This document shows, piece by piece, positions 1 to 64,000 of a stretch of 64,000 nucleotides of DNA (positions are counted from its first letter, which is position 1; each line of letters opens with the position of its first letter). Below the pieces are notes generated by a model. That model saw only the letters and a program-made list of their open reading frames with translations. It was not told the origin of the DNA and ran no database searches. The position numbers were made by a program, and so were the translations under genes. Source of the DNA: an uncultured Aquimarina sp. (GTDB taxonomy: Bacteria; Bacteroidota; Bacteroidia; Flavobacteriales; Flavobacteriaceae); contig CANMLW010000014.1 in NCBI GenBank assembly GCA_947498705.1, positions 1-64,000 of the forward strand, given 5' to 3'.

Positions 1-2
1 AA

Positions 3-30
3 AAACCATTGAAGCTAGCTTCAATGGTTT
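3..30. terminator. Bidirectional hairpin at left edge
   Basis: A perfect inverted repeat: AAACCATTGAAG (3-14) pairs with CTTCAATGGTTT (19-30) around CTAG. An A-run precedes it and a T-rich stretch follows, so it could terminate transcription on either strand, probably for a gene lying left of the window. Confidence 0.55.
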
Positions 31-79
31 AAATTAAATTATTTAAAAACTGTCAACCTATTTTAGGACGACTCAGAGC

Positions 80-115
80 TTTGACAAATGGTATTGTATA
101 TATGCTTTAAATTTG
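80..115 (+). promoter_or_regulatory. Putative Bacteroidota promoter
   Basis: TAAATTTG at 108-115 fits the -7 consensus TAnnTTTG exactly, and TTTG at 80-83 is a possible -33 element, although the 24-nt spacing is a little long. Transcription would start near 122 and the transcript would carry the 138-185 hairpin as its leader. This is inferred from motif match only. Confidence 0.4.
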
Positions 116-137
116 CGCCACCAATACTTAGTAAATA

Positions 138-185
138 TACTTTTTCGTTTATAAATGGTGATCATCATTGGTAAACGAAAAAGTA
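138..185 (+). repeat. 14-bp perfect inverted repeat in 5' leader
   Basis: TACTTTTTCGTTTA (138-151) and TAAACGAAAAAGTA (172-185) are exact reverse complements around a 20-nt loop. The repeat lies between the putative promoter and the ATG at 215 and covers an alternative ATG at 155. It could be an operator, an RNA leader hairpin, or the trace of an element end. Confidence 0.6.
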
Positions 186-214
186 CATTTACACTATTGT
201 TGGTAAACATTAAA

Positions 215-598
215 ATGAATCAAAAAGAAATTACATATTTAGAATTTTATGAATTAGTTTTTGAAAGTCTACCCGATTTTCGAAAAATGAAGGTTTTTGA
301 CCTATACAAATACCAAATAAATGAAAGTTCTCCTTCGATCGTCATACTACCTGAATTGGTTAGAAAAATGATGAAAGAAACCGAGAATGGAAATGACAAA
401 GTAGCTGACAAATTACTTGGAGTTGTTGAGAAGGTATTAGCAAATTTCACCAACTCTGGAATTGCTGCATCGATAGGAACTGATTTCATCATGAGTATTT
501 TGGAATATCAAACGGAAAAGGAATTGAAAATGAGTGTTTTGAAAAAAATGGGAAAAGAAACACTAAGGGGGTACCTAAATTTCCAAAAATGGATATAG
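215..598 (+). CDS. Small protein of unknown function
   Basis: A 127-residue soluble protein with no signal peptide or membrane segment, and no family that I recognise. It is predicted largely helical: the N-terminus reads MNQKEITYLEFYEL, there is a Lys/Glu-rich middle, and the C-terminus is aromatic (FQKWI). An in-frame ATG at 155 would add 20 residues, but it lies in the loop of a strong inverted repeat and gives an unlikely N-terminus, so I prefer 215. It stands alone, with a likely promoter upstream. Compact orphan proteins like this can be immunity or regulatory proteins, but nothing in the sequence establishes that. Confidence 0.6.
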   Translation: MNQKEITYLEFYELVFESLPDFRKMKVFDLYKYQINESSPSIVILPELVRKMMKETENGNDKVADKLLGVVEKVLANFTNSGIAASIGTDFIMSILEYQTEKELKMSVLKKMGKETLRGYLNFQKWI

Positions 599-715
599 CG
601 AAGTATGTAAATAAAAAACGATTTACCAACAATATAGATGTCATAGCAACTAAATGATAAAACAAAAGGCTTTTGCATTTCTAGCAAGCCCCAATACCCA
701 CAAAAAGAAAAAGTA

Positions 716-770
716 AGCAACCCTAATACAGAAAAATCTAAATAACAGGGTAACAATTTGCCTTGTTATG
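716..770 (+). promoter_or_regulatory. GTAACA...TGTTAy upstream element, copy A
   Basis: The string AGAAAAATC (about 729-738) is followed by the interrupted inverted repeat GTAACA (750-755) / TGTTAT (764-769). The same arrangement recurs before 9779 and at 14012-14051, with a weaker copy before 11422. It lies about 57 nt before the next start codon and probably binds a dimeric regulator. Confidence 0.45.
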
Positions 771-826
771 ACACTATAGTACACATTAGTAAACACTTTG
801 AACATCATCTATAAACAAAATCAAGT

Positions 827-2401
827 ATGAAAAAAATTACCTTCATCATTTTATTAGTAACGGCTTTTATAAGCAACGCACAAGACGTCTCTATAATAAA
901 AAGCGAAATATTTAAAGACTCTAAAAAGGCTAGTTCTTTACGATATTCGTTAGACGATGGTAACGGAGGCCTAGTGACCATTAGAGCGTTTTATGGCGGG
1001 TGGGGACAAAACCTTAAAGGATATTACATACAGCACTTTGATACACAACTAAAACTGCTTAACGAGACAGAATATGAAGCAGACCATAACACCGCCATAA
1101 GAAATGCATTTATCAAGGATAATCAATTACATCTTATCGTATACCATATAGACAGAAAAGAAAATGTAATTTCCTTTAATGCAGAGTCTGCCGATTTAGA
1201 CAAACTCAAATTTAGTACAAAAAAAATTCTGTCGTTTTCTAAAGAAAATGACAAAAAGCACGTTCAGATCATTGCGTTCTCTTTTGTTATTAGTAATTTT
1301 CATCAATACGACAGTAATCATTTGGGAGAAGTTGTAATGTCTGACAACAACAACTATTTTGTGATCAACTTTGATGTCGACGACAAGGATAAAGAAACCC
1401 ATAAAATATTTGTATTTAATAGTAACTTCGAAAAAACCTATGAGCAGGTAATTCAAAAAGACATCAAAGACAAGTATTTTGAATATGAAAGCATCGATAT
1501 AGATGATAATGATGGTACCGTATATTTTTTAGGAAAGACCTTTGAAAATAATTCCAGAAAATCTAAGAAAAAAGGTATCACTAATTATCATTTCGAAATC
1601 TATAAAGTAAACGCAGATGGGCAACATCATGCAAGTTTCAAAAATGATGATAAACTTATTTCTTCTTTAGAATTAGTGAAATTTAAAAATAGATTAGCCT
1701 GTATCGGTTTTTACGGAAAAAAAGACGAAGCAAAAATAAATGGGGTGAGTCTTTTTAATTTAGATCCAAACACGCTCAAAATACAAAAGCAAAAGTTTAC
1801 CCCTTTTACCCAACAGTTTTTAACCGATAAGTACGGAAACAATAATAGTAAGAAAAAAAGAAAACAGAAAAGAGGGATAAAAAACATCGACTTTAAAAAT
1901 ATTGATGCGATGGATAATGGTGATATTGTTTTAAATGCAGAAGAGTTTTATATTACTACACATACCTCAACAGATGCCGATGGAGGTACGAGAACCTATA
2001 CAGTACACCACTTTGATGATATTATGAGTCTTAGGATGGATAAAGATGGAGATTTAAAATGGGCTAGAAATATCAATAAACGACAGAAAGGGTATGGTAA
2101 TAGCTCATATACGTCTATAACCGTTGGAGAAGATTCTTATTTTTTTATTAATTGCTCTGACAGAATAAAAAAATTAAGTGCCGATAGAATTGCATTTAAG
2201 CAAACAAAAGATAAAAAATCTAACCTCTATGCCATTCGAATTAATAATACTGGTGATATTGATTTTAAAAAATTAATCGACGATAAAGAGTCTAAAGTCT
2301 ACTATAGCGTAAATAATGGAAATGTAGACCTAGATCATCAAACCGTTATTTTAACCGGAAAAAAAAGGAAGAACGTTAGAATTTTAAAGCTAAAAATTTA
2401 A
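827..2401 (+). CDS. Exported protein of unknown function
   Basis: A 524-residue protein with a classical signal peptide (MKKITFIILLVTAFISNAQ, cleavage near residue 18), so it is periplasmic or outer-membrane associated. The body alternates beta-rich stretches with charged loops. A segment near residues 340-350 is very basic (KKKRKQKRG). Near the C-terminus, the motif DKDGDLKWARNI resembles the D-x-D/N-G-x-L-x-W blades of bacterial beta-propellers, so a propeller-like fold is possible but unproven. It appears monocistronic and follows the GTAACA-type upstream element. No sorting domain is visible. Confidence 0.75.
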   Translation: MKKITFIILLVTAFISNAQDVSIIKSEIFKDSKKASSLRYSLDDGNGGLVTIRAFYGGWGQNLKGYYIQHFDTQLKLLNETEYEADHNTAIRNAFIKDNQLHLIVYHIDRKENVISFNAESADLDKLKFSTKKILSFSKENDKKHVQIIAFSFVISNFHQYDSNHLGEVVMSDNNNYFVINFDVDDKDKETHKIFVFNSNFEKTYEQVIQKDIKDKYFEYESIDIDDNDGTVYFLGKTFENNSRKSKKKGITNYHFEIYKVNADGQHHASFKNDDKLISSLELVKFKNRLACIGFYGKKDEAKINGVSLFNLDPNTLKIQKQKFTPFTQQFLTDKYGNNNSKKKRKQKRGIKNIDFKNIDAMDNGDIVLNAEEFYITTHTSTDADGGTRTYTVHHFDDIMSLRMDKDGDLKWARNINKRQKGYGNSSYTSITVGEDSYFFINCSDRIKKLSADRIAFKQTKDKKSNLYAIRINNTGDIDFKKLIDDKESKVYYSVNNGNVDLDHQTVILTGKKRKNVRILKLKI

Positions 2402-2696
2402 ACCAAAGTTGGTTTTGTATTTACTATAATAGTTAAGAATAAAATTGCATATAATTTGCATTGATATTTGTGAATTGTTCTTAAAAATCGAAAAAAATTG
2501 AACCACATGACGCTATAAACAAATATCGGGCAAACCCCGCTTCTATAGAAGATTAATTTGACATTTATTGAGATAATTCATAACCTCCAATCATCATACC
2601 AATTACAACAGTACTTAACCAAAAAACAGTAACTTTAGTCCTGTAACTCACGGTGACACCGGTTCGTTAGCCATATTTTAAGAAACAGGAGAAAAA
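2402..2696. other. Intergenic region with short operator-like repeat
   Basis: No convincing gene is present. CGGTG A CACCG (2651-2661) is a short perfect inverted repeat about 36 nt before the next ATG and may be an operator. Just upstream, GTAAC occurs twice (CAGTAACTTTAG and TGTAACTC, about 2628-2650). Confidence 0.35.
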
Positions 2697-3638
2697 ATGA
2701 AAAGACTAGTTATCGTTTTAATTTTAATAGGCCTAACTTCTTGTACCCAAGAAGACACCAAACTAATCCCCTTACCTTTTGAAAAAGACCTTATCCCAGA
2801 AGGAATAGCAATTGATCCAGCATCCAAAACGGTTTTTATAAATAGTCTTAGAAAAAACAAGATAGTAACATGTAAACTAGACGGCAGTAGTCCAACCCAA
2901 TTTATAGAGAGTAATCAATACGGATATTTATCAGGTTTTGGCATGACCATCAAGGGGGATACCCTATTTGCACTTGGCAATAGCTTACCCCAAAAAAACA
3001 ATACATCAATTTTATTGCTTCTAAATGTTAAAACCGGTGATTTCATCAATTCTTTTACTATTAAAGACTCCTCTTTTATTTATTTAAATGATTTGGCAGT
3101 CAGTTCGAAGAATGATATGTATATGACCGATTCTGAAAGTAATAAGATATATACCATTCAACATACCAAGCAAAAATTAGAGGTTTTTATGGAAAACGAT
3201 AAGATCGCTCATTCTAATGGAATCAGCATTTCTGATGATGACAAGTACCTTTACCTGGCTTCGTACACTACAGGAATACGTATCATCGACCTAAAATCGA
3301 AACGCATCCTAAATGAACCCAATATAGAGAATAGAGGTATTGACGGAATGAAATATTATAAAAACAGCTTGATTAGTATCGTAAATGGGCAAAGAGATAC
3401 CAGTAAACAAGGAGTTTTTCGGTATTACCTGGATGAAACCAAAGAAAGAATAATCAGAAAAGAAAAAATGGTTCCATATGGAAAGCATTTTGTACTGCCA
3501 ACAACCTTTGCTATCCATAACGAACATATTTTTTATGTCACCAACTCTCAATTAGATAATTTTAATCAGGAATCTAATGAAATCAAGGATCTTATTAAAT
3601 TAGAGTCGTATGTATTGATGCGAAAGAAACTGGAGTAA
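2697..3638 (+). CDS. SMP-30/gluconolactonase-like lipoprotein
   Basis: This 313-residue protein has a lipoprotein signal peptide (MKRLVIVLILIGLTSC, lipidated Cys16) and a six-bladed beta-propeller body of the SMP-30/gluconolactonase/LRE type. Recognisable features are the opening strand IPEGIAIDPASKTVFINS, then YLNDLAVSSKNDMYMTDS and SNGISISDDDKYLYLAS, which match the conserved N-D and N-G-I metal-site strands of the family. Family members hydrolyse lactones or bind ligands. Whether this one is catalytic is not shown. It is probably anchored in the outer or inner membrane facing the periplasm. It appears monocistronic. Confidence 0.78.
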   Translation: MKRLVIVLILIGLTSCTQEDTKLIPLPFEKDLIPEGIAIDPASKTVFINSLRKNKIVTCKLDGSSPTQFIESNQYGYLSGFGMTIKGDTLFALGNSLPQKNNTSILLLLNVKTGDFINSFTIKDSSFIYLNDLAVSSKNDMYMTDSESNKIYTIQHTKQKLEVFMENDKIAHSNGISISDDDKYLYLASYTTGIRIIDLKSKRILNEPNIENRGIDGMKYYKNSLISIVNGQRDTSKQGVFRYYLDETKERIIRKEKMVPYGKHFVLPTTFAIHNEHIFYVTNSQLDNFNQESNEIKDLIKLESYVLMRKKLE

Positions 3639-3706
3639 ATCAAGGATGTAACCAGGAATAGAGTGATTTGGGTGGTAAAACGAAAATAAAAAAATAAAAA
3701 AATATC

Positions 3707-4102
3707 ATGAATACCCCTTTAGAAATATTCACTAAAAAATTCGAAACAGCAATAAAAACCACATTAGATGCAATCGATCTGGACGCAATAGACGATATTT
3801 TGGATGCTCGAGACACCGATGCTTTTTCAGAGTTATGGATGAAAGCGTGGAAAAAAGTTGAACATAAACAAATCAATATAGACGCACAAAGAGAAGAATT
3901 CTTTAAATTGATTTTTTCAAAAACCCAATCCTCAGATTTAGCAGCGTATCTTATCGAAGATTTCGAATTAATTGCAAAACATCTTAACGAAGAAGACAAC
4001 AACTGGGTCACCAGTCTTTGTGCTACCTACTTTGAGCATGAAATACCCCACGGTGAACTCAAAACAAAAAAAATAAAGTTGATTGAGTTAATCACCCAAT
4101 AA
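3707..4102 (+). CDS. Small acidic helical protein, unknown function
   Basis: A 131-residue cytosolic protein that is mostly helical and rich in Asp/Glu (AIDLDAIDDILDARDTDAF near residues 22-40). No signal peptide, membrane segment or known motif is visible. The ATG at 3707 follows an A-rich stretch typical of flavobacterial translation starts. The gene sits between an SMP-30-like lipoprotein gene and a decayed Crp/ADH locus, with no clear functional link to either. I do not recognise the family. Confidence 0.6.
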   Translation: MNTPLEIFTKKFETAIKTTLDAIDLDAIDDILDARDTDAFSELWMKAWKKVEHKQINIDAQREEFFKLIFSKTQSSDLAAYLIEDFELIAKHLNEEDNNWVTSLCATYFEHEIPHGELKTKKIKLIELITQ

Positions 4103-4125
4103 AGAAAGTGCAATACCTTGCAGAA

Positions 4126-4465
4126 ATGACAACCACCCAAAATTGGATTCTTTAAAGAAATTCTTGAAATATTTTTAGGACAATTCTCAGAACTTTCTGA
4201 GAAGGAAAAACAAGAACTGGGTTCAGAGCTTAACGTCCAAAAGTTTAATAAAAAACAAATTCTACAAGAAGAAGGTAAAACTGCTGTTAATTGTTTTTTT
4301 GTTCCCAAAGGTCTCGTAAGAGAGTATAAAATAATTGATGGAACAAAGAGAACTGTTGAATTCTATACTGAATCTCATCCTGTAATACCCTCTGAACATT
4401 TCATCAAAAATTTGCGTGCAGATACATATCTTGAATGTGCAGAAGACTGCTTTAGAGCAACTTGA
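4126..4465 (+). pseudogene. Crp/Fnr-family regulator remnant
   Basis: From about 4146 the reading frame encodes a cyclic-nucleotide-binding-like N-terminal domain of the Crp/Fnr family: FKEILEIFLGQFSELSEKEK, then QILQEEGKTAVNCFFVPKGL, VREY and RTVEFYTE, ending ADTYLECAED before TGA at 4463-4465. No in-frame ATG remains. The only nearby ATG (4126) runs into TAA after nine codons, consistent with a frameshift. The C-terminal helix-turn-helix domain is absent and is replaced by the tail of an unrelated gene. It is therefore a non-functional relic. Confidence 0.7.
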
Positions 4466-4604
4466 AATGTTAAGGGAATTATACAAAAATGGAAAATACC
4501 AAACAGTTATTGATAAGATTTATCCATTCGATCAAATTGTAGAAGCGCATAAACATATAGATTCTGGCAGAAAAAAAGGCAATACTGTAATTGAGATGAA
4601 ATGA
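4450..4604 (+). pseudogene. 3' fragment of zinc-type alcohol dehydrogenase
   Basis: About 50 codons encode LEMLRELYKNGKYQTVIDK followed by YPFDQIVEAHKHID and KKGNTVIEM. This is the characteristic C-terminus of medium-chain dehydrogenase/quinone oxidoreductase proteins (the usual pattern is V-I-D-x-x-Y-P-L-x-x-I-x-E-A-H, then K-G-K/N-V-V-I). The rest of the dehydrogenase is missing. The fragment is fused out of frame to the Crp/Fnr remnant at roughly 4440-4455, which implies a deletion joining two neighbouring genes. Confidence 0.65.
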
Positions 4605-4660
4605 ATTACATTACAAGACATTATATATAATTAATTGCCTAGTCTCAAGCTTACTTACAA

Positions 4661-4692
4661 AAACCTAAGCAGATTTTCTTCTGGTTAGGTTT
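4661..4692 (+). terminator. Stem-loop terminator
   Basis: AAACCTAA (4661-4668) pairs with TTAGGTTT (4685-4692). After one mismatch, CAGA pairs with TCTG inside. A T-rich run follows. It probably ended the former dehydrogenase gene. Confidence 0.5.
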
Positions 4693-4767
4693 CTTTTGCT
4701 AATTTAGTTCTTACCTAGACAACCATACGCAAACACCTTGTACGAAATTGAAAACAAACCATAATTA

Positions 4768-5747
4768 ATGAAAATACCTTTTAAGTTACTCCTATTGCTC
4801 TTCCTTGCTATTTTCAGTAAAAACTCTTTTTCACAGAAAACAGTTGAAGATTATGAACCTTTAAAAAATGATAGCTTAAGAATTGGCATAGGAGAAAATG
4901 ACTTTTTACCTTTTATTCAAAGTGGATATACGCTAATGCTTCCAGAAAATAAAACAGTAAAAGGTGTACTCATTCTTCTTGAGGATTCGGGTTATGACAA
5001 AAAAACAAAAATTCTAAGCAAATTTATACTCAAGCTTCCGAAAAAGGCTTTGCGGTATTATCAGTTTCAACCGAGATTCCTTTTGACTTTTATTTTTCAG
5101 AGTCATCTATGCTTTCTACGAATAAACTAATACAGCAAGCCTTTGCCAAACATAATTTACCTAATGAAAATATTTTCTTTTTAGGAGCGAGTTTAGTAGA
5201 CCATAGAGCAATGAGATATATCAAATTTATGAAGGAGAATAATTATGAATTTCAACTCAACATAAAAGGTATTGTCATTTGTAATTTCACTTTGGATTGG
5301 ACAAGAAAATGGTATCAACACAAACGTGAAATAAGAATTAAGCGAAATAACTTATGGGAGCCAACATTTATAAATTATATGTTAGAAACCCACTTGAATG
5401 GAACGCCCAAAACTACACCAGAGAGTTATCACAACTTCTCGCCGTATAGCTACTTTGATGAAAAGAATAAAAATATTAAGATTTATAAGAACTATAGTAT
5501 AAGAGCCTATATAGAACCTGCTATAAAATATAGGCTAACAAAACACCTTAAGACTTTGTATGAGAACAATTCGACAGACATTGTTGGTTTTTTAGCCGAA
5601 TTAGAACTTACAGGAAATAAAAACACAGAATTAATGGTCATACATCCAGAGGATAATCCATCACAAAAAAAGAATACACAAGCAACTTGGAATGCAATAA
5701 ATAAAGATGAACTAATGAATTGGATTGAGAAGCAAACAGAAAAATAA
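4768..5747 (+). pseudogene. Frameshifted secreted alpha/beta-hydrolase-like gene
   Basis: Two overlapping frames together make one protein. Frame 1 (4768-5130) has a signal peptide (MKIPFKLLLLLFLAIFSKNS) and a plausible start of a fold up to KGVLILLEDSGYDKK. After an A-rich tract at about 4998-5011 the sensible continuation shifts to the frame that reads QIYTQASEKGFAVLSVSTEI and runs through FFLGASLVDHRAMRYIKF to 5747. GASLV sits where a hydrolase would carry its G-x-S-x-G nucleophile elbow, with the last Gly missing. A one-base change in the poly-A tract would restore a protein of about 325 residues. This is either a real pseudogene or a homopolymer sequencing error. Confidence 0.6.
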
Positions 5748-5855
5748 ATTATTTACAACAAAGGATATGACACCTACTATACAGGGCACTCGCCATTCAC
5801 AAACCATTGAATATAATTCATAAAAATTATAATTTCGAAGTAACATATAAAATAG

Positions 5856-6365
5856 ATGAAATCATATATTGAGAAATGGATATGGATTGCCGAAAATGAT
5901 TCGGCTTTAGAATTTGTATATTTTTTGGAAAGCTTAGGTACACAAGTTTCCTTTAATGAAGTCTACAAACACTGCGATCTACAAGAAAAATTAAAAATTA
6001 GGAATTCGATAATAGCATCTGAAACATGCGAACAATTAGCAATAAATTATTCCTGGAAAAACGGTAAAATTAAGGATAGCTCCTTATTTGCTGATGCAAT
6101 TTTAACTTTATCTTTAATAATAATCGATTGCCATAACAATAGAGGTTCGTCTGACTTGACTATATTTACTGGAGCTGAGAAAACAATCTCGTTCGAATAT
6201 GACAAAAATAATATTGAAATTCTGATTGATAGCTTACGCCTTTTAAATGCATATCTTATAAAATTCTTTGGATTTAGTTTCTATGAAGAAGAGGATAATG
6301 AAACAAAAGAAGCTAAAGCTGCAATTATCGAAATTATAGAAGAATTAGAAAACATATTAAATTAA
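5856..6365 (+). CDS. Hypothetical cytosolic protein
   Basis: A 169-residue soluble, mostly helical protein with an acidic C-terminal helix (EEEDNETKEAKAAIIEIIEE). It has an unusual aromatic start (MKSYIEKWIWIAENDSALEF) and no signal peptide. I do not recognise a domain. TAATTTCG about 22 nt upstream is a near match to the Bacteroidota -7 box. The gene stands alone between the broken hydrolase-like gene and the X-Pro peptidase-like gene. It could be an immunity-type or accessory protein, which is speculation from size and context. Confidence 0.6.
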   Translation: MKSYIEKWIWIAENDSALEFVYFLESLGTQVSFNEVYKHCDLQEKLKIRNSIIASETCEQLAINYSWKNGKIKDSSLFADAILTLSLIIIDCHNNRGSSDLTIFTGAEKTISFEYDKNNIEILIDSLRLLNAYLIKFFGFSFYEEEDNETKEAKAAIIEIIEELENILN

Positions 6366-6462
6366 ACTATGTATACTAATAAATCATAGCTACGTTTTTT
6401 ACACGAGACGTTAGTATTTAGTAATTAAAAATGATCACCAAAGCAATAAATCAATATCTACC

Positions 6463-8331
6463 ATGAAGCATCTTCTGTCTTTGCTAACATTTTGTTGTTT
6501 AGCAACTCTGGCTTATTCACAACCCGTAGACACTACCTATGTTCGTAAACATTATACCAAAGCTACTTATCGTATTCCTATGCGAGATGGTGCCAAGCTA
6601 TATACTATTGTATACATCCCCAAAGATCAATCTACCCAACACCCTATACTACTAAATCGTACCTGTTACAACGCCTCGAGGAGTGATGACTTTAAAGCCA
6701 TTGGGCAACCCTCTGGTTATTTGGTAAGAGATAAATACATATTGGTGTATCAAGATGTTCGTGGTAGATATATGTCTGAAGGCAAGTTTACTACTATGAC
6801 TCCTAATATCCCTGGCAACCAACCAAAAAACAAAAAAGATATCGATGAAAGCTCTGATACCTGGGATACTATTGATTGGCTCATTAAAAACATTAAAAAC
6901 AACAATGGTAAAGTAGGGATGTATGGTATTTCCTATCCCGGTTTTTATACTGCTGCTGCTATACCCGATGCGCATCCTGCGTTAAAAGCCTCTTCGCCAC
7001 AAGCTCCTATCTCAGATTTTTTCTTTGATGATTTTTACCACCAGGGTGCATTTTTACAAAGTTACACCGCTGCTTTTGCTGTTTTTGGATATCAGAAAGA
7101 TACGCTTACCAAGCAACCCTGGTATACCGAAGAATTAATGCGTTTATACAAAAACCCTCCAAAGGATGGGTACGCATTTCATCTAAAACAGGGACCACTA
7201 AAAAACATTACAAAAAAATACCACCATGACAACTTTTTCTGGAAAGAGGTTACCGAACATACCAAGTATGACGAATTCTGGAAAAAAAGGAGCATTTTGC
7301 CTCACCTCAAAAATGTAAATCACGCTGTGATGACCGTAGGAGGTTGGTTTGATGCAGAGGACTTATATGGCCCGCTTAATATTTATAAAACCATAGAAAA
7401 GACAAGCCCAACGGCACAAAACAGTATTGTCATGGGCCCCTGGGATCATGGAGGTTGGGCTAGAGATAAGGGTAAAACTACACATAATCATATCTACTTT
7501 GGAGATAGTATTTCTACCTTTTATCAACGAGAAATAGAGCGTAATTTTTTTGCACATCACCTTAAAGAAACTAAGATCAAAAAATTACCCGAAGCGTATA
7601 TGTTTGATACGGGGGCTAAAACCTGGAAGACATTTGACGTTTGGCCTCCTAAGGACATTCCGAAAGTAACACTACATTTGGGTGAAAACAATACTTTGGG
7701 TGTGAACACTCCCCTAAATGAAAAAGCAGTATTCGAATACGTAAGTGACCCTTTGAAACCGGTGCCTTACACTTCACAAACCGAAGGACTAACGTTTACC
7801 CCCAGAAAATTTATGTCTGATGATCAACGTCATGCCTCGAGAAGGCCCGATGTGATCACTTTTGTTTCAAACGAACTCGATGACGATATCCTATTGGCAG
7901 GTGAGATTATCGCGAAATTAAAAGTTTCGATGACTGGGACCGATGCAGATTTTGTTGTAAAACTAATCGATGAATACCCTCAAGATCACCCCAACTATGA
8001 TCATAATCCTCCTAATATCATCATGGGAGGTTATCAGCAATTAGTACGCTCAGAAGTAATTCGTGGTAGATTTAGAAACAGTTTTGAAAAACCAGAACCA
8101 TTTGAACCTAATAAAATTACCGATGTAAATATGGTACTGCAAGATGTGCTTCACACCTTTAAAAAAGGGCATCGAATAGCAATCCAAATACAGAGTACCT
8201 GGTTTCCTTATATAGATAGAAATCCTCAGAAATACGTAGACAATATTTTTGAAGCTACCGAAAAAGATTTTATAAAATCTACGATTCGTGTTTATGGAAC
8301 CTCTGTCATCGAAATAGGAAATACTAAATAA
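6463..8331 (+). CDS. CocE/NonD-family X-Pro dipeptidyl-peptidase-like hydrolase
   Basis: A 622-residue exported serine hydrolase of peptidase family S15 (CocE/NonD, alpha-amino-acid ester hydrolase/glutaryl acylase group). The signal peptide is MKHLLSLLTFCCLATLAYSQ. The alpha/beta-hydrolase domain begins with YRIPMRDGAKLYTIVYIPK and carries the oxyanion-region motif VYQDVRGRYMSEG. The catalytic triad is visible: Ser157 in GISYPG, Asp297 in GGWFDAEDLYGP and His329 in GPWDHGGW. The C-terminal jelly-roll domain (about 400-620) is complete, and length is normal for the family. It probably cleaves acyl-amide or ester bonds in the periplasm. The exact substrate cannot be read from sequence. Confidence 0.92.
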   Translation: MKHLLSLLTFCCLATLAYSQPVDTTYVRKHYTKATYRIPMRDGAKLYTIVYIPKDQSTQHPILLNRTCYNASRSDDFKAIGQPSGYLVRDKYILVYQDVRGRYMSEGKFTTMTPNIPGNQPKNKKDIDESSDTWDTIDWLIKNIKNNNGKVGMYGISYPGFYTAAAIPDAHPALKASSPQAPISDFFFDDFYHQGAFLQSYTAAFAVFGYQKDTLTKQPWYTEELMRLYKNPPKDGYAFHLKQGPLKNITKKYHHDNFFWKEVTEHTKYDEFWKKRSILPHLKNVNHAVMTVGGWFDAEDLYGPLNIYKTIEKTSPTAQNSIVMGPWDHGGWARDKGKTTHNHIYFGDSISTFYQREIERNFFAHHLKETKIKKLPEAYMFDTGAKTWKTFDVWPPKDIPKVTLHLGENNTLGVNTPLNEKAVFEYVSDPLKPVPYTSQTEGLTFTPRKFMSDDQRHASRRPDVITFVSNELDDDILLAGEIIAKLKVSMTGTDADFVVKLIDEYPQDHPNYDHNPPNIIMGGYQQLVRSEVIRGRFRNSFEKPEPFEPNKITDVNMVLQDVLHTFKKGHRIAIQIQSTWFPYIDRNPQKYVDNIFEATEKDFIKSTIRVYGTSVIEIGNTK

Positions 8332-8446
8332 TAAACTAACACTTATATACGACAATGATAATATAGCTATCAAGATAGAAATTTAGGGATCATAGTGGCT
8401 CAAAAATTGGACTATTCTTATAACAATCATAGCGGGTAATGGCATC

Positions 8447-8463
8447 AAAATTGTAACAATTTT
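8447..8463. promoter_or_regulatory. Short palindrome AAAATTG-TAA-CAATTTT
   Basis: A perfect 7-bp inverted repeat with a 3-nt centre, located 38 nt before the amine-oxidase ATG. It is a possible operator. It also contains the GTAACA hexamer shared by the upstream elements elsewhere in the window. Confidence 0.35.
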
Positions 8464-8500
8464 AGAATACTATTATCTTTATTAGAAAAATGTTTTAAGT

Positions 8501-9604
8501 ATGACCAGAGAAGAATTTATTAAGATGTGCGGAATTCTTGGAGTAGGGCTTCCTCTTAAGTTTTCATTGATGTCTTGTTCATCAGACGATAAGATAAATG
8601 AACCTTTTAAGGGCAAGGTAGTCATCATTGGTGCTGGAGCCGGTGGACTATCTGCAGGATACTTGCTAAACCAACAAGGAGTAGATTTCGAAATTCTTGA
8701 GGCCTCGCCTGTGTATGGGGGCAGAATGAAGATTAATACGAGCTTTACAGATTTTCCGATTCCGCTGGGTGCCGAGTGGTTAGAAACCAGCACAAGTATT
8801 TTCGAGGAAATCGTAAATGATGCTAATACACCAATCAACATCGAAACCGTTAAAGATGCTCCAGACCGAAAATTTGTAAATTCTTCTTGGTATAACTTTT
8901 TCGAGCAATATATTGTTACTTCTATTGCCAACAAAATTGCTTACAACACTATTGTCAATGCTATTGACTATTCTGGTGACAAAATTGTGATTACTACTCA
9001 AAATGGACAACATACAGCCGATAAAGTAATTGTAGCAGTCCCGCTCAAAATTCTTCAAGATGGAGACATTAAATTTACGCCAACGCTTCCTCAAGACAAA
9101 TTAAATGCAATAAACGATGCTCCTATTTGGGATGGATTTAAAGCATTTTTTGAATTTTCTAGCAATTTTTATGGGGACGGTTTCGAGTTTAACATCACAC
9201 CTGCAAGCGATGGGCAAAAGCTGTATTACGATGCGTCTTTGGGGCAAAATACATCAAAACATATTCTAGGGTTATTTGTTGTAGGCAAACCCGTTCTCGA
9301 CTATAGTTCTCTTTCTAAAGATGATTTGAAAAATTTTATTTTGAATGAACTTGATAATATCTATTCAAATCAGGCAACACCCAATTATGTAAATCACATT
9401 TCTCAAAACTGGAATAATGAGCCCTTTATCAAATCAGGATATCTAAGTGACGAAGCAGACTGGAGAACCGTAAGAGAACTTGGAAAACCTGTGGCTAATA
9501 AAATCCACTTTGCAGGGGGAGCATATACCGATGGTAATGATTGGGTTTCTGTTCACACAGCAGCACAATCAGCAAAAAAAGCTGTCGAAGAGTTGAGTAA
9601 CTAA
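8501..9604 (+). CDS. Flavin monoamine oxidase-family lipoprotein
   Basis: A 367-residue FAD-dependent amine oxidase. The dinucleotide-binding motif VVIIGAGAGGLSAGYLL (Gly44-Gly49) is followed by the acidic ribose-binding strand FEILEASPVYGGRM. The C-terminal FAD motif (KIHFAGGAYTDGNDWVSVH) is intact. The N-terminus has a short hydrophobic segment ending SLMSC (Cys26), suggesting an exported or lipid-anchored form. At 367 residues it is shorter than typical family members (about 430-500), with a reduced substrate domain. The substrate is unknown. It appears monocistronic, with an AT-rich region and a small palindrome upstream. Confidence 0.87.
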   Translation: MTREEFIKMCGILGVGLPLKFSLMSCSSDDKINEPFKGKVVIIGAGAGGLSAGYLLNQQGVDFEILEASPVYGGRMKINTSFTDFPIPLGAEWLETSTSIFEEIVNDANTPINIETVKDAPDRKFVNSSWYNFFEQYIVTSIANKIAYNTIVNAIDYSGDKIVITTQNGQHTADKVIVAVPLKILQDGDIKFTPTLPQDKLNAINDAPIWDGFKAFFEFSSNFYGDGFEFNITPASDGQKLYYDASLGQNTSKHILGLFVVGKPVLDYSSLSKDDLKNFILNELDNIYSNQATPNYVNHISQNWNNEPFIKSGYLSDEADWRTVRELGKPVANKIHFAGGAYTDGNDWVSVHTAAQSAKKAVEELSN

Positions 9605-9683
9605 TATCCTCTAGAAAGTGAAGTAGTTGATCTTCCTAATTTATGGCAATATGCAATAGTTACTAAAAAAAGCTAAAGACAGA

Positions 9684-9730
9684 TACACAGAAAAATCGAA
9701 AAGTAACGTAACATTTTGCTGCGCTGTTAC
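9684..9730 (+). promoter_or_regulatory. GTAACA...TGTTAC upstream element, copy E
   Basis: ACAGAAAAATCG is followed by GTAACA (9708-9713) and TGTTAC (9725-9730), a perfect 6-bp inverted repeat with an 11-nt spacer. A tandem GTAAC at 9703-9707 precedes it. It lies 48 nt before the ATG at 9779. It is the best-preserved copy of the shared element. Confidence 0.5.
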
Positions 9731-9778
9731 ACTAATAAGAAATTCAGTATCCAATTAAAAAGATCAACTAAAAAAGCT

Positions 9779-10555
9779 ATGACATTAAAATCCCTGATAG
9801 AAAAAAAGTGGTTTTATATCGTACTATTTGGTGCACAATTAGTATTCTTACCGATAGCCACAAAAAACTTCGAATTTTCAGAAATTCGCAATATACTAGG
9901 AAAAACAATTTCGAATTCGATTATGGGAAGTTTGAAATCTTATTATCCTTATTTTCAAATTCCGTCATTACTTATTCTAATAGCATTAGTAGTTCTAAAA
10001 AACAAAATGAAAACGCTTTTTACTATTTATGTTATCGTGAGTTATGTACTTTTTAGCTTTCTTCAAAACATCGCAATAACAAAAGAATATGGTCTTAGTA
10101 TAGCAAGTCTTAATGTAGTATTGTTTCTGTTTGTGGCCTATGCATGGTTTCACGAATTATTACATTCGAAAAATGAATATTCATTTAACAACTTAAACTG
10201 GAAAACCAGCTGGTTAATTCCCATATCCATTCTTTGTTTTTGGTGGCCCCTAAATTGGAGTACGCTCGAATTTACTGCAGATATATCGCTATTTCTAAGC
10301 TGTGGATCATCATTAGCATTCTGTGCGATGACTCCCATTTTCCTATCTATTCTGACGTTTAATTTACCTAATGTAAATAGTACGACATATAGAATAACTG
10401 CTTTGGTTGGCTTTATCGTTGGTTGTTATAACATGATGAATTTTGCAAATCCCAAAACCACCAACATTGCCATAATGCATTTGCCTTTACTTATCGTATC
10501 GATATACACGCTAATTATTGGTTATAAAAAGAATACGATAAAGTATAAAAGGTAA
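9779..10555 (+). CDS. Multi-pass membrane protein, unknown function
   Basis: A 258-residue inner-membrane protein with about seven hydrophobic helices (for example FYIVLFGAQLVFLPIA, IPSLLILIALVVL, SLNVVLFLFVAYAWF). I chose the ATG at 9779 because the longer frame starts at TTG and would place the regulatory repeat inside the coding region. The motif AYAWFHELLHSK contains His residues near the membrane surface. I do not recognise a family. It appears to be controlled by the GTAACA-type element immediately upstream. Confidence 0.65.
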   Translation: MTLKSLIEKKWFYIVLFGAQLVFLPIATKNFEFSEIRNILGKTISNSIMGSLKSYYPYFQIPSLLILIALVVLKNKMKTLFTIYVIVSYVLFSFLQNIAITKEYGLSIASLNVVLFLFVAYAWFHELLHSKNEYSFNNLNWKTSWLIPISILCFWWPLNWSTLEFTADISLFLSCGSSLAFCAMTPIFLSILTFNLPNVNSTTYRITALVGFIVGCYNMMNFANPKTTNIAIMHLPLLIVSIYTLIIGYKKNTIKYKR

Positions 10556-10619
10556 GTTTTACGATGGGTTAACTATGATCACTACAAGAGATATGATTTA
10601 TAACTTTTAAAAACATAAA

Positions 10620-11237
10620 ATGAATAAAGCATGGAAATTTTCTGAATCAAAATCAGATAAACTAATTTTGATCAAAAATCAAACTATTTACAAAGGAAAT
10701 CTTGAACGGGAAAAAATAAATCGATTCTCTTTGGATACAGAAACTTCTTCTAATAATGAAATCGAAAAGGAATTGTTCAGTATTCCCTATCAATACATTA
10801 AGAAAATAATTAATCAAAAAGGAATCAAACATATAAAAATATTTTTTGGAAATGACTCTGAAGAAGAACTCAATATAAAGAATGAAAAAACCAAAAACGA
10901 AATCTTTGATTTTTTAAAAAACGATATTAAAGATTTAAAATATAAATCAGAAGTACCTGGTTTTTTTAGTTACAGCAAAACTCAATTTTTTGCTATACTT
11001 ATTTTAACTGGAATTTTTGTTTGGAGTATGTATTATGCCATTGAAATTGATAAGGGAACTGTTTTTGAGCTACGAGGAGGGTCTAGAGGGCCAGGAATAG
11101 GAGGACTTGTATTTATCCTAGCAAATTTTGGAAAGACAAAACTAATACTTGGATATTTTGTATTTATGGGACTAAGTCTTTTGTCCTTGTTTCGTAAATT
11201 AAAATCCAGAACAGAAAGAGAAGTTCTTTACCGATAA
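10620..11237 (+). CDS. Membrane-anchored protein of unknown function
   Basis: A 205-residue protein with a soluble, Lys/Glu-rich N-terminal half (about 1-115, possibly a PH-like small beta domain) and two C-terminal membrane helices (QFFAILILTGIFVWSMYYAI and KLILGYFVFMGLSLLSLF). The helices are separated by a Gly-rich loop (LRGGSRGPGIGGLVF). There is no signal peptide. The spacing from the preceding membrane-protein gene is 64 nt, so the two may be cotranscribed. I cannot assign a function. Confidence 0.6.
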   Translation: MNKAWKFSESKSDKLILIKNQTIYKGNLEREKINRFSLDTETSSNNEIEKELFSIPYQYIKKIINQKGIKHIKIFFGNDSEEELNIKNEKTKNEIFDFLKNDIKDLKYKSEVPGFFSYSKTQFFAILILTGIFVWSMYYAIEIDKGTVFELRGGSRGPGIGGLVFILANFGKTKLILGYFVFMGLSLLSLFRKLKSRTEREVLYR

Positions 11238-11332
11238 ATAATTACACCATATAATTAAGATCATCATAACTAGGTCATCATTCAATTGTTTATTATATTT
11301 TTAATAAGGCACAATACTTGTGGTCAGAAAAA

Positions 11333-11383
11333 GTTAGCAACCAATGCATAAAAAGTCAAGTACAATTTACCATTCTATGACAC
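11333..11383 (+). promoter_or_regulatory. Degenerate upstream element, copy B
   Basis: The block AGCAACC, then AAAAAGTC, then ACAATTTACC and TATGACAC aligns with copy A at 716-775, but the GTAACA half-site is eroded to GTACAA. It lies about 40 nt before the transglutaminase-like gene. Confidence 0.35.
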
Positions 11384-11421
11384 ACATAATACTCGTTGGG
11401 CACATATAAAAACAATAATGT

Positions 11422-12462
11422 ATGATAAAAAAATTATTACTTATAGTATTTCTACTAGTAGTTGGAAGGGTTGAGGCACAATCCCAATATAGTTATATAG
11501 ATCAAAATGCCAAATCAGTTCCTGATCATCTTAAAACATATCAGGAAATTGCGAATCACTTAACAAAAAACCTGGTAACGCCAGAGCAGAAAGTACGAGC
11601 ATTATATGTATGGATCGCGCATAATGTTCAATATGACATACATAAATTAAACATAAAAAAAATACGTAATACTTCTGACGAAATTATACAATATGTATTA
11701 AGAAATAGAAAAGGGCTTTGCCAACATTATTCAGAATTGTTTTCGGCAATGAGTACATCAATCGGGGTGAAAAATTATTTGATTAGGGGATACACGAGAT
11801 TTCCAAATGGTAATATTCCAGACAATGGTCATTCCTGGAATGCTGTTAAAATTGGCACTAATTATTATTTAATAGATATCACCTGGTCGGCAGGTTATGC
11901 AATAAATGACAAGTGGAATCATGAGTTTAGAGATGATTACTTTTTAATTCCTCCCAAAGAATTTATAAAATCTCATATGCCATTTGATCATACCTGGCAA
12001 TTTATTGATAACCCAATAAGTGATAGAGAATTTGCTTATGAAGATTTTCGAAAACTTAATAAAAAAGGACAGTTTAATATTACTGATTCAATAGCAACAT
12101 ATGAAAAACTAGCGAAACTGAAGCAGTTACAAAACACCTATGAACGAATTATTACTTCAACAACAAAGAATAGATTTTCACACAATAGTATTGAAGAAAT
12201 GAAATACAATTTGGCCGTAGAATCATTAAATTATGGTATTAAAAAATATAATGAGTATGTCCACCATAAGAATCATAAATATCGAAAACCAAAAATTGAA
12301 GATGCCGTGATTAAAGACTTAATAGACAAGGCATTATCTGGAATCCATCAGGCAAAAAGGATTTTGAATGAATTCTCTCCTAATGATAATGAATTAACTG
12401 AAATGAAATTAGAGGTACTCGAAGAAATACCGAAATATATTTCAGTTTTAGAAAGAGAATAA
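11422..12462 (+). CDS. Exported transglutaminase-like protein (paralog 1)
   Basis: A 346-residue protein with a signal peptide (MIKKLLLIVFLLVVGRVEAQ) and a transglutaminase-like (papain-fold) domain. The putative triad is clear: Cys100 in RKGLCQHYSELF, His137 in NGHSWNAVKI and Asp152 in LIDITWSAG. The upstream strand VRALYVWIAHNVQYD is typical of the family. The remaining 150 residues are helical and Lys-rich. The protein likely acts in the periplasm as a protease- or crosslinker-like enzyme, but its substrate is unknown. A second copy of the same architecture lies at 23530-24570. It appears monocistronic. Confidence 0.85.
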   Translation: MIKKLLLIVFLLVVGRVEAQSQYSYIDQNAKSVPDHLKTYQEIANHLTKNLVTPEQKVRALYVWIAHNVQYDIHKLNIKKIRNTSDEIIQYVLRNRKGLCQHYSELFSAMSTSIGVKNYLIRGYTRFPNGNIPDNGHSWNAVKIGTNYYLIDITWSAGYAINDKWNHEFRDDYFLIPPKEFIKSHMPFDHTWQFIDNPISDREFAYEDFRKLNKKGQFNITDSIATYEKLAKLKQLQNTYERIITSTTKNRFSHNSIEEMKYNLAVESLNYGIKKYNEYVHHKNHKYRKPKIEDAVIKDLIDKALSGIHQAKRILNEFSPNDNELTEMKLEVLEEIPKYISVLERE

Positions 12463-12587
12463 GCGTATTTATTTTAAAAAACTATATCCAAAATTCGAGA
12501 CGAGATATACATCTCGCCTCGAAATCTTATGTGCACCTATTTTGGGATACTTCCATCCAGCAACCAAAAAAGAGTAGCATTCTGTAC

Positions 12588-12998
12588 TTATTTTTTTACT
12601 CGCACAAGTTCACCATTCTGAAGCATAAATTCGTTCCCTTCATAGTCAATAAGTTTTCCTCCGTTTTTTGGATATGCTTTCTCATCTTGAAATTTAGCAA
12701 TTGCACCATTTAAAATATCAATTACCTGCTTATTAGCAGTAATAAAAGGGTTACGACTTGTATGAAAAATCACTCCATTAGCCTTTTCTTCAGCAACACC
12801 ATCTTCTCCTGTATTGGTAATTGTATAATCGTCTGCACTAAATACAGTTTCTCTTCCAATATTCGTTACAAAATAATGATCTTGAGTAATGTGGCCATAT
12901 TCCTTACCTTTTTTAAAATAAACTGTTGGGTTACTTCCCAGTTTTCCAGTATAACCTATAATGTTATCTTTTGTATAAAAATCATCTCGATATCCCAT
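12588..12998 (-). CDS. Small hypothetical protein
   Basis: A 136-residue soluble protein on the minus strand with a clean ATG at 12998. The N-terminus MGYRDDFYTKDNIIGYTGKL is followed by a beta-rich, Gly-containing region and a C-terminal segment LIDYEGNEFMLQNGELVRVK that looks like a two-strand hairpin. There is no signal peptide or transmembrane helix. The family is not recognised. It is convergent with the transglutaminase-like gene and has a long gene-free stretch upstream. Confidence 0.65.
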   Translation of the reverse strand: MGYRDDFYTKDNIIGYTGKLGSNPTVYFKKGKEYGHITQDHYFVTNIGRETVFSADDYTITNTGEDGVAEEKANGVIFHTSRNPFITANKQVIDILNGAIAKFQDEKAYPKNGGKLIDYEGNEFMLQNGELVRVKK

Positions 12999-13498
12999 AA
13001 TTTGAATAATTTATATGAACACTATTAGCTTGTTGATAGCAATTCATTGTTTGACACTCCTACTCTATCCAGTTTTCGGATTTCCTGTTATTACTATGCT
13101 AACTGATCCAACGCCACTTCAGCTTTTCAGATTCAGCCCTTAATTATTAAAAGAAAAGATAGTAGCTACTCAATCGAATATTGTTCTTTTAATTAGGTTT
13201 CTAAATTTGTCTACTTAGCTTTTTGACACTTCAAAGTTGAAGAATAAACAAAAGAAGATTTCAAAAAATGATACAAGAAGCCAAATGGATGCTACAAGTG
13301 ATTAATTGAAGGGTATAAGAAGAAAATTAAAACTCCCACTTAGTGAGGTAAACACTATAATACTCATACAAAAGATAAACTATGCTATAGTAAACAACAA
13401 AATACAACATGCTAAAAAACACCTAATAAATATCCCGGAAAACAGGGTAAAACAAATACGGTAAAAGAGTTAATTTAGCAAAAATAGTAAACCACCAA
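12999..13498. other. Gene-free stretch, no clear feature
   Basis: About 500 bases between divergent genes. I see no ORF of credible composition, no RNA fold and no long repeat. TTGACAC occurs twice (near 13050 and 13211) and may mark -33 elements. It separates two accessory genes of unknown function. Confidence 0.4.
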
Positions 13499-13960
13499 AT
13501 GACAGAACGTATTAAAAAAGAGCTTTTAGAATCATTCGAACTTTATGCAAATCCTGAATATACCGGCTACAACCCTGTGCGTCCAGTTGCAAAAATTGTT
13601 TTTGCCGCACAAGGAGAAATAACATCTCCACCCGATTTAGAATTTATGGGTTATGGGGCTGGTACAGAGGGAGAAGCCTTTAGTGAGTGCGGAGGAATTA
13701 ATTTAGAATCCTTTTTTCCGTTAGATGCCAATGGAGAATATTTTGAGAAAGACGATGAAGAGTTTATCGAAGAATGCATTCAAAAAGCTGGTGTAGCAGT
13801 TTTAAATAGCCTCGAATCTATTGCTAATAGTGAAGAGTTTCAAAAAATACCAAAAGAAGGGCCGATCGTATTTGTGCTAAATTTAATCGATCAAATAAGC
13901 AAAGTCATTTGTAGAATTCATCCAAATGGCGAAATAGAATTGCCACCCAATAAACAATAA
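13499..13960 (+). CDS. Acidic hypothetical protein
   Basis: A 153-residue cytosolic protein, strongly acidic (KDDEEFIEECIQ near residues 84-95). It has a Gly-rich motif (EFMGYGAGTEGEAFSECGG) and a hydrophobic C-terminal strand/helix (GPIVFVLNLIDQISKVICRI). No signal peptide is present. It resembles the compact accessory or immunity-type proteins common in Bacteroidota, but I do not recognise the family. TAATTTAG 15-25 nt upstream is a weak -7 candidate. Confidence 0.6.
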   Translation: MTERIKKELLESFELYANPEYTGYNPVRPVAKIVFAAQGEITSPPDLEFMGYGAGTEGEAFSECGGINLESFFPLDANGEYFEKDDEEFIEECIQKAGVAVLNSLESIANSEEFQKIPKEGPIVFVLNLIDQISKVICRIHPNGEIELPPNKQ

Positions 13961-14011
13961 TTACAATACTATATTTTAAAATTTGTATTTTGAATGTTTA
14001 GGCAATCCGAA

Positions 14012-14051
14012 GTAGAAAAATCAAAAGCAAGGTAACAATTTGAAATGTTAC
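14012..14051 (+). promoter_or_regulatory. GTAACA...TGTTAC upstream element, copy C
   Basis: GTAGAAAAATC is followed by GTAACA (14032-14037) and TGTTAC (14046-14051), a perfect 6-bp inverted repeat with an 8-nt spacer. It matches copies at 716-770 and 9684-9730. Here it precedes a decayed coding remnant. Confidence 0.45.
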
Positions 14052-14067
14052 GATTTATATATTGAGC

Positions 14068-14209
14068 ATGATAGCCAAGAAAAATTGGGGAATCAGTTGA
14101 ACTATTTAAACTTGTTAATGACAAAGAAATACCTTTTACTAAAATAGAAGAGAAAGCATATATTTTCAGACCCGTAACATTAGAAAATGCCCCAACCAAA
14201 TTCGAATAG
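14068..14209 (+). pseudogene. Short eroded coding remnant
   Basis: ATG at 14068 begins MIAKKNWGIS then stops. The adjacent frame reads IGESVELFKLVNDKEIPF followed by KIEEKAYIFRPVTLENAP to TAG at 14207. The amphipathic, protein-like composition in one frame and the start in another suggest a small gene broken by a frameshift. The intact upstream element supports this. I do not know the original family. Confidence 0.35.
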
Positions 14210-14479
14210 AATATGTAATCATATTCAATGCTAATGTATATCCATTTTAAGTCAATATTTATAATGTTTGTATCGCCAATTATTGAGTACACTCTAAGTA
14301 AAAGAAGAGATGACAAAACTGAAACAATTAAACAGTTTAAGACGATTCTAATAATCCTAATGGGGTTTCAGTTTGGCCCATAATTCCAAAGTTAATTGCT
14401 AAACTCTAATTATTACTTATAATCGAGACCTCTATCTACTATAAAAACGGGAGCTCATAGAACTCCCGTTACTATAAAA
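14210..14479. other. Intergenic region after remnant
   Basis: AT-rich sequence without a credible gene. It contains only the terminator hairpin listed separately at its right end. Together with the remnant it forms a 500-nt area of decay between two hypothetical genes. Confidence 0.35.
14446..14470 (-). terminator. Rho-independent terminator of HTH operon
   Basis: AACGGGAG (14446-14453) pairs with CTCCCGTT (14463-14470). Read on the minus strand the stem is followed by T-rich sequence. It lies 10 nt past the stop of the XRE-type regulator gene. Confidence 0.7.
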
Positions 14480-14680
14480 CTATTCTGTTTCATGATGATG
14501 AAATATTTCCTCAATGGGTAACTCAAACAATTTCGATATTTTGAATGCTAATGGTAAACTTGGATCGAACTTGCCTTTCTCTATGGCATTAATTGTTTGA
14601 CGCGAAACCGCTAATGAATCGGCGAGATCTGCCTGCGTCATATCTCTTTCTGCACGAAGTACTTTTAATTTATTTTTCAT
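14480..14680 (-). CDS. Compact XRE-family HTH regulator
   Basis: A 66-residue protein made almost entirely of a Cro/C1-type helix-turn-helix: MKNKLKVLRAERDMTQADLA followed by AVSRQTINAIEKGKFDPSLP. This minimal size is typical of the regulators paired with small multi-pass membrane proteins in many bacteria. Its start overlaps the stop of the membrane-protein gene by 4 nt (ATGA), so the two are translationally coupled. The C-terminus is rich in His (FHHHETE). It probably represses its own operon. Confidence 0.88.
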   Translation of the reverse strand: MKNKLKVLRAERDMTQADLADSLAVSRQTINAIEKGKFDPSLPLAFKISKLFELPIEEIFHHHETE

Positions 14681-15084
14681 GAGTAACGCTTTTTTCCAAC
14701 AAGTAATGCTATCATATAAGTGATACTGATTAATATCACCAGAAACCCAATTTCTGCATCACTCGAAATGACATTCGCTATATCTGTTACCGAATAGCTC
14801 AATCCCCCTACAATTCCAACACCCAAAGCAATGCCCATGGCATCTAATTGAATTTTCTTTTGCAGTTCATCCAATACATTCAGGTGTTTGATGTTTGCCC
14901 AAATCATTCCTGCACCAAAAGCTGTATTAATTACAATCGCAAGAATGCTCCAGGTGGTGTTTTCATTCCAAAGAAACTTTGGTCCAAAGGTTGCTAATGC
15001 CAAAGAGACAACCCACAATAGGGTCCACAGTGCCAAAATCTTTGTGACTTTTTCGATTTGTTTATTCTTTTTTTCGTTTTTCAT
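14677..15084 (-). CDS. Four-helix membrane protein paired with HTH regulator
   Basis: A 135-residue inner-membrane protein with four predicted helices (ALWTLLWVVSLALATFG, WSILAIVINTAFGAGMIWA, MGIALGVGIVGGLSYSV, IGFLVILISITYMIALLVG) and a basic N-terminus. It is first in a two-gene operon with the XRE-type regulator. The membrane-protein/mini-XRE pair is a common bacterial arrangement, but its function is generally unknown. A strong Bacteroidota promoter precedes it. Confidence 0.8.
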   Translation of the reverse strand: MKNEKKNKQIEKVTKILALWTLLWVVSLALATFGPKFLWNENTTWSILAIVINTAFGAGMIWANIKHLNVLDELQKKIQLDAMGIALGVGIVGGLSYSVTDIANVISSDAEIGFLVILISITYMIALLVGKKRYS

Positions 15085-15124
15085 TTGTCAATTACATTTG
15101 ATTATTTGTAAAGCTTATTTGACA

Positions 15125-15156
15125 CAAATATATAAAACTTCAATCAATATGACAAA
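15125..15156 (-). promoter_or_regulatory. Strong Bacteroidota-type promoter
   Basis: On the minus strand, TTTG (15153-15156) is separated by exactly 20 nt from TATATTTG (15125-15132). This matches the -33 TTTG / -7 TAnnTTTG promoter of this phylum. It lies 41 nt before the ATG at 15084. It is the best full promoter match I found in the window. Confidence 0.62.
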
Positions 15157-15510
15157 TAAACTTTACTTTTTGTCGTGTAGACCATTCTTTTAGATCGAAT
15201 CAACCATAAAAACAATAAAAGTAACTTCCAAGTCAATGAGCAGTAAAATTGAGAAATTTTGGATAGAGAATCAGTATTAAAAAGTGCATAACAACTGTAT
15301 ACAACTAATAAAGTATTTAGTGACTTTTGAGAATTCTGCGTTATTTAGCAACATCCTAAATATAGAATTTGACTTTTACATATGAGAAATATAAAATCAA
15401 AACACTTATATTTGACTAAGAGCTAACCTGAAAGTTTATTACTTTCTGCAGCCCTACTTCCCAAACCATATACAAACATTAATAACTCTTAAAATTTCAA
15501 AAGCATCCTT
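15157..15510. other. Intergenic region
   Basis: No gene is apparent. TATATTTG at 15407-15414 is a perfect -7 box on the plus strand about 100 nt before the MORN-variant gene, but no -33 element is at the right spacing. A short inverted repeat GAAAGT/ACTTTC (15430-15446) follows it. Confidence 0.35.
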
Positions 15511-16071
15511 ATGAAAAAATTGATTTTCGTTTTAATTATTTTTCTAATTGGAAAATGTTTTGGTCAGGATCAAGTTAGTTTTTATGAAAATGGTCAAACA
15601 AAAAGTATTAGTAGCTTTAAAAATGGTATTGAGGAACGTAAAGATTATTACCAAAATGGCCAATTAAAAAGACAGTCTTTGAAGAACAAAGAAGGCCTAA
15701 ACATCGGTAAAACAATTCGTTATCACAAAAACGGACAGCTCTGTTATGAGCTTCACCATAAACAGGGAAAGAAAGATGGTGAATGGACTTTCTATAATGA
15801 AGATGGAAGCATAAATGGTATAGAAAATTATTCTGATGGAAAAAAAACAGGAATCTGGAAAGGGTACTATAACGGCCATTTACTATTTATGCTCGAATAC
15901 GACAATGAAGGTAATTTGATAAAAGATGTTGGTTATCGCGAAAATGGATCAATGACTAAGGTTTATAGATACAATGCTGAAGGAAAAATCATTTCTAAAG
16001 ATTATTTTGATGAAAATGGGAAAAAGATAGAATTAACCGTTAAAACCATTCTTAAGGATCCTGAATTCTAA
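15511..16071 (+). CDS. Exported YwqK-like MORN-variant repeat protein
   Basis: A 186-residue protein with a signal peptide (MKKLIFVLIIFLIGKCFGQ) followed by a run of MORN-variant repeats of the YwqK antitoxin type: FYENGQ, YYQNGQL, YHKNGQL, YNEDGS, YYNGHL, YRENGSM, YNAEGKI and FDENGKK, about every 20-25 residues. Such repeats form a beta-sheet ribbon. Database names call many of these antitoxins, but an exported copy without a toxin partner is more likely a periplasmic or surface scaffold. No toxin gene is adjacent. Confidence 0.82.
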   Translation: MKKLIFVLIIFLIGKCFGQDQVSFYENGQTKSISSFKNGIEERKDYYQNGQLKRQSLKNKEGLNIGKTIRYHKNGQLCYELHHKQGKKDGEWTFYNEDGSINGIENYSDGKKTGIWKGYYNGHLLFMLEYDNEGNLIKDVGYRENGSMTKVYRYNAEGKIISKDYFDENGKKIELTVKTILKDPEF

Positions 16072-16319
16072 TTTATATTGGGACTTCCCAAAGATCTTTG
16101 ATAGTAAATCCATAGGAATCAACCATTTAAAAACCTTTTATTAAAAAAGCTATCTCCTATATTTTAGTTCTCCGAAAAAATAACTTTTCGGCAGAGATTG
16201 TGTTTTCATATATAAAAACTGTATTTTAATTGTTTAATACATCTCAACAAAAGCTGTAAGTGTTTATAAGCCATGCCTATAGAATACAGTTTTTGACTAT
16301 AACTTCAACAAACAATTAC

Positions 16320-17261
16320 ATGAAAAGGCTTCATCAAATTTTTATTATTTGTTGTTTTATTACAATGCTAGCTTGCAAGAATAATAGCAATACTCGTAGA
16401 AAATCAATCTCGAATGACACTAATAAATCAGGTAGTATTATTATTGATGGTTCTGTCCTAAATTATTCTATTAAAGGAAAAGGGACTCCTCTTCTATTAA
16501 TTGGATCAGATCCAGAATACTTTTCAAAAAGCTTTTTAGATAATTTTCGATTATATACAATAGAAATGAGGTTTAATGCACAAAAGTACCAGCCCATTGA
16601 CCTTTCAAAATACAATATAGATCATCTATTTAAAGATATAGATACCATGCGGTCTGTTCTGGGGATTAAAAAATTTATAATCGCTGGACATTCTGTTTTG
16701 GGAGCAGTTGCTCATAAATATGCAAAAGAACATCCAGAATATGTTTCTCATGTCGTAATGATGGCAACTCCCAGAACCTGGGGAACAACTACCTACAACG
16801 AGGCCGTTAATGTGTATTGGGAAAGTGCGTCTGAAAAAAGAAGAGCATTGTATCATAAAAATCAAAAACAGTTAGAAAAAGAAAAAAATGACAGCCTAAA
16901 TCGTCGTGAAGTTTTTATCAAAAGTCTTGTGGCTTCTGGACCCAAAAGATGGCATGATGAGAATTTGGATGCCACACAATTCTTTGAAAGAGTAAATTAT
17001 AATTTAGACTTTTTATTCCACCTGTTTGGCAAAGTAATGCCAGAATACGATCTATGCTCTCCTGAAGAGAAATTAGATATTCCCGTTTTTGCTGCTGTTG
17101 GAAAAAGTGATTACATCGCTCCTATGTCCCTTTGGAATACAAAATGTAAAGAGTCAACCAACCTAACAATTTCTTTGTTTGAAGAAAGTGGACATACCCC
17201 TCAATACGAACAAAGTGAACTGTTTACTAAAAGATTAGTCGATTGGATTCATAAAAATTAA
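16320..17261 (+). CDS. Alpha/beta-hydrolase lipoprotein
   Basis: A 313-residue alpha/beta hydrolase with a lipoprotein signal peptide (lipobox MLAC, Cys19). I start it at ATG 16320 because this puts the signal peptide at the N-terminus. The longer frame adds 20 unlikely residues. The nucleophile elbow is GHSVLG (Ser125), a slightly unusual form in which Leu replaces the usual small residue after S-x. The distal His is in SGHTPQYEQ, and Asp is likely in AVGKSDYIAP. It is probably periplasmic and lipid-anchored. The substrate is unknown. A hairpin terminator follows. Confidence 0.82.
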   Translation: MKRLHQIFIICCFITMLACKNNSNTRRKSISNDTNKSGSIIIDGSVLNYSIKGKGTPLLLIGSDPEYFSKSFLDNFRLYTIEMRFNAQKYQPIDLSKYNIDHLFKDIDTMRSVLGIKKFIIAGHSVLGAVAHKYAKEHPEYVSHVVMMATPRTWGTTTYNEAVNVYWESASEKRRALYHKNQKQLEKEKNDSLNRREVFIKSLVASGPKRWHDENLDATQFFERVNYNLDFLFHLFGKVMPEYDLCSPEEKLDIPVFAAVGKSDYIAPMSLWNTKCKESTNLTISLFEESGHTPQYEQSELFTKRLVDWIHKN

Positions 17262-17277
17262 AAAACGCCCCTATAGC

Positions 17278-17314
17278 AGCTAAAAAATGAAGTTATCGTC
17301 ATCTAGTTTTAGCT
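17278..17314 (+). terminator. Likely terminator after hydrolase gene
   Basis: AGCTAAAA (17278-17285) pairs with TTTTAGCT (17307-17314) and is followed by a T-run. The stem is AU-rich with a 21-nt loop, so the call is moderate. Confidence 0.45.
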
Positions 17315-17456
17315 TTTTTATGATTTTGTAATGCCTTATTTTCAAACCAGGATTGTATTTTAGTATGCCAAACAATTATTTATAGTTGTAATTACAAAGA
17401 TGTATATACCATCATATATTATACCTACTTATTATACACTTTACAAAAAAAACAAA

Positions 17457-18368
17457 ATGGAAGGAATAGGAAATACCCCCCTTATCAAGCTAAGACATCT
17501 CACCGATTCTAACAGTGCAGACGTTTATGTCAAATATGAAGGGGCAAATCCCACGGGTAGTATGAAGGATAGGATGGCACTTTCAATGATCGAAGGCGCA
17601 GAAAGAAGAGGAGTCTTAAAAACAGGTGGAACCGTCGTCGATTATACAGGTGGTAGCACTGGTAGCTCATTAGCAATGATATGCTCATCAAAAGGTTATA
17701 AAGCTCATTTTGTCTCATCTGACGCTTTTGCCAAAGAAAAATTGCAGACTATGAGAGCTTTTGGAGCAAAGCTGGATCTAATACCAAGTGAAAATGGAAA
17801 AATAACCGCAAAAGTTATAGATGATGCTCTTAAAAAAGTCAGAGAGTTAGCACAGCAGCCCAATACGTTTTATACCGATCAATTTAAAAACGTTGACAAC
17901 CGCAATGCATATCATAAAATGGCACATGAAATCATAACTATTTTAGGCACAAACATAGACGAATTTATTGCGGGTGTTGGAACGGGTGGTTGTTTTTCTG
18001 GAAATACAGAAATTTTTAAAAAAGAAATACCCAAAATTAGATGCATCCCAATAGAACCTTATAATGTTCGAACTTTATCTGATGGAGATACAACAGGAAC
18101 TCATAGGCTTGAAGGAATGGGAGCTGGATTTATACCAGAAATATGTAGATTAGACTTGGCAGATAAAATAATAGCCGTAAAAGATGAAGATGCTTATGAA
18201 ACGGCCAGAAAGCTAGCACGAATAGAAGGAATTTTTGGTGGAATCACATCGGGGGCTAATGTTTGGGCCGCTATACATAGAGCAAAAATAATCGGAAAAG
18301 GAAAAACAATTGTAACAGTTATCTGTGATTCTGGGTTAAAGTATCTAAATGGAGATTTATATAAATAA
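17457..18368 (+). CDS. Cysteine synthase-family PLP enzyme
   Basis: A 303-residue fold-type II PLP enzyme of the cysteine synthase/cystathionine beta-synthase family. The N-terminus is IGNTPLIKL. The PLP lysine is Lys37 in EGANPTGSMKDRM, and the phosphate loop is GVGTGGCFSG. The usual substrate loop T-S-G-N-T-G is replaced by YTGGSTGSSLA, so the amino-acid substrate may differ from O-acetylserine. I chose ATG 17457, since the longer frame adds a Tyr/Pro-rich leader without homology. It is first of three closely packed genes with a D-cysteine-desulfhydrase-like enzyme and a WYL regulator. Confidence 0.87.
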   Translation: MEGIGNTPLIKLRHLTDSNSADVYVKYEGANPTGSMKDRMALSMIEGAERRGVLKTGGTVVDYTGGSTGSSLAMICSSKGYKAHFVSSDAFAKEKLQTMRAFGAKLDLIPSENGKITAKVIDDALKKVRELAQQPNTFYTDQFKNVDNRNAYHKMAHEIITILGTNIDEFIAGVGTGGCFSGNTEIFKKEIPKIRCIPIEPYNVRTLSDGDTTGTHRLEGMGAGFIPEICRLDLADKIIAVKDEDAYETARKLARIEGIFGGITSGANVWAAIHRAKIIGKGKTIVTVICDSGLKYLNGDLYK

Positions 18369-18378
18369 AAACAAAAAC

Positions 18379-19356
18379 ATGATGAGTAATAAATTTGATC
18401 TGGGGTTTTTCCCTACTCCATTACAAGAATTAAAAAGACTCTCAAAAAAATATCCCGATTATACCATTTTTATCAAAAGAGATGATCAAACTGGATTGGC
18501 TTCTGGCGGAAACAAAACCAGAAAATTAGAATACCTAATCAAACAAGCACTTAATGAAAATTGTGATACTGTTATTACGGCAGGGGCGCAACAATCTAAT
18601 CATTGTCGACAAACCGCTGCTGCTTGTGCTATTGCCGGACTAAACTGCCACTTACTATTAGGAGGTGAAAAACCTGACATATATGACGGAAACTTATTGC
18701 TTTCGTCTATACTAGGAGCTGACATACATTTTACAGGCAACAATAGAAAAGGAGAAGACCTGGAAACTCTACAAAATACTCTCGAGCATAAAGGAAATAA
18801 ATGTTTTGTAATTCCGTATGGGGGTTCTAATTTTACAGGCGCTATGGGATTTGTGAATGCAGCCAAAGAGCTAAAACAACAATGTAACGAGCAAAATTTA
18901 AAAATCGATTATATCTTTTTTGCATCAAGCTCTGGTGGGATGCAAGCGGGATTAACACTAGGGAAAGAAATCTATCAATTACCTGCCAAATTAATTCCGA
19001 TCAGTATCGATAAAGATGAAACAAATGGGCTTTCTCTAGAAAACGTAGTCCTAAATATCATCAAGGAAGGAAGTAAAAAACTTAAAATTAAGAATAACAT
19101 ACAACTTGCCGACATTTACCTAAACAGAGATTATGATAAAGATGGCTATGGTGTTGTTACCACCAATGAAACTGAAGCCATCAATGCCTTAGCTACCAAT
19201 GAAGGCATTTTATTAGATCCTGTGTATACGGGAAGAGCCTTTTACGGAATGTTAGATTTCTTAAAGAAAAAAAGAATCCCTACCAATGCTAATGTCCTAT
19301 TTTGGCATACCGGTGGTTTACCTGCTATTTTCAAATACGCGAATGAGTTAAGATAA
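18379..19356 (+). CDS. D-cysteine desulfhydrase/ACC deaminase-family PLP enzyme
   Basis: A 325-residue fold-type II PLP enzyme. FFPTPLQEL, then IKRDDQTGLASGGNKTRKLE carrying the PLP lysine (Lys46), then AGAQQSNHCRQTAAACA, are signatures of the D-cysteine desulfhydrase/1-aminocyclopropane-1-carboxylate deaminase family. The PLP-phosphate loop appears as SSSGGMQAGL. Family members release ammonia from small amino acids, and with D-cysteine also sulfide. The start is the first of two adjacent ATGs (18379, 18382). It begins 10 nt after the cysteine-synthase-like gene and ends 3 nt before the WYL regulator. Confidence 0.87.
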   Translation: MMSNKFDLGFFPTPLQELKRLSKKYPDYTIFIKRDDQTGLASGGNKTRKLEYLIKQALNENCDTVITAGAQQSNHCRQTAAACAIAGLNCHLLLGGEKPDIYDGNLLLSSILGADIHFTGNNRKGEDLETLQNTLEHKGNKCFVIPYGGSNFTGAMGFVNAAKELKQQCNEQNLKIDYIFFASSSGGMQAGLTLGKEIYQLPAKLIPISIDKDETNGLSLENVVLNIIKEGSKKLKIKNNIQLADIYLNRDYDKDGYGVVTTNETEAINALATNEGILLDPVYTGRAFYGMLDFLKKKRIPTNANVLFWHTGGLPAIFKYANELR

Positions 19357-19359
19357 AAA

Positions 19360-20061
19360 ATGGAAGAAAAAGAAAAACCAAGACTTTCGAGATTAACCGC
19401 AATCCTAACACAACTACAATCCAAACGAATTGTTACTGCTAAACAATTAGCAGAACGACACAATGTGAGTATTCGCACCATTTATCGCGACATTCGAACA
19501 CTAGAAAAATCAGGAATACCTGTTGTTACCGAAGAAGGTAAAGGATACTCTATTATGGAAGGGTACCACCTACCTCCTGTCGTATTTACCGAGGAAGAAG
19601 CCAACGCCCTTATTACAGTAGAACAATTAGTCATTAAAAACAAAGACCAGTCTCTGGTTCAAAATGTATCTAGTGCTATAGAAAAAATAAAATCAATCTT
19701 ACGATATTCACAAAAGGGTAGCGCAGATTTACTAGCAGACAGAATATATTTTGGAGGTAATAATAAGCAGGAAAAAACGAGTAACAACTTAATGCAGATT
19801 CAATCTGCCATTATTCATTATCGTCTCCTTAAAATGGAATATCAATCTTTAGAGAACAAACAAACAACCCGCAATATCGAGCCATTTGCCATTTATAGTA
19901 TTAACGGAGACTTTCTACTCATTGCCTTTTGTCGATTGCGAAATGATTTTAGACATTTCAGAATAGATCTTATTGAAAAACTTACTACAGAAAATGAAAC
20001 ATTTAATCCGCACAATATGACCATAAAAGAGTATTTTGAAAAAAATGTAAAGCGCCAATAG
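19360..20061 (+). CDS. YafY-type HTH/WYL transcriptional regulator
   Basis: A 233-residue regulator. Residues 1-60 form a DeoR-like winged helix (RLTAILTQLQSKRIVTAKQL then HNVSIRTIYRDIRTLEKSGI). A YafY-type linker (GYHLPPVVFTEEEANALI) and a WYL domain (about 135-215, with NIEPFAIYSINGDFLLIAFC and RHFRIDLIEKL) follow. WYL domains usually bind small ligands or nucleic acid. It lies 3 nt after the second PLP-enzyme gene, so it probably controls this operon or the DUF4345 gene next to it. Confidence 0.88.
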   Translation: MEEKEKPRLSRLTAILTQLQSKRIVTAKQLAERHNVSIRTIYRDIRTLEKSGIPVVTEEGKGYSIMEGYHLPPVVFTEEEANALITVEQLVIKNKDQSLVQNVSSAIEKIKSILRYSQKGSADLLADRIYFGGNNKQEKTSNNLMQIQSAIIHYRLLKMEYQSLENKQTTRNIEPFAIYSINGDFLLIAFCRLRNDFRHFRIDLIEKLTTENETFNPHNMTIKEYFEKNVKRQ

Positions 20062-20067
20062 TACCTC

Positions 20068-20102
20068 TGACACACCTTTGTCACCACTCCATTTTATGTT
20101 TG
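20068..20102 (+). promoter_or_regulatory. Promoter/operator candidate before DUF4345 gene
   Basis: TATGTTTG (20095-20102) is a perfect -7 box 28 nt before the ATG. TTTG (20077-20080) is a -33 candidate with short spacing. TGACA/TGTCA (20068-20083) is a small inverted repeat overlapping it and could be the WYL regulator's site. Confidence 0.4.
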
Positions 20103-20130
20103 CATCATAAATAATCTAAAAAACAATAAA

Positions 20131-20517
20131 ATGGAAATTATCAATACCGTTATCCTTTCTTTATCAGGTCTTATGTTACTTTTTGTAGGCACCATGAGAA
20201 TAAGTGCCCCCATAAAAAACTATCTGAAGAATTCTGGAATACAACTAGAAAATGATGTTAACTTGTTAAACGAAATAAGAGGTGTAAGTGCTGTAATGCT
20301 TTTTGCCGGAATCATTATTTTACTAGGAACCATCGTTCCTAAACTGACGCTTACATCATTTGTTGTAGCAATTTTGATTTTTGTTGGGTTTGTAACAGGT
20401 AGATTATTAAGCATGGTAGTTGACGGGAAACCCAACAAACAAATTACCCAAGGGGTTATCTTCGAACTTGTTCTGGGTGCAGCCAATATATTTGCATTAA
20501 TTTGTACCTTAACTTAA
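20131..20517 (+). CDS. DUF4345 membrane protein
   Basis: A 128-residue protein with four transmembrane helices (VILSLSGLMLLFVGTMRI, AVMLFAGIIILLGTIVP, LTSFVVAILIFVGFVTG, GVIFELVLGAANIFALIC) and the conserved NEIRGVSAVMLF and GRLLSMVVDGKP loops that I associate with DUF4345. No biochemical function is known for the family. It lies 70 nt past the WYL regulator with its own promoter-like sequence. Confidence 0.8.
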   Translation: MEIINTVILSLSGLMLLFVGTMRISAPIKNYLKNSGIQLENDVNLLNEIRGVSAVMLFAGIIILLGTIVPKLTLTSFVVAILIFVGFVTGRLLSMVVDGKPNKQITQGVIFELVLGAANIFALICTLT

Positions 20518-20568
20518 AATTAAATAATGTAACGATGACTGAGGTTCAACCCTAAATAAAATTATAGA

Positions 20569-21357
20569 ATGAGAACAATACTCTTTTTACTCATAGTATC
20601 TATGATATCTTGTAAAAATAATCCAACAATCAAAAAAGAAATTTTGCAAAAGACCATACCCATTACGACATCTTCAGAAAAAGCAAAAGAGCATTTCGAA
20701 AAAGCACGGTACTTAGTTCAAAATGGAATAGACGGCAACCCAATAGCACACTATAAAAAAGCTATTGAGCTAGACCCCAATTTCGTAAGGATGCACAATT
20801 TTATCTCTATCTATTCACCAGATGACACTGTTAAAAAACAGCATCACGAACTTGCAAAAAAGTATAAGCATTTGGTCTCTAAAGAAGAACAAATGCTTGT
20901 TGATGCCACAGAATATAGATTACAAAATCCCGATGATATCTACGAAAAGAAATTGTTCGAATTAGCGAACATATGTAATTCAGATAAATACCTGTACCAC
21001 ACCATCTGTTTTTTATTGTTTAGAAAAAATCCTGAGTTGGCCATCAAGGCAGGAGAATTCTCTGTAAACCTGGACAATAATTACGGCTCTGGATACAATA
21101 TTTTGGGATATGCATATATCAACAATAATGAATTGGATAAGGCCAGAAAAGCATTTGACAATTTTATAAGATGCGAACCAAAAAATGGAAACGCTTATGA
21201 TTCGAAAGCAGATCTCCTGTTGCAATTAGGAAAATATGAAGAGGCTTTAAAATTGAAACAAAAAGCATATCAGTTAGACCCTTCATTCGATTGGATTCCT
21301 GAAGAAATAATCAATATCAAAGCAAAAATTGATTCATTGAAAAATGAATCAATATAG
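20569..21357 (+). CDS. TPR lipoprotein
   Basis: A 262-residue lipoprotein (lipobox MISC, Cys15) with tetratricopeptide repeats. A degenerate N-terminal repeat covers about residues 40-75 (AHYKKAIELDPNF), and two clear C-terminal repeats are YNILGYAYINNNELDKARKA and AYDSKADLLLQLGKYEEALK followed by QLDPSF. TPRs form helical scaffolds for protein binding. It likely faces the periplasm. No partner gene is adjacent, and function is unassigned. Confidence 0.82.
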   Translation: MRTILFLLIVSMISCKNNPTIKKEILQKTIPITTSSEKAKEHFEKARYLVQNGIDGNPIAHYKKAIELDPNFVRMHNFISIYSPDDTVKKQHHELAKKYKHLVSKEEQMLVDATEYRLQNPDDIYEKKLFELANICNSDKYLYHTICFLLFRKNPELAIKAGEFSVNLDNNYGSGYNILGYAYINNNELDKARKAFDNFIRCEPKNGNAYDSKADLLLQLGKYEEALKLKQKAYQLDPSFDWIPEEIINIKAKIDSLKNESI

Positions 21358-21551
21358 GCACGAATAGATCATTAATGTACAAAAGGTTTTATCTCTACAT
21401 CACCTAATTATATCTATAAAAAAGGCAATACAAATCTTGTGTAAAGAAAAGCTACTAACTTCTTCAATTTTACCTTTTTTTATAAATAAATAAGGTGTAA
21501 TTGTTATGCAGAGATCGTATTTTAGTACCATATATTATTTATTATACTTAA

Positions 21552-22697
21552 ATGAAATATTCAATAATTGGTGCAGGAATTGGTGGATTAACCACTGGGT
21601 TAGCTTTCGAAAAAAAAGGAATTGACTATCAAATATTTGAAAGATTTTCTGAATTAAATAATCTGGGAGCAGGTATCTGGTTATCTCCAAATGCATTACA
21701 AGTATTAGAATATTTAGACGTGTTGGATGAGATAAAAGAAAAAGGAAATTTAATCAAGAGAATCACTATCAGTAAACCCGATCTCTCCCCCATTTCAGAT
21801 AGTCCACAGGATGCTATTATAGAAAAATTTGGATACGCTTCTATAGCCATTCATAGAGCAGAACTTCAAAAATTATTATTAGATAAAATTCCGACAGAAA
21901 AAATATACCTTGGAAAAGGTTTTGACTCTTATAAGCATTTGAATAATGGTAGAATAAGCGTTCATTTTGGTGATGGCTCAGCAACCGAAACTGATTATTT
22001 GATTGGTGCAGATGGGATCAACTCAAAAGTTAGAAAACAACTTTTTCCTAATAGCCAACTGCGATATTCTGGACAAACCTGTTGGCGTGGTGTGGCGCAC
22101 ATCGAACTGGATAAAAGTTTCGATCATAGGGTCTATGAGCTTTGGGGCAACCAAATAAGGTTTGGCTTTTCCAAAATCTCGAAAGGTAAGTTCTATTGGT
22201 TTGCTGTTGTCTTAGATACTCCTAACAAAAAGGATCGTAAAGGAGAGATTCAGCAAAAGCTACTTACTATGTTTAGTGACTTTCATTCGGTAGTCAAAGA
22301 ATTGATACAGGCAACACCAGAAGATAAAATTATTAGAAATGATATTAATGATTTAAAAACATTATCCAAGTGGCACAAAAATAATATTTGCCTGATCGGG
22401 GATGCAGGACATGCTACCACCCCTAATATGGGTCAAGGTGGGGCTCAAGCCATCGAAGATGCGTATTATTTAAGTCATTTGCATCAGGGCGTAACCCATC
22501 AAAACTCTTTCGAATCATTTCAGAAAAAAAGACAACCCAAAGTCAATTCGATCGTAAAGCAATCCTGGGTTACAGGAAAAATGGCACATTGGAAATACGG
22601 AGCTGGTTTAAGAAATCAACTATTAAAAAGTGTTCCTAAAAAAATAGTTTTAAAAAAAATGATTGAAATGTACCAAATAGACAAATATGGTGGGTAA
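21552..22697 (+). CDS. FAD-dependent monooxygenase (UbiH/PHBH-like)
   Basis: A 381-residue class A flavoprotein monooxygenase. GAGIGG (residues 7-12) binds the ADP part of FAD. YLIGADGINSKVRKQ is the conserved DG motif. CLIGDAGHATTPNMGQGGAQ is the GD motif that binds ribityl and marks hydroxylases of aromatic or pyrimidine-like substrates. There is no signal peptide, so it is cytosolic. Length is normal. Relatives include urate, salicylate and tetracycline hydroxylases, and I cannot choose among them. It appears monocistronic. Confidence 0.9.
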   Translation: MKYSIIGAGIGGLTTGLAFEKKGIDYQIFERFSELNNLGAGIWLSPNALQVLEYLDVLDEIKEKGNLIKRITISKPDLSPISDSPQDAIIEKFGYASIAIHRAELQKLLLDKIPTEKIYLGKGFDSYKHLNNGRISVHFGDGSATETDYLIGADGINSKVRKQLFPNSQLRYSGQTCWRGVAHIELDKSFDHRVYELWGNQIRFGFSKISKGKFYWFAVVLDTPNKKDRKGEIQQKLLTMFSDFHSVVKELIQATPEDKIIRNDINDLKTLSKWHKNNICLIGDAGHATTPNMGQGGAQAIEDAYYLSHLHQGVTHQNSFESFQKKRQPKVNSIVKQSWVTGKMAHWKYGAGLRNQLLKSVPKKIVLKKMIEMYQIDKYGG

Positions 22698-22738
22698 CAA
22701 TACTCTCATCATAGAGATTACAAGCATTTTTACTTTAC

Positions 22739-22812
22739 CTATCAAAAAGCATACTTTACTACTTAAAAAGATGCGTTCCCTCATTCTATATTTTGTAGCA
22801 ACTTTTTGATAG
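22739..22812 (+). promoter_or_regulatory. Long leader hairpin before regulatory-domain gene
   Basis: CTATCAAAAAG (22739-22749) is an exact reverse complement of CTTTTTGATAG (22802-22812). Inside, CTAC and GTAG can also pair. The structure ends 33 nt before the ATG at 22846. It could be an attenuator, an operator pair or a 5' RNA element. Confidence 0.4.
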
Positions 22813-22845
22813 CTATGTTTACTTCGTAATCTAAAAACAGGTATT

Positions 22846-23526
22846 ATGAATAATCAATTAAGTGTAAAGATCAACGCACCATGTACAGAAAACTTTGATA
22901 ATTTTTCTCCTACTCAACAAGGAGGTTTTTGTGGTTCATGTCAAAAAGAAGTAATTGACTTTACGAATATGAATGCTCAGGAAATTGCATACTATTTTCA
23001 AAACAGAGCTACGCAAAACACATGTGGAAGGTTTAAAAAGGAACAATTAAAAACCTATCATAAGCCTATTCGAAAGACCCATAAAATTAGTTTTATTGGT
23101 GGACTGGGATTAGCTTTTATTGCATTTTTCTCCTTTGGCAAGGTACAAGGGCAAGACATAAAAAATCAACCCGAAGATTTAGATCAAAATGCTTCAAAAA
23201 TTCAAGATACCTCCCAGCAGAAAAACATCACAGTAAAAGGCAAGGTAACCGATAATGGAACTCCTTTACCAGGTGCCGTTGTTATCTTAGAAGGGACAAC
23301 CGTTGGAGTGTATACTGATTATGATGGCAATTTCGAATTTCCAGAAAAATTAAAAAATGGAGATGTCTTGGTTATGAGTTTTATAGGATTTACTTCTAAA
23401 AAAGTAACTATCCAAAACAAAAATTCTTCTCAAAATGCATCTATAGAGGTAAACCTAACCGAAGACACATGCGTTTTAATGGGAAAAGTAGCTGTAAACA
23501 AAGTATACAAATCAAAAAAAGATTAA
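22846..23526 (+). CDS. Cys-motif/CarboxypepD_reg-like membrane protein
   Basis: A 226-residue protein in three parts. The N-terminal cytosolic module has a Cys pattern, INAPCTENFDNFSP followed by GFCGSCQKEVIDFT and a later TCGRF, resembling a small metal-binding knuckle. One transmembrane helix follows (ISFIGGLGLAFIAFFSFG). A periplasmic carboxypeptidase-regulatory-like Ig domain comes last (VKGKVTDNGTPLPGAVVILE, then GVYTDYDGNFEF and VMSFIGFTSKKV), the same domain found at the front of SusC/TonB receptors. It is followed after 3 nt by a transglutaminase-like gene, so the two are an operon. Confidence 0.8.
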   Translation: MNNQLSVKINAPCTENFDNFSPTQQGGFCGSCQKEVIDFTNMNAQEIAYYFQNRATQNTCGRFKKEQLKTYHKPIRKTHKISFIGGLGLAFIAFFSFGKVQGQDIKNQPEDLDQNASKIQDTSQQKNITVKGKVTDNGTPLPGAVVILEGTTVGVYTDYDGNFEFPEKLKNGDVLVMSFIGFTSKKVTIQNKNSSQNASIEVNLTEDTCVLMGKVAVNKVYKSKKD

Positions 23527-23529
23527 CTC

Positions 23530-24570
23530 ATGCGCATCTTTGTACAAATTGGTTTGTATATAACATTAACTCTATGCCTCAATAATTGCTTATATGCTCA
23601 GGTTACTGATTTCGAAAACATCGACTTTACAAAAGCAGATCATATCGCCCGGTTGCATAAAGGGGCATCATTAGATAATTTACCTTTATTAACGTATCAG
23701 CTTACTCATACATTACCTACTCCGGTAGAAAAATTTAGAGCTATCTATCGTTGGGTATGCACGAACATTAAAGGTGACCACGCACAACATAATACAATAC
23801 TTCACAAACGTAAAAAGTTTAAAAATGACAGTGTTGCTTTTATGAATTGGAATAAAGAATACAAAAAAAAGGTTTTTAAAAAATTGCTAAAACATAAAAA
23901 GACCATGTGCACTGGATATGCATATTTAATTAAAGAGCTTTGCTATTTGGCAAATATAGAATCACTAATTATAGATGGTTACGGAAGATCTGTAAATAGT
24001 AATATCAAGAAACTCGAAATGGCTAATCATTCATGGAATGCTGTAAAATTGAATAACAAATGGTATTTATGTGATGCTACCTGGTCTAGTGGCTATACCG
24101 ATGAGAACAACATATTTATACAAGAGTATAATAATGGGTACTTTTTAACACCCCCTATTCTATTTGGAAAAAATCACTTCCCATTAGAGCAAAAATGGGT
24201 ACTTCATAAAAAAGTAACAACAGAAACATTTGTAAATGCACCCTTATTGTATGGAAAAGCCTTTAAATACAAAATAGAACCTCTTAATCCACAAAAATTA
24301 GAGACCACAATTTATAAGAATGATGAAGTAACTTTTAGTTTTAAAATGGTTAAAAAAACTACGAACAACAATATTAGGCTTGTGTGCTTTACCAACAATA
24401 AAGAACAAATATTAAACATTGATACCATCCAAAATGAAAATGGTAGTATTTCATTTAAGTATCAATTTAAGCAAAAGGGTATTTACGACACCCATTTAAA
24501 AATCAATAATGAAATAGTAGCTACCTATACATTTAAAGTCATTAAAAATAAAAATACATCTCGACCTTAA
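23530..24570 (+). CDS. Exported transglutaminase-like protein (paralog 2)
   Basis: A 346-residue protein with a signal peptide (about 1-23, ending CLYAQ) and a transglutaminase-like domain: Cys127 in KTMCTGYAYLIKEL, His167 in ANHSWNAVKL and Asp182 in YLCDATWSSG. The front strand KFRAIYRWVCTNIKG matches paralog 1 (11422-12462). The two proteins have the same length. The C-terminal third here is a beta-sandwich-like region (about 240-340), unlike the helical tail of paralog 1. It is translated directly after the Cys-motif/CarboxypepD protein, suggesting joint action in the envelope. Confidence 0.85.
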   Translation: MRIFVQIGLYITLTLCLNNCLYAQVTDFENIDFTKADHIARLHKGASLDNLPLLTYQLTHTLPTPVEKFRAIYRWVCTNIKGDHAQHNTILHKRKKFKNDSVAFMNWNKEYKKKVFKKLLKHKKTMCTGYAYLIKELCYLANIESLIIDGYGRSVNSNIKKLEMANHSWNAVKLNNKWYLCDATWSSGYTDENNIFIQEYNNGYFLTPPILFGKNHFPLEQKWVLHKKVTTETFVNAPLLYGKAFKYKIEPLNPQKLETTIYKNDEVTFSFKMVKKTTNNNIRLVCFTNNKEQILNIDTIQNENGSISFKYQFKQKGIYDTHLKINNEIVATYTFKVIKNKNTSRP

Positions 24571-24676
24571 GGACTACATCTTACATCATATCCAGTTTTA
24601 GTTATTTTTATGATTTCTAATGATTTCACTTTTAACTAAGTGTTGTAATTTCGCTTGTAACAAATTTGTAATTATT

Positions 24677-25339
24677 ATGATAACACCAGATTTTGATAAT
24701 ATTTTGTTCTTTTTGGCGGCTGCCTCACTGTTAATTCTTATTCCAGGACCAGCAGTTTTATATATCATGGCAAAAAGTATAGAACAAGGTTACAAAGCAG
24801 GCATTGTTTCTGTTCTTGGGATAGGTGTTGGAAGTTTGGTTCATATCACTTTTGCAGCTATTGGCATTTCGTCTATATTATTAGCTTCTGCCACAGCTTT
24901 TTCTATCGTAAAATATTTAGGAGCTCTTTACCTGATCTATTTGGGAGTTAAAAAACTATTAGAAAAACCACTTCATAAAAGTCCACTAGCGAATATTAAA
25001 AAACAACCATTCAAAAACATTTTCTATGAAGGTATTCTTGTAAATATCTTTAACCCAAAAACAGCTATCTTTTTCTTTTCCTTTTTGCCACAGTTTATTA
25101 GTGTAGAACGAGGAGGAAATGCAAGTCAGATTCTGTTTCTCGGAATTTTGTTTACAGTTTTTGCCGTGCTAAGTGATATGATGTATGTCCTTCTTTCTGT
25201 AAAACTATCAACATGGTTCTCTAATTCTAAAAAGTACATAAAAAGACAAAAGAACCTGACCGGTTGTATCTACATAACTCTTGGTTTAATAACGTTAACT
25301 ATAAATCAGCCAATTGAAAACACCTCCAAAGCAAATTAA
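24677..25339 (+). CDS. LysE/RhtB-family amino-acid exporter
   Basis: A 220-residue inner-membrane transporter with six predicted helices. ILIPGPAVLYIMAKSIEQGY near the N-terminus is the LysE/RhtB signature, and NIFNPKTAIFFFSFLPQF is the conserved second half-motif. The ATG at 24677 gives the normal family start, and the longer frame adds 19 unlikely residues. TAATTTCG about 30 nt upstream is a near -7 box. It probably exports small neutral amino acids or derivatives. Confidence 0.9.
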   Translation: MITPDFDNILFFLAAASLLILIPGPAVLYIMAKSIEQGYKAGIVSVLGIGVGSLVHITFAAIGISSILLASATAFSIVKYLGALYLIYLGVKKLLEKPLHKSPLANIKKQPFKNIFYEGILVNIFNPKTAIFFFSFLPQFISVERGGNASQILFLGILFTVFAVLSDMMYVLLSVKLSTWFSNSKKYIKRQKNLTGCIYITLGLITLTINQPIENTSKAN

Positions 25340-25513
25340 TGACACTCTTTTTTATTTATATAATTTAAAGCTTAGATAGAACAAGTTTAGAGAAGCAATT
25401 ACCATCCAAAAAAAATTATAAATTGCTATAAAACATAAGATTTCATACTTTAGTATGAGTGCTTTTTTGATCACCAGTACTACTTTTGGTTCACAATCTT
25501 TAGCTAAGCAATC

Positions 25514-26032
25514 ATGAAAAACACGATTAAAAAATTTGGATTTTATGCGTTTGTTACTAGTGCAATCGTATTTTTTTTAATGCTTTATTTAGGTAAAAAT
25601 CTTGATTTCGGAATTCAGGAAGTATTAGGGTATATCAGTATTTTTGTATCCTTATCTTTTGTCTTTCTTGGGATTAAATATTTTAGAGATAAAGAAAATA
25701 ATGGAACGGTAAGTTTAGGAAAAGCGTTAATCATAGGAATTATTATATCTTTATTTGCCGCCATGGCTTTTGGGATCGTAGATACTCTTTATCTAATCCA
25801 TATCAACCCTGATTTTCCTCAGCAATATATGGAGTATGCACTTTCTAACATGAAAGAAACCTTACCTGCCAATGAGTTTGAAATTGAAAAAGAAAAGCTA
25901 ATCAATAATATGAAAAATTACAACAATCCATATTTTGGTGGCTTGATCATGTTTATCACCGTTTTTATGATTGGGGTTGTTGTTTCTATTATTTCATCGG
26001 TCATCTTACAACGAAAATCAATATCATCTTAA
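25514..26032 (+). CDS. DUF4199 membrane protein
   Basis: A 172-residue membrane protein with four helices: two at the N-terminus (YAFVTSAIVFFLMLYLG, LGYISIFVSLSFVFLGI), one central and one C-terminal (LIMFITVFMIGVVVSIISSV). The conserved YFRDKENNGTVSLGKAL loop between helices 2 and 3 identifies DUF4199, a family largely confined to Bacteroidota. Function is unknown. It precedes a DUF1801 gene by 31 nt and may be cotranscribed with it and the VOC gene. Confidence 0.85.
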   Translation: MKNTIKKFGFYAFVTSAIVFFLMLYLGKNLDFGIQEVLGYISIFVSLSFVFLGIKYFRDKENNGTVSLGKALIIGIIISLFAAMAFGIVDTLYLIHINPDFPQQYMEYALSNMKETLPANEFEIEKEKLINNMKNYNNPYFGGLIMFITVFMIGVVVSIISSVILQRKSISS

Positions 26033-26063
26033 AAAAATCAATCAAAAAACGAACAGTTATACT

Positions 26064-26522
26064 ATGCAATACGATGTTAAAACACCCGATGAGTATATCG
26101 ATGCCATCCCAGAAGAAAGAAAAGAAGTGATGAGTCGTCTTAGAAAGGTAATCAAAGACAATTTACCCAAAGGTTTTGAAGAAGTTATCAGCTACAAAAT
26201 GATTGGGTATGTAGTACCCCATGAGATATATCCTTCGGGATACCACTGCGACCCAACATTACCCTTGCCATTTATGAACATTGCTTCTCAAAAAAATTTT
26301 ATAGCAGTATACCATAGTGGAATCTATGCCAGTGAGGCATTGATGCAATGGTTTACCGCAGAATACCCAAAGCATGTTACCACAAAATTGGATATGGGTA
26401 AAAGCTGTATTCGGTTTAAAAAGCCTGATCAAATCCCCATGCAACTTATTGGTGAACTGGCCTCTAAAATGACTACAGAGCAATGGATCGAATTGTACGA
26501 AACGAATGTAAAAAAGAAATAA
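26064..26522 (+). CDS. DUF1801 (YdhG/YjbR-like) protein
   Basis: A 152-residue cytosolic protein. TPDEYIDAIPEERKEVMSRL at the N-terminus, EVISYKMIGYVVPHE and the C-terminal KSCIRFKKPDQIPMQLIGEL are typical of the DUF1801 alpha/beta fold. I start it at ATG 26064, since the longer frame overlaps the DUF4199 gene and lacks family homology. Function is unknown. Close packing with a VOC protein gene (16-nt gap) suggests an operon of small metabolic or stress proteins. Confidence 0.85.
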   Translation: MQYDVKTPDEYIDAIPEERKEVMSRLRKVIKDNLPKGFEEVISYKMIGYVVPHEIYPSGYHCDPTLPLPFMNIASQKNFIAVYHSGIYASEALMQWFTAEYPKHVTTKLDMGKSCIRFKKPDQIPMQLIGELASKMTTEQWIELYETNVKKK

Positions 26523-26538
26523 AAGCACTACGAATAAC

Positions 26539-26925
26539 ATGAAAAAACGAGTAACCGGTATCGGTGGTATCTTTTTTAAATCTACCAACCCTAATAAAAC
26601 GAAAGAATGGTACCGTAACCACTTGGGATTAAATACGGATCAATATGGTTGTACATTTTGGTGGAAAGATAAAGAAGGAAATGATTGCTCTACCCAATGG
26701 AGCCCTTTTAAAGATGATACTACCTATTTTGAACCCAGCAAAAAAGGGTTTATGATGAATTTTAGGGTAGAAAACCTGGTAGAACTTATAGAAACACTCA
26801 AAAAAGAAGGAGTAACCGTAATTGATAAAATCGAGGAGTATGACTACGGTAAGTTTGGTTGGATCGTTGACCCCGAAGGAAACAAAATAGAACTCTGGGA
26901 GCCTGTAGATAAAGCTTTTTTATAA
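26539..26925 (+). CDS. VOC-family (glyoxalase-like) protein
   Basis: A 128-residue vicinal-oxygen-chelate fold protein. VTGIGGIFFKSTNPNKTKEW and YRNHLGLNTDQYG form the first beta-alpha-beta-beta-beta unit. FGWIVDPEGNKIELWEP closes the second and provides the usual metal-binding Glu. The His normally found in the first strand is not obvious, so metal use is uncertain. Possible roles are glyoxalase-like, dioxygenase-like or small-ligand binding. It is last in a short run with DUF4199 and DUF1801 genes. Confidence 0.87.
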   Translation: MKKRVTGIGGIFFKSTNPNKTKEWYRNHLGLNTDQYGCTFWWKDKEGNDCSTQWSPFKDDTTYFEPSKKGFMMNFRVENLVELIETLKKEGVTVIDKIEEYDYGKFGWIVDPEGNKIELWEPVDKAFL

Positions 26926-26986
26926 TTAGTCTAAGTTTAAACTTTTTTTTGTACTTTTCTACAAACTAATCAATTATCTACAAAGT

Positions 26987-27379
26987 ATGAGCGAAGAAAA
27001 AAACAATTTGGGAGACGATATCAAAAAAGGTGCTGAAGAAGCAGCAGAAACAGCCAAAGAATTTGCCAATGATGCAAAAGAAGCTGTAAGTGATTTTGCA
27101 GACGAGGCCAAAGAAGTTTTCGATTCTAAAGAGAATAAGAAAATGTTGGCAGGTATACTGGGAATAATCCTGGGAAGCCTTGGTATTCACAAATTTATTT
27201 TAGGATATAACAAAGAAGGTATTATTATGCTTATTTTAGGTATCCTGGGGATTTTTACCTGTGGTATTACTTCTTCTATTTCATGGATCGTTGGACTGAT
27301 AGAAGGTATTATGTACCTAACAAAATCAGATGATGAATTTTATCAAACATATCAAGTAGGTAAAAAGCCTTGGTTTTAA
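26987..27379 (+). CDS. TM2-domain protein with charged N-terminal helix
   Basis: A 130-residue protein. Residues 1-50 form a long amphipathic Ala/Glu/Lys helix similar to YtxH/LEA-like repeats (KKGAEEAAETAKEFANDAKE). Residues 52-120 are a TM2 domain: two helices around GIHKFILGYNKEGIIM, with a Cys-Gly-Ile turn (GIFTCGITSSISWIVGLIEG). TM2 proteins are small membrane proteins of unknown role. It is flanked by a short palindrome upstream (26933-26944) and a clear terminator downstream. Confidence 0.86.
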   Translation: MSEEKNNLGDDIKKGAEEAAETAKEFANDAKEAVSDFADEAKEVFDSKENKKMLAGILGIILGSLGIHKFILGYNKEGIIMLILGILGIFTCGITSSISWIVGLIEGIMYLTKSDDEFYQTYQVGKKPWF

Positions 27380-27403
27380 TACCGAATTTGAACGAATAGC
27401 ATT

Positions 27404-27434
27404 AAAAAGCCAGAAAATTATTCGCTGGCTTTTT
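27404..27434 (+). terminator. Rho-independent terminator of TM2 gene
   Basis: AAAAAGCCAG (27404-27413) pairs with CTGGCTTTTT (27425-27434), and a T-run continues to 27436. It is a classical intrinsic terminator that separates the TM2 gene from the arsenic operon. Confidence 0.82.
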
Positions 27435-27449
27435 TTATTTTGATTTATT

Positions 27450-27465
27450 ATCGTAATATTGCGAT
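27450..27465. promoter_or_regulatory. ArsR operator candidate
   Basis: ATCGTAATATTGCGAT is a 16-bp palindrome with one mismatched pair (its reverse complement is ATCGCAATATTACGAT). It sits 15 nt before the arsR start codon, where ArsR/SmtB repressors bind and block their own promoter. Confidence 0.6.
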
Positions 27466-27479
27466 ATATAAATATTAAA

Positions 27480-27803
27480 ATGGGCATTACCAAAACGCAA
27501 ATATTTGATCAGCAACAAAATGAGTTAGCACAGTTTTTTAAAATTCTGGGGCATCCTGCGCGCATTGCAATCCTGCAATATATAAGTAAACAAAATACTT
27601 GTATATGCAACGATCTGGTCGAGGAAATAGGATTGGCACAAGCTACCATATCACAACACCTTAAAGAATTAAAAAGCATAGGGCTTCTAAAAGGAGAAAT
27701 CGAAGGAAAAAGTATGTGCTATTGTATCAATGTTGATCGGTGGACTGCGTTACAAAAAACGTTGAATACCTTTTTTAATACTACCAAAATGAATTGTTGT
27801 TAA
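27480..27803 (+). CDS. arsR: ArsR-family arsenic-responsive repressor
   Basis: A 107-residue winged-helix repressor. The HTH spans EEIGLAQATISQHLKELKSI. The inducer site is visible as a Cys pair in NTCICNDL (Cys41 and Cys43) with further Cys residues at 80, 82, 106 and 107, consistent with As(III)/Sb(III) thiol binding. I use ATG 27480, because a TTG further upstream would lie within the operator. It is first of four tightly packed genes ending with arsC, so it is autoregulated through the palindrome at 27450-27465. Confidence 0.92.
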   Translation: MGITKTQIFDQQQNELAQFFKILGHPARIAILQYISKQNTCICNDLVEEIGLAQATISQHLKELKSIGLLKGEIEGKSMCYCINVDRWTALQKTLNTFFNTTKMNCC

Positions 27804-27817
27804 ACAAAAAATAAATT

Positions 27818-28300
27818 ATGACTACATCAGATTTCATCACTTTGTTAAATGAACATCAAAACACCTCATTATTGTTCGAGTATGCGCCTGGTATGCTTGT
27901 TGGTACTAATTATCATATTACCGAGGTAAAACATACTACTATAGACTCTGTAGATTGTGGTGCAGGAACCGATTCCTGGAAAGAAACCGTTATACAGCTT
28001 TGGGAGAGTCCGAGCGAATTGGGAAAATCAGAATACATGAGCACCTACAAAGCACTGGGTATCTTAAAAAAAGTAGGGGAAATGAAGCCATATGAGTTAG
28101 ATGCTGTAGTAAAAATCGAATATGGCAATACGATGTTTCATGCCACTCAATTACACATCAACGGATTTGATGTTAAGGAAAATCAATTAATTATTAAATT
28201 AGCAGTACACCCTACCGATTGTAAAGCCAAAGATGCTTGCGGAGTGCCAGAAACTACTACAGAAGCAACTTCTTGTGCGCCTGGAAGTGGTTGTTGCTAA
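27818..28300 (+). CDS. DUF6428 arsenic-operon protein
   Basis: A 160-residue protein matching the DUF6428 family, which commonly occurs next to arsR in Bacteroidota. VGTNYHITEVKHTTIDSVDC and DSWKETVIQLWESP are characteristic. The C-terminus is Cys-rich (Cys in DCKAKDACGVPE, TSCAPGSGCC), suggesting arsenite or metal binding. The biochemical role is unknown. It begins 14 nt after arsR and ends 24 nt before the GNAT gene. Confidence 0.85.
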   Translation: MTTSDFITLLNEHQNTSLLFEYAPGMLVGTNYHITEVKHTTIDSVDCGAGTDSWKETVIQLWESPSELGKSEYMSTYKALGILKKVGEMKPYELDAVVKIEYGNTMFHATQLHINGFDVKENQLIIKLAVHPTDCKAKDACGVPETTTEATSCAPGSGCC

Positions 28301-28324
28301 TATTAAATATTGCAAAAATTCACC

Positions 28325-28816
28325 ATGTCCACACCAGTAGAAATACAATCCTTTACTAAGGTAGATTGGCCTGCTATAGCTGCTATCTATCAGGAAGGTA
28401 TTGATACAGGAATTGCTACGTTCGAAACCAAAGTACCTAGTTGGGAGAATTGGGATGCTACTCATATACAATCTTGTAGAATTGCAGCCCTGTATGAGGA
28501 TAAAATTGTAGGTTGGGCTGCCCTATCTCCTGTTTCGAAAAGAGAAGTCTATAAAGGAGTAGCAGAAGTTAGCATTTATATAACCTCAAAATTTAGAGGT
28601 AAAGGCATTGGTCGATTACTTTTGTCTACATTAATAGATCAAAGCGAAAAAACCGGTTTTTGGACCCTGCAGGCAGGAATATTTAAAGAAAATAGTAGCA
28701 GTATAAAGTTACATACCGATCTAGGGTTTAGAAAAATTGGATATCGCGAAAAAATTGGAAGATTAAACCAGGTTTGGTACGATAATATCATTTTAGAAAA
28801 ACGAAGTAAAAAATAA
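28325..28816 (+). CDS. GNAT acetyltransferase, ArsN/phosphinothricin type
   Basis: A 163-residue GNAT protein. AAIYQEGIDTGIATFETKVP is the front motif of the phosphinothricin/arsinothricin acetyltransferase group, and FRGKGIGRLLLSTLI is the acetyl-CoA pyrophosphate loop. Relatives (ArsN1) acetylate the arsenic-containing antibiotic arsinothricin. Position in an ars operon supports, but does not prove, that substrate. I use ATG 28325 rather than a TTG 15 nt upstream. Confidence 0.87.
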   Translation: MSTPVEIQSFTKVDWPAIAAIYQEGIDTGIATFETKVPSWENWDATHIQSCRIAALYEDKIVGWAALSPVSKREVYKGVAEVSIYITSKFRGKGIGRLLLSTLIDQSEKTGFWTLQAGIFKENSSSIKLHTDLGFRKIGYREKIGRLNQVWYDNIILEKRSKK

Positions 28817-28837
28817 CCACAAAAACATCACACACTA

Positions 28838-29266
28838 ATGAACATTTTAGTACTATGTACAGGAAACTCGTGCCGAAGTCAAATGGCAGAAGGGTATTTA
28901 AAAGAATTTGCAAAAGATGCTGCCACCATCTATAGTGCAGGAGTAGAAACACACGGTGTTAACCCTAGAGCAATCGCAATTATGAAAGAAGATGGGCTAG
29001 ACATCTCTAATCATACTTCTAACAACCTAGATGAATATCTGGATATCACATTTGATTATATTCTAACGGTTTGCGACAATGCAAAAGAAAGATGTCCTTT
29101 CTTTCCCGGTAAAGCAGAACGATTACACTACAATTTCTTTGATCCATCAAAGGTTGAGGGTAACGAAGAAGAGATTCATGCTGCTTTTACAAAAACCAGA
29201 AATGAGATCAAAACCTACTGTAAAGCATTTGTCGAAAAGAGTGTACTAAAAACGGTTTCAGAATAA
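28838..29266 (+). CDS. arsC: Arsenate reductase, LMW-phosphatase type
   Basis: A 142-residue arsenate reductase of the low-molecular-weight tyrosine-phosphatase family. The catalytic P-loop C-x5-R is CTGNSCRS (Cys7, Arg13). The resolving Cys is likely the one in ILTVCDNAKERCPFF, where two Cys residues frame the usual site, and FFDPSK carries the general-acid Asp. It reduces As(V) to As(III) in the cytosol using thioredoxin-like donors. It is the last gene of the operon. No ArsB/Acr3 efflux gene follows before the terminator. Confidence 0.93.
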   Translation: MNILVLCTGNSCRSQMAEGYLKEFAKDAATIYSAGVETHGVNPRAIAIMKEDGLDISNHTSNNLDEYLDITFDYILTVCDNAKERCPFFPGKAERLHYNFFDPSKVEGNEEEIHAAFTKTRNEIKTYCKAFVEKSVLKTVSE

Positions 29267-29294
29267 GTTAATGCTATTTTAACGATCTGTATCT

Positions 29295-29338
29295 TATAAA
29301 CAAGAAAAGTCATAATATTATGACTTTTCTTGTTTATA
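29295..29338. terminator. 44-nt perfect palindrome, bidirectional terminator
   Basis: The 22-nt left arm (starting TATAAACAAGAAAAG) is an exact reverse complement of the right arm (ending CTTTTCTTGTTTATA). It lies between convergent arsC and the TonB-domain gene, so it can terminate both. Confidence 0.8.
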
Positions 29339-29374
29339 CATACTTAATATTTAATTTTAATACACTATAAGTTT

Positions 29375-30331
29375 TTATTGATTGGCAAAAAAAGCGATAG
29401 GTAAATTATACGTTATATTTTGTTTTCCTGCATTCGGTTGAGGATTTATGATTTTCAACTTTGGTAGCAACTTTACCACTCTAGCTGCCTCTTTTTCTAA
29501 CCTAGGATGAGGTCCTCTTGCTTTTATATCGATTATATTTCCACATTGGGTAACTTTATAATTAACATAAATCCTGGTAATACCCGATAAACCTAATTCA
29601 GTCCCTAATCTGGTATCAAAGTTTTCACTTACAAATTTTCTAATTTTATAACTCGAACATTTCTTGTCTTTTTCCTTTTCACCTGTTTCTAAACAATCTG
29701 GGTGAAGCGCATACGGATACTTAGACGTATCTACTACTTCGATATCTCCAAGATCTTCTCTAATAAAAAATAAGTTTTTATCCTCTAAATCAGCATCATC
29801 TCGTTCACGCGGTATTAACTTTATTTTTAACGAGTACAGAACCGAAACATTACTTCCTTTATTCTTACCTGGTAGTATTTTTGAGTTTGTTGCTATTGCC
29901 TGTTTAATATATTTGTTAAGAACTTCATCCTCTCCTTTTATTTCGATTTTCTCAAAAGCCCCCGTATCACTTATTTCGAATGTTAATGCTACCCTTAAAG
30001 TTCTAACAACTTCTTTATTTTCTTTGGCAAATCCGTTTCTTATATGTTTCTTAATTCTTTCAAGAATCGATCTTTCAAAACAATTACGTATCTCACAGAT
30101 TTCTTCCCAACGGTCACATTCTGAAAAAGTAGGTGGTACCTCAACATCTTTAAAGAATATAACATTATTAGAAACCGAAGTTATAGTATCTGTCTTTTCC
30201 TGACCATAGATATTACTCAAACAAAAGAAATTAAGTATAACCGTCATTATAACCCAACGACGGTATTCTTTAATCAAATTATTCCTTGCTATTTTATTTA
30301 TGTTAAAATTTAGTTTTCTTTCAAAGTACAT
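29375..30331 (-). CDS. Periplasmic TonB-C-terminal-like protein
   Basis: A 318-residue protein. The N-terminus carries a hydrophobic segment (WVIMTVILNFFCLSNIYGQ), either a signal peptide with a long basic leader or a membrane anchor. A second ATG at 30247 would cut through this segment, so I keep 30331. Two TonB-C-terminal-like regions are visible: about residues 110-175 (RTLRVALTFEISDTGAFEKI) and about 230-310 (GITRIYVNYKVTQCGNIIDI followed by ARVVKLLPKLK). No Pro-rich linker is present, so it is probably not a classical energy transducer. It is convergent with arsC. Confidence 0.72.
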   Translation of the reverse strand: MYFERKLNFNINKIARNNLIKEYRRWVIMTVILNFFCLSNIYGQEKTDTITSVSNNVIFFKDVEVPPTFSECDRWEEICEIRNCFERSILERIKKHIRNGFAKENKEVVRTLRVALTFEISDTGAFEKIEIKGEDEVLNKYIKQAIATNSKILPGKNKGSNVSVLYSLKIKLIPRERDDADLEDKNLFFIREDLGDIEVVDTSKYPYALHPDCLETGEKEKDKKCSSYKIRKFVSENFDTRLGTELGLSGITRIYVNYKVTQCGNIIDIKARGPHPRLEKEAARVVKLLPKLKIINPQPNAGKQNITYNLPIAFFANQ

Positions 30332-30472
30332 TGACTACTGATTAAGTGTTACTTTATTCTCAAATGTTACTATTTGCTCTTTAATTTTTCGGAAAAGTAA
30401 AATATTGGATCATATTTTGGCATTACCATCAATTTCTTAAAGAAATGATACTATAAAAATTGAAAATCTACC

Positions 30473-32299
30473 TTAAACCTTATAAGAATCCTGTTTATCG
30501 CCGTTTTTAAAATATTTTTGTTCCAATTCTGCCTGAAATTCTTCCATAACAGGCTTAACAGTGCTATCTGGTAAATCTGCAATACGAATATACATCAAAC
30601 CATCTACGGCATTATTAAATAGTGGGTCTACATTAAAAGCAACTACTTTTGCATTTTGTTTAATGTATTTTTTGATCAGAACAGGAATTCGTAAACTCCC
30701 TGGTTCTACCTCATCAATAATTTTATCAAACTTGTTTAGGTCGCTTTTACTTTCATCAAAAACAAAGTCCTTATCTGCGTCCTTAAGCTTTACTTTAAAC
30801 TCTTTCTTAGGACGTACATATTGCGCTACATAAGGATCGTAGTAATGAGATTTCATAAACTCGATCATCAATGATTTAGAAAAACTACTAAACTTATTAC
30901 TAATACTCACCCCTCCTATCAAATATTTATGTTCTGGGAAACGTAGGGTACAATGTACAATCCCTTTCCAAAGCAAAAACAAAGGCATAGGTCGTTGTTG
31001 GTATTCTTTAATGATAAACGCTCTTCCCATTTCTATAGACTCACTCATCATCTTATGAAGCTCTGGTTCGAACCTAAACAAATCCTGAAGATAGAATCCA
31101 TCAATCCCAAAATCTTCAAAAATCTTAGATCCCATCCCCATACGATAGGCTCCAACCAATCGTTTGGCATCATTATCCCATAAAAACATATGATGATAGT
31201 AATCATCAAAAGGATCCAAATCAATAGAATTATTGGTCCCTTCTCCTATTGCTCTAAATGTAATTTCTCGCAACCTACCTATTTCATGTACAACATTGGG
31301 TACATCACATTTTTCTGCCAGAAAAACCTCGTAATTTTTACTTTTTAGCAATCGTTTGTCGCTATTTCTACAAAATTCTAATTCTGCTTCTATAGCACCC
31401 AAACTACCTCCTACCGCTATTTCCTTAGGAGACTTAGGTATTTTTAAGTTTTGCGGAATTGATTCTATTAAAGTTTTCTTCTCGAATGGATTTGCCAGCA
31501 TATAGGTTTTCTTTCTTAAGAAGCTGGTAAAATCTTCGAGATTGGTATGTTCTTCCTGATCTTTTACAGAAACAGGGTTTCCGATTCTTACTTTGATAAC
31601 TCTGTTTTCTTGTGAAAACAATTCACTAGGCAACTTAGCGGTTCGTAAAGTATCACTAATAGCTGCCATTCGATAAAATAATCGACTGTTTCTTGCATGA
31701 AAATATATTGGGATTACCGGCACTTTTGCCTTTTGCACCAATCGCATAGCACTTGGTTCCCATGCTTTGTCTACATAGTTCTTTCCTTCTTTATGAGTAG
31801 AAACCTCTCCTGCAGGAAAAATTCCTAACGGCTTTCCTTCTTTAAGATGTAAAATTGCTTCTTTAATTCCTTTCAAACTCGACTTCGTGCCTTTTCTGTT
31901 TTCAAAGGGATTGACAGGCATTAAATAAGGTTGCAAGGGTTTAAAATTATTCAAAAGAAAATTAGCGATCACTTTATAGTCTGATCTGTTTTCTAACATT
32001 ATTTTGAGTAATAACCCTCCATCTATACCTCCTAGTGGGTGATTAGAAATTGTGATAAACGCTCCTTCTTTAGGAAGCCTTTTTAAATCTTCGGCAGGGA
32101 TTTCGAAGGTAACTCCGTATTGATTTAGAGTCGTATTAATATACTCTAAACCCTCTAAATGGCTTAATTTATCATACTGTCGATTTATTTTCGAGATCCT
32201 TGTAATCTTAAGGAGCATCCAACCAATAAAAACACCGACAAAACCAAGTTTATCTAATTTGAGCCCTGTGGCTACTTCTCTTGCGTTTACTATGGGCAT
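30473..32299 (-). CDS. olsF: Bifunctional ornithine-lipid synthase OlsF-type
   Basis: A 608-residue fusion. Residues about 60-280 are a PlsC-like O-acyltransferase with the His/Asp motif NHPLGGIDG (His87, Asp93) and IFPAGEVSTHKEG. Residues about 305-600 are an OlsB/hemolysin-type N-acyltransferase (VHEIGRLREITFRAIGEGTN, VGAYRMGMG, then ESIEMGRAFI). OlsF proteins with this order make ornithine lipids from ornithine and two acyl chains in Flavobacterium johnsoniae and Serratia. Length is as expected. A perfect -7 box lies 24 nt upstream. Aspartate kinase is the next gene upstream on the same strand. Confidence 0.85.
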   Translation of the reverse strand: MPIVNAREVATGLKLDKLGFVGVFIGWMLLKITRISKINRQYDKLSHLEGLEYINTTLNQYGVTFEIPAEDLKRLPKEGAFITISNHPLGGIDGGLLLKIMLENRSDYKVIANFLLNNFKPLQPYLMPVNPFENRKGTKSSLKGIKEAILHLKEGKPLGIFPAGEVSTHKEGKNYVDKAWEPSAMRLVQKAKVPVIPIYFHARNSRLFYRMAAISDTLRTAKLPSELFSQENRVIKVRIGNPVSVKDQEEHTNLEDFTSFLRKKTYMLANPFEKKTLIESIPQNLKIPKSPKEIAVGGSLGAIEAELEFCRNSDKRLLKSKNYEVFLAEKCDVPNVVHEIGRLREITFRAIGEGTNNSIDLDPFDDYYHHMFLWDNDAKRLVGAYRMGMGSKIFEDFGIDGFYLQDLFRFEPELHKMMSESIEMGRAFIIKEYQQRPMPLFLLWKGIVHCTLRFPEHKYLIGGVSISNKFSSFSKSLMIEFMKSHYYDPYVAQYVRPKKEFKVKLKDADKDFVFDESKSDLNKFDKIIDEVEPGSLRIPVLIKKYIKQNAKVVAFNVDPLFNNAVDGLMYIRIADLPDSTVKPVMEEFQAELEQKYFKNGDKQDSYKV

Positions 32300-32322
32300 T
32301 AATTATAATTTGTGCTAGCCTA

Positions 32323-32330
32323 CAAATATA
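32323..32330 (-). promoter_or_regulatory. -7 box of olsF-type gene
   Basis: TATATTTG on the minus strand (TAnnTTTG consensus) lies 24 nt before the ATG at 32299, in the short gap after the aspartate kinase gene. No clear -33 TTTG is at standard spacing. Confidence 0.5.
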
Positions 32331-32357
32331 GCAAAATCATTGAATTGAGTTTTCTTA

Positions 32358-33608
32358 TTATTGAGAAACCATCTGATAAGTCTCTCTTGTGATCTGCTTT
32401 AACAAAATATTCTTGTCTTTTTCTAAAAATGTAATAGCTTCATTAGTAAAATGTCGTATAGTATACAAAGATACCCCAGTGTTATATGTAACCCTAAATT
32501 TTTCTTTAAGTTTTTTTAGTAATTGATCAAAATGATCAAATTTATCATCTAAACAAACCGAAAAACTTATCGCAGAGTTTTGAATAAGATCAACTTTTAT
32601 ATGGTTTTGATAAAAAAGGTTAAAAATTTCACTAATTGTATTTTCTACAATAAATGAAAAATCTAATGAAGAAAGGGATACTAGGATTTGATTTTTCTTT
32701 ACTATATAACAAGGAAGATGAGGATCCAACGGTTGTCCTTTTTTTACAGACGTGCCTGTTGCAGAAGGGTTTTTGAATGATTTTACATATAACGGAATCT
32801 CTTTGCGTTGTAAAGGCTGTATTGTTTTGGGATGGATTACAGATGCCCCATAAAAAGCCAGTTCGATGGCTTCTTCATAAGAAATATGATGTAGCAACTC
32901 GGTCTTATCAAAAACTCTGGGGTCTGCATTAAGCACTCCCGGTACATCTTTCCAGATACTAACACCTTCTGCATTCAAACAATATGCAAAAATACCTGCT
33001 GTATAATCACTTCCTTCTCTTCCCAGGGTAGTGGTAAAACCATTAATAGTAGATCCTATAAACCCTTGCGTAATGCTTAGCCCTTTTCGATCTACACTTT
33101 CAGTAATATTTTTTTGAGTGGTTTCCCAATCTACCTTTGCATCTCTATAAGCATTATCTGTTTTAATAAAATCGCGAGCGTCTATCCACTTATTGGGGGA
33201 TCCCACATGAATCAAATATTCACTTACGATTGTGGTCGAAATTAATTCTCCAAAACACACAATCTGATCATACACATAATCGTACTGTGCAGACTTATTA
33301 CGTTTTATTGTCGTTTTTAAATCCAGTATCAACTCCTTGATCCTATCAAAAACAGGAAGATCCTGATTATCAAAAAGTTCTTTCAAAATTTGAAGATGGT
33401 AATCTTCGAGGTTTCGCAATAGGGAAAGAAGTTCTGGATCATCATCGAGATATGTTTTTACGATTTTCTCTAAAGCATTGGTTGTTTTACCCATTGCAGA
33501 AATAACAATAACCAAATTCTTATCTCCTACTTCTCTTAATACTTTAAGAACATTTTTAACTCCATCTGCATCTTTTACAGAGGCACCCCCAAATTTAAAA
33601 ACCTTCAT
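32358..33608 (-). CDS. lysC: Aspartate kinase
   Basis: A 416-residue monofunctional aspartokinase. KFGGAS (residues 5-10) is the ATP-binding signature, and TTLGREGSDYTAGIFAYCL is the kinase core motif. The C-terminal region from about 300 carries ACT-like regulatory strands (VDLIQNSAISFSVCLDDK). It phosphorylates L-aspartate, the first step toward lysine, threonine, methionine and diaminopimelate. It follows a GNAT gene after 34 nt, which is probably cotranscribed with it. Confidence 0.95.
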   Translation of the reverse strand: MKVFKFGGASVKDADGVKNVLKVLREVGDKNLVIVISAMGKTTNALEKIVKTYLDDDPELLSLLRNLEDYHLQILKELFDNQDLPVFDRIKELILDLKTTIKRNKSAQYDYVYDQIVCFGELISTTIVSEYLIHVGSPNKWIDARDFIKTDNAYRDAKVDWETTQKNITESVDRKGLSITQGFIGSTINGFTTTLGREGSDYTAGIFAYCLNAEGVSIWKDVPGVLNADPRVFDKTELLHHISYEEAIELAFYGASVIHPKTIQPLQRKEIPLYVKSFKNPSATGTSVKKGQPLDPHLPCYIVKKNQILVSLSSLDFSFIVENTISEIFNLFYQNHIKVDLIQNSAISFSVCLDDKFDHFDQLLKKLKEKFRVTYNTGVSLYTIRHFTNEAITFLEKDKNILLKQITRETYQMVSQ

Positions 33609-33642
33609 TATTCTAATTTATTAATTTTGTTGTTACTAAATT

Positions 33643-34122
33643 TTATAAGCTGGCTACATATCTGTTAAGCCCGTCCTGATCCATCTGAACCAAATACCAG
33701 TCTTTTAAAAATCTAGCTCCACTTTTTTCATAAAAATCAATAGCATTTTTATTCCAATCCAATACCACCCACTCGACTCTTTTTACGCCTTTTGATTGTG
33801 CATATTTTAAGACTTTGCCATATAACCCTTTACCGATTCCCATGCCTTGCATCGAATTTTTCACCACCAAATCCTCTAGGTGAATAGAACGTCCTTTCCA
33901 GGTAGAAAACCGATAATAAAACAATGCTATTCCTGCAATTTCACCATCTACCTCTGCTACAAAACAGTTAAACAACGGTTGTGCCCCAAAACCCTCTCGA
34001 ATAAGTTCTTCTTCTGTTATTTCTACGGCATCCGGTTCTTTTTCAAAAACAGCCAATTCTTGTATCAACCCCAATACCTGGGTCATATCTTCTTTTTTGG
34101 CTTCTCTAATCAAATATTTCAT
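33643..34122 (-). CDS. GNAT acetyltransferase, diamine-acetyltransferase-like
   Basis: A 159-residue GNAT enzyme. IREAKKEDMTQVLGLIQELA opens the fold, SIHLEDLVVKNSMQGMGIGK carries the acetyl-CoA loop (Q-G-M-G-I-G), and VLDWNKNAIDFYEKSGA is the conserved C-terminal motif shared with spermidine/spermine N-acetyltransferase-like proteins. The substrate is probably a polyamine or thialysine-type amine. It is the promoter-proximal gene before aspartate kinase and is divergent from fructose-bisphosphatase. Confidence 0.9.
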   Translation of the reverse strand: MKYLIREAKKEDMTQVLGLIQELAVFEKEPDAVEITEEELIREGFGAQPLFNCFVAEVDGEIAGIALFYYRFSTWKGRSIHLEDLVVKNSMQGMGIGKGLYGKVLKYAQSKGVKRVEWVVLDWNKNAIDFYEKSGARFLKDWYLVQMDQDGLNRYVASL

Positions 34123-34387
34123 CTGTTACTATTTATTCTTCTTCAACGGTCAGATATAATTCATCAATAACAATTTAGGCCGATATCAACTTAATTGTTA
34201 TACTCGTTTCACAAAGTAAAAAGTTTCTCAAAGCTATAAAAATGCATTTAGTATCAGATCATTTTAAGGCACTATCTTCAAACGTTTAGAATAATATAAC
34301 TTTAGGTATAGGTTTCTCTAACTTTGCAATCCTATAAAAAAATAAAGAATTGATGTTACGAAAACGTTATAGTCAATTAAAAAATAA

Positions 34388-34395
34388 TATTTTTG
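34388..34395 (+). promoter_or_regulatory. -7 box of fbp
   Basis: TATTTTTG fits TAnnTTTG and lies 22 nt before the fbp ATG. A second exact match, TAACTTTG (34319-34326), is further upstream, so fbp may have two start sites. Confidence 0.45.
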
Positions 34396-34417
34396 CACCA
34401 AATAAAATTTATCATAA

Positions 34418-35416
34418 ATGACAAGAAAGAATCAAACCTTAGGAGAATTTATTATTGAAAACCAAAACGATTTTCCATACGCAAGCGGAGAACTTTCTCG
34501 TTTGATTAATTCTATTCGACTAGCTGCCAAGATGGTTAATCACGAAGTGAACAAAGCAGGTTTGGTAGATATTACAGGAGCAATTGGTGAGACTAACATA
34601 CAGGGTGAGGATCAACAAAAATTAGATGTACTGGCCAATGAAACATTTATCAACACCCTTACAAACAGAGAAATTGTTTGTGGTATTGCCTCTGAAGAAA
34701 ATGATGATTTTATCACAATAAAAGGTCAAAAAAATGATCATAGAAACAATTATGTAGTATTAATGGACCCACTGGATGGTAGTTCTAATATAGATGTTAA
34801 TGTATCTGTAGGTACCATTTTCTCTATTTACCGTAGAGTTACCCCAACAGGAACACCTGTTACTATAGAAGATTTTTTACAACCCGGAAACTTACAGGTT
34901 GCAGCTGGGTATATTATCTACGGAACCTCGACTATGCTGGTATACACTACAGGTCATGGGGTAAATGGTTTTACTCTTAACCCTGCATTGGGAACCTATT
35001 ATTTATCGCATCCAAATATGAGATTTCCAGAAGATGGAAATATCTATTCTGTAAATGAAGGAAACTATATTCACTTCCCGCAAGGAATCAAAGATTATAT
35101 AAAATACTGCCAGGAAGAAAAAGAAGATCGTCCTTATACCTCTAGGTATATTGGATCACTTGTAAGTGATATTCATCGTAATATGATTAAAGGAGGAGTA
35201 TATATGTACCCTAGTACTTCTAAGTCTCCAAACGGAAAACTTCGTTTGCTTTATGAATGTAATCCAATGGCATTTATAGCAGAACAAGCAGGTGGTAAAG
35301 CAAGTGACGGTTTTCAACGTATATTGGATGTAAAACCTACAGAATTACACCAGAGAATTCCTTTTATTTGTGGAAGCAAGAATATGGTTGAGAAAGTAGA
35401 GTCATTTATGAAATAA
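34418..35416 (+). CDS. fbp: Class I fructose-1,6-bisphosphatase
   Basis: A 332-residue gluconeogenic phosphatase. [13 protein letters not shown] and GIASEEND carry metal-binding acids. [20 protein letters not shown] (DPLDGS at 117-122) is the inositol-phosphatase superfamily catalytic motif. [20 protein letters not shown] is the C-terminal substrate-site signature. It hydrolyses fructose-1,6-bisphosphate in the cytosol. Length is normal. It is transcribed divergently from the GNAT/aspartate kinase genes. Confidence 0.97.
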
Positions 35417-35540
35417 ATGATTCTACTATAAATAATCATACTTTCTTCTTTTTAATATACCGAATAATTGTATTTTTATAAAACTCGTTATACGCTTCCC
35501 CCAGCGATTTAAAAAAGAAATGAGTCAAAATGGTATAGAA

Positions 35541-35577
35541 ATTGTAATATTTCTACTTAAAAGAGTAACATTACAAT
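35541..35577 (+). promoter_or_regulatory. Inverted repeat before GTPase operon
   Basis: ATTGTAAT (35541-35548) and ATTACAAT (35570-35577) pair exactly, and pairing can extend inward with few mismatches. It lies about 75 nt before the first gene of the GTPase operon and 125 nt after fbp. It could be an operator for the operon or a weak terminator of fbp. Confidence 0.4.
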
Positions 35578-35651
35578 CAATATTAATGTTTTTTTAACGT
35601 TTTATGTTAATTTTACATTAGATTCAAAACAAAATCTAATAACCAATTAAA

Positions 35652-36005
35652 ATGGCTAAAGAAAGTACTGCTGTTGAAGAAAAAGTCAACAATGACCCTT
35701 CTTCAAAAATTGAAGCAATTAAAAACCTGATCTTTGGAGAAAATATTGAAGCTTACAATTCTGAATTTGAAAGTGTAAAAAAAGATATTGCATCAAAAAA
35801 GAAAGAACTCGAAGATTTTATAGAAGAAACTCGTAAAGAATTAAATCAGGCAATAGATAATCTTAGTACAGATATCAATATCAGAATCACAGAATTAGAG
35901 GATTCCTTGGCAGAAAAAGCAGACACTTTGGACGCTAAAAAAGTTGATAAAAAAACCCTGGGTGACCTTCTAATTAATCTGGGCGAAAAAATCAATCAAA
36001 AATAA
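35652..36005 (+). CDS. Coiled-coil protein, first gene of GTPase operon
   Basis: A 117-residue, highly charged, almost entirely helical protein (heptad-like SVKKDIASKKKELEDFIEET and ITELEDSLAEKADTLDAKKV). There is no signal peptide or transmembrane segment. The N-terminus is disordered and the C-terminus ends LLINLGEKINQK. The gene is followed after 18 nt by the platform-like protein, the small GTPase and the hybrid kinase. It is probably a structural partner or effector in that system. The family has no functional name that I know. Confidence 0.78.
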   Translation: MAKESTAVEEKVNNDPSSKIEAIKNLIFGENIEAYNSEFESVKKDIASKKKELEDFIEETRKELNQAIDNLSTDINIRITELEDSLAEKADTLDAKKVDKKTLGDLLINLGEKINQK

Positions 36006-36023
36006 TCCTACCTATCCAAAATT

Positions 36024-36848
36024 ATGGAAGAGCAGGATAAACTTAAAATTCTAAAAGAACTTCTTCTTACAGAAGAAAAAGAATTTGCTGATTCTATTGC
36101 TCAAAAAGTAGAAGAATTAACCAAAATTGTTCATCAAAAAAAAGAGCTTTCGCATAAGGTTGATCCTATTATTGATGACAAACTGGAAGAATTTGTACAA
36201 GAAATTCCTAAAACGCTAGGACCTACTATTACCGAAGCTTTAAAAGAAGAAATAAAAAATTCTCAGGATGCTGTGGTAGAAGCCTTATTTCCTATCATCG
36301 GTAAGATGATTAAGAAATATATAGCTCAGGAAATGCGGTTACTAAGTGAGAACATAAGTAGAAGTACTAAAAGAGCTTTTTCTTTTAAAAGATGGTTTAA
36401 GAATACCAAAGCTAGAGCATCTGGAGTAACAGAAGGAGATATCGCTATTAGTGATTATGCTAAGCCGAGGCTTATCCAAATGTTTGTTATAGAAAAAAAC
36501 TCTGGAATCCTGATCTCTGATTTTAGTCCATTGGCAGAGGACACCGTAGATAAAGATATGATAGCTGGTATGCTTACCGCTATAAAAGGTTTTGTAGAAG
36601 ATGCGTTTAAAGGAGGAGATCAAAACCTTGAACTTATAGAATACGAACTATATACTATACATATCCAGAATTTTTACTCGTATTATGTAGCAGCCGTTAT
36701 TTCGGGAGCGTACACCATGATGTTTAAAGAAGTTCTGGAAGATCAAATTTTAGATTTTGCAAGAAATCATATTTCTAACAAAGAATTAGAAAACAATACA
36801 CTTTTTACTAAAAAATTAAAAAAACACTTTGCAGATGAAATTGTCTAA
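36024..36848 (+). CDS. Helical protein with longin/roadblock-like platform domain
   Basis: A 274-residue protein. Residues 1-110 are helical. A basic segment follows (RSTKRAFSFKRWFKNTKARA). Residues about 145-250 form an alpha/beta domain with RLIQMFVIEKNSGILISDFS, then KDMIAGMLTAIKGFVEDAF and LELIEYELYTIHIQ. That pattern (strand-strand, long helix, strands) resembles the roadblock/longin-like platforms that act on MglA- and Rab-type GTPases, and a similar segment occurs in some OmpA-like proteins. Its 3' end overlaps the small-GTPase gene by 14 nt, so the two are translationally coupled. The platform assignment is my inference. Confidence 0.65.
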   Translation: MEEQDKLKILKELLLTEEKEFADSIAQKVEELTKIVHQKKELSHKVDPIIDDKLEEFVQEIPKTLGPTITEALKEEIKNSQDAVVEALFPIIGKMIKKYIAQEMRLLSENISRSTKRAFSFKRWFKNTKARASGVTEGDIAISDYAKPRLIQMFVIEKNSGILISDFSPLAEDTVDKDMIAGMLTAIKGFVEDAFKGGDQNLELIEYELYTIHIQNFYSYYVAAVISGAYTMMFKEVLEDQILDFARNHISNKELENNTLFTKKLKKHFADEIV

Positions 36849-37329
36849 AAAAGTAGTGCTTTTGGGGCATTTCGGTGTCGGAAAAACGTCGCTGTTCAGA
36901 CGTTTTATGGATAACGAATTTTCTGAAGAATATAAAGTAACCCTCGGGGTTCAAATAAAAAAGAAAGTGATACAATTACCCGACGACAGAGAACTATCGA
37001 TGGTTGTTTGGGATATAGAAGGACACTCAGACAGTGTTAAAGATACTCGTAAATCATATCTTTTGGGGTCACATGCCTTTATTTATGTATATGATCTTAC
37101 CAGAGAAGAAACCTATATAAACTTAAATAAAGACATCGAATACCTTACAGAAAACTATACCAAAACACCTATTAAGGTACTAGGGAATAAACTTGATTTG
37201 GTGAATGAAAAAGAAATAAAAAACCACCTTACCGAGCAAAACATTCCTTACAATTGCCTTACCAGTGCAAAAACCAATAAGAACGTTCAGGATTTCTTTT
37301 CTGACCTGGCCAAAGAAATAACCGAGTAA
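36835..37329 (+). CDS. Ras/Rab-like small GTPase
   Basis: A 164-residue single-domain GTPase with all G motifs: G1 GHFGVGKTS (11-19), G2 Thr36 within KVTLGV, G3 WDIEGH (59-64; Rab/Ras proteins have WDTAGQ), G4 GNKLDL (117-122) and G5 TSAK (143-146). It lacks a C-terminal prenylation motif. The G3 His in place of catalytic Gln suggests slow intrinsic hydrolysis and need for a GAP. Prokaryotic Ras-superfamily proteins include MglA and Rup groups. ATG 36835 starts inside the previous gene. The hybrid kinase starts 2 nt after its stop. Confidence 0.9.
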   Translation: MKLSKKVVLLGHFGVGKTSLFRRFMDNEFSEEYKVTLGVQIKKKVIQLPDDRELSMVVWDIEGHSDSVKDTRKSYLLGSHAFIYVYDLTREETYINLNKDIEYLTENYTKTPIKVLGNKLDLVNEKEIKNHLTEQNIPYNCLTSAKTNKNVQDFFSDLAKEITE

Positions 37330-37331
37330 GC

Positions 37332-38873
37332 ATGGCAACGCATCAAAACGATCAAGTATCATTTAATCCTCAGGTACAAATTATGCACCTGTCTATTGAT
37401 GATATTATTCTAGAAACAGACAATAACCTTTTTAACTGGCAAAAAAACACTTCTATTTTTGATGCACATCCATTTTTCGAGTTATTAAAAGGGTTTAAAG
37501 ATATTACCAAGGATCAAGAAATCATCAACTTTCCTTGTATTCATCTTGAAGATGCTAGTAATTCGAAAATCTGCGATGTCACTTTCACACTAAAAAAAGA
37601 TGAAACACGTGTAGTTATTTTTGACTATACTCAAAAATACAAAGAACTAAACCAGATAGCTCAAAAAAAGAATGAGTCTATATTACTTGCCAAAGAGTTA
37701 GAACTAAGAAATAAATACCTATTAGAAAAAGAAGAGTTTAAAAATAGTTTCATCACAAACCTTAACCATGAGGTAAGAACTCCTCTAACCAGCATTCTAG
37801 GTTTTATTGAAGTATTAGAAAAGACAAAACTTACTTTCGAACAGGAAGAATTAGCAAGAATTATCAAAAGAGAAAGTCATTATCTTAATGCGATTATCGA
37901 TGATATGATTGATTTATCCAAAATAGAATCTGGTAAATTAAAAATTGTAGATGAACGTTTCTCCTTTAACAAACTCATAGAAGGTTTTAACGAATCATAT
38001 ACACAAGTTGCCAAAGAAAAGCAATTGGTATTCGAAACAGATGTTGAGCCCGGTATACAAGAGTTTTTAATTGGCGACAGGACAAGGGTTTATCAAATCC
38101 TAAACAATATTTTAACCAATGCTTTTAAGTTTACAGAAGAAGGAAATGTGAAGCTTTCTGTTTCTAAAAACTATCAACGAACCAATAAAGTAAGTTTAAA
38201 TTTTAAAATTGAAGATACCGGTATTGGTATTCTAGAAGAAAACATACCTTATGTTTTCGAAAGATTCACTCGTTTTAATCGAGATCAACAAGTCCCCGGC
38301 ACAGGATTAGGATTGGCTATCGCAAAGAACCTGGTAGAACTTCTACACGGAGAAATAAAGGTAACCAGCACGCCAGAGAAAGGCACTACATTTAATATAA
38401 AACTACCTTTTAAATTTGAAGTAGTTAAAGCCGCTCCAAAACGAAAAAAGAAAAAGTATAAACTTCCAGAGCGAAAGAATAAGTTTAGAATTCTTGTAGT
38501 TGAAGACAAAGAGGTCACCCAATATCTTATTATGAAGATATTAATATCACATGGAAGCTTTTTTGTAGACGTCGCATTCAATAGTGAAGAGGCTATCAAA
38601 TGTATAGAACGTCGTCAATACGATTTAATTCTAATGGATCTTACGTTGTCTAAGGTGGATGGATTTCAAACCACTCGTATGATTCGAAATAATTATGGTG
38701 ATAAGTTTATTTCTGACATCCCTATTATTGGTTTTTCTGGAAAAATCAATGATTCGTTAAGAGATAAATGCATAAGATCTGGTATGGATGACTTTATTGC
38801 CAAGCCTTTTGAGCAAGAAGATCTAATTTATAAGATTACCAAAGAGATATCAAAAAAAGAGGCTGCCCATTAG
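37332..38873 (+). CDS. Cytosolic hybrid histidine kinase of GTPase operon
   Basis: A 513-residue kinase with no transmembrane segment. Residues 10-115 are PAS-like (MHLSIDDIILETDNNLFNWQ, VVIFDYTQKYKEL). A HisKA domain with His146 in NLNHEVRTPLTSILGF follows, then a HATPase_c domain with N box (ILTNAFKFTEEGN), DTGIGI, FTRFN and TGLGLAIAKN. After a Lys-rich linker comes a C-terminal receiver with phospho-acceptor Asp436 in LILMDLTLSKVDG. It is the last gene of the operon, 2 nt after the GTPase. The absence of a sensor membrane domain fits activation by an internal partner, possibly the GTPase. Confidence 0.92.
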   Translation: MATHQNDQVSFNPQVQIMHLSIDDIILETDNNLFNWQKNTSIFDAHPFFELLKGFKDITKDQEIINFPCIHLEDASNSKICDVTFTLKKDETRVVIFDYTQKYKELNQIAQKKNESILLAKELELRNKYLLEKEEFKNSFITNLNHEVRTPLTSILGFIEVLEKTKLTFEQEELARIIKRESHYLNAIIDDMIDLSKIESGKLKIVDERFSFNKLIEGFNESYTQVAKEKQLVFETDVEPGIQEFLIGDRTRVYQILNNILTNAFKFTEEGNVKLSVSKNYQRTNKVSLNFKIEDTGIGILEENIPYVFERFTRFNRDQQVPGTGLGLAIAKNLVELLHGEIKVTSTPEKGTTFNIKLPFKFEVVKAAPKRKKKKYKLPERKNKFRILVVEDKEVTQYLIMKILISHGSFFVDVAFNSEEAIKCIERRQYDLILMDLTLSKVDGFQTTRMIRNNYGDKFISDIPIIGFSGKINDSLRDKCIRSGMDDFIAKPFEQEDLIYKITKEISKKEAAH

Positions 38874-38880
38874 GCAGCCT
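38860..38880 (+). terminator. Terminator overlapping kinase stop codon
   Basis: AGGCTGCC (38860-38867) pairs with GGCAGCCT (38873-38880), followed by a T-rich tail. The TAG stop lies in the loop/right arm, so the last codons double as the terminator. Confidence 0.82.
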
Positions 38881-38907
38881 TTATTATTTTAAAACAGTAT
38901 AGATAAA

Positions 38908-39339
38908 TTATCTATTCATATTTTTAACTTCTTCTGCAAATGTATCACTATCAACACCTTGATCAATAAGAGTTAATGCTTTATCGACTACATATTTTGC
39001 ATTTTCCGATCTAAATCCTAAACCAATACTCAGTTTTCTTAATAAAACCACTTGGTCATCCCCCTTTATATTGTCTGCAAATACCATTCTTGCTAAATCA
39101 TATAAACGCTCAAGTCGTCTATCATAACTCGAAGGTGGATTAATTGGATGTGAATTATAATTCTTAGAAATTTCTTTATAATCGTTTTCAGAAATATCAA
39201 GTCTTGTAGCTAATCTATCCAAAAAAGCCCTTTCTTCATCGGTAATTACCCCATCGCTCATGGCCACTTTTACAATTGCTGCAAAATGATCCTGGTTTCT
39301 TTTCTGAAATCCGCTATCAAATAAATCAGATATTGACAT
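38908..39339 (-). CDS. TerB-like protein
   Basis: A 143-residue helical protein of the tellurite-resistance TerB superfamily. FAAIVKVAMSDGVITDEERA and LDRLATRLDISENDY form the typical helix pair with the acidic, metal-binding DGxxxxxE motif, and RMVFADNIKGDDQVVLLRKL is the second pair. It is cytosolic and a stand-alone gene convergent with the hybrid kinase. The family is linked to metal sensing and phage or stress responses, but individual functions are mostly unknown. A perfect -7 box lies 24 nt upstream. Confidence 0.88.
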   Translation of the reverse strand: MSISDLFDSGFQKRNQDHFAAIVKVAMSDGVITDEERAFLDRLATRLDISENDYKEISKNYNSHPINPPSSYDRRLERLYDLARMVFADNIKGDDQVVLLRKLSIGLGFRSENAKYVVDKALTLIDQGVDSDTFAEEVKNMNR

Positions 39340-39362
39340 TGTTTATTTTTTTTAATTTGCCG

Positions 39363-39370
39363 CAAATATA
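39363..39370 (-). promoter_or_regulatory. -7 box of TerB-like gene
   Basis: TATATTTG on the minus strand, an exact TAnnTTTG match, 24 nt before the ATG at 39339. No -33 TTTG is at standard distance. Confidence 0.5.
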
Positions 39371-39527
39371 ATTAAACTATATCCCTTTTAAAATATTAAA
39401 CCCTCCTTTTTTACATAAACCTTTTTATCTAGGTTCTATTACGTAAAATATGTATCCTATAAACCGAATAAAAAGAGCATCCAATTCTTAAAAAAATAGT
39501 ACCATTTTTAATAACAGCAACATAAAA

Positions 39528-39553
39528 CCCTCCTGTGCCCATTCACAGGAGGG
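39528..39553 (-). terminator. GC-rich intrinsic terminator
   Basis: CCCTCCTGTG (39528-39537) pairs with CACAGGAGGG (39544-39553). On the minus strand it is followed by TTTTAT. It lies 209 nt past the LuxR-type gene, leaving a long 3' untranslated region. Confidence 0.72.
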
Positions 39554-39761
39554 AACAAAATTGTGTAGAAAATCTTATATAACTAAAAGGTAAACCACCT
39601 TTATATATTCAAAACTTTATCTTGACCTAGCTCCTACCCTAATCAAAACTAAAATATTTGAACTGCTTTTCTACATTTGCAATACTAAAACAAGAGAGTA
39701 TCATTTTTTGACACTCTGTAAAAAAATATGTTTTTTTTGAAAATTTTAACAAGCGACTCTT

Positions 39762-40220
39762 TTACAGTAGAGGTTGTAAAACAAACCACATCAAAAAAGG
39801 AATGATTTGTAACTCTTTGGCAATCTGTATTGCCTGAGTGCGTCGTTTTGCATCTAGTTTTAGCAATACTTTTGAGACATGTGTCTTGATCGTATTTTCA
39901 GACACAAAAAGTTTTATCGCTATTTCTTTGTTAGAGAGTCCTTCTGCAATCTGACAAAGTACTTCGTATTCCCTTTTACTTAACCCAATGTCCTTGATTT
40001 TTTGATGGTTTATTTCTGTAGATGTCGTAAGTGACTCTTTTGTACTGTTGTTCAATATTTTTTTATTGATGAGTATCCCAATTATAAAAAACACTATAGC
40101 AATACCAGAAATCACCATTTCTATAGATGTATAACCGGTAATCATACTATACTTGCTAAACTTAAAAAGTACTAACAGGGCTATGATCAGTAGCGTAAAA
40201 ATAAAAATCGTTTTCTTCAC
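39762..40220 (-). CDS. Membrane-anchored LuxR-type HTH protein
   Basis: A 152-residue protein. Two N-terminal transmembrane helices ([17 protein letters not shown] and [17 protein letters not shown]) are joined by a linker to a complete GerE/LuxR helix-turn-helix ([20 protein letters not shown] followed by [17 protein letters not shown]). There is no sensor or receiver domain, so it may be controlled by membrane position, a partner protein or dimerisation. It is one of four membrane-linked HTH regulators between 39 and 61 kb. It lies 26 nt downstream of the HD-domain gene. Confidence 0.88.
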
Positions 40221-40246
40221 AAGATAAATATAGTAAAACGAACATT

Positions 40247-40867
40247 CTATTTTGAAAGTAAACCTATTTCTCTCTTCAGGTTTTCTCTTGCTTTTGTTTC
40301 AAATTGATTAAAAAAATAATGGGTTTTATAAATCTTTGGCATCGCCAAAAAATGATTCAACATGCTAAGTCTTCCTTTTTTATACATGAAATCAGGATAA
40401 AATCGATATTCTTTTCTTACGTTTTCGGCATAGGCTTTATACAATTTCCACTCACCTCCTAATATCGATAAATCTGCATCAGTAAAATGGTTTATATCAT
40501 TATTTACAGAGATGCTATGCCCTTTGGTTTCGTTAATCATCTCAACACACAATGCGATGCGCTTTTTATCAAAAGACAATTTAGTTAAAATACTTGCAGC
40601 CTTTTTTGCGCTTTGTTTTTCGTTGTCTTTCCTATGTATATTATACACAAAATCGTGATAAAAGATAGCAAATAATACTAGGTCCCAATCTTGGATTTCT
40701 TTCTTAACCAAAACCAAACATCGATACAAATAATCGAGGTGAGTGAGGTTATGGTAATATCTGCCTTTTTGTTGATGTGCTTTTTCTATTTCATGCCAGG
40801 ATGATTCGATAAAATCAATATCTTCCGAATAGATAGATAATAGGGTATAAAAAGCTTCTTTTAACAA
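40247..40867 (-). CDS. HD-superfamily hydrolase
   Basis: A 206-residue protein of the predicted metal-dependent HD phosphohydrolase group. [16 protein letters not shown] provides His39 and His43, and [12 protein letters not shown] the HD pair (His71, Asp72). [14 protein letters not shown] supplies the distal Asp. Its start overlaps the end of the 2-hydroxyacid dehydrogenase gene by 7 nt, so the pair is translationally coupled. The substrate is unknown, and nucleotides are usual for the superfamily. Confidence 0.88.
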
Positions 40868-41802
40868 AACGTTGCTTTAATTTTATCTACAATGGTTTGT
40901 GCCAATTTTTCTTTAGATTCTATTGTCCAACCTGCTACATGAGGACTTAGTATCACATTATTCATCGAGAGTAACTCTTCTAACGGTTCGGGCATTTCAC
41001 TTTTTGAAGTAAATAAGTTTTCGAAAGAGGATTTTTCATATTCTAATACATCCAAACCTGCTCCCAATATTTTGCCATCTTTTATGGCTTGTACCAAATC
41101 CTTGGTTATAACACTCTTTCCTCGGGCAGTATTAATGAGCCAAAAAGGTTTTTTAAACTTATTGATCAAAACTTCATTAATCATCCCTATGGTTTCTGGA
41201 GTCTCTGGAGTATGAAGGCTTAGAACATCTGTTTTTTCGAGGAATTCTTCCAGCTCTACCTGCGTAGCATCACTATTCTCTACATCTTCTTTAATGTCAT
41301 AGCAGATCACCTCTACATTAAATCCTCTAAGCTTATAGGCAAATGCTCTTCCCATATTACCGTATCCAATAATCCCTACTGTTTTTCCGTCTAATTCTAT
41401 TCCTCTATGCTCCTCTCTAAGCCATTGACCATTTCGAACGCTTCGATCTCCTTGATTCAGCTTATTAAATAAGGATAAAATCATACCTAAAGCATGTTCT
41501 CCCACTGCATTCCTATTTCCCTCTGGTGCGTTAAACAATTTTACTCCTAATTGTTCGGCATAAGCAGTATCAATATTTTCTAATCCAGCTCCTACCCGAC
41601 CAATAAACTTCAAATTAGTTGCTTTATCCAAAAAGGTTTTATCGATAGCAAATCGACTTCTAATAATGATTCCATCATAAGTATGAATTTTAGATTCGAT
41701 TTCTTCTTTAGAAGATGTATAATCTTCTTCATTAGTAAAACCTGCTTGCTGTAATTGTTTGATGAGTATGGAGTGATTGGTGTCTAAATGAAGTATTGTC
41801 AT
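40861..41802 (-). CDS. D-2-hydroxyacid dehydrogenase (phosphoglycerate dehydrogenase-like)
   Basis: A 313-residue NAD-dependent D-2-hydroxyacid dehydrogenase. VGIIGYGNMGR is the Rossmann motif, and the catalytic triad is Arg227 (NTARGKS), Glu256 (DVLEYE) and His288 (SPHVAGW). It lacks a C-terminal ACT domain, so it may not be the main SerA-type serine enzyme. I start at ATG 41802. The longer frame begins with TTG inside the -7 box. The HD-hydrolase gene overlaps its end, indicating an operon. Confidence 0.92.
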   Translation of the reverse strand: MTILHLDTNHSILIKQLQQAGFTNEEDYTSSKEEIESKIHTYDGIIIRSRFAIDKTFLDKATNLKFIGRVGAGLENIDTAYAEQLGVKLFNAPEGNRNAVGEHALGMILSLFNKLNQGDRSVRNGQWLREEHRGIELDGKTVGIIGYGNMGRAFAYKLRGFNVEVICYDIKEDVENSDATQVELEEFLEKTDVLSLHTPETPETIGMINEVLINKFKKPFWLINTARGKSVITKDLVQAIKDGKILGAGLDVLEYEKSSFENLFTSKSEMPEPLEELLSMNNVILSPHVAGWTIESKEKLAQTIVDKIKATFC

Positions 41803-41823
41803 ATAAATGGGTTTATTAATCGA

Positions 41824-41831
41824 CAAAAATA
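41824..41831 (-). promoter_or_regulatory. -7 box of dehydrogenase operon
   Basis: TATTTTTG on the minus strand, an exact TAnnTTTG match 22 nt before ATG 41802. It supports the shorter start for the dehydrogenase. Confidence 0.5.
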
Positions 41832-42487
41832 ATTAATAAAAACATAGATTTACTATCCTCGAAAGGTATACCTTTATATTTTAAGACTATTTAACTTGAA
41901 AGTTAAACATATCCATACATCTTTTCAGTATTGTCCTATTTTTCTTATAAAATTGACACTATTTTGATGTCACATGCTATTAACAATATACTTTTATATA
42001 CTCTACAAGACTCAAAACCTTAGAAAACCGGAATTAGTTTTATACTTAAAAAATAACTCACAACTGTACCCCGAAACTGGAGAATATAGTAATCAAAATA
42101 CACTATACATCACATTTACCACTTTTTGTCACCGTGAAAATTTTCTTAAACAAAACCTGATTCTTAATATTGTTTTCAACAAATTTAATGAATAATAAAT
42201 TTCAACATAAAAACCATACAATCAGATGTTTAATATAAATTTCATCATTAAAAAATGATCGCTTATTTTATTTAAACATCTTTTGAATTTAACTGTATTT
42301 TAACATATATTTGCAATACCTCTAAATACTTATTTTTGATTTATACCCTACTTATGATTCTTTTAGTTTTACCTAGTTATTTCCAGTTTTCAGAGACATC
42401 TAAACAATTTTGTCAATACATTAATTTTTGAGTGCACTACCCCTTTAGATTATAATTATAAATTTCATTTTGCCAAAATATTCTTGT
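41832..42487. other. Long gene-free stretch left of surface island
   Basis: About 655 very AT-rich bases. TTTAACTT/AAGTTAAA (about 41890-41907) is a perfect hairpin with a 2-nt loop, and TGACA/TGTCA (near 41954-41972) a small inverted repeat. A 73-codon frame at 41974-42195 has no protein-like signal. TATACCCTACTTAT (near 42352) resembles the TGTACCC repeats found at 58.8 and 60.7 kb. It is probably the promoter region of the HYR adhesin. Confidence 0.4.
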
Positions 42488-45400
42488 ATGATTAAAAAAT
42501 TACTTGATCTTATAAAAAAATCACGCTCTTTAAATGTATTTGTAAGTACTATAATACTTCTTTTCTCTGGACATTCCGTTTTTTCCCAATGCGCTCCTGA
42601 TATTACACCTCCAACAGCTTTGTGTCAGAATATAACGGTAAATCTGGAAGCTTCGGGAAGTATTAGCATTACCCCATCAGATTTAGACAATGGAAGTACC
42701 GATAATTGCGGAACGATAACATTTACCGCCGATAAGACTGGATTTACTTGCAACGATATAGGGTCAAATACAGTAACTCTTACGGTTACCGATGCCGCAG
42801 GTAATACTGCTACTTGTACTGCAAATGTAACAGTGGTAGACCTTATAGCTCCAACAATAACATGTCCTTTACCCATCACTGTAGATCAAGATGCAGGTAC
42901 TTGTGGAGCAATTGTCAATTTTACAACTCCGGTTGATGGCAGTTTACGCATCAATACTAGTGGAACATTAAATCCAGGACCAAGCCTAGCAGCTAGTGGT
43001 GGAACAACCAACTGGTCATCTGTAGCTTATAACCCAGATCTTGATTTATATTACGCTTTTAGAGCAGGAAATACCGGGATGCCTTTTAGAACCTATGATG
43101 GCACTGGAGCTACTTTAGCTACTAATACCACCGGATTTGATTTTAGAGGACTATGGTGGAACCCGAATACCAAAGAATTACAAGGAAATGGAGTGGGAAC
43201 TTCTGGGTATAGAACCGTTACTCTGGATGCCAGTGGTTATGCTACTAATGGAGGAACCAACTTTGTAACAGGAATAAATCAACCCAATAACCAATCAAAT
43301 GGTGCTTATGATTACAACAATAATGAGATTATTTTTTATCATAATGCACGATTATATACCTATGATTTAGATGGGAACCAACTTACAGATAACGCTATAG
43401 TAAACTTTCCTGAAGCTAGTAATGGTGATATTACTACTCGCTCTGTAGGATACACAGGAATCCCGGGTAAAGAAATAATTATTTATAGTGAACTTAACGC
43501 CAGAGTATATTTTATTGATAAGGCTACAGCCACTTATAATGGGGATTTTTTAGATATGCCAGCGGGAGCACCTACCCCAAACAACTATGGGTTTTCATAT
43601 GCCAACGGATATGTATTTCTTAGAGAAGATTCCTCTGCAGATCCTTGGGTATCTTATCAAATTGTAATTGATGACCGATTAGATAATTGTGATAACACTA
43701 CGATTACTCAGACATCAGGATTGGTTAGTGGATCTACGTTCCCAGTAGGAACTTCTACCGTAGAATTTACTGCAGAAGATGCGTCGGGTAATACAACTAT
43801 CTGTACTTTTGATATTACTGTAAATGATATAACACCTCCAACACCAGTATGCCAAGATATAACAATCCAACTCGATGCTTCTGGAAACGCAACGATTACA
43901 TCTGCTCAAATTGATAACGGATCATCCGATGAATGCGGTATAGATACACTTATCTTAGATCTTGATACTTTTGACTGTACCCATATAGGAACTAACAATG
44001 TTGTATTAACGGTTACAGACAATAATAGTAATAGTGATACCTGTAATGCAGTAGTAACTGTGCAAGACAACATACCACCTACTGTGGTATGCCAAAATAT
44101 TACCGTACAACTCGATGCTACCGGTAATGTAACCATCACCCCAGCACAAATTGATAACGGAAGTACAGATGCCTGTGGAATTGCAACAACGGTCTTAGAT
44201 AACACCACTTTTGATTGTACTAACATAGGAACAAACAATGTGGTACTCACCGTTACAGACAATAATGGGAATAGTAACACTTGTACCGCCGTGGTAACTG
44301 TACAAGATAATGTACAACCCAATGTGATATGCCAAGACATTACCGTACAATTGAATACTACAGGAAATGTAACCATAACAGCAACAGATGTGGATAATGG
44401 TAGTACCGATGCCTGTGGAATAGCATCCTATATCCTAGACATCTATAATTTTAACTGTTCACATGTTGGAACCAACTCGGTGACGCTTACAGTTACCGAT
44501 ATACATGGCAATAGTGCAAATTGCGCGGCAATTGTTACTGTAGAAGACAATCTTCTTCCTGTTGCAAATAATCCTGTATTACTACCCGTATACGAAGCTT
44601 GTAGTTTGGATACTATTACACCGCCAACAGCAACAGATAATTGTGCGAATACTATAACAGGAACCACTACGACTGCATTCCCTGTGCTAGTTTCTACAAC
44701 TATTACCTGGAGTTTTGATGATAGTAATGGCAATGTAATTACACAAGATCAAGAGGTGACTATAGAAGATACTTTTGCTCCAATACCAGACAACACATCT
44801 CTCGAAGAGGTAAATGTCACATGTATTTTAAACAACTTACCAGCCCCAACCGGAAGCGATGAATGTGCAGGTATCGTAACAGCAACTACCAACACTCTAT
44901 TTCCAATTACACAATCAACTTTGGTAGAATGGACCTTTACCGATGGAGCGAATAGTACTACTCAAAATCAACAGGTAACTATCCATGATAGCACTCCTAC
45001 AAATCACACGGCAAATGCGGTTACCAATGGTACAGGAGACAAAGCAACTATTACTGTAAATCTTACAGGTTCTGAGTACGCAAATTATGAAGTACAGTTA
45101 GGTAACGACCCATGGATACCTGCAGAAAGAGATGGTAATACCTTTATTGTCACTTTTTCTGATGTTTTTATACCTATTTCTGGATTACAGATTATAAATT
45201 TAAGAAGTACAGATGGATGCTGGCATGATAGCATAGAAATCCCGTTGGTAGGATATAGAGGTTCATTCACTCCTAACGCAGATGGTATACATGATACCTG
45301 GAATATGATTGGACTAACCAATTCTAACCCTAACGCAAGCATCACAATTTTTAATAGATTAGGAAAATTGCTTGCCCAAATCACACCCTCTGGTGCAGGT

Positions 45401-45532
45401 TGGGATGGCACCTATAATGGTGTTCCTGTACCTAGTAGTGAATATTGGTTTAAGGTTAGTTATACCGAAGTAGATAGTGATGGGAATCAAGTTCCAAGAA
45501 ATATATCTGGACATTTTTCTTTAATAAGATAA
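42488..45532 (+). CDS. HYR-repeat adhesin with T9SS type B sorting domain
   Basis: A 1014-residue surface protein. A signal peptide ends HSVFSQ (about 37). HYR/Ig-like modules follow, built on TPPTALCQNITVNLEASGSI, DNGSTDNCG and VTLTVTDAAGNTATC patterns. The second module (about 118-430) is split by a 260-residue beta-propeller-like insertion (WSSVAYNPDLDLYYAFRAG, AYDYNNNEIIFYHNARLYTY). Four more HYR-like units lead to a gliding-motility-associated C-terminal domain (YRGSFTPNADGIHDTWNMIG, WDGTYNGVPVPSSEYWFKV), the T9SS type B signal that routes export to the cell surface. ATG 42488 gives the signal peptide, and a TTG lies 18 nt upstream. Confidence 0.92.
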   Translation: MIKKLLDLIKKSRSLNVFVSTIILLFSGHSVFSQCAPDITPPTALCQNITVNLEASGSISITPSDLDNGSTDNCGTITFTADKTGFTCNDIGSNTVTLTVTDAAGNTATCTANVTVVDLIAPTITCPLPITVDQDAGTCGAIVNFTTPVDGSLRINTSGTLNPGPSLAASGGTTNWSSVAYNPDLDLYYAFRAGNTGMPFRTYDGTGATLATNTTGFDFRGLWWNPNTKELQGNGVGTSGYRTVTLDASGYATNGGTNFVTGINQPNNQSNGAYDYNNNEIIFYHNARLYTYDLDGNQLTDNAIVNFPEASNGDITTRSVGYTGIPGKEIIIYSELNARVYFIDKATATYNGDFLDMPAGAPTPNNYGFSYANGYVFLREDSSADPWVSYQIVIDDRLDNCDNTTITQTSGLVSGSTFPVGTSTVEFTAEDASGNTTICTFDITVNDITPPTPVCQDITIQLDASGNATITSAQIDNGSSDECGIDTLILDLDTFDCTHIGTNNVVLTVTDNNSNSDTCNAVVTVQDNIPPTVVCQNITVQLDATGNVTITPAQIDNGSTDACGIATTVLDNTTFDCTNIGTNNVVLTVTDNNGNSNTCTAVVTVQDNVQPNVICQDITVQLNTTGNVTITATDVDNGSTDACGIASYILDIYNFNCSHVGTNSVTLTVTDIHGNSANCAAIVTVEDNLLPVANNPVLLPVYEACSLDTITPPTATDNCANTITGTTTTAFPVLVSTTITWSFDDSNGNVITQDQEVTIEDTFAPIPDNTSLEEVNVTCILNNLPAPTGSDECAGIVTATTNTLFPITQSTLVEWTFTDGANSTTQNQQVTIHDSTPTNHTANAVTNGTGDKATITVNLTGSEYANYEVQLGNDPWIPAERDGNTFIVTFSDVFIPISGLQIINLRSTDGCWHDSIEIPLVGYRGSFTPNADGIHDTWNMIGLTNSNPNASITIFNRLGKLLAQITPSGAGWDGTYNGVPVPSSEYWFKVSYTEVDSDGNQVPRNISGHFSLIR

Positions 45533-45619
45533 TCATAATCCAAATTATAGAAATAGCATAATTTAAAAAGCTCAATAGATAAAGTTTTATAGTTAATTTT
45601 ATTGGTAAGTTTGCTATAT

Positions 45620-47287
45620 ATGAACTTTTATAAGCTTGTACTATTTTGTTTTCTTCTGACACATGTCTTTTCACAAGAAAATGACACTACATTGATACGT
45701 CTTAAAACTACGTTAAACAAAGTCACAACAGACACAACCAAAGTAGAAGCAATGCTCGAGCTTGGAGAATACCAACTTGATCGTGATTTTAATAAAGCAG
45801 AAGCCTATTTTACTGAAGGCCTAGAACTTATCAAAAACAAAAAAAAAGGTATTTACAAAAATTATAAAGCCGCATTACATGTGCAATTAGGAGTAGTAAA
45901 CCGTAGAAAAGCAGATTATCCCAGAGCTTTAAGATATTATATAGACGCATTAAAGTATTATATTAAAATTAATGATACTACAAAAATCGCAGATGTATAC
46001 CATAATATGGGATTGGTATATCGATATCAAAAGGAACATCGCAAGGCCATCGAACACTATCAAAAAGCTATTGCCTTAAAAACCTTAGCAAAAGATACAT
46101 TTGGATTAGGAGCTGGATATAACATGTTGGGTGTATCTTATCGTCAAAACAAACAGTTAGACTCTGCATTAATTTGTTACAGAGAGGCAAAAAAATACTT
46201 TAACGCTATAGAAAGTGAAGAGGATTTATATCGAGTTAAAGGCAATATGGCTCAATTATACCTAGCTAAAAAAAACTACAAGAAATCGATTGAATTAAAT
46301 CTTAACAATCTGTCCTACTACACCAAAATCAATAATAGATTATCAATGTGTGTAACCAACTATAACCTTTCTGATGTATATAAAAAAACAAAAGAATGGA
46401 AGAAATCGCTAAAATACATAAACGCAAGTATCAAAATAGCAGAAGTAGAAGGTTTTAATGAACGTATATCTGTGGGATACCGTAGAAAAAGTTTCCTTAA
46501 TTCTAAAATGGGTGATTTTGAGGACGCCTATCAAAACTATCGAAAATTCAATCGAAAATCTGATGAGTTATTTAATCTTGAAAACGAGAAAAAAATACAA
46601 GCTTTAGAATTAAATTATGAATTTGAAAAACAAAAACAAACTGATAGTCTTCGATACGAGCAAGAAAAACGAGAAGTAGCCTTAATCGCAGCATCTGCAA
46701 CTTCTAAAAAGAGATTGTATTTTATACTATTATTAATCACATCACTTGGAGGGGTAATTATCGCATTCTTAATTAAACGTAATTATCAACAACGTACTTT
46801 GATGCAAACAGAATCTTACGAAAATGAAAAAAAGATACTGAATCAAGAAATTAAGAGTAAAGAAGAAGATGTAAAGCGTTTGATTGCCGATAATAGTATG
46901 CGCCAGGCTTTTAAAGAAAACCTGCTGGAAACAATAAAAAAAGAGGTCATTCATGAAGATCCTAAAAAAATCAAAGAATCTTTAAACTCCTTGCTTACTA
47001 AACTTAGATTACAAATCAACACTGAAAACAAACTATCTGGTTTACAAGAAAAAATAGATGCTGCCAACAAAGTTTTTGACGCAAATCTTCAAAATCAATT
47101 TCCGGCATTGACCAAAGGTGAAAGAGAAGTATGTGCCTTGGTACGTCTTAATCTTTCAATAAAAGAGATTATGACCATTCGTAATGTTTCTTCTGATTCG
47201 GTAAAATCAATGCGTCGTCGAATTCGTAAAAAGATGAACATTCCTCAAGATATCGAGTTAGAAAAATTTATTCAGGATTTGGTATAA
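45620..47287 (+). CDS. TPR sensor with membrane helix and HTH domain
   Basis: A 555-residue one-component regulator. A signal peptide (ending HVFSQ) exports about eight tetratricopeptide repeats (for example IADVYHNMGLVYRYQKEHRK then AIEHYQKAIAL). A single transmembrane helix follows (RLYFILLLITSLGGVIIAFL), then a coiled coil and a C-terminal LuxR-like HTH: FPALTKGEREVCALVRLNLS followed by KEIMTIRNVSSDSVKSMRRR. The same HTH type ends both 7TM-DISM regulators nearby. It is placed between two surface-protein genes and likely regulates them in response to a periplasmic cue. ATG 45620 is used. Confidence 0.9.
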   Translation: MNFYKLVLFCFLLTHVFSQENDTTLIRLKTTLNKVTTDTTKVEAMLELGEYQLDRDFNKAEAYFTEGLELIKNKKKGIYKNYKAALHVQLGVVNRRKADYPRALRYYIDALKYYIKINDTTKIADVYHNMGLVYRYQKEHRKAIEHYQKAIALKTLAKDTFGLGAGYNMLGVSYRQNKQLDSALICYREAKKYFNAIESEEDLYRVKGNMAQLYLAKKNYKKSIELNLNNLSYYTKINNRLSMCVTNYNLSDVYKKTKEWKKSLKYINASIKIAEVEGFNERISVGYRRKSFLNSKMGDFEDAYQNYRKFNRKSDELFNLENEKKIQALELNYEFEKQKQTDSLRYEQEKREVALIAASATSKKRLYFILLLITSLGGVIIAFLIKRNYQQRTLMQTESYENEKKILNQEIKSKEEDVKRLIADNSMRQAFKENLLETIKKEVIHEDPKKIKESLNSLLTKLRLQINTENKLSGLQEKIDAANKVFDANLQNQFPALTKGEREVCALVRLNLSIKEIMTIRNVSSDSVKSMRRRIRKKMNIPQDIELEKFIQDLV

Positions 47288-47402
47288 AAATCAGCCCTCA
47301 AGCTACTGATCTTGGGAAATGACACCTTTTGACACCATCAAAATCTTATAAAGCTATACATTTAATAGTATTATTGCAGTTACATTTTATAAGCCCTATA
47401 TT

Positions 47403-49949
47403 ATGATAAAAAAACTACCCCTAGTATTACTTTGTCATCTCTTTTTTGGCATTTGTTACATTTCTAATGCCCAGTACACTACTATCCTCGATAACAATTT
47501 TGAAGCTGCTTTGGCCGTCTATGACGACATTTCTAATGACAATCAGGTACCCACCGCTAACATTTCTTCACTAACCACTCTAAATATATCTAACAGTAAT
47601 ATTTCTGATCTTACCGGGATCGAAGATTTTATAGCACTGGAGTCATTGGAAATAAATGACAATAACCTTGCTACAGTAAATCTAAGTAATTTGACAAACC
47701 TCATTACGCTACGAGTTACAAGAAATCAACTTACCACTTTAGACCTAAGCAATCAACCAGCTTTGCAAACCCTTATTGCAGACAATAACAATATCGAAAG
47801 TCTTGAAATAAACTCTACAGTGCTAAGATATCTTCAATTGTTCGCAAATGAGTTCAACGAAATTGACCTAACTACCTTCCCTTTGTTAGAACAAGTATTT
47901 TTGGGCCAAAACAATTTGACAAACCTAAACGTAAGTATGAATCCCTCATTGTTTAGAGTCGAATTTCAACATAATGATATCCAACTTATTGATGTTTCGG
48001 CACTAACAGGGTTGCGATTTTTGATAGGAAGAAACAATGAATTGGAATTTGCGAATGTGAAAAATGGTAATAATACGGCAATAGAGGATCTTCAACTGCA
48101 GAACAATGCTAATTTAAGTTGTATTGAGGTAGACAATGCCACCGCTGCCAATACAGGAGCTGGCAATTATGCAGCCTGGCAAATTGATGCTGCAACTTCG
48201 GCATATGCAGATCAATGTCTGACCAATGTACCGGATGACAATTTTGAACAAGCCTTGATAGATGCAGGATACGATTCGGGAGCTTTAGATAATTTTGTAC
48301 CTACAGCCAACATTGCAGTAATAGAAAGAATGGATGCCGGTACAGGAGGTTTATTATATAATAAAGGAATCACCGACCTTACCGGAATAGAGGATTTTAC
48401 TTCGTTAATACAATTATGGAGTGAAGGAAACCCTATAGAAAGTATAGATGTAAGTAAAAACATTAACATAGAAATTCTAACATTTATTAATTCAGAATTA
48501 GGCAGTTTAGACCTTACTGCAAATACAAAATTAAAAAATGTAGCCATTGGTAATAGTCCATTAGCAACTATAAACGTTACTAACAATACAATGATGACAC
48601 GTATTATCATCTGGAACACCATAGTATCAAGTATAGATCTTAGTGCAAATACCGCAATGACCAACTTATCCATTTCAGACAGTCCTTTAGGTACTATTGA
48701 TCTTAGTACAAATGTTGCATTAGAGAGATTATCATTTGATAATACACAATTAACCAGCTTGGATATAGGTAATAATACATTACTAACAGATTTAGAGCTG
48801 GATACTAACCCTATTACTAGTTTAGACTTAACTACAAATACAGCATTAACTTCTCTATCTATTGAGAATAATCAATTCACAAGAATAGATCTAAGCACCA
48901 ACATTTTGTTAACAGACCTAGAGTGTAGTAATAGTCAATTAACCAATTTAGATCTTAGTACTAATACAGAACTAGTAGAATTATATTGTAATAACAATGC
49001 ATTAACAAGTTTAGACCTAAGTGCCAACACTTTATTAGAAGAATTGGAAGCCAATAACAATCAGCTCGCTCTTCTAAATGTAAAAAACGGAACGAATCAG
49101 AGTAATCTTTCGTATCTATCAGCCATCGATAATTCTAACCTAAGTTGTATTGAAGTTGATGATGCCACTGCCGCTGCTGCAGAAACTGGAAATTATTCGA
49201 ATTGGGATAAAGATGCTACCTCTTCCTATTCAGAATTATGTCGAACTTGTGAAATCGATGATGATTTTACCATACTGACTTATAGCGAAACATGTACTGA
49301 TAAAAATAATGGAAAAATTAGTATTAATGCTAATGAAAATACAACCTATATTGCTACCATTAATAATGAATCTCAGACCTTTACTACTACTACAGAAATT
49401 ACCAACTTGGAGCCAGGCACTCATAATTTATGTATCGCGATAGATGGTTTTGAAGATTGTAAACAATGTTATGATGTAGTCATACCAGAAGCCACTATTG
49501 TTGCTGGAAAAACTACCATTCAGAAAAATAGGGAACAGGTTTTGGTGACGCTAGAATCTGGTACACCTCCTTATAAAGTAAGTATCAATAATAAGCAAGT
49601 TTCAACATATGACATCAATACTTTCTTGGTAGCGGTTCATCCTGGAGATGTTATTGATATCTCTTCAAGTATTGCCTGTGAGGGCAAATTAACTTCAAAA
49701 GTTGCTATAGAAAATATTGGTAAAGCATACCCTAACCCCACTCAAAGTGATATTGAGATCATTCTGTCCAATCCCCAGAGCACTATCAATGTTGATATGT
49801 ACAATGCATTAGGGATAATGGTATCTTCAAATGTCTATACAATTTCAGGTAACCGACTAGTTATTCCTATGAAACATCTGCCCAACGGAATTTATTTTTT
49901 ATATCTTGACAAAGCGTTCTCATCCCCATTTAAAATTGTAAAACAATGA
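47403..49949 (+). CDS. Leucine-rich-repeat surface protein with T9SS type A tail
   Basis: An 848-residue exported protein. A signal peptide (ending ISNAQ) is followed by two LRR blocks that each open with a DDNFEQALIDAGYD-type cap and the LTGIEDF motif. The repeats follow L-x-x-L-D-L-S-x-N-T-x-L-T-x-L (for example LTSLDIGNNTLLTDLELDTN) about every 21 residues. Each block closes with NLSCIEVDDATAA. A Cys-containing Ig-like region (600-770) and a T9SS type A sorting domain (AYPNPTQSDIEI, then MKHLPNGIYFLYL) finish it. It overlaps the lipoprotein gene by 4 nt (ATGA). It is probably surface-exposed and used in adhesion. Confidence 0.92.
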   Translation: MIKKLPLVLLCHLFFGICYISNAQYTTILDNNFEAALAVYDDISNDNQVPTANISSLTTLNISNSNISDLTGIEDFIALESLEINDNNLATVNLSNLTNLITLRVTRNQLTTLDLSNQPALQTLIADNNNIESLEINSTVLRYLQLFANEFNEIDLTTFPLLEQVFLGQNNLTNLNVSMNPSLFRVEFQHNDIQLIDVSALTGLRFLIGRNNELEFANVKNGNNTAIEDLQLQNNANLSCIEVDNATAANTGAGNYAAWQIDAATSAYADQCLTNVPDDNFEQALIDAGYDSGALDNFVPTANIAVIERMDAGTGGLLYNKGITDLTGIEDFTSLIQLWSEGNPIESIDVSKNINIEILTFINSELGSLDLTANTKLKNVAIGNSPLATINVTNNTMMTRIIIWNTIVSSIDLSANTAMTNLSISDSPLGTIDLSTNVALERLSFDNTQLTSLDIGNNTLLTDLELDTNPITSLDLTTNTALTSLSIENNQFTRIDLSTNILLTDLECSNSQLTNLDLSTNTELVELYCNNNALTSLDLSANTLLEELEANNNQLALLNVKNGTNQSNLSYLSAIDNSNLSCIEVDDATAAAAETGNYSNWDKDATSSYSELCRTCEIDDDFTILTYSETCTDKNNGKISINANENTTYIATINNESQTFTTTTEITNLEPGTHNLCIAIDGFEDCKQCYDVVIPEATIVAGKTTIQKNREQVLVTLESGTPPYKVSINNKQVSTYDINTFLVAVHPGDVIDISSSIACEGKLTSKVAIENIGKAYPNPTQSDIEIILSNPQSTINVDMYNALGIMVSSNVYTISGNRLVIPMKHLPNGIYFLYLDKAFSSPFKIVKQ

Positions 49950-50626
49950 TAAGATCAATCTATATATTTTTATTCGGAATCTTGTTTTTACTTTCATGTA
50001 AGAGAGATGATGATGGAGGAGCTACAACAAATCAGACTCCTGCAATACCTAATTTAGTATTTCCAACTCAAAACCTGGTTTGTACCAATTTCGAACTGGA
50101 ATTTAGTTGGGGTATTGCGACCGATGCTGATGGAGATGCTATAAGTTATGTAATCGATATTGCCACAGACAACAACTTCTCAACTGTTATATTTACTGCC
50201 ACTACGGCCAATACTTCTAATAGCTTTACGTTAGAAAAAGGTACTACGTATTTTTGGAGAGTAAAAGCCAAAGATAGTGCTGGTAATGAAAGTGAATATT
50301 CTGACACCTATTCTTTTTATACAGAACCAGATGCAGGTACCCATACGTTGCCTAATCCCCCTAGCATTGTAAGTCCAACCCTGGGACAGAATGATATCAC
50401 AGCTGGAACGGTAACCCTAAACTGGGATACCAATGATAACAATATCCAATCTTATGACGTCTATTTTGGAGAGACAAACCCTCCTGCCCTATTTGCAGAA
50501 AATGTTTCATCATCTACTATCGATGTAACCGCATCGGCCGATAAAGTTTATTATTGGAGAGTAGTTGTAAAAGATAGTCATCAAAATGCCGTAATAGGAC
50601 AAGTATGGAATTTTAGAACAGAGTAA
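49946..50626 (+). CDS. Fibronectin-III-like lipoprotein
   Basis: A 226-residue lipoprotein (lipobox LLSC, Cys18) with an acidic spacer (KRDDDGG) and two Fn3/Ig-like domains. The first spans about residues 33-120 (FSWGIATDADGDAISYVIDI, TTYFWRVKAKDSAGNESEYS). The second spans about 130-226 (VTLNWDTNDNNIQSYDVYFG, KVYYWRVVVKDSHQN). The SCKRDDDGG stretch is the kind of Asp-rich signal used by surface-exposed Bacteroidota lipoproteins. Translational coupling (ATGA overlap) to the LRR protein suggests that they form one surface assembly. Confidence 0.88.
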   Translation: MIRSIYIFLFGILFLLSCKRDDDGGATTNQTPAIPNLVFPTQNLVCTNFELEFSWGIATDADGDAISYVIDIATDNNFSTVIFTATTANTSNSFTLEKGTTYFWRVKAKDSAGNESEYSDTYSFYTEPDAGTHTLPNPPSIVSPTLGQNDITAGTVTLNWDTNDNNIQSYDVYFGETNPPALFAENVSSSTIDVTASADKVYYWRVVVKDSHQNAVIGQVWNFRTE

Positions 50627-50659
50627 ATTTAGCCTGTGCACCTATTAGAAAATAGATTA

Positions 50660-52072
50660 CTACTCTTTCTTTTCTTTGTATAAAGAAATGATAAACTTTT
50701 CTAGTGACTCATCAGGGTTAATATTCATTTTTTTTCGAAAGCGATACATACTCTTTTTTACAGCATCAAAAGTGGTGTTTCTAAGCAAGGCTATTTCTTT
50801 TCTTGTAAGTCCTAATAATACAAAAGAAGCCAACTCTATATCTCCTTTTGTAAGAGCAGGATAAACAGCTTTTAACGTTGCTGTATAATTCGAATGTAAC
50901 GCATTGATATCTTTCTTTAGGATTTCTAATTTCTTATCTTCAATCTTATCTGCTTGCAAACTTGCTAACACCTCTTTTATTGTTGCTCCATCCTCTTGTT
51001 TATGCACTTTTTTAAGCTCCTCTGTAACCTGCTGTTTCGATTTTATATATTTTAAGGTTTCTACTGTTAAGGATGAGATTTTATCATTTTTTCTAACTAT
51101 TTCTTGTTCTTTTAACGTAACTTTTTCCCTTAGTTGAACTCGCTGCTTCTTTAATTGTTTGTATCGATCAGCCAAGGCCGAAGAAAGTATAAATACTTCT
51201 ACAACTGATCCTATTAAATACCCATTCATAGTAATAGTATTGGCTGGTATAATGGCTAGTGATGCCAAAGAATAGAGAATAATTGCTGCAAAATAAAATG
51301 CCCATCCGAAAATAAGAAAACGTGCCGATTTATTACCATTATAATACACCACAATTCCTGAATAAATAGCTACCATACAAAAGAGCATCGCAGAGTGCCC
51401 CAAAAGGCGGCTGTCTGTATATATGCCAAACACTTCAAAACTTATCAATGGATACAAAATAACTCCTACATTAAGTATAATCACTCCTTTTAAGACCCAA
51501 TCAGCTGATTTACTATATACTTTGGTATTAAGGAAACGAATACAAAAATAACTAGAGAAAATAGCCGCTGAACAAAAAATAAAGGTAGGTGCCCATTCTT
51601 GTATAAATGGAGCTTCGTCTATAATAAAAAGTTTTAAAAAACCTCGAAACAATAACTGTACTGCTAATGCAAAAAAGACAGCAGCACAATAATAATCATA
51701 CACATGATCTTTTAAACTTCGAGCTAAAAAGAAGTTGTAAAATACAATGGTCATTAAAATACCGATAAGAAGGCTAACGATAATCAATTCTTTCTGTTCA
51801 CTTTTATAATAAGCTCGTTCATCATGCAATTTTACAGCAAATGACTTTCCGTATTTACTTACGGTTCTAATATAAAATGTGTCTGTATGTGCTTTTTTGA
51901 GGGTGATTGGAAAAGATATAGAGAAACCCGATAACTTTTTTTCTCTTTCAGAAATCATTTGCCCAGATTGAAGGGTTTTCCATTGTCCTTTATTCTTATA
52001 GAAAAATTGTACGGTATCCTGTAATGCTTTTTGGATACTTACCACCCTTTTGACAAGCGTATCAGAAGTCAT
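50660..52072 (-). CDS. 7TM-DISM/HTH regulator lacking its N-terminus
   Basis: A 470-residue regulator. Seven transmembrane helices (residues about 95-300, for example LIIVSLLIGILMTIVFYNFF and FLKLFIIDEAPFIQEW) form a 7TMR-DISM bundle. A coiled coil and a LuxR-like HTH follow (YPALTKGDIELASFVLLGLT, RKEIALLRNTTFDAVKKSMY). Compared with the intact homologue at 58970-60646, the signal peptide and about 100 residues of the periplasmic DISMED2 domain are missing. The first homologous residues are at RVVSIQKALQDTVQFFY. The upstream sequence belongs to an unrelated gene, so this is a deletion product and its export or signalling is probably impaired. Confidence 0.85.
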   Translation of the reverse strand: MTSDTLVKRVVSIQKALQDTVQFFYKNKGQWKTLQSGQMISEREKKLSGFSISFPITLKKAHTDTFYIRTVSKYGKSFAVKLHDERAYYKSEQKELIIVSLLIGILMTIVFYNFFLARSLKDHVYDYYCAAVFFALAVQLLFRGFLKLFIIDEAPFIQEWAPTFIFCSAAIFSSYFCIRFLNTKVYSKSADWVLKGVIILNVGVILYPLISFEVFGIYTDSRLLGHSAMLFCMVAIYSGIVVYYNGNKSARFLIFGWAFYFAAIILYSLASLAIIPANTITMNGYLIGSVVEVFILSSALADRYKQLKKQRVQLREKVTLKEQEIVRKNDKISSLTVETLKYIKSKQQVTEELKKVHKQEDGATIKEVLASLQADKIEDKKLEILKKDINALHSNYTATLKAVYPALTKGDIELASFVLLGLTRKEIALLRNTTFDAVKKSMYRFRKKMNINPDESLEKFIISLYKEKKE

Positions 52073-52319
52073 TTGAGGTTACCGTATGGGTTTCTTCATA
52101 TACATTAGTACCAGTAGCGCTTCCTTGCAATAGGATAATTTCTACTCCTATAGATTGATTGGTTAACACATTTCCAGAGGCATCTCTAATGACCGCCTGA
52201 TAATTAAACGATTGTTGAGCATAACTTTGTTGTGATAAGACAACTATTATTAGATATAAAATCCATCTTAGATATTTTAGTCGTCCTTTATTTACTAAAG
52301 TAGGGTAATTTTGAACCAT
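52062..52319 (-). pseudogene. 5' fragment of a tail-fibre-like secreted protein
   Basis: 85 codons: an N-terminal leader and hydrophobic segment (LRWILYLIIVVLSQQSYAQ) followed by SFNYQAVIRDASGNVLTNQS and GSATGTNVYEETHTVTSND. This is the conserved opening domain of many long flavobacterial secreted fibre/collagen-like proteins, where it normally continues for hundreds of residues. Here it stops right where the truncated 7TM-DISM gene begins (11-nt overlap). It is a remnant left by a deletion that removed the rest of this gene and the start of the regulator. Confidence 0.72.
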
Positions 52320-52429
52320 AATAGGGCTGCTTAATTATTTATATTTTACTATTCTGATACGTTGTTTATACATTGCATCATATCATATAGAGTTAAGTTT
52401 TTGGATACCCTATTTTATTTATAAAAAAA

Positions 52430-52459
52430 ATCCTCTTTCATATACACATGAAAGAGGAT
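52430..52459 (-). terminator. Intrinsic terminator after 52662-53306 gene
   Basis: ATCCTCTTTCAT (52430-52441) pairs perfectly with ATGAAAGAGGAT (52448-52459) with a 6-nt loop. On the minus strand it is followed by eight T-rich bases. It is a classical rho-independent signal. Confidence 0.85.
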
Positions 52460-52484
52460 GATATAAACTCGCTATAATTATATT

Positions 52485-52645
52485 ATACCATTTATATTTT
52501 GAATTTACTGGAAAAGAAAATTAAGATTTTTTTGTTTCAGTTAAGAAGAAAAATCAAGCATAGCAGGGCTACGGTTTATTTTTATTATGAAACTGAGGTA
52601 AAAAAAGAACATTTTATTCCGGTAGATTTAAAGTGTAAATGGTAT
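52485..52645. repeat. 161-nt imperfect palindromic element
   Basis: ATACCATTTATATTTTGAAT (52485-52504) pairs over 29 nt with the right end (AAAGTGTAAATGGTAT). The five mismatches are all transitions, which keeps G-U pairs in RNA. Pairing resumes inside (TTTTTTTGTTTCAGTT with AACTGAGGTAAAAAAA) and ends in a TAGC-AGG-GCTA tip hairpin near 52561-52571. Probably a MITE-like or structured-RNA element. Confidence 0.6.
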
Positions 52646-52661
52646 TAGTAAACAAACGTTA

Positions 52662-53306
52662 TTATTTTCCTACAATAATTCTTGCCGCTTGATACCCACT
52701 ATAAAATGAAGTGTGAGTACGCTTAAATCTTTTCATTACTTTATCTACTTTGGTAGCTAACAGAGTAGAGGTTTGGTCAAAAAGCTCTGAAATACTTTTG
52801 GTGGCCTGTTTTTCTGCAATACGATATTGTCTAGGTTGCCCATTGAGTACCAAAAAGCGATCAAAACTATTTTTTAAATCTGTGATTTGATCGGCTGTTA
52901 CGCCGTAATCCTGAAGATCGTTAAGATGTTCTTCTAGCAAAAGGATGGTTTCATTAACAATAATTATAAAATCTTGATTGCGCAATCTGTATAAATCTGA
53001 AAAACTTTTTGCTGCTTTTTGCTCTAGTTCTACTTTATCTTCTACTGCAGCATATGCTTCTAAGGCATCATTTAGTATATCTGCTTTTTCTGAAACAAAT
53101 CGTTTTTGTGTTGTTTTATTTGTTCCTAAGTAGGTTTTAGCAGCTTCCTGACTGTCTTGATTTTCTCTTATTTTTATCAATTGCTCGTCAAATTGATTTT
53201 TGAACGTAACCAATACAGGAACTCCATTCCAAATATCGGTATGGGTATCCATAAAACTTTGTACTGCCTGATACATCTCTAATCTGTTAATTTGTCTTTG
53301 ATCCAT
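52662..53306 (-). CDS. Helical hypothetical protein downstream of 21-bp array
   Basis: A 214-residue cytosolic protein, almost wholly helical and rich in Gln/Glu/Lys. QINRLEMYQAVQSFMDTHTD opens it, SEKADILNDALEAYAAVED lies in the middle, and the C-terminus is basic (KRFKRTHTSFYSGYQAARII). There is no signal peptide. I believe related proteins occur in other Flavobacteria without known function. The four-helix-bundle-like pattern recalls stress or ferritin-like proteins, but no metal-ligand motif is visible. Its upstream region is the striking 11 x 21-bp array, and a strong terminator and the hairpin element lie downstream. Confidence 0.75.
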   Translation of the reverse strand: MDQRQINRLEMYQAVQSFMDTHTDIWNGVPVLVTFKNQFDEQLIKIRENQDSQEAAKTYLGTNKTTQKRFVSEKADILNDALEAYAAVEDKVELEQKAAKSFSDLYRLRNQDFIIIVNETILLLEEHLNDLQDYGVTADQITDLKNSFDRFLVLNGQPRQYRIAEKQATKSISELFDQTSTLLATKVDKVMKRFKRTHTSFYSGYQAARIIVGK

Positions 53307-53329
53307 AAATGTGTGATTTAAAAAATTAA

Positions 53330-53560
53330 TTTGTAATTGCGTAATTTGGCATTGCAGGCTTGCAAATAAAGATTGTATCTATGTAAATGCATATTGCAAT
53401 GTTGTACTTACATATTGTTGTTATGTAACTACTCATTGTATTAATGTCACCACATATTGTTTTGTTACCGGTAGGTATTGTAATAATGTAAATCTATATT
53501 GTTGTTAAGTAACTTCGACTTGTAATAAAGTGATTAGATATTGTATTGATGTAATACTAA
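53330..53560. repeat. 11-copy, exact 21-bp tandem array (iteron-like)
   Basis: 231 bp divide into 11 consecutive 21-bp units at 53330, 53351, 53372, 53393, 53414, 53435, 53456, 53477, 53498, 53519 and 53540. Consensus of the first 15 bases is ATTGTAwTnATGTAA. TTG at positions 2-4 is invariant and the last six bases vary. Units are diverged but the register never slips. Two helical turns per unit would put each site on the same DNA face. The array starts 24 bp upstream of the ATG of the 52662-53306 gene. Stops in all frames exclude coding. Confidence 0.85.
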
Positions 53561-53701
53561 GCTATACCAATTATGACTTAAATTTATCGATTATGATGTC
53601 GAACATAAATGGTACAATACCAAATGAAGCTGTCTAAAAAGACAGCTTCAAGTTATCATAGATTATGCCCCGTATATTCATAACTCTATGTATTGCTTAT
53701 T
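53561..53701. other. Spacer between array and beta-helix gene
   Basis: No gene is present. It contains TATACCAATTATGA near 53573 and the terminator at 53625-53650. The 21-bp periodicity does not continue here. Confidence 0.4.
53625..53650 (-). terminator. Terminator of beta-helix/HYR gene
   Basis: TGAAGCTGTCT (53625-53635) pairs perfectly with AGACAGCTTCA (53640-53650) around a 4-nt loop. On the minus strand a short T-run follows. It lies about 50 nt past the stop at 53702. Confidence 0.72.
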
Positions 53702-56700
53702 TTATCTCCCTTTTATCATAATCTGCTCATATCTTGAGTCTTTAGACAAGAAATACCCTTTTACCCAATACATACCGGGTGGATATTGATCTACAGGGAT
53801 ACGCTGCCCTACAAACTCTTTAGGATAACTTTGTATTTTTCTGCCAGCCATATCATAGATTTCAAAGAAATACATATCCTTTGATCCTATGATTAAGAAA
53901 TGATCTATTGCCGGATTAGGGTAAATTTCAAAAACAAACTCATCTCGCTCTTCTACAATTACTCTTCTTGTTACTTCGGCTCTATTTCCAGAAGGATCGG
54001 TAGCACTATATCGAATGATGTATTCTCCTAATTCACTCTGATATGCTGAGGTATCTATACTAACCGAAGATCCATCGTCTGTGGTAGCTCCTAATTCTGT
54101 ATAAGGGTCTCCCAAAGAAATAATTTGAGGATCATCTCCTACTAATGTAATGACTGGTGGAGTTACATCTACTACAGTAATTATAGTGGTGCAACTACTG
54201 GTATTTCCTCCATGATCAGTGACAGTCAATGTTATCATTTGTTCACCCAGGTCATCGAGTGTGAATAGTTGTCGATCTATTTGCAAACTTGCCAGATTAC
54301 ATTCATCCAAAGATCCCAAATTGATATCCTGAGGAGAAAGTACAGCTGTACCCGTAGCATCCAGAGGTACTGTAAAAGGTGCTACACAATTTGCTACGGG
54401 TGCAATCGTATCTACGATTGTCACGGTAGTCGAACAAGTATTTATATTTCCTGAAATATCGGTAACGGTAAGAGTTACTATATTGCCTCCAATATTAGTA
54501 CAATCAAACGTAGTTTTATCTATACTCGTTGAAGCCACACCACAATTATCAGTACTACCCGCATCGACATCAGAAATAGTAATAACAGCATTGCCAGTAG
54601 CATCTAATGGTAACGTAAATGGTGCTACACAATTCACCATAGGAGCAACATTATCTTCAACGGTTACCATAGCAGTATTAGTATCTGAATTGCCATTAAC
54701 ATCCGTTACCGTTAAGCTTACTGTATTCAATCCTATTTTTGTACAATCAAAACTAGTGATATCTAAACTTACAGATTGAATTCCACAGTTATCAGAAGAA
54801 CCATTATCGATTTGAGCAGCCGTAATACTTGCGTTTCCTGAACCGTCTAATTGAACCGTGATATCTTGAGTAATCACAGTTGGGGCAATTTTATCTTCTA
54901 CCGTTACCGTAGCGGTTTTACTATCTGAATTTCCATTTACATCTGTTACCGTTAGGCTTACTGTATTCGCTCCTATTTTTGTACAATCAAAACTAGTGAT
55001 ATCTAAACTTACAGATTGCACTCCACAATTATCAGAAGAACCATTGTCGATTTGAGCAGCCGTAATGCTTACGTTTCCTGAACCGTCTAATTGAACCGTG
55101 ATATCTTGAGTAATCACAGTTGGAGCAATTTTATCTTCTACCGTTACCGTAGCAGTATTCGTCTCAGAATTACCATTCACATCGATTACAGTTAATGTTA
55201 TTGTGTTCGTTCCAATCTTAGTACAATCAAATGACGTTACATCTAAACTCATCGATTGCACTCCACAATTATCTGTAGAACCATTATCGATTTGAGCAGC
55301 CGTAATGCTTACGTTTCCTGAACCGTCTAATTGAACCGTGATATCTTGAGTAATCACAGTTGGAGCAATTTTATCTTCTACCGTTACCGTAGCAGTTTTA
55401 CTATCTGAATTTCCGTTTACATCCGTTACCGTTAGGCTTACTGTATTCGCTCCTATTTTTGTACAATCAAAACTACTTGTATCTAAACTTATTGATTGGA
55501 TTCCACAGTTATCAGAAGAACCATTATCGATTTGAGCAGCCGTAATACTTGCATTTCCTGAGCCGTCTAATTGAACCGTGATATCTTGAGTAATCACAGT
55601 TGGAGCAATTTTATCTTCTACCGTTACCGTAGCAGTTTTACTATCTGAATTTCCATTTACATCTGTTACCGTTAGGCTTACTGTATTCGCTCCTATTTTT
55701 GTACAATCAAAACTAGTTGTATCTAAACTTACAGATTGCACTCCACAGTTATCAGAAGAACCATTATCGATTTGAGCAGCCGTAATACTTACGTTTCCTG
55801 AACCGTCTAATTGAACCGTGATATCTTGAGTAATCACAGTTGGGGCAATTTTATCTTCTACCGTTACCGTAGCAGTTTTACTATCTGAATTTCCATTTAC
55901 ATCCGTTACCGTTAGGCTTACTGTATTCGCTCCTATTTTTGTACAATCAAAACTACTTGTATCTAAACTTACAGATTGCACTCCACAATTATCAGAAGAA
56001 CCATTGTCGATTTGAGCAGCCGTAATGCTTATGTTTCCTGAACCGTCTAATTGAACCATGATATCTTGAGTAATTACAGTTGGAGCAATTTTATCTTCTA
56101 CAATAACATTAAAAGAGAATGTAGCAGTATCTCCATTAGTATCCATAGCAGTTAAGGTTACAGTATTAGTACCAAAATTAATATTAGTTCCAGCAACTGG
56201 CGTTTGTGTTATGGTAGCTGAACTTATGGTAGGTACATTTGTATAGTCTGCTAATGTAGCTCCACAAAAATTGGCATTGGTACCCACTGTTTGGTCTTCT
56301 ATAAATAATAAGGAATTAATAGTAGTTTCATAAGCTCCAATATCAATAGTGCCATCAGACACTCTGGCATTACCAGCTATATCATTTGTTGATGAATTAA
56401 AGGTGTTATTACCTGCATTAACCAATGGACTTATTGATGCGGGAATTAACCCATCATCAGCAGTTCCTAAAATATTATCAGCTCCATCAGTATCTGCTGA
56501 GTTTACAAAAGGGTCTGCGGTTAGGGTAACGGTTATATTAGGTGCATTTGTTCCATCACTAGCATTGTTATTTCCTGAAGCACTACCAAAGTTATTGAAA
56601 ATATCATTAATACCATTGCTATCAATGTTATTGTAAAATACCGTGTTGTTTATAGTTGGAGAAGATGAATTAATATTAGAGATCCCTCCTCCAGTATCAT

Positions 56701-58666
56701 TTGCAGTATTGTTGTAAAAAGTAACATTATTTAATACTGGAGATGAAGATGAGATGTTTAGCATCCCTCCTCCAAAATTATTTGAAACATTGTTATAAAA
56801 ATTAACATTATTTAATATAGGAGACGAAGAAGAACCGTTAAGCATTCCTCCTCCAGCGTACTCTGCGGTGTTGTTATAAACGTGTATATTATTTAAAATT
56901 GGAGATGAAGTCCAATTGAATATTCCACCCCCTTCAAGATTTGCGATATTGCTAGTAATGGTTATATTAACTAAATTTGGAGAAGAATTATAGTTAGATA
57001 TACCACCTCCAGAAAATCTAAAGCAGCTTCTCCCGCTAAAACTTATACTACTTGTACCATTAGCATTTCCTTCAGTTATTGTAAATCCATCAATAATGGT
57101 AGTAGTGTCTAAATTCGCTGTAACTAAAACGTGATATGTATTGTCGCTATTGTTGCCTGCAGTACCTAAATCACCACTTAAAATGGTTGGATGTCCTATG
57201 GTTCTTTCATTAAGGTTAGTTTCAGTACCTATAAAACCACCATATATTTTTAAATTTTTGTCTAAATGGAAAGCATAATCTCTGGTGTTAGCACTACCGT
57301 TGGGTGCGTTTGTTGGTAAATAGGTTCCTTCGGCTACCCAAATCTCACCATCTTCTGCAATAGCATCAATTGCGTCTTGTAAATTGGTATAAGCATCTGT
57401 CCAACTCGTTCCATCGTTATTTCCTGTAGCGTCTATATCTACATAAAGAAAAGTAGGAGGAGCAAACTCGTAAGCTCCAATATCTATAGTAGTTTGAGAT
57501 ATTCTAGCATTACCAGCTATATCAGTTGTTGTCGAATTGTAGGTATTGTTACCTGCATTAATCAAAGGACTAGTTGACGCAGGAGCTAACCCGTCATCAG
57601 GAGTACCTAAAATATCATCAGCACCATCAATATCTGCTGAGTTGACAAAAGGGTCTGCAGTTAAAGTAACAGTTACACCAGGTGCATTTGTGCCATCACT
57701 GGCATTGTTGTTTCCTGAAGCGGTATTTGTATTAATAACATCGCTAATACCCTTATTGTTAGTGTTGTTATAGAAAACAGTATTATTTAAAGTAACAGTA
57801 GAAGAATAATTACTTATTCCACCTACTCCACGACTATTTGCAGTGTTGTTATAAAAAGTAACATTATTTAATATTGGAGACGAAGAAGAATTGTTTAGCA
57901 TTCCTGCTCCTCCACCATATGTAATATTATTATAAAAGGTAACATTATTTAATATTGGTGATGAAGATAGAAAGTTAGCCATTCCTCCACCTCCCCATAC
58001 ATCTGCAAAAGAAAATGCGGTGTTATTTGTAATGGTTACATTATTTAAAATTGGAGAAGAGGAACCTCTATTATAGATAGCTCCTCCTCCCTTAACTACA
58101 GTATTATTGGAAAAAGTTATATTTTGTATTGTTGGAGAAGAACTTATATTATACATTCCACCACCGAAAAACCCGAAATAAGTGTTACCACTGTAAGTAA
58201 TGTTATTTCCGTCAGCAAATGCTCCAGTTATCGTAAATCCATCAATAATTGTAGAGGTGTCCAAATTAGCTGTAATTAATACATGGTATGCATTATCGGT
58301 AGTATCATTTACAGTACCTAAATCACCACTTAAAATAGTTGGATGTCCTGAGGTCCTCTCGCTTAAGTTAGTTTCAGTACCTGTAAAACCACCATATATT
58401 TTTAAATTTTTATCTAAATGAAAAGAAAAGTTTCTGGTATTAGCACTACCATTGGGAGAGTTTGTTGGTAGATAGGTCCCTTCGGCTACCCAAATTTCGC
58501 CATCCTCAGCAACTGCATCTAAAGCGTCTTGTATATTATTGTAAGCATTTGTCCAACTCGTTCCATCGTTATTACCTGTAGCGTCTATATCTACATAGGT
58601 TTGTGAATATGATAGCTTTGAGAATAGTAAAAAACAAAAAAAAGTAAATAGTAATTTATGTTTCAT
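53702..58666 (-). CDS. Giant beta-helix/HYR surface protein with T9SS type A tail
   Basis: A 1654-residue secreted protein. A signal peptide ends SKLSYSQ. Two tandem parallel-beta-helix (choice-of-anchor type) modules of about 380 residues follow, each opening YVDIDATGNNDGTSWT and DGEIWVAEGTYLPTN, with rungs like SSPILNNVTFYNN. After an HYR-like linker come six near-identical 80-residue modules (EDKIAPTVITQDITVQLDGS ... DCTKIGANTVSLTVTD), two diverged modules, a DUF5011-like Ig domain (ITLVGDDPQIISLGDPYTE) and a T9SS type A sorting domain (FEIYPNPAIDHFLIIGS, PPGMYWVKGYF). It is probably displayed on the surface for adhesion or polysaccharide contact. Confidence 0.93.
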   Translation of the reverse strand: MKHKLLFTFFCFLLFSKLSYSQTYVDIDATGNNDGTSWTNAYNNIQDALDAVAEDGEIWVAEGTYLPTNSPNGSANTRNFSFHLDKNLKIYGGFTGTETNLSERTSGHPTILSGDLGTVNDTTDNAYHVLITANLDTSTIIDGFTITGAFADGNNITYSGNTYFGFFGGGMYNISSSPTIQNITFSNNTVVKGGGAIYNRGSSSPILNNVTITNNTAFSFADVWGGGGMANFLSSSPILNNVTFYNNITYGGGAGMLNNSSSSPILNNVTFYNNTANSRGVGGISNYSSTVTLNNTVFYNNTNNKGISDVINTNTASGNNNASDGTNAPGVTVTLTADPFVNSADIDGADDILGTPDDGLAPASTSPLINAGNNTYNSTTTDIAGNARISQTTIDIGAYEFAPPTFLYVDIDATGNNDGTSWTDAYTNLQDAIDAIAEDGEIWVAEGTYLPTNAPNGSANTRDYAFHLDKNLKIYGGFIGTETNLNERTIGHPTILSGDLGTAGNNSDNTYHVLVTANLDTTTIIDGFTITEGNANGTSSISFSGRSCFRFSGGGISNYNSSPNLVNITITSNIANLEGGGIFNWTSSPILNNIHVYNNTAEYAGGGMLNGSSSSPILNNVNFYNNVSNNFGGGMLNISSSSPVLNNVTFYNNTANDTGGGISNINSSSPTINNTVFYNNIDSNGINDIFNNFGSASGNNNASDGTNAPNITVTLTADPFVNSADTDGADNILGTADDGLIPASISPLVNAGNNTFNSSTNDIAGNARVSDGTIDIGAYETTINSLLFIEDQTVGTNANFCGATLADYTNVPTISSATITQTPVAGTNINFGTNTVTLTAMDTNGDTATFSFNVIVEDKIAPTVITQDIMVQLDGSGNISITAAQIDNGSSDNCGVQSVSLDTSSFDCTKIGANTVSLTVTDVNGNSDSKTATVTVEDKIAPTVITQDITVQLDGSGNVSITAAQIDNGSSDNCGVQSVSLDTTSFDCTKIGANTVSLTVTDVNGNSDSKTATVTVEDKIAPTVITQDITVQLDGSGNASITAAQIDNGSSDNCGIQSISLDTSSFDCTKIGANTVSLTVTDVNGNSDSKTATVTVEDKIAPTVITQDITVQLDGSGNVSITAAQIDNGSTDNCGVQSMSLDVTSFDCTKIGTNTITLTVIDVNGNSETNTATVTVEDKIAPTVITQDITVQLDGSGNVSITAAQIDNGSSDNCGVQSVSLDITSFDCTKIGANTVSLTVTDVNGNSDSKTATVTVEDKIAPTVITQDITVQLDGSGNASITAAQIDNGSSDNCGIQSVSLDITSFDCTKIGLNTVSLTVTDVNGNSDTNTAMVTVEDNVAPMVNCVAPFTLPLDATGNAVITISDVDAGSTDNCGVASTSIDKTTFDCTNIGGNIVTLTVTDISGNINTCSTTVTIVDTIAPVANCVAPFTVPLDATGTAVLSPQDINLGSLDECNLASLQIDRQLFTLDDLGEQMITLTVTDHGGNTSSCTTIITVVDVTPPVITLVGDDPQIISLGDPYTELGATTDDGSSVSIDTSAYQSELGEYIIRYSATDPSGNRAEVTRRVIVEERDEFVFEIYPNPAIDHFLIIGSKDMYFFEIYDMAGRKIQSYPKEFVGQRIPVDQYPPGMYWVKGYFLSKDSRYEQIMIKGR
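54660..56100 (-). repeat. Six near-identical 240-nt coding repeats
   Basis: Exactly 240 nt per unit, with near-identical DNA at the junctions (for example CCGTGATATCTTGAGTAATC near 54855, 55095, 55335, 55575 and 55815). Synonymous positions are also conserved, so the copies arose recently or are kept alike by gene conversion. Each encodes one 80-residue HYR-type module. Confidence 0.92.
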
Positions 58667-58804
58667 AAGGGGTGAATTGAATAGGTGTAGAAATAGTAAT
58701 TAAATTTTTTATCATCAAGACAAGATTTTTAGTAAAACTAGTAGAGCTAATTACAATAAAAACTTTAAAATATGTAGTTAACTATAACCTCTAATGACGA
58801 AGTG

Positions 58805-58830
58805 CAAAGTTAAAGAGAAGCCTAAAGCAA
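58805..58830 (-). promoter_or_regulatory. Promoter candidate of beta-helix gene
   Basis: On the minus strand TAACTTTG (58805-58812) matches the -7 consensus and TTG (58828-58830) lies 15 nt upstream. The transcript would have a leader of about 130 nt. Confidence 0.45.
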
Positions 58831-58843
58831 GGCTAAAATAAGT

Positions 58844-58867
58844 AGGGTACAAGTCAGGGTACATTTA
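58844..58867 (-). promoter_or_regulatory. 12-bp-phased direct repeat, copy 1
   Basis: AGGGTACAAGTC then AGGGTACATTTA are adjacent 12-bp units (TGTACCCT on the minus strand). It lies just upstream of the -7 box of the beta-helix gene. The same doublet occurs at 60723-60746. It is a likely site for a direct-repeat-binding activator. Confidence 0.6.
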
Positions 58868-58969
58868 CAAAAAAACCTCATGTAAAAGCAATAATTATTT
58901 GAAAATCAGTATTTATGTATAGTTGATTAGCTAGAGACGGAAGGTTTTGTTTGTTTTATAAGTATAACC

Positions 58970-60646
58970 TTAAAAACTTTCTAAGAAATCCTCTAGACTA
59001 TCCATAGCTGATAAATTTAATTTCTTTTTTAAACGAGATTTTGCAGATTTTACAGCATGGATCGTTGTTCCTCTTAGTTCAGCGATTTCTTTTCTGGTAA
59101 GTTTTAGTTTAGAAAAACTTGCAATTTCAATATCTGTTTTAGATAGTTCTGGAAACTTTGAGGAGAGTTGAGTAACAAAATTACTATTGTAATTCGCTAT
59201 TTTTTGTTTAAAAATTAATGCTTTTTTATCTTCTATTTTGCTAGATCTAATATCAGCCAAAATTGAATTTACATTTACATCAGTATCGTTGTTAACTATT
59301 TGTTCTAAACTTTGAGCAATCTTTAATTTAGAACGTAGTTGTTTTACACTTTCCATTTGTAAAGCCATAACTTCTTTACTTTTTAACGAAATATCTTTCT
59401 TCACAGAAAGAAGTTGAGCCACTAAATTAAATTTTTCTTTTTCTAAAGTATTGTAACGATCTGCGACAGCCAATGATAATAAAATAGCTTCTAAAATAGA
59501 ACCAATCATATAAGCATTAAGTGTAAAAAAGTTTTCAGGTAAAATCACAAACACAGTCAAGGTATAAATAATTACACTGGTACAATAAGTCGCCCAAGCA
59601 ATAACTAGGTATTTGGCAAAAGAATTACCTCCAATATAAGTTTTAATACCAGCATAAAGCGCCAAAAAGCTACATAACAATAATCCCATAGCAACAGGAC
59701 TGTTATTAGGAGGGTGTCCAAAAAACTTTTGTCGTATCATTACGTAAGCTAGCGCCAAAAGTTCATAATAAAAAATGGCATTGAGTAGCCAATGTGCAGA
59801 CCTACTATACTTTTTTGTTTCAAGAAAATGAATACAAAACTGTGCTGTTATTACCGTACCAAAAGTTAAAAAAATAGGTGTACACCATTCTTGGAGAAAA
59901 GGCATTTCATCCAATAAAAACTTTTTCATAAACCCTCTAACCGTAATTTGTACCAATAACCCACCTAAAATAGTTCCTGCATACAAAAAATACACATTAT
60001 CACGTAAGCCTATACCTAACAATATATTATAAAATACAATGATTACCAATGCGCCAATAATTAAGGCCATTGCTAATAATTCGTTTTGCTCGTTGTTCAA
60101 ATAGTCTTCTTCATTAATTATAGATACAGCATATGATTTTCCGTATTGACTATAGGTTTTAATATAATAGGTTTGGGTTTGTTCTGGTGTTAAATCTAAA
60201 GGAAAATGTAATGAAGTACCTCTAATAGGTTTGTCAGCTTCATTAACCATAACTCCTGTATGGTAAACTTTCCATTCTTTATGTTCTTTATAATACAAAC
60301 TAACAGAATCCAATAGTGGTTTTTGGATTCTTAGTAATTTGCTAAAGTGTTCTGGAGTATTGTTTTTTATTTTAAATTTTAACCAAACATTGGTGTTTGT
60401 AAAACCAAGATTGATCCTTTCCTTTTCAGATTTTTTATAGTCTAGGTTTACGGCCTCTTCAATTCCCATTTGTAAAGTAGCATCTTCAGCCACATACAAA
60501 TAGTTGCCTAACATATTTTTAGAAGTAATTGAGTCAGTAAAAATGGTTTCATTTATATCCTCATTTGAAATTTCTTGTGCGAAAGATGCAATAGATAATA
60601 ATACATAAAAAAATAATACTGATAAATGAAAGTAAATAGTTTTCAA
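58970..60646 (-). CDS. 7TM-DISM transmembrane regulator with HTH domain (intact)
   Basis: A 558-residue one-component regulator. A signal peptide (ending SIASFAQ) is followed by a periplasmic 7TMR-DISMED2 domain (about 30-180, LGFTNTNVWLKFKIKN, LDSVSLYYKEHKEW). A seven-helix 7TM-DISM bundle comes next (about 190-400, with FMKKFLLDEMPFLQEW), then a coiled coil (400-490) and a LuxR-like HTH (FPELSKTDIEIASFSKLKLT, RKEIAELRGTTIHAVKSAKS). DISMED2 domains are thought to bind carbohydrate-like ligands. It lies between two surface-protein genes that both border TGTACCC direct repeats, so it is the leading candidate for their regulator. Confidence 0.92.
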   Translation of the reverse strand: MKTIYFHLSVLFFYVLLSIASFAQEISNEDINETIFTDSITSKNMLGNYLYVAEDATLQMGIEEAVNLDYKKSEKERINLGFTNTNVWLKFKIKNNTPEHFSKLLRIQKPLLDSVSLYYKEHKEWKVYHTGVMVNEADKPIRGTSLHFPLDLTPEQTQTYYIKTYSQYGKSYAVSIINEEDYLNNEQNELLAMALIIGALVIIVFYNILLGIGLRDNVYFLYAGTILGGLLVQITVRGFMKKFLLDEMPFLQEWCTPIFLTFGTVITAQFCIHFLETKKYSRSAHWLLNAIFYYELLALAYVMIRQKFFGHPPNNSPVAMGLLLCSFLALYAGIKTYIGGNSFAKYLVIAWATYCTSVIIYTLTVFVILPENFFTLNAYMIGSILEAILLSLAVADRYNTLEKEKFNLVAQLLSVKKDISLKSKEVMALQMESVKQLRSKLKIAQSLEQIVNNDTDVNVNSILADIRSSKIEDKKALIFKQKIANYNSNFVTQLSSKFPELSKTDIEIASFSKLKLTRKEIAELRGTTIHAVKSAKSRLKKKLNLSAMDSLEDFLESF

Positions 60647-60685
60647 AAGCCTATTGTTGATTCAAAAAATAATTGGTACTCCTTA

Positions 60686-60693
60686 CAAAACTA
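60686..60693 (-). promoter_or_regulatory. -7 box of 7TM-DISM gene
   Basis: TAGTTTTG on the minus strand fits TAnnTTTG and lies 40 nt before the ATG at 60646. A TTTG (60706-60709) is close but at short spacing. Confidence 0.45.
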
Positions 60694-60722
60694 TAAAACT
60701 GAAGTCAAATAGCTGGTTAAGG

Positions 60723-60746
60723 AGGGTACAAATTAGGGTACAAATC
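60723..60746. promoter_or_regulatory. 12-bp-phased direct repeat, copy 2
   Basis: AGGGTACAAATT then AGGGTACAAATC are adjacent 12-bp units. They lie between the divergent 7TM-DISM gene (77 nt from its ATG) and BspA-type gene (88 nt from its ATG), so one site could control both. It matches copy 1 at 58844-58867. Confidence 0.62.
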
Positions 60747-60799
60747 GCGTAACTACAATAAAACTAAGCTGCAAGCTACGAAATGATTTACAGGAGATT

Positions 60800-60807
60800 T
60801 ATTTTTG
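60800..60807 (+). promoter_or_regulatory. -7 box of BspA-type gene
   Basis: TATTTTTG fits TAnnTTTG and lies 27 nt before the ATG at 60834. No -33 TTTG is present at standard spacing, which suits an activator-dependent promoter using the direct repeat upstream. Confidence 0.45.
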
Positions 60808-60833
60808 CAATTCAATTAATACCCCAATCCAAA

Positions 60834-63800
60834 ATGAAAAAAAACTACTTTTTGTTATTTCTAAACCTTTTGTGTTTAGGAATTGTACATGCCCAAAACG
60901 AATTTATTACTACTTGGGAAACAACAACCACAAATGAAAGCATTACCATCCCTACAACTGGATCTGGATATAATTATACAGTGGATTGGGGAGATGGAAC
61001 AATAGAAACCGGTTTTATAGGAGATGCTAGTCACCCTTATGTTGATACAGGAATACATACGGTTACCATCACTGGGGATTTCCCAAGAATTTACTTTGCT
61101 AATTCAGGAGATAAAGACAAAATTCTAACAGTTGAGCAATGGGGAACTATTGCATGGACAAATTTCCTCGATGCATTTTCGGGATGTACAAACTTAGATG
61201 TTACAGCTTCAGATGCTCCTGACTTAAGTAATGTTATATATCTTGTAAGGGTATTCAATGGCTGTACTAGTTTAGGGACCTCTGAATCTTTAGATTTTTC
61301 AAAATGGGATACTAGCGGCATTGTAGCTTTAGGAGGTGCTTTTCAAAATGCTATTGCATTCAATAGTGAAACCATAAAAAATTGGGATTTGGGTAAATGT
61401 AATGGCTTTGTGCAAATGTTTTCAGGAGCAACTTCCTTTAATCAAGATATTAGTAATTGGAATATTGGAGAAAATAGTAATGGTACCAGAAACATGTCAT
61501 TGATGTTTAATAACGCTACCAATTTCAATCAATCATTAGGCAATTGGGATATCAGTAAAGTAACTAACATGAGTAATATGTTAAATAACTCAGGGTTATC
61601 GCAACAAAATTATGATGCAACATTATTGGGTTGGGCGACAGATGCTAGTGGAGATTTGAGCGACGGAATTGATGATATACCAACAGGAATTGATTTGGGA
61701 GCAAGTGGATTAAAATATTGTTTAGGAGAATCAGCAAGAACTACATTAACAGATCCTACTGGATTAAATTGGAACATTACTGATGATGGTGCTGCTTGTG
61801 ATGTAACAGAAGCTTTTATTACTACCTGGAGAATTAATACTAATAATGAAGAAATAGCACTCCCTATCCCAGATACCGGACTTGATTTTACGGTAGATTG
61901 GGGTGATGGGATCATTACTAATGAAACAGAAGAAGCCTATCATACTTATATTAATGCTGGTACGTACACCATTCGTGTTTTGGGAAGCTTTAATCGTATG
62001 CGTTTTAATGGAAATGCAGACCGTAGAAAAATACGAACTATCGAACAATGGGGAAGTAATAAATGGACTTCTATGGAAAGTGCTTTTAAAGGGTGTTCTT
62101 CGTTAGTTATAAACGCAACTGATGCTCCTGACCTAAGTAATGCTACTTCTATGGTAAGTATGTTCGAGAACGGAGATTGTATTGATAATGGTGGAAATTT
62201 AGCAAATTGGAATACAAGTACTATCTTACTAATGGATAGTATGTTCAGAAATGCTGAAATGAATGAAAATATTAATACTTGGGATGTGAGTAATGTAAAA
62301 AGTATTAACAATATGTTTCAGGCATGCGAAAACTTTAATTATCCTTTAGATCAATGGAATACCGGTAATCTAGAATCTGCTGCAGCTGTTTTTGTAGATG
62401 CGAAGGCATTTAATCAAAGTTTAGGAGATTGGAACCTTAGTAGCATACTTGATTTAACAGATATTTTTGGTGGTGTAAATAGTTTATCTGATGAAAACTA
62501 TGATAAAACCCTTATAGGTTGGGCTACTTTAGAAAGTGGAGAATCACTTTCTTCGAATGTTACTTTAGGAGCTGGAGATGCACAATATTGTTTTGCTGAA
62601 GATGCAAGAAGTACACTAACCTTAGCACCTAATAATTGGATCATCACTGATGGAGGAGCAAAGTGCACCTCTACAGATTTTTTTATTACCACCTGGGAAA
62701 CTACAACAGCTAACGAAAGTATTACCATTCCAACATCAGGGGGTGGGTTCAACTATACAGTAGACTGGGGTGATGGTACTATTGAAACAGGATTTACGGG
62801 AGATGCGATACATAGTTATGCAGATGCAGATACGCATACTGTAAAAATAACAGGTGATTTCCCACAGTTTAGATCCATCAAAGACCTTGATAATGCTAGA
62901 AAGCTCAGAACCATAGAACAATGGGGAACTATTAAATGGAGAACTATGGGACAAGCCTTTGCAAGATGTCCTAATCTAAATGTAACAGCAACGGATGCTC
63001 CAGACTTATCAAATGTTACTTCAATGAGCGAAATGTTTCGAGCTTGTATGAATTTACAATCACCAGATTTTTCAAATTGGGATACCTCTAATGTCACTAT
63101 TATGTCATTGATGTTTGCCAGTTCTGAAAATTTTAATGGAAATATCACTACTTGGGATGTAGGTAAGGTTACTGACTTCAATTCAATGCTGGGAGGAGTT
63201 ACAAATTTTAATCAAAATCTCAGCGGTTGGAATATAGGAGAACATGTTGTTGGAACTATTAACATGAATAGTATGTTAACAAGTGCCCATAATTTTGATC
63301 AAAATTTAGGAGCTTGGAATCTGGAAAAAGTAACAGATATTTCGGGTATTTTAAGTAATACGGGACTTTCTACCGCTAATTATGACGCTACCTTAATTGG
63401 CTGGGCAGAGAACAGTAATACACCAAGTGGATTACATTTAGGAGCGTCTAATCTCACCTATTGTTTAGGTGAAGCTGCTAGAAATATATTAGCTGATAAC
63501 AGTGGGTTAAATTGGAGAATCACGGATGGAGGATTAGGTTGTGCTGATACGGATTTTTTTATTACCACTTGGGAAACTAATGTGAATAATCAGAGTATTA
63601 CTATTCCAACTACAGGAAATGGATATGATTATTCGGTAGATTGGGGAGATGGTATTATAGAAACTGGAATTACAGGTAATGCATCACATATGTACAGCTC
63701 AGCAGGAGTGTATAAGGTAAAAATAACTGGAGATTTTCCAAGGATATATATTAATGGAAATTCTGCAGCCAGAGATAAAATTATCTCTGTAGATCAATGG

Positions 63801-64000
63801 GGGACACAACAGTGGACTTCTATGGAAAGTGCATTCAGGCGTTGTTCGCTATTGGTTATTAATGCTACAGATACCCCAGATTTAAGCTTGGTAAAAAGTA
63901 TGAAAAAAATGTTTGAAATGACTTCTTCTTTGGTGGATCATGGAGGTAATATCGGAAATTGGGATGTGAGTACCATTGAAAATATGGAAGAGGTATTTGA
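60834..64000 (+). CDS. BspA-type LRR surface protein (partial, runs off right edge)
   Basis: At least 1055 residues in one open frame with no stop to the window end. A signal peptide (MKKNYFLLFLNLLCLGIVHA) is followed by repeating modules of about 300 residues starting near residues 23, 326, 615 and 907. Each module opens with a PKD-like segment (FITTWETTTTNESITIPTTG, then YTVDWGDGTIETG) and continues with DUF285/BspA leucine-rich repeats (DAPDLSNVTSMSEMF, WDTSNVTIMSLMF, FNQNLSGWNIG). It closes with a Cys-containing cap (YCLGESARTTL). A T9SS sorting domain is expected beyond the window. It is divergent from the intact 7TM-DISM regulator. Probably an adhesin. Confidence 0.93.
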   Translation, partial: MKKNYFLLFLNLLCLGIVHAQNEFITTWETTTTNESITIPTTGSGYNYTVDWGDGTIETGFIGDASHPYVDTGIHTVTITGDFPRIYFANSGDKDKILTVEQWGTIAWTNFLDAFSGCTNLDVTASDAPDLSNVIYLVRVFNGCTSLGTSESLDFSKWDTSGIVALGGAFQNAIAFNSETIKNWDLGKCNGFVQMFSGATSFNQDISNWNIGENSNGTRNMSLMFNNATNFNQSLGNWDISKVTNMSNMLNNSGLSQQNYDATLLGWATDASGDLSDGIDDIPTGIDLGASGLKYCLGESARTTLTDPTGLNWNITDDGAACDVTEAFITTWRINTNNEEIALPIPDTGLDFTVDWGDGIITNETEEAYHTYINAGTYTIRVLGSFNRMRFNGNADRRKIRTIEQWGSNKWTSMESAFKGCSSLVINATDAPDLSNATSMVSMFENGDCIDNGGNLANWNTSTILLMDSMFRNAEMNENINTWDVSNVKSINNMFQACENFNYPLDQWNTGNLESAAAVFVDAKAFNQSLGDWNLSSILDLTDIFGGVNSLSDENYDKTLIGWATLESGESLSSNVTLGAGDAQYCFAEDARSTLTLAPNNWIITDGGAKCTSTDFFITTWETTTANESITIPTSGGGFNYTVDWGDGTIETGFTGDAIHSYADADTHTVKITGDFPQFRSIKDLDNARKLRTIEQWGTIKWRTMGQAFARCPNLNVTATDAPDLSNVTSMSEMFRACMNLQSPDFSNWDTSNVTIMSLMFASSENFNGNITTWDVGKVTDFNSMLGGVTNFNQNLSGWNIGEHVVGTINMNSMLTSAHNFDQNLGAWNLEKVTDISGILSNTGLSTANYDATLIGWAENSNTPSGLHLGASNLTYCLGEAARNILADNSGLNWRITDGGLGCADTDFFITTWETNVNNQSITIPTTGNGYDYSVDWGDGIIETGITGNASHMYSSAGVYKVKITGDFPRIYINGNSAARDKIISVDQWGTQQWTSMESAFRRCSLLVINATDTPDLSLVKSMKKMFEMTSSLVDHGGNIGNWDVSTIENMEEVF

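Follow-up and report, generated by a model that had tools for sequence, protein, structure and literature searches.

Plasmid iterons are direct repeats of about 18-22 bp that lie at replication origins, with the gene of a possible binder close by. In type II partition (ParMRC) the genes are preceded by the centromere parC, a tandem series of direct repeats whose reported unit measures 10, 11, 17 or 20 bp depending on the plasmid, and ParR binds the parC of its own family and not that of another (PMC9426499). The BrickBuilt MITE of Porphyromonas gingivalis is a dispersed tandem array with a 23-nt unit held between inverted-repeat ends (PMC4596501), and marine Beggiatoaceae are reported to have abundant intergenic direct repeats of the motif TAACTGA (PMC4679880).

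The array considered here lies in the window (the whole 64-kb stretch of DNA that was analysed) and is made of degenerate 21-bp units upstream of a gene for a small helical protein, which we assign to a family termed F1. The array is real and represents a kind of element that occurs in many Bacteroidota and has apparently not been described; no description of such arrays was found in the open-access literature. Our favoured reading, to which we give a probability of a little under one half, is that the array is a set of helix-phased protein-binding sites owned by the adjacent gene, and that the F protein, or a factor co-inherited with it, recognises the unit of its own array.

The window array and its locus

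A sequence-only reading of the window had claimed that the array divides exactly into eleven units of 21 bp with an invariant TTG. This is borne out: TTG occupies unit positions 2-4 in 11/11 units, and G at position 12 (10/11), T at 13 (9/11) and A at 15 (9/11) are conserved as well. The mean unit-to-unit identity of 0.565 compares with 0.304 ± 0.013 in 1000 dinucleotide shuffles and lies about 20 s.d. over them; since the best shuffle reached only 0.351, the shuffling check that the same reading had named as a possible refutation of its 21-bp autocorrelation leaves the array standing. The signal rises above background at periods 21 and 42 only, the 40 stretches of 231 bp that score best in the window all begin within 53278-53395, and in a uniform scan of periods 12-60 bp this is the sole non-coding array of the window. 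The scan places the strong part of the array at 53351-53560; the unit nearest the gene (53330-53350) is weaker, yet in register with the rest, and 23 bases separate the array from the ATG. Tandem Repeats Finder returns fragments only (53327-53355, period 15; 53410-53460, period 21) because the units have diverged. Inverted repeats between 53300 and 53640 are short and imperfect and none frames the array, and no second array with the window motif was seen in the window's own genome. The large surface-type protein gene upstream, which contains six repeats of 240 bp that are 90% alike (54642-56101), probably does not belong to the element.

Table 1. Features of the window locus
Feature	Position	Strand	Basis
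Array of 11 degenerate 21-bp units	53330..53560	(-), taken from the downstream F1 gene	Period and shuffles
F1 gene, 214-aa protein, predicted all-helical	52662..53306	(-)	AlphaFold2, pLDDT 85, pTM 0.52
GTAACA motif within the array, possible promoter element	53463..53468	(-)	Motif recurrence in Aquimarina F1 loci
Terminator-like hairpin with T-rich tail, between surface-protein gene and array	53625..53650	(-)	1 found versus 0.1 ± 0.3 in shuffles
Large repeat-containing surface-type protein gene, upstream neighbour	53702..58666	(-)	Repeat content

The F proteins and their linkage to arrays

HMMs of F1 and of two further families, F2 and F3, cross-match, which joins them into one Bacteroidota superfamily: 25 open frames (some of them one gene in overlapping loci) are matched by all three, and the F3 HMM matches the window protein at 1.1e-6. 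Family membership is here defined by HMMs built in this analysis, partly from the tested loci, and F1 against F2 alone gives a weak hhalign match (probability 30, E 5e-4, 98 columns). A candidate fourth family, F4, encoded in genome G506 (L197 and L280; 26% identity, E 7e-10) and likewise downstream of arrays, possibly belongs to the same superfamily. The F2 model is all-helical (pLDDT 87, pTM 0.57), there is no strand in either the F1 or the F2 model, and the pI of 17 F proteins ranges from 4.7 to 9.4, with 6.0 for the window protein. The superfamily F1-F3 has no convincing known relative. The window protein matches nothing in Pfam, NCBIfam or PHROGs at E ≤ 0.01, the Pfam matches at E 0.013-0.056 all being under the cut-off; NCBIfam and PHROGs were searched with F1 only, and 1 or 2 of 19 F1 members give weak NCBIfam matches (best E 6.4e-4). 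Foldseek found nothing at E ≤ 0.001 for F1 and F2 against the PDB or for F1 against viral models, PDB sequence searches with F1 and F2 gave nothing convincing (best E 0.0057), and Pfam held no match for two F2 proteins and no convincing one for the F3 protein searched. No known DNA-binding fold was recognised in the F proteins. Some F2 and F3 proteins carry C-terminal domains that look FN3-like by eye, with no FN3 match in Pfam for L188, L193, L166 or L182, and the 318-aa F1 members (L159 1177-2130 and L180) have an extra C-terminal region, beta-rich by eye, with no Pfam match for L159.

The linkage of arrays to these genes was tallied with one scorer for all (periods 12-40, 700 bp upstream, duplicates removed), leaving out proteins with identical last 150 residues and genes with less than 350 bp or more than 150 N upstream. 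Among the 81 distinct family genes with locus DNA, 64 have an upstream array as judged against a detection threshold (F1 32/40, F2 13/16, F3 19/25), and the best period is 21 in 64/64; leaving out the window, L139 and L140, which were found via their arrays, the count becomes 61/78. Control genes in 80 random 20-kb stretches bear a period-21 array in 6 of 1043 cases (5/402 in G506, 1/641 elsewhere) and an array of another period in 11. The claim that a register kept during sequence drift reflects selection on spacing is supported by the constant period of the family-linked arrays. The proposed check on orthologues without 21-bp periodicity went mostly against refutation: most family genes have the array upstream, and 17/81 have none by the same scorer, among them the F1 entries L163 and L164, which are partial genes. 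Two of the 81 have a 21-bp array downstream. In A. longa the array lies on the downstream side of F1, some 330 bp away (L007, a locus with the gene that L044 also represents), and at L010 and L016 it falls under the detection threshold (scores 6.8 and 8.6), so that the uniform tally counts it as absent there. The DNA upstream of F1 genes keeps 21-bp registers in which unit sequences drift and then change wholly as the protein diverges. A phylum search yielded 16 near-full-length F1 loci, 14 of them with an upstream 21-bp array, including the G+C-rich L160, and none was found at L154 and L162. At L139 and L140, where the arrays were found by pattern, an F2 gene is next to them, and in a separate count 17/23 F3 loci had an upstream array.

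Several other observations were made around these loci. Genes for TssD (Hcp) of the type VI secretion system lie close to a 21-bp array in G019 and next to F1 in G010 (L099 4613-5011, L144 4768-5163, L136 3130-3606), and G019 also has a PAAR gene close to a solo array; a general link to type VI secretion was rejected, TssD being near some arrays (L099, L144) and not generally. In the Aquimarina loci L106, L142 and L143, the neighbourhood of F1 includes genes for large secreted proteins that fall into shared families, two clusters in all. Control stretches contain non-coding arrays with a 14-bp period (L223 11998-12105, L226 10322-10427, L292 3526-3795), and two non-coding arrays with a 50-bp period occur in G506 (L286 1086-1262 and 2939-3309).

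The spread of the F genes is patchy. With one genome per species in each set, the named relatives that carry orthologues of the window F1 are Aquimarina, where 18/52 genomes have an F1 match, fragments counted, and 15 a near-full-length copy, one of which (G049) contains an internal stop. F1 occurs in 2/299 family-level genomes, the window's own and one of a different genus (L049), which has the upstream array too. Across the phylum F1 was found in 25/395 genomes at E ≤ 0.1 and, at the stricter E ≤ 0.001, in 19, of which some are F3-type, F2 in 8/345, and F3 in 11/326, often in multiple copies; G500, G370 and G604 are multi-copy genomes. Broken or partial F1 copies were noted in G019 (C7:308538-308991 and C11:36708-37255) and also in G001, G022, G037, G041 and G023. 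Such fragments and interrupted copies in several Aquimarina genomes suggest frequent gain and loss of F1. Patchiness, multiple copies, decayed genes and dispersed solo arrays with a genome-specific shared unit would all suit a small mobile or selfish cassette, in which the array provides the recognition sites for movement or maintenance. Against such a cassette, which we regard as improbable, no gene family, and hence none of transposases or recombinases, is seen beside the gene at more than 3 of 34 F loci (clustered open frames of at least 80 aa, a cut that small or fast-evolving partners could escape), and neither plasmid matches with an F1 query nor phage matches with an F3 query were found. 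The only recurring partner found for F genes is the array.

Helical phase, constraint and unit sequence

Across 66 arrays comprising 742 units, 675 of 676 spacings are exactly 21, a count favoured by the 21-bp scorer with which the arrays were delimited; the arrays used have 6-31 units. The variability between units is itself periodic along the unit: its 10.5-bp component has a relative power of 0.254, versus 0.099 ± 0.012 in column-permuted arrays and 0.104 in a simulation of neutral duplication, and is the largest harmonic in 30/52 arrays. These 52 arrays are 13 F1 arrays of Aquimarina, 16 of the F1 group from outside that genus (the F3-type L166 among them), 11 F2 arrays and 12 solo arrays, after arrays of fewer than six units had been dropped and near-identical Aquimarina arrays thinned to 13. 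Adding 15 F3 arrays brings the power to 0.236, with 10.5 bp leading in 35/67 arrays, and the F3 arrays alone give 0.172. One face of the helix thus keeps its bases, the other has more freedom to vary, and this one-face conservation favours contact with duplex DNA. It is direct support for one-sided docking, and with it for the earlier suggestion of phased protein-binding sites two helical turns apart. A search of 67 arrays for palindromic or direct half-sites gave no average signal, three of them (L248, L255, L264) exceeding z 2 for inversion.

One-face conservation at the same time disfavours coding. A unit of 21 bp is divisible by three and could encode, in seven codons, one repeat of a heptad-repeat protein; many arrays do have one or more open frames. 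This idea is refuted here by six-frame translation and by codon-phase and Fourier tests: codon-phased variation shows in 0/52 arrays at p < 0.05, the 3-bp power of 0.059 is, narrowly, the lowest of ten harmonics (next 0.060), and the frame leading into the window gene is broken by four stops within the strong part. With 10.5-bp rather than 3-bp variation, the array resembles a one-sided docking surface on DNA and not a coding sequence, and the view of the sequence-only reading that it is non-coding holds, the six frames of its strong part having 1 to 9 stops each. There are other 21-bp-periodic stretches in these genomes: one at G000:C1:1146072-1146188, with similar ones in nine other Aquimarina genomes, is conserved and contains TACAAAGTACCAATGAAGAA and variants, and looks like a coding heptad repeat, and as such a false positive of the array pattern, and in G002 a control pattern, read in reverse, gave 74 matches on a single strand, pointing to another long 21-bp-periodic stretch.

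A period of 2 x 10.5 bp that is kept while the sequence runs free is also what intrinsically curved DNA would produce, where a repeat every two turns adds up bends in phase and selection acts on the period alone. We consider this quite improbable, because the predicted curvature of 67 arrays (wedge model) is not above that of column-permuted arrays (mean percentile 0.486, KS p 0.69) and the AT content of unit columns has no 10.5-bp peak. Alternatively, the array could be transcribed and work as a repeated RNA element, as its place upstream of the start codon in most family genes might suggest. This is very unlikely: the phasing is 10.5 bp rather than about 11 bp, and the only Rfam match in the window region (53200-53760) is snR57 at E 0.1, under its gathering score. 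The promoter candidate GTAACA argues in the same direction. It occurs in 9/21 F1 loci listed when 320 bp upstream are searched, lies 92-145 bp upstream of the ATG in eight Aquimarina F1 loci other than the window, and in 7/9 Aquimarina loci with the motif is situated between array and gene.

Comparison between species indicates constraint. In five of seven species pairs, not all independent as four pairs share loci, the array diverges less than the flanking DNA (L003/L006, 0.162 vs 0.447; L005/L006, 0.053 vs 0.107; L043/L006, 0.230 vs 0.364; L003/L043, 0.210 vs 0.388; L012/L014, 0.040 vs 0.083), with flank values that are inflated because flanks align worse than arrays; in two it diverges more (L013/L015, 0.297 vs 0.232; L014/L016, 0.527 vs 0.480). 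Relative to third codon positions, divergence of the array is lower in four pairs (L003/L006, L005/L006, L003/L043, L012/L014) and higher in three (L013/L015, L014/L016, L043/L006). These data bear on the proposal that the arrays are functionless minisatellites, made and homogenised by slippage or unequal exchange and copied around the genome. In favour of this are a 42-bp higher-order alternation in 29/67 arrays, the gain or loss of a whole unit between L003 and L043, some arrays with almost no variation among units (L042 and L157, for example), the two pairs in which the array outpaces its flank, and identical stretches longer than a shared unit profile predicts in 3 of 13 array pairs (L007/L136, L184/L201, L280/L277; shared profiles suffice for the other ten). 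A functionless origin is nonetheless unlikely, as it leaves unexplained the invariable period and the linkage to one superfamily, the 10.5-bp peak that neutral tandem simulation fails to generate, the lower divergence than flanks in the majority of pairs, and unit columns 14-16, which are unchanged in four comparisons among L003, L005, L006 and L043 and in L012/L014, though changed in L014/L016.

When units of different arrays are compared against column-permuted nulls, their sequences are seen to be replaced from genus to genus and, in many cases, from one paralogue to the next within a genome, and DNA similarity searches with the array are for this reason uninformative. In G500 the likeness among seven F3 and two F2 arrays is at chance level (mean z 0.14, 0/36 pairs above 3), and paralogue arrays are alike in 3/10 pairs of G370 and 1/6 pairs of G592. 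Within single Aquimarina genomes, where the solo arrays were found with one TACA/AA pattern for all genomes, family-linked and solo arrays are alike (mean z 5.8, 19/21 pairs above 3, the exceptions being the F1 pair of G024 with z 1.3 and, as the difference implies, one G017 pair), more so than between Aquimarina genomes (mean z 2.2, 255 pairs). Solo arrays without a family gene are found in G506 and G019; 6 of 9 arrays in 600 kb of G506 have neither an F1-F3 gene nor a possible F4 gene beside them. The family-linked arrays of G506 differ from one another, and three of its six solo arrays match three different family-linked ones (F4 L280 with L277, F2 L184 with L201, F1 L160 with L202; z 7.0, 4.9 and 3.8), 3/78 pairs reaching p < 0.01 where about 0.8 are expected. 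Since L184/L201 and L280/L277 hold over-long identical stretches, two of these three matches may be copies, and copying is a serious alternative account of their shared motifs. Non-coding 21-bp arrays were found neither in the 400 kb scanned from three Aquimarina genomes that lack an F1 match nor in random stretches of the F1-bearing G020, G604, G592, G019 and G000, and F1-less and F1-bearing genomes are therefore not separated by arrays.

The unit sequences bear on who reads the array. It could be a phased surface for a general factor, a nucleoid protein or another chromosomal regulator, with F as a regulated passenger, and the missing DNA-binding domain of F, the solo arrays of G506 and G019 and the unit common to the arrays of one Aquimarina genome are compatible with this unlikely arrangement. 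However, one sequence-reading factor could hardly serve all arrays, given the absence of a shared motif in G500 and the solo arrays of G506 that match different linked ones, and a factor blind to sequence would have no need for array-specific conservation on one face.

Under the favoured reading of sites owned by the adjacent gene, one binding site per 21 bp, or two turns, would bring all sites onto the same face of B-DNA, and each F protein, or a factor inherited with it, would read the unit sequence of its own array. We infer that the array is bound by protein, with F itself as the binder, and cooperatively; in-register binding along the units would order DNA and protein into a regular nucleoprotein structure in front of the gene. 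The probable outcome is autoregulation of that gene, and solo arrays with the same unit elsewhere in the genome would allow action in trans as well. A cooperative operator or a chromosome-organising site, as the sequence-only reading proposed, is at this stage a possible role. A wider proposal can be put forward tentatively: the F proteins may form a new class of DNA-binding proteins across Bacteroidota that read sequence and build arrays. In this class an orphan helical protein and its own 21-bp-phased address, placed before its gene and at times repeated elsewhere in the genome, would change together at a constant two-turn pitch. The pitch would then be fixed by the geometry of a protein polymer, and the sequence freed by co-evolution that separates paralogues. 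If each protein does recognise its own array, these loci would be naturally occurring pairs of a protein and its cognate DNA, fixed in geometry, from which to learn how DNA specificity can evolve while a nucleoprotein lattice stays intact; they might also hold a new DNA-recognition fold. The array is also a first testable handle on orphan helical proteins that have no family name in the libraries searched.

Comparison with known systems

A spacing that is kept without its sequence is invisible to homology searches, and an element class spread over a phylum could therefore escape notice. The Beggiatoaceae repeats have a fixed 7-bp motif, whereas the F arrays have a fixed period and a free sequence. 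BrickBuilt is similar in being a dispersed tandem array in a Bacteroidota genome; it is one named element of one species, in contrast to the gene-linked 21-bp arrays with their free sequence and, for the window array, without framing inverted repeats. Plasmid iterons differ in other respects: no Rep-type Pfam match was found for the scanned F1, F2 and F3 proteins, several arrays occur per genome, F1 has no plasmid match, and the window array sits on a contig of at least 64 kb. ParMRC differs in that convincing ribbon-helix-helix (ParR-like) matches were found neither in F1 (Pfam, NCBIfam, PHROG and PDB sequences) nor in F2 (Pfam and PDB sequences), both being predicted as all-helical, in that no ParM-like family (actin- or tubulin-like motor) recurs among the clustered neighbours of F genes, and in that the F arrays are long and keep period 21 across a phylum. 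The element is not filed under ParMRC because the searches turned up neither a fold like that of ParR nor a motor gene that recurs as neighbour. For binding restricted to the cognate array, as ParR shows it, the motif comparisons give indirect support. Like parC, the array is a run of direct repeats upstream of a gene, here at 64/81 F genes, and ParR on parC is the closest working analogue.
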